NCBI GenBank assembly: GCA_017556595.1
Contig: JAFYML010000053.1
Span: forward strand, 1 to 7,763
Length of the DNA stretch: 7,763 bases
Direction: 5' to 3'
DNA from: Bacteroides sp.
GTDB taxonomy: Bacteria > Bacteroidota > Bacteroidia > Bacteroidales > Bacteroidaceae
A program made the translations under genes and the position numbers. How positions within the stretch are numbered: the first letter of the stretch is position 1; every line of letters begins with the position of its first letter. The notes under the pieces were generated by a model. It did no database searches. It worked only from the letters and a program-made list of their open reading frames with translations, and was not told where the DNA came from. Positions 1 to 7,763 of the stretch are shown here, piece by piece.

Positions 1-1
1 A

Positions 2-76
2 TCATACCGTTTCAACAGCGCCCAGAACAAATACAAGGGAACAGGTGCAGGCGAATCGGCTAAGAACAGAATGTAA
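2..76 (+). CDS. C-terminal end of a probable outer membrane beta-barrel (TonB-receptor-like) protein, partial
   Basis: The frame is open from the left edge and encodes 24 residues before TAA at 74-76, so only the end of the gene is present. The fragment starts SYRFNSAQNKYKGTGAG and ends AKNRM. A Tyr-Arg-Phe-Asn strand followed by a KYKGTGAG tail resembles, from memory, the C-termini of Bacteroidota outer membrane receptors that combine a carboxypeptidase-regulatory domain with a beta-barrel. The large protein at 2184-5144 may belong to the same broad class. Neither of the other two forward frames gives a plausible protein end here. The family assignment rests on a very short segment and is tentative; that a gene ends here is more secure. 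Confidence 0.5.
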   Translation, partial: SYRFNSAQNKYKGTGAGESAKNRM

Positions 77-99
77 CCATATTTAATTATCGAGACATT

Positions 100-186
100 A
101 TGAGAAAAACAATTCTCCTGTTTTTGATTATGCTATTGTACTTTATCGTCGGATGTTCTCCATTACTAAGTGTTTTACTCTTGTAA
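100..186 (+). CDS. Very small putative lipoprotein (28 residues)
   Basis: An ATG 23 bases after the preceding stop opens a 28-codon frame ending in TAA at 184-186. The product has a typical lipoprotein signal peptide: Arg2-Lys3, a hydrophobic run from residue 5 to 17, and the lipobox Ile16-Val17-Gly18-Cys19. Signal peptidase II would cut before Cys19 and leave a ten-residue lipidated peptide, CSPLLSVLLL. The short gap suggests cotranscription with the upstream outer membrane protein gene, and no separate promoter is evident. Small lipopeptides of this design exist, such as bacteriocin-release or entericidin types, but no family is recognised. It could instead be the remnant of a longer lipoprotein gene, although no continuation is visible in the other frames before the tRNA. 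The lipobox is clear; expression is unproven. Confidence 0.45.
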   Translation: MRKTILLFLIMLLYFIVGCSPLLSVLLL

Positions 187-214
187 CAAATGACCGAAAT
201 TGTAGTATTCATAA

Positions 215-275
215 ATTCTTGGTTTAATTCTCGGTTTAATTCCATCGATTAAACCACCGATTAAACCGCAAGAAT
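215..275. repeat. Large inverted repeat built from four GGTTTAAT/ATTAAACC octamers
   Basis: GGTTTAAT occurs at 221-228 and 233-240, and its reverse complement ATTAAACC at 248-255 and 260-267. Copies on each side are exactly 12 bases apart, and both pairs share one dyad centre at base 244. An outer arm ATTCTT (215-220) pairs with AAGAAT (270-275), with two unpaired bases at 268-269. The predicted fold has three paired blocks (6, 8 and 8 bp), a 4x4 internal loop and a 7-base apical loop. No T-run follows on either strand, so it is not a standard intrinsic terminator. It lies between the end of the rightward genes and the terminator of the leftward tRNA, and could be a 3'-end stabiliser, a protein-binding site or an interspersed repeat. 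Confidence 0.8.
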
Positions 276-291
276 CAGACAATATGCTTAT

Positions 292-332
292 AAAACAAAA
301 AGCATCGACAATCATCAGATTATCAATGCTTT
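292..332 (-). terminator. Intrinsic terminator of tRNA-Pro (and probably aroB)
   Basis: Read on the minus strand, the 15-base arm at 332-318 pairs fully with 313-299, allowing two U-G pairs, around a four-base loop at 317-314. It is followed directly by a T-rich run (TTTTTGTTTT, including the end of the stem). It starts 8 bases past the tRNA 3' end. No hairpin lies between aroB and the tRNA, so this probably ends both transcripts. Confidence 0.85.
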
Positions 333-340
333 CTTGTCAG

Positions 341-415
341 TCGGGATGACTGGATTCGAACCAGCGACCACACGCCCCCCAGACGCGTACTCTAACCGGG
401 CTGAGCTACATCCCG
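341..415 (-). tRNA. tRNA-Pro (anticodon GGG)
   Basis: Read on the minus strand, the 75 bases fold as a complete cloverleaf. The acceptor stem is CGGGATG/CATCCCG, the D arm GCTC/GAGT, and the anticodon stem CGCGT/GCGTG with loop CTGGGGG. The T arm is GCTGG-TTCGAAT-CCAGT, and the discriminator base is A. The anticodon GGG (plus-strand CCC at 378-380) reads the proline codons CCC and CCU. The first pair C1-G72 with A73 is a known identity feature of bacterial tRNA-Pro. The CCA end is not encoded: the gene continues CTG after the discriminator, so CCA must be added enzymatically. The tRNA has its own promoter and terminator. Confidence 0.97.
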
Positions 416-426
416 AATTGCGGCTG

Positions 427-457
427 CAAAGGTAGGGCTTTATTTTGAAACTGCAAA
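427..457 (-). promoter_or_regulatory. Bacteroidota-type promoter for tRNA-Pro
   Basis: On the minus strand, TTTG (457-454) is followed after exactly 19 bases by TACCTTTG (434-427). This fits the Bacteroidota primary-sigma pattern of a -33 TTTG and a -7 TAnnTTTG. The -7 box ends 12 bases before the mature tRNA 5' end, so transcription would start only a few bases upstream of the tRNA. This is the best-matching promoter in the window. Confidence 0.8.
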
Positions 458-474
458 TGTTTACAGTAGTTTTT

Positions 475-1539
475 TTATTCGCCCATGCATTCGCGGAAGA
501 AGTCGAAAACTTCGAATAGGGTATCTTTGTCGGCTGTTTGATTCAAACAAATGTCGCCTACATCTTTTAATAAGGTGAAGTTGATGATGCCGTTGCTATT
601 CTTCTTGTCGTGCGTCATCAGTTCGTATAGTTGCTCGTATTGCTTGCAAGTGAAGGAGAAGGTGCCGTAATTTTCTTTGATGAATTGGATAACGGTACGC
701 ATCAACTCTTTTGGGAAGCCTACTTTTATATATGATAGGTATAACTCGCACACCAATCCCCAAGCTACGGCATAACCATGAAGTATCGGTCGGCCTTCGG
801 CAAGGGCAAGACTTTCGAAGGCATGTCCGATGGTATGACCTAAATTCAATGCTTTGCGTATGCCATGTTCTTTGGGGTCTTCTTCCACGATACGCTCTTT
901 TACCGCTACCGAGCGGCCTACCATTTGCTTCAATGCTTCGTAGTCGATGTGTTCGATATCGAAGGCAAGCAGCTCGTCGAGGTGTGCTTGTGTACTGATG
1001 AGGCCATGCTTTAGCATCTCGGCAAAGCCAGAGAGGATGTTTTGTGTATCAAGTGTTTGCAAGAAGGCGGTTTCTATCAATACGCTGGATGCGGGCGAGA
1101 ATACGCCAATCTCGTTTTTCAATCCGTTGAAGTTGATGCCCGTCTTTCCGCCTACCGATGCATCGACCATGGAGAGTAGGGTAGTGGGGATGTTGATGTA
1201 GCTGATGCCACGTTTGAAGGTGCTTGCGGCAAAGCCTCCGAGGTCGGTCACCATGCCTCCACCAAGGTTGATGAGGAGCGAATGGCGGCTTGCACCTTGT
1301 TGGCTCAGAGCTTGCCATACGGACGCAAGTGTTTCGAGTGTCTTATTTACATCGTCGGCACCAATGATTATCTCTTGAAAAATTTCTCCTTTAGGGAAAA
1401 TATTTTTTTCGTTAAGGAGACAATGTTTATGGGTGTTTTCGTCGGTAAGGACGAAAAGACGGTCGTGTGGACACTTTTTAATGGCATTTATTAAATCATT
1501 GCCAAAATTTCTACAAAGAATTACCTCTTGTTTGCTCAT
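475..1539 (-). CDS. aroB: 3-dehydroquinate synthase
   Basis: This cytosolic enzyme converts DAHP to 3-dehydroquinate, the second step of the shikimate pathway to chorismate and the aromatic amino acids, using NAD and a divalent metal. The 354-residue length is normal for a single-domain AroB. The NAD-binding glycine turn NLGGGMVTDLGGF spans residues 91-103, and the substrate-site block with Ser128?-less core DASVGGKTGIN spans 126-136. The expected metal ligands are Glu174 (GFAEMLKHG), His235 (LNLGHTIGHAFE) and His254 (LHGYA). The ATG at 1539 lies 20 bases past a -7 box, and the product begins MSKQEV without an extra leader. It faces away from the membrane-protein gene at 1648 and is followed by tRNA-Pro with no intervening hairpin. 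All motifs look intact. Confidence 0.96.
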   Translation of the reverse strand: MSKQEVILCRNFGNDLINAIKKCPHDRLFVLTDENTHKHCLLNEKNIFPKGEIFQEIIIGADDVNKTLETLASVWQALSQQGASRHSLLINLGGGMVTDLGGFAASTFKRGISYINIPTTLLSMVDASVGGKTGINFNGLKNEIGVFSPASSVLIETAFLQTLDTQNILSGFAEMLKHGLISTQAHLDELLAFDIEHIDYEALKQMVGRSVAVKERIVEEDPKEHGIRKALNLGHTIGHAFESLALAEGRPILHGYAVAWGLVCELYLSYIKVGFPKELMRTVIQFIKENYGTFSFTCKQYEQLYELMTHDKKNSNGIINFTLLKDVGDICLNQTADKDTLFEVFDFFRECMGE

Positions 1540-1558
1540 TTGTATCAGTTTTGTGCTA

Positions 1559-1566
1559 CAAAGATA
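1559..1566 (-). promoter_or_regulatory. Probable -7 box of the aroB promoter
   Basis: The minus strand reads TATCTTTG, a perfect TAnnTTTG match, ending 20 bases before the aroB ATG. This is the same spacing as at the cls promoter. No TTTG is found 19-21 bases upstream, so the -33 element is missing or degenerate. The region where it should lie coincides with the -7 box of the opposing promoter at 1589-1596. Confidence 0.5.
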
Positions 1567-1588
1567 CGCGCTTTTGCTGAAAAAGTTG

Positions 1589-1596
1589 TATCTTTG
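1589..1596 (+). promoter_or_regulatory. Probable -7 box for the membrane-protein gene at 1648
   Basis: TATCTTTG matches TAnnTTTG and is followed by GCGCC, a context often seen at Bacteroidota start sites. Transcription would begin near 1603 and leave a leader of about 45 bases before the ATG at 1648. The nearest TTTTG (1572-1576) is only 12 bases upstream, too close for a standard -33 box. Confidence 0.5.
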
Positions 1597-1647
1597 CGCC
1601 CTAAAATTGCAAAAGTCGCTATTTAACGTTAAAATATTACATCGAAA

Positions 1648-2052
1648 ATGAAGCCATTATTACCAGTATTTGCTCGCTTTTTAGGTTATGCAGTTGTAGC
1701 GTTGGGGTTGTTTATGCCTTTCCTATTATATATGTTTGGAATGGTGAACGACCATAACTTGTTGCTATACAAGGAGTGCTCAAAGCTATTAATGATGTTT
1801 GGCGCATTGATGATTCTCTTTGCCGTTCGCAAGAATGAATGTGCCGAAATGCTGACTTTGCGTAACAAGGCTGCTCGTAATGCCATGTTCTTTACGGTAT
1901 TCTTCGTTTTCGGAAGCATGTTGTATCGTGTGTATCAAGGCAATCTGTTGAATGTAGATTCTTCCTCGTTCTTGACTTTCCTGCTCGTGAATGTGATTTG
2001 CCAGGAATATCTTATTAAAAAGGCCGCAATAGATGCCGTTTTTAAGCGATAA
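1648..2052 (+). CDS. Small integral membrane protein of unknown function (four predicted helices)
   Basis: The product has 134 residues and I do not recognise a named family. Four hydrophobic stretches are visible at roughly residues 9-33, 46-60, 79-95 and 106-123. They are separated by short charged segments such as RKNECAEMLTLRNKAAR (61-77), and the C-terminus is basic (KKAAIDAVFKR). By the positive-inside rule, the Lys/Arg-rich 61-77 segment and the C-terminus would be cytoplasmic. There is no cleavable signal peptide, so it probably sits in the inner membrane. The ATG follows an A-rich leader (ATCGAAAATG) typical of Bacteroidota, with no Shine-Dalgarno site. The gene diverges from aroB and shares its intergenic region, but that does not imply a role in aromatic synthesis. 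The coding assignment is solid; the function is unknown. Confidence 0.85.
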   Translation: MKPLLPVFARFLGYAVVALGLFMPFLLYMFGMVNDHNLLLYKECSKLLMMFGALMILFAVRKNECAEMLTLRNKAARNAMFFTVFFVFGSMLYRVYQGNLLNVDSSSFLTFLLVNVICQEYLIKKAAIDAVFKR

Positions 2053-2183
2053 TTTCGTTAAGGATTTCAATTTAACCACCATTAACATATTTTTTGCTGA
2101 AATTGATTAAACCTTTTATCGGTTTAAAAGTCAAAGGTTCAGTGTGAAAAAGATTTGTATTAATTAAATAAATATAGTTCTGA
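2053..2183. repeat. Intergenic stretch with a TTAAACC/GGTTTAA hairpin at 2106-2128
   Basis: ATTAAACC (2106-2113) and GGTTTAAA (2121-2128) form a 7-bp stem around a 7-base loop. A related TTTAACC lies at 2071-2077. No T-run follows, so it is a weak terminator candidate at best. The leader just before the ATG at 2184 is very A+T-rich, as expected for Bacteroidota translation starts. AAGATTTG (2150-2157) is one mismatch from a -7 box, but no TTTG lies at the right distance. I see no convincing promoter for the outer membrane protein gene. Confidence 0.6.
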
Positions 2184-5144
2184 ATGAAAAAAATGATGAT
2201 TGGAGCTGTGTTGCTCTTTATGACAAGCCTCTCCGTACTTGCTCAGACAAAGAACATTGAAGTGTCGGGTAGAGTAGTGGAAGCTGAGACAGGTGAACCT
2301 GCTATTCAAGCCAATGTTCAATTGTTATCATTGCCAGACAGTACTTATATCAATGGTGCTGCTACTTCTATCGATGGTACATTTACATTGCCAAAGGCTG
2401 CTGCAGGCAATTATGCATTGAAATTTACGTATGTAGGTTTTAAAACAAAGGTTTTGCCATTGAGACTCACTACCGACAAAACTGAAAGAAACATCGGTAC
2501 TATTACATTGGAAACCGATGCCGTTATGTTGGAAGAAGCCGTGGTAACTGCTGAAGCTGCTAAGGTACAAGTATCGGAAGATACATTGTTGTATAACGCA
2601 GCTGCTTATCGTACACCACAAGGTGCTATGCTCCAAGAATTGGTGCGTAAGCTCCCAGGTGCAGAAGTTGATGATAATGGTAACGTTAAAATCAATGGTA
2701 AGCAAGTAAGCAAGCTCTTGGTAGGCGGTAAGGAATTCTTTGGTGGCGACGTAGCTACAGGTTTGCAGAACTTGCCTGTAGAAATGATTGACCGCATCAA
2801 GACTTACGACCGACAATCGGATGCTGCTCGCTTGACCGGTATCGATGATGGTGAAGAAGAAACTGTACTCGACCTTACCGTGAAGAAGGGTATGAACCAA
2901 GGTTGGTTGATGAACTTCGACGTAGCCGGTGGTACTGAAGATCGCTACTCTGGTCGTGCAACCGTAAACTACTATAACGACAATGCTCAAGCAACCATTA
3001 TTGGTAACATGAACAATACTGGTAGCATGGGATTCAGTGGCGGTGGTGCCCAATTCATGAGAAACCAAGGTGAGAGAATTAACAAAATGGCTGGTGGTAG
3101 CTTCGCTTACGAAAACGATGACCTTGAAATCGGTGGTAGCGTTCGTTACAACAACAATAAGAACAACTCAATCTCTACTGGTTATGCTGAAAACTTCTTG
3201 CCTAATGGTACTTCTTCGTTCAGCAACTCGAACAGATATAACCTTAGCAAGAACCAAAACTTCAACTTCAATATGCGTTTGGAATGGAGAATAGACACAT
3301 TGACTACCCTCCTTTTCCGTCCAAGCCTTACATTGGGTGATAGCTATAGCACATCGAATAGCGAATCGGGTACATTCAATAAGGATCCATATGCCGAAAT
3401 CTACGGCGGTTTGAATCCAAATCACTACCTCAGCTTGAGCGATATGACAACAGACCCATTCGAGGATATTCGTGTGAACTTGTCTAACAACGGTTCGTTG
3501 AGCGATGGTAACAACCTCTCTGGTAGCGCAAGCTTGCAATTGAGCCGTCGTTTGAGCAGCAATGGCCGTAACATCATGTTGGAATTGCGTACCAACTTTG
3601 GTGATAGCGAAAGCGATTCTTACTCGGAAAATACTACCAAGTATTTCGCTACAAATACTCTTCAACCACTTCATCGTTACAACACTTCTCCATCAGACAA
3701 TCAATCGTATAGCGCACGTTTGCAATATAGCGAACCTATCGCAAAACAAACATACTTGCAATTCAGCTATCAATTCCAATATAGCCAAAACAAGAGTGAT
3801 AGAAGAGCGTATGCAATCTACGAACTCGATCCAAATTGGCAAATTGGCAAACCATTGCCTGATGGCTTGTTGGGTGATAACGACAACAATGGCGTGGACG
3901 ATTATTTGGATGCTAAGGCAAGCCAATATGCAGAATACAAGAACTACAACCATAACGCACAACTTACTTTGCGCTTCAACCGCGACGACTGGCAACTTAG
4001 TGCCGGTGTGAGCTTCCAACCACAACGCTCGGTAATGTCATACGAAAAGAATGGCTATGCTATCGATACTGCACGTACAGTATTCAACTTTAGCCCGAAT
4101 GTTGACTACCGCTATCGCTTCTCTAAGCAAAGCCAAATCCGTTTCCAATATCGTGGTCGTAGCTCACAACCAAGCATGACAAACTTGTTGCCTATTACCG
4201 ACGACTCAAATCCATTGAACATCACTATGGGTAACCCAGGTTTGAAACCATCGTTCAATCACAACATCTCGTTGTTCTATAACGACTACAACGTAGAAAA
4301 GCAACGTGGTATCACTACAAACCTTAGCTACTCTACTACATTGAATAGCATCAGCAGTATCCGTCGTTACAACGATGAAACCGGTGCTTGGACTGTACAA
4401 CCAGAAAACATTAATGGTAACTGGAATGCTAACGCAATGTTTGGTTTCAACACTGCATTGCCAAACCAAAAGTACACTATCAACACCTTTACTACTGCAA
4501 TGTATACAAACAATGTTGGTTACTTGACTATCGGTCAAAACGACCCATTGAAGAATACTACTACCAACTTGATGTTGATGGAAAACATCATGGGTGCTTA
4601 TCGTAACGACTGGTTGGAAATTGGTATCCAAGGTGGTATTAACTACAACATTGAAAAGGATAAGTTGAACCCAATCAATAACCAAGAAACTTACACCTAC
4701 AACTATGGTGGTAACGTACAAGTGATGACTGATTGGAACATGGTTATCAACTCTAACATTACTAACCAAGCTCGTCGCGGTTATGCTGACCAATCAATGA
4801 ACAAAGACGAATTGATTTGGAACGTTCAAGTAGCTCAAACTTTCTTGAAGGGTGCAGCAACACTTAGCTTGGAATTCTATGACATCTTGAAACAACAAAG
4901 CAACATCACACGTTCGTTGACATCAAGCGGCCGTTCAGTATACCAATACAACGGTATCAATAGCTATGCAATGTTGCACTTCACCTATCGCTTGAATATC
5001 TTCGGTAGCAAGTCTGCTCGCGATCAGATGCAAAACCAATTCATGATGGGTGGCTTCGGCGGTGGCATGATGCCTCCTATGGGCGGCGGCGGTGGCCGTG
5101 GCGGTCGTATGGGTGGTGGCGGCTTCGGTGGTGGCCGTCGTTAA
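2184..5144 (+). CDS. Outer membrane beta-barrel protein with carboxypeptidase-regulatory domain and Gly-rich tail
   Basis: The 986-residue product starts with a Sec signal peptide (MKKMMIGAVLLFMTSLSVLAQ, cut after about residue 20). A CarboxypepD_reg-like beta-sandwich follows at about 25-120 (VSGRVVEAETGEPA, FTYVGF). Next is a plug-like segment at about 125-236 with LQELVRKLPG, INGKQVSKLLVGGKEFFGGD and DLTVKKG. A long Asn/Ser/Tyr/Gln-rich barrel then runs to Phe940 (HFTYRLNIF). This order fits the OMP_b-brl_3 family of TonB-receptor-like proteins. The substrate is unknown, and no SusD-type partner is adjacent. Residues 565-576 form a calcium-loop motif, DNDNNGVDDYLD. The last 33 residues (954-986) are 19 Gly, 6 Met, 4 Arg, 2 Pro and 2 Phe. 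Codon use is strongly biased (TTG, CAA, AAC, GGT, CGT), suggesting high expression. A strong terminator follows. Confidence 0.92.
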   Translation: MKKMMIGAVLLFMTSLSVLAQTKNIEVSGRVVEAETGEPAIQANVQLLSLPDSTYINGAATSIDGTFTLPKAAAGNYALKFTYVGFKTKVLPLRLTTDKTERNIGTITLETDAVMLEEAVVTAEAAKVQVSEDTLLYNAAAYRTPQGAMLQELVRKLPGAEVDDNGNVKINGKQVSKLLVGGKEFFGGDVATGLQNLPVEMIDRIKTYDRQSDAARLTGIDDGEEETVLDLTVKKGMNQGWLMNFDVAGGTEDRYSGRATVNYYNDNAQATIIGNMNNTGSMGFSGGGAQFMRNQGERINKMAGGSFAYENDDLEIGGSVRYNNNKNNSISTGYAENFLPNGTSSFSNSNRYNLSKNQNFNFNMRLEWRIDTLTTLLFRPSLTLGDSYSTSNSESGTFNKDPYAEIYGGLNPNHYLSLSDMTTDPFEDIRVNLSNNGSLSDGNNLSGSASLQLSRRLSSNGRNIMLELRTNFGDSESDSYSENTTKYFATNTLQPLHRYNTSPSDNQSYSARLQYSEPIAKQTYLQFSYQFQYSQNKSDRRAYAIYELDPNWQIGKPLPDGLLGDNDNNGVDDYLDAKASQYAEYKNYNHNAQLTLRFNRDDWQLSAGVSFQPQRSVMSYEKNGYAIDTARTVFNFSPNVDYRYRFSKQSQIRFQYRGRSSQPSMTNLLPITDDSNPLNITMGNPGLKPSFNHNISLFYNDYNVEKQRGITTNLSYSTTLNSISSIRRYNDETGAWTVQPENINGNWNANAMFGFNTALPNQKYTINTFTTAMYTNNVGYLTIGQNDPLKNTTTNLMLMENIMGAYRNDWLEIGIQGGINYNIEKDKLNPINNQETYTYNYGGNVQVMTDWNMVINSNITNQARRGYADQSMNKDELIWNVQVAQTFLKGAATLSLEFYDILKQQSNITRSLTSSGRSVYQYNGINSYAMLHFTYRLNIFGSKSARDQMQNQFMMGGFGGGMMPPMGGGGGRGGRMGGGGFGGGRR

Positions 5145-5179
5145 ACAACGCCAATAGTTAATACATAATAGATAATTAC

Positions 5180-5237
5180 ATTAAACCTTCTTGCTGATTA
5201 GGTTAAACCTTCTTAGCAAGAAGGTTTAATCTTTTTG
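5180..5237 (+). terminator. Double-hairpin intrinsic terminator after the outer membrane protein gene
   Basis: A perfect 16-bp inverted repeat joins 5180-5195 to 5215-5230 (AGCAAGAAGGTTTAAT), with a 19-base loop, and is followed by CTTTTTG (5231-5237). The loop holds a second copy of the left arm. Bases 5200-5214 can pair with 5218-5232 over 15 positions, including one G-U, around a three-base AGC loop that ends at the T-run. The two hairpins share the 3' arm and are mutually exclusive. Either would terminate transcription 36-90 bases past the stop at 5144. Confidence 0.85.
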
Positions 5238-5243
5238 TCCTTT

Positions 5244-5258
5244 AGGTTAAACCTTTTT
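5244..5258. repeat. Extra AGGTTAAACCTT copy upstream of the cls promoter
   Basis: AGGTTAAACCTTTTT repeats the sequence at 5200-5211 (AGGTTAAACCTT) and is itself nearly palindromic. It can also pair with 5218-5229, giving a third possible hairpin that shares the same arm. It ends 12 bases before the possible -33 element of the cardiolipin synthase promoter, so it could be a regulator-binding site or simply a repeat unit. Confidence 0.6.
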
Positions 5259-5270
5259 GTATCCATGTTT

Positions 5271-5300
5271 ATTGTTATTGGCAGTTTTTTTGTATGTTTG
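5271..5300 (+). promoter_or_regulatory. Promoter of cardiolipin synthase
   Basis: TATGTTTG (5293-5300) is a perfect TAnnTTTG -7 box. ATTG (5271-5274), 18 bases upstream, is a plausible -33 element. Transcription should begin near 5307, just before the ATG at 5320. Because the promoter lies after the TTG at 5257, that more upstream in-frame start would not be on the transcript. Confidence 0.65.
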
Positions 5301-5319
5301 TACGCAGATATCTCTAAAA

Positions 5320-6756
5320 ATGGACTGGGCTACTCTTTTTAATCAAGTTCTTGGCATTGTATTTGAATTGCTATTGTCGGTAACAATCATCGGGGCCATT
5401 ATCGTTATTATCTTGGATAATCGAAACCCCGTAAAGAGTCTTGCGTGGATATTGGTACTGCTCTTTTTACCTTTGGTGGGGCTGTTGCTCTACTATTTCT
5501 TTGGTCGCGATACTCGTCGCATCCGTATCATTAACAAGAAAACATATGGTCGTATGTTGCAGAAACCTATGGCTGAGTATCTTGCTCAACAAGAGACATT
5601 TCTGCCGCATAATTATGGACGATTGATTTCGCTTTTCCGTAACAATTCAAAAGCGCTTCCTTTCGATGGTAATTCAGTAGAAATCTATACTACAGGTAAA
5701 GAGATGCTGAATTCGTTGTTGTTTCAACTTGAACGTGCAACAAAGCACATCCATTTGCAATTCTATATTTTTGAGGATGATCCTGTAGGCCGACAAGTTA
5801 AAGAGGTGTTAATGCGTAAAGCAAAGCAAGGGGTTGAGGTGCGTGTTTTGTACGATGATGTGGGATGTTTGCATGTGCCAAGTGATTTCTTTCAAGAGAT
5901 GCGCGATGCTGGTGTGCAGGTAAGTGAATTCCTTGAGGTTCGTTTCCCGAGATTTGCAAGTGGCGTGAATTACCGCAATCATCGAAAAATTGTAGTTATT
6001 GATGGCTGTGTAGGATTTATTGGTGGCATGAATTTAGCCAATCGCTATGTGAATGGTGTGGAATGGGGTGTATGGCGCGACACGCACATCATGATGCAAG
6101 GGAAAGCGATACATGGGCTTCAAACAATTTTCTTGCTCGATTGGTACTTTGTGAATGGTACGTTGCTAACTGACGAGCGTTATTTCCCTACGCAAGAAGT
6201 TTGTGGTGAATCCTTGATTCAAGTTGTAGCGAGCTCACCGATAGGACCATGGAGAGAGATTATGCAGGGTTTGACAATGTCTATTGCTATTGCAAAGAAA
6301 TATTTCTATCTTCAAACGCCCTATTTTATGCCTACCGAATCTGTGAGAATGGCACTGACTACTGCTGCAGTTTCGGGTGTGGATGTAAGACTGATGATAC
6401 CTCGTAAGGCTGATAGCTGGTTGGTGAGCAAAGCATCGTACTCTTATATCAGAGATATGCTTCAGGCTGGTGTGAAGGTCTATTTCTACGAGAAAGGTTT
6501 CCTACATTCAAAGTTATGGGTTAGTGATGATATGCTATCCTCTGTTGGTTCTACGAATATAGATTTTCGTAGTTTTGAGCATAACTTTGAAGCAAATGCA
6601 TTTATCTATGATGAGGAAACGGCAATAAAAATGTGCGAAATATTCCTTGCCGATCAACGTGAGTGTACGCAAATTACATTGAAAGCATGGAAGAAACGCC
6701 CATGGTATAACAAACTTAGCGAAAGTGTGGTTCGCTTACTTTCTCCGTTGTTATAG
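5320..6756 (+). CDS. cls: Cardiolipin synthase, phospholipase D family
   Basis: This membrane enzyme joins two phosphatidylglycerol molecules into cardiolipin and glycerol. From the ATG at 5320 the product has 478 residues, close to the roughly 480 usual for ClsA-type enzymes. Two N-terminal membrane helices lie at about residues 9-33 and 40-62. Both catalytic HxKxxxxD motifs are intact: His221-Lys223-Asp228 (NHRKIVVIDG), followed by GFIGGMNLANRY, and His396-Lys398-Asp403 (LHSKLWVSDD), followed by SSVGSTNIDFRSFEHNFE. The frame extends upstream to a TTG at 5257, but those 21 codons contain the promoter and part of a repeat, so the ATG is preferred. The 3' end overlaps convergent rsmD by six bases, with no terminator between them. 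Confidence 0.95.
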   Translation: MDWATLFNQVLGIVFELLLSVTIIGAIIVIILDNRNPVKSLAWILVLLFLPLVGLLLYYFFGRDTRRIRIINKKTYGRMLQKPMAEYLAQQETFLPHNYGRLISLFRNNSKALPFDGNSVEIYTTGKEMLNSLLFQLERATKHIHLQFYIFEDDPVGRQVKEVLMRKAKQGVEVRVLYDDVGCLHVPSDFFQEMRDAGVQVSEFLEVRFPRFASGVNYRNHRKIVVIDGCVGFIGGMNLANRYVNGVEWGVWRDTHIMMQGKAIHGLQTIFLLDWYFVNGTLLTDERYFPTQEVCGESLIQVVASSPIGPWREIMQGLTMSIAIAKKYFYLQTPYFMPTESVRMALTTAAVSGVDVRLMIPRKADSWLVSKASYSYIRDMLQAGVKVYFYEKGFLHSKLWVSDDMLSSVGSTNIDFRSFEHNFEANAFIYDEETAIKMCEIFLADQRECTQITLKAWKKRPWYNKLSESVVRLLSPLL

Positions 6757-7287
6757 TTCAAAGAAAGAGAAGTTTACACTGCCATAAGCTCGACGCTCAA
6801 CAAATTTAGGATGTGCCTCGAAGTTATTTTTCTTGCCGTGCTCCAATACAAAGATTCCACCTTCTTTTAGTAATTCTTTTTCGAATATCAGGTCGGGTAG
6901 TGTTTCCAAATTGGGTAGCTCGTATGGAGGGTCGGCAAAAATAAAGTCGAATTTCTCTCTACATCCGGCAATGTACTTGAATACATCTCCACGAATAGGT
7001 ATGCAGCGGTCGGTTTTTACTTCTCGCATTATTTTGCAGATGAAAGCGTAATGGTCGCGGTCCTTTTCCACACTGATTACCTGTTCGCATCCCCTCGATA
7101 CCAATTCGATGCTGATGCTACCTGTTCCTGCAAAGAGGTCTAAAGCATATACTCCCTCTTCAAAATCTATTTGGTTGGAGAGTACATTGAATAGATTTTC
7201 TTTGGCGAAGTCGGTGGTGGGACGTGCTTTGAAGCTATGAGGCACATCGAAACGACGACGTTTGTATATTCCGCTAATTACTCGCAT
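6751..7287 (-). CDS. rsmD: 16S rRNA (guanine(966)-N(2))-methyltransferase
   Basis: RsmD methylates N2 of G966 in 16S rRNA, in the small-subunit head near the P site, using S-adenosylmethionine. The 178-residue product is a little shorter than the E. coli enzyme (198). The diagnostic motifs are all present: MRVISGIYKRRRF at the N-terminus, RPTTDFAKENLFN (22-34), the SAM-binding loop DLFAGTGSISIE (50-61), the acidic VEKDRD (73-78) and the catalytic DPPY (119-122). The ATG lies inside the end of the upstream DUF3822 gene, giving a 10-base overlap in a different frame and suggesting translational coupling. Its stop overlaps the convergent cls gene. Function is assigned with high confidence from the motifs. 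Confidence 0.95.
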   Translation of the reverse strand: MRVISGIYKRRRFDVPHSFKARPTTDFAKENLFNVLSNQIDFEEGVYALDLFAGTGSISIELVSRGCEQVISVEKDRDHYAFICKIMREVKTDRCIPIRGDVFKYIAGCREKFDFIFADPPYELPNLETLPDLIFEKELLKEGGIFVLEHGKKNNFEAHPKFVERRAYGSVNFSFFEL

Positions 7288-7763
7288 GATGTGATGGCTT
7301 GGAAATCTAAATTTGTAGCAGGATTCATAATGAATACTTGCTTGATGTATTTTTGCAACTCTTGCATGAGTGCTTCTTTAGCTAAGAACTTACCTGTTAA
7401 GTGTAGTTCGTCACGCTCTTGCTCAAAGCCCAATTGCTTCCATATATATAATAGGTAATATACTTGATCGGCTGTTTCTTTGCAAGGGAATGAGTTGGCA
7501 AGTAAAATTCTGCCTCTTTCGTACGCAAAGACTTCCATGCCTTCTTTCCGTAGATGTGCATAAAGTTTTCGGCAGTTGCCAAGTCTGCTTTTGGTGGAGA
7601 AGAAGTCGATTAGTGGTGTGCTTTGTGCAAAGAACTTTGCGTTGGGAAAACGCTCGGTCAGGAAGTTCTTTGTACTTTTATCTATGCTGAACAACACAAC
7701 GAGGTTGTTATTGCTCATGATGTTGTAGAGGATTGTTTCGTTGGCTTGTTTGGGTGGTTGTAG
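7278..7763 (-). CDS. DUF3822 family protein, C-terminal part (runs off the right edge)
   Basis: The frame is open from the right edge to the stop at 7278-7280, giving 161 residues. The first Met, encoded at 7718, is internal: 15 codons upstream of it are in frame (LQPPKQANETILYNI) and read as natural protein. DUF3822 members are, from memory, about 260-280 residues, so roughly the N-terminal 100 are missing. Recognisable features include LVVLFSIDK, AQSTPL, KLYAHLRKEGMEVFAYERGRILLANSF and the YYLLYIWKQLGF helix. DUF3822 proteins show an actin-like ATPase-type fold in some annotations, but their function is not known to me. The gene lies directly upstream of rsmD and overlaps it by 10 bases, an arrangement I recall as common in Bacteroidales. 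It carries no signal peptide in the visible part. Confidence 0.85.
   Translation of the reverse strand, partial: LQPPKQANETILYNIMSNNNLVVLFSIDKSTKNFLTERFPNAKFFAQSTPLIDFFSTKSRLGNCRKLYAHLRKEGMEVFAYERGRILLANSFPCKETADQVYYLLYIWKQLGFEQERDELHLTGKFLAKEALMQELQKYIKQVFIMNPATNLDFQAITSCE

Follow-up and report, generated by a model that had tools for sequence, protein, structure and literature searches.

A dispersed, 22-bp-phased palindromic element in Bacteroides as a candidate intrinsic terminator

REPINs are short palindromes that occur in pairs and fall into several families within one genome, as set out in the available text of PMC3116915. The BrickBuilt MITE of Porphyromonas gingivalis is an intergenic repeat with an internal period of 23 nt, for which the accessible part of the description gives 1 to 22.8 direct repeats, a leader, a tail and terminal inverted repeats (PMC4596501). 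A literature search, with most subscription journals outside its coverage, turned up no account of Bacteroides palindrome arrays phased at 22 bp. Bacteroides is unmentioned in PMC2267715 and PMC1590033, and the available portions of RepRanger (PMC12306157) and of two B. thetaiotaomicron transcriptome papers (PMC7366714, PMC10994844) contain nothing on 22-bp palindrome arrays.

The DNA analysed here, called the window throughout, is a stretch of 7,763 nucleotides, contig C136 of a 1.72-Mb, 392-contig, 70.6%-complete Bacteroides draft genome (G000). Its outer-membrane protein has three named relatives, all from Bacteroides or Bacteroidaceae MAGs, the closest being L076 with 91% identity. The genome of L076 is G182 and also G147, one genome under two labels with identical places and scores in our searches. 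In this study, we describe a palindromic element downstream of the outer-membrane-protein gene, which belongs to a wider set of Bacteroides intergenic arrays that share its pitch although their sequences are unrelated.

Three groups of the heptamer TTAAACC/GGTTTAA

An earlier note on this DNA had counted ten copies of the heptamer, all outside genes, and had considered a genome-wide interspersed element, a site for an abundant DNA-binding protein or an mRNA 3'-end element as explanations. The count was confirmed: exact copies on both strands lie at 221, 233, 249, 261, 2107, 2121, 5181, 5203, 5223 and 5247, eight of them as noted and two (249 and 261) one base beyond the positions first given, 248 and 260. 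None of 200 dinucleotide shuffles of the window reached ten copies (mean 1.34, maximum 7). All ten fall outside long ORFs, but this restriction to gaps did not hold genome-wide, since 43 of 69 copies on 41 contigs selected for carrying a site, and 18 of 30 in 400 kb of the related genome G132 not selected for the motif, lie within ORFs; the other 12 of these 30 are intergenic. The whole draft contains 114 copies (60 + 54) as against 235 (104 + 131) of the reversed control. The comparison of intergenic with coding DNA proposed in the note did reveal a higher density in gaps (0.305 per kb versus 0.050 per kb in ORFs of G132), yet TTAAACC ranks only 21st in gap density among 210 heptamers of the same composition in these 400 kb. 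The heptamer is denser per kb between genes, yet neither restricted there nor exceptional. Because of the control excess in the whole draft, the copies in ORFs and this rank, TTAAACC is not the functional unit; on the draft counts and the ORF and gap densities of G132 it was rejected as a genome-wide motif and is not supported as a common unit. The exceptional feature is the 22-bp-phased array that holds four of the ten window copies.

The three heptamer groups in the window are different things (Table 1). Two of the three explanations, the interspersed element and the mRNA 3'-end element, fit the 5181-5253 group, a dispersed hairpin element located at gene 3' ends, and do not fit the groups at 2107 and 221-267. 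In L076 the heptamers of the 5181-5253 group and the site at 2107-2132 are identical, whereas the stretch around 221-267 has no match there by eye.

Table 1. Coordinates of the features discussed, in window positions
Feature	Position	Strand	Basis
Local hairpin, heptamers 221, 233, 249, 261 (spacing 12, 16, 12)	215..275	.	RNA fold
Promoter-like pattern TAAACCTTTT-N12-GTC (from 2108)	2107..2132	+	Pattern matches upstream of start codons
Outer membrane beta-barrel protein gene, 3' end toward element	2184..5144	+	PF14905, PF13715
Dispersed four-unit, 22-bp-phased palindromic element	5174..5262	+	Alignment, model matches, 41/60 identity at shift 22
Heptamers within element	5181, 5203, 5223 (reverse), 5247	+	Sequence
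Predicted stem of units 1 (5180-5197) and 3 (5213-5230); unit 2 in loop	5180..5230	+	RNA fold, covariation
T-run, one base past stem; predicted terminator U-tract	5232..5236	+	Sequence
Phospholipase-D-type (cardiolipin-synthase-like) gene, downstream of element	5320..6756	+	PF13091, PF00614, PF13396

By its pattern and position, the site at 2107-2132 looks like a promoter element, which we take to be perhaps a promoter for an ECF sigma factor. It lies 52 bp upstream of the start of the outer-membrane-protein gene, with the GGTTTAA at 2121 in its spacer. The pattern has four matches in G000 and its reversed control none; all four sites precede a same-strand start codon by 27-69 bp, and one of them overlaps the end of a preceding ORF. 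Of 119 genomes of the genus, 87 carry a match and 28, as counted by eye, a control match. The 221-267 heptamers form a local hairpin flanked by a small ORF and tRNA-Pro (340-415). It is unrelated to the 5174-5262 element, has no T-run and does not match the element model described below. The fold of 215-275 reaches -19.9 kcal/mol, with z -4.9 on the plus and z -3.6 on the minus strand.

A four-unit element between genes of three species

Clusters on four further contigs of G000 (C17, C75, C215 and, shorter, C78) align to 5174-5262 over up to 89 bp. A sequence-only model was built on the five G000 copies and the L076 orthologue, and 12 of 158 genomes of the genus match it at E 0.001 or better. 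Places at this threshold number five in G000, nine in G182 and twelve in G132; the five G000 copies and one of G182 match by construction, whereas G132, with a best match of E 2e-24, contributed no sequence to the model and is independent. Weaker single matches occur as well, such as C224 of G000 (E 0.07) and C52 of G182 (E 0.006), and within the window matches are confined to 5160-5260. The strong copies also match on the opposite strand, as is expected because the units are palindromes. Fifteen copies, the best preserved of the 26, were aligned, eleven shorter or more divergent ones being omitted; these 15 have four units with the consensus ACATTAAACCTT-N8-TTAGGTTAAACCTTTTGGGCAAGAAGGTTTAATGTTTT-N4-CTTTAGGTTTAACCTTTT. 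Between G000 and L076 the linkers differ, and the four heptamers are identical.

For the RNA of the window copy the fold energy is -30.7 kcal/mol (z -6.9); for the other strand, which has no T-run, it is -28.3 kcal/mol (z -6.4). Across the 15 aligned rows 94.6% of the cells of the helix between unit 1 and unit 3 are paired and both sides have changed in five pairs, whereas slid versions of the helix pair at 61% or less. Among 500 shuffles none equalled or exceeded the observed value for cells paired or for the covariation score; the number of pairs changed on both sides was reached or exceeded in 4 shuffles, that of cells so changed in 1 and that of further pair types in 14. Since the tested helix had been obtained from this very alignment, in which some rows are orthologous to each other, the covariation is support, not proof. 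The 14 G.U-type cells as against 4 A.C cells favour folding of the plus-strand RNA. All 15 rows have a run of 4-5 T within 7 bases of the stem, and a stable stem followed directly by a T-run is present at 5174-5262. Single-sequence folds with flanks give the stem of units 1 and 3 in ten of the 15 aligned copies, the five folding otherwise being C75 and C215 of G000, C37 and C50 of G182 and C13 of G132. The segment 5200-5232 is also listed as terminator-like in the window.

The window copy starts 30 bp past the outer-membrane-protein gene and ends 57 bp ahead of the phospholipase-D-type gene. With loci assigned via flanking proteins in common on at least one side, the 26 copies represent 16 loci, eight of them occupied in at least two of the three genomes and two in all three. 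The preference for convergent genes or 3' ends that the earlier note had suggested looking for was borne out for this element: of 15 loci with both neighbours readable, eight are convergent, five same-sense, two reverse-sense and none divergent, as compared to 22 convergent and 40 divergent among 151 G132 gaps of at least 60 bp (p 0.0012 and 0.023, respectively; ORF cut-offs 60 aa for element loci and 80 aa for the background). The C215 copy, divergent by ORF calling in G000 and same-sense in the G182 orthologue, was entered with the G182 call.

A 22-bp pitch in unrelated intergenic arrays

The weaker matches to the element model in G011, G025, G089, G078, G164 and G174 are arrays of other sequences on a similar pitch. 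Large Bacteroides genomes carry GTTCC-type arrays, GTTSSTTTTAAASSAAC, on a 22-bp pitch; the strict GTTSSTTTTAAASSAAC pattern is found in 12 of 99 genomes and its reversed control in none. The 37 distinct GTTCC-type arrays have at most four units each, and their neighbours are same-sense in 11 cases, convergent in nine, divergent in nine and reverse-sense in seven, with one array within a called ORF. Viral contigs gave one pattern match.

A motif-free scan compared intergenic gaps with themselves at every shift from 12 to 40 bp, with a threshold of 36/60 identity. At shift 22 this threshold was reached by 16 of 278 gaps in 800 kb of G021, in stretches picked to include known arrays, by 15 of 138 in G132, where the 400 kb lie on contigs that carry known elements, and by ten of 106 on G000 contigs selected for the heptamer, where two of the ten are elements of the window's own type and eight are other sequences. 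Other shifts gave at most two gaps in G021 and G000, and in G132 seven at shift 21, five at 14 and four at 16. Five rounds of mononucleotide shuffles left a single gap each at shifts 22 and 21 in G000 and none elsewhere; dinucleotide shuffles averaged 0.0 gaps at shift 22. In small samples, no shift-22 gap was detected among 74 gaps of E. coli K-12 or 99 of four Bacteroidales of other families, a comparison set that leaves out other genera of the same family and a fifth genome whose four contigs were too short. In these three Bacteroides genomes 22 bp is therefore the leading intergenic repeat pitch, carried by many unrelated families, GATAGTGACGGTATC, GAAACAAAGTGTTTC, TGCCATAACTATGGCA and TTTCCCTTAAGGGAAA types among them. 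Coding does not explain it, because 22 is no multiple of three. A few arrays resemble direct rather than palindromic repeats, and the scan is uninformative on unit number, for which its window length sets a minimum, so that the statement on four units comes from the alignment and the GTTCC-array counts. Rfam matches above the gathering score were limited to tRNA-Pro in the window and two tRNAs in 140 kb of G021, with none at eight array loci; the matches to microRNA families in the window and the array loci were far below cut-offs and were rejected.

One gene gap holds a GATAGTGACG array in G021, G012, G083 and G001, shortened remnants of it in G115 and G106, and an unrelated array of the CGTCTGACA family in G110. 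At one operon gap GTTCC arrays have four, two or one unit depending on the species (flanks compared by eye). From these two gaps it seems that units are lost whole and that families are exchanged. No clean insertion with an empty site was seen at one G021 gap across 16 genomes; G115, a candidate, was rejected, as the break takes out most of the array together with DNA beyond it, which indicates deletion.

It is possible, and we propose it tentatively, that Bacteroides contains a class defined by geometry and not by sequence, of about four palindromes with a pitch of exactly 22 bp, in many families that are occasionally exchanged at one gap, which would be spread or rebuilt by a structure-recognising machinery other than RAYT and of which some families may now be terminators. 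If this is true, a seven-letter motif turns out to belong to a structural class that is abundant in one of the major gut genera. A fixed 22-bp pitch across unrelated sequences is hard to attribute to a single binding protein or a single transposon and needs a mechanism to account for it, and orthologous gaps allow the gain, loss and replacement of elements to be traced.

Function of the element and comparison with known systems

On present sequence evidence, it is somewhat more probable than not that the 5174-5262 element acts as an intrinsic terminator for the outer-membrane-protein gene, at whose 3' end it lies. The stem of units 1 and 3 would form in the nascent RNA behind RNA polymerase, and release of the transcript at the U-run would then leave the downstream phospholipase-type gene dependent on its own promoter. 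Since the units are palindromic, a similar stem can form from the other strand, and one element could thus serve both transcripts between convergent genes. In favour of termination, the element is found repeatedly between genes of three species with half of its loci common between species, and the complementarity of units 1 and 3 is kept through changes on both sides and followed by a short T-run; against it, this run has only 4-5 T and five of 15 copies fold otherwise. Extended to the whole 22-bp class the reading is not supported: other families show no preference for 3' ends, with nine of 37 GTTCC-type arrays and one GATAGTGACG array in divergent gaps. For Bacteroides genetics the elements are candidate, possibly bidirectional, terminators.

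REP-like repeats are also located at gene ends, and position at a gene end alone is therefore no proof of termination. A selfish, non-autonomous repeat of REP/BIME kind that itself has no role, is mobilised in trans by a transposase and is tolerated at gene ends would likewise yield a 3'-end bias, and the element is multi-copy, intergenic and hairpin-forming, with unit-wise loss and family exchange at one gap in related arrays. We nevertheless consider such an origin unlikely, since eight of 16 loci are common between species and the stems covary, which suggests upkeep, and since the Y1 transposase domain (PF01797, RAYT) was not found in 12 of 13 clear array carriers searched, a set that includes G000 (71% complete) and leaves out G132 and G182. 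One Y1 domain is present in G012, and others in G069 and G111 (weak R1 matches only); a RAYT/Y1 mobiliser is not supported.

The strong stem after stop codons would also suit a barrier at mRNA 3' ends, with transcripts ending further on, trimmed back to the hairpin and shielded from exonucleases; this is improbable, as a pure barrier would not need the T-run that follows the stem in every aligned row. Least probable is a reading, also suggested in the earlier note, in which an abundant protein binds arrayed DNA sites that lie two helical turns apart. The fixed 22-bp pitch and the palindromic units would fit it, yet unrelated sequences on the same pitch are unsuited to one sequence-specific protein and the paired changes fit a folded strand. 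The reading as a terminator is the one that we retain for the element.

The element resembles usual intrinsic terminators in its stem and T-run at gene 3' ends and differs from them in belonging to a multi-copy repeat, in its internal 22-bp periodicity, in having a palindromic unit within the loop and in its short T-run. With BrickBuilt, as described in the available text, it has in common an intergenic repeat of near-equal internal period in a Bacteroidales species; it does not consist of direct tandem repeats of 23 nt accompanied by a leader, a tail and terminal inverted repeats, being palindromic at 22 bp with at most four units in the arrays counted and no leader or tail in the alignment. 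It is a dispersed, extragenic, hairpin-forming palindromic repeat as REP and REPIN sequences are, and like REP, BIME and REPIN sequences it involves short palindromes that are scattered through intergenic DNA, pair to give hairpins and fall into several families per genome. Unlike them, it has four units on an exact 22-bp pitch that many unrelated families use, and unlike REP/REPIN systems with a RAYT, 12 of 13 clear carriers searched are without a Y1 domain. As far as the accessible part of their description extends, REPINs are the nearest known kind.

The tRNA-Pro flank

The stem-loop next to the tRNA-Pro gene (see table) is also kept in L076, the sequence from the closest relative. Compared by eye, tRNA-Pro and its presumed terminator are similar in the two sequences; the sequence past tRNA-Pro is unlike (window 1-280 against L076 1-150). 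A rearrangement adjoining tRNA-Pro is perhaps the source of this flank difference.

Stem-loop adjoining tRNA-Pro in the window
Feature	Position	Strand	Location
Terminator-like stem-loop	297-334	minus	directly downstream of tRNA-Pro

Short repeats and phased arrays in other Bacteroides, and a viral contig match

Within their composition class, heptamers of the CTAAATCACTAACTCA type have the highest gap enrichment in the genome G132, where short repeats of this type lie between genes at L232 175, 1765 and 3285, L239 7818 and L244 9413. An exact match of the GTTSSTTTTAAASSAAC type was seen in one viral contig, IMGVR_UViG_3300049617_000202 (L156 244-270). Elsewhere, the same gene gap carries unrelated 22-bp-phased arrays in two species, G110 (L301 ~2560-2670) and G021 (L124 9901).
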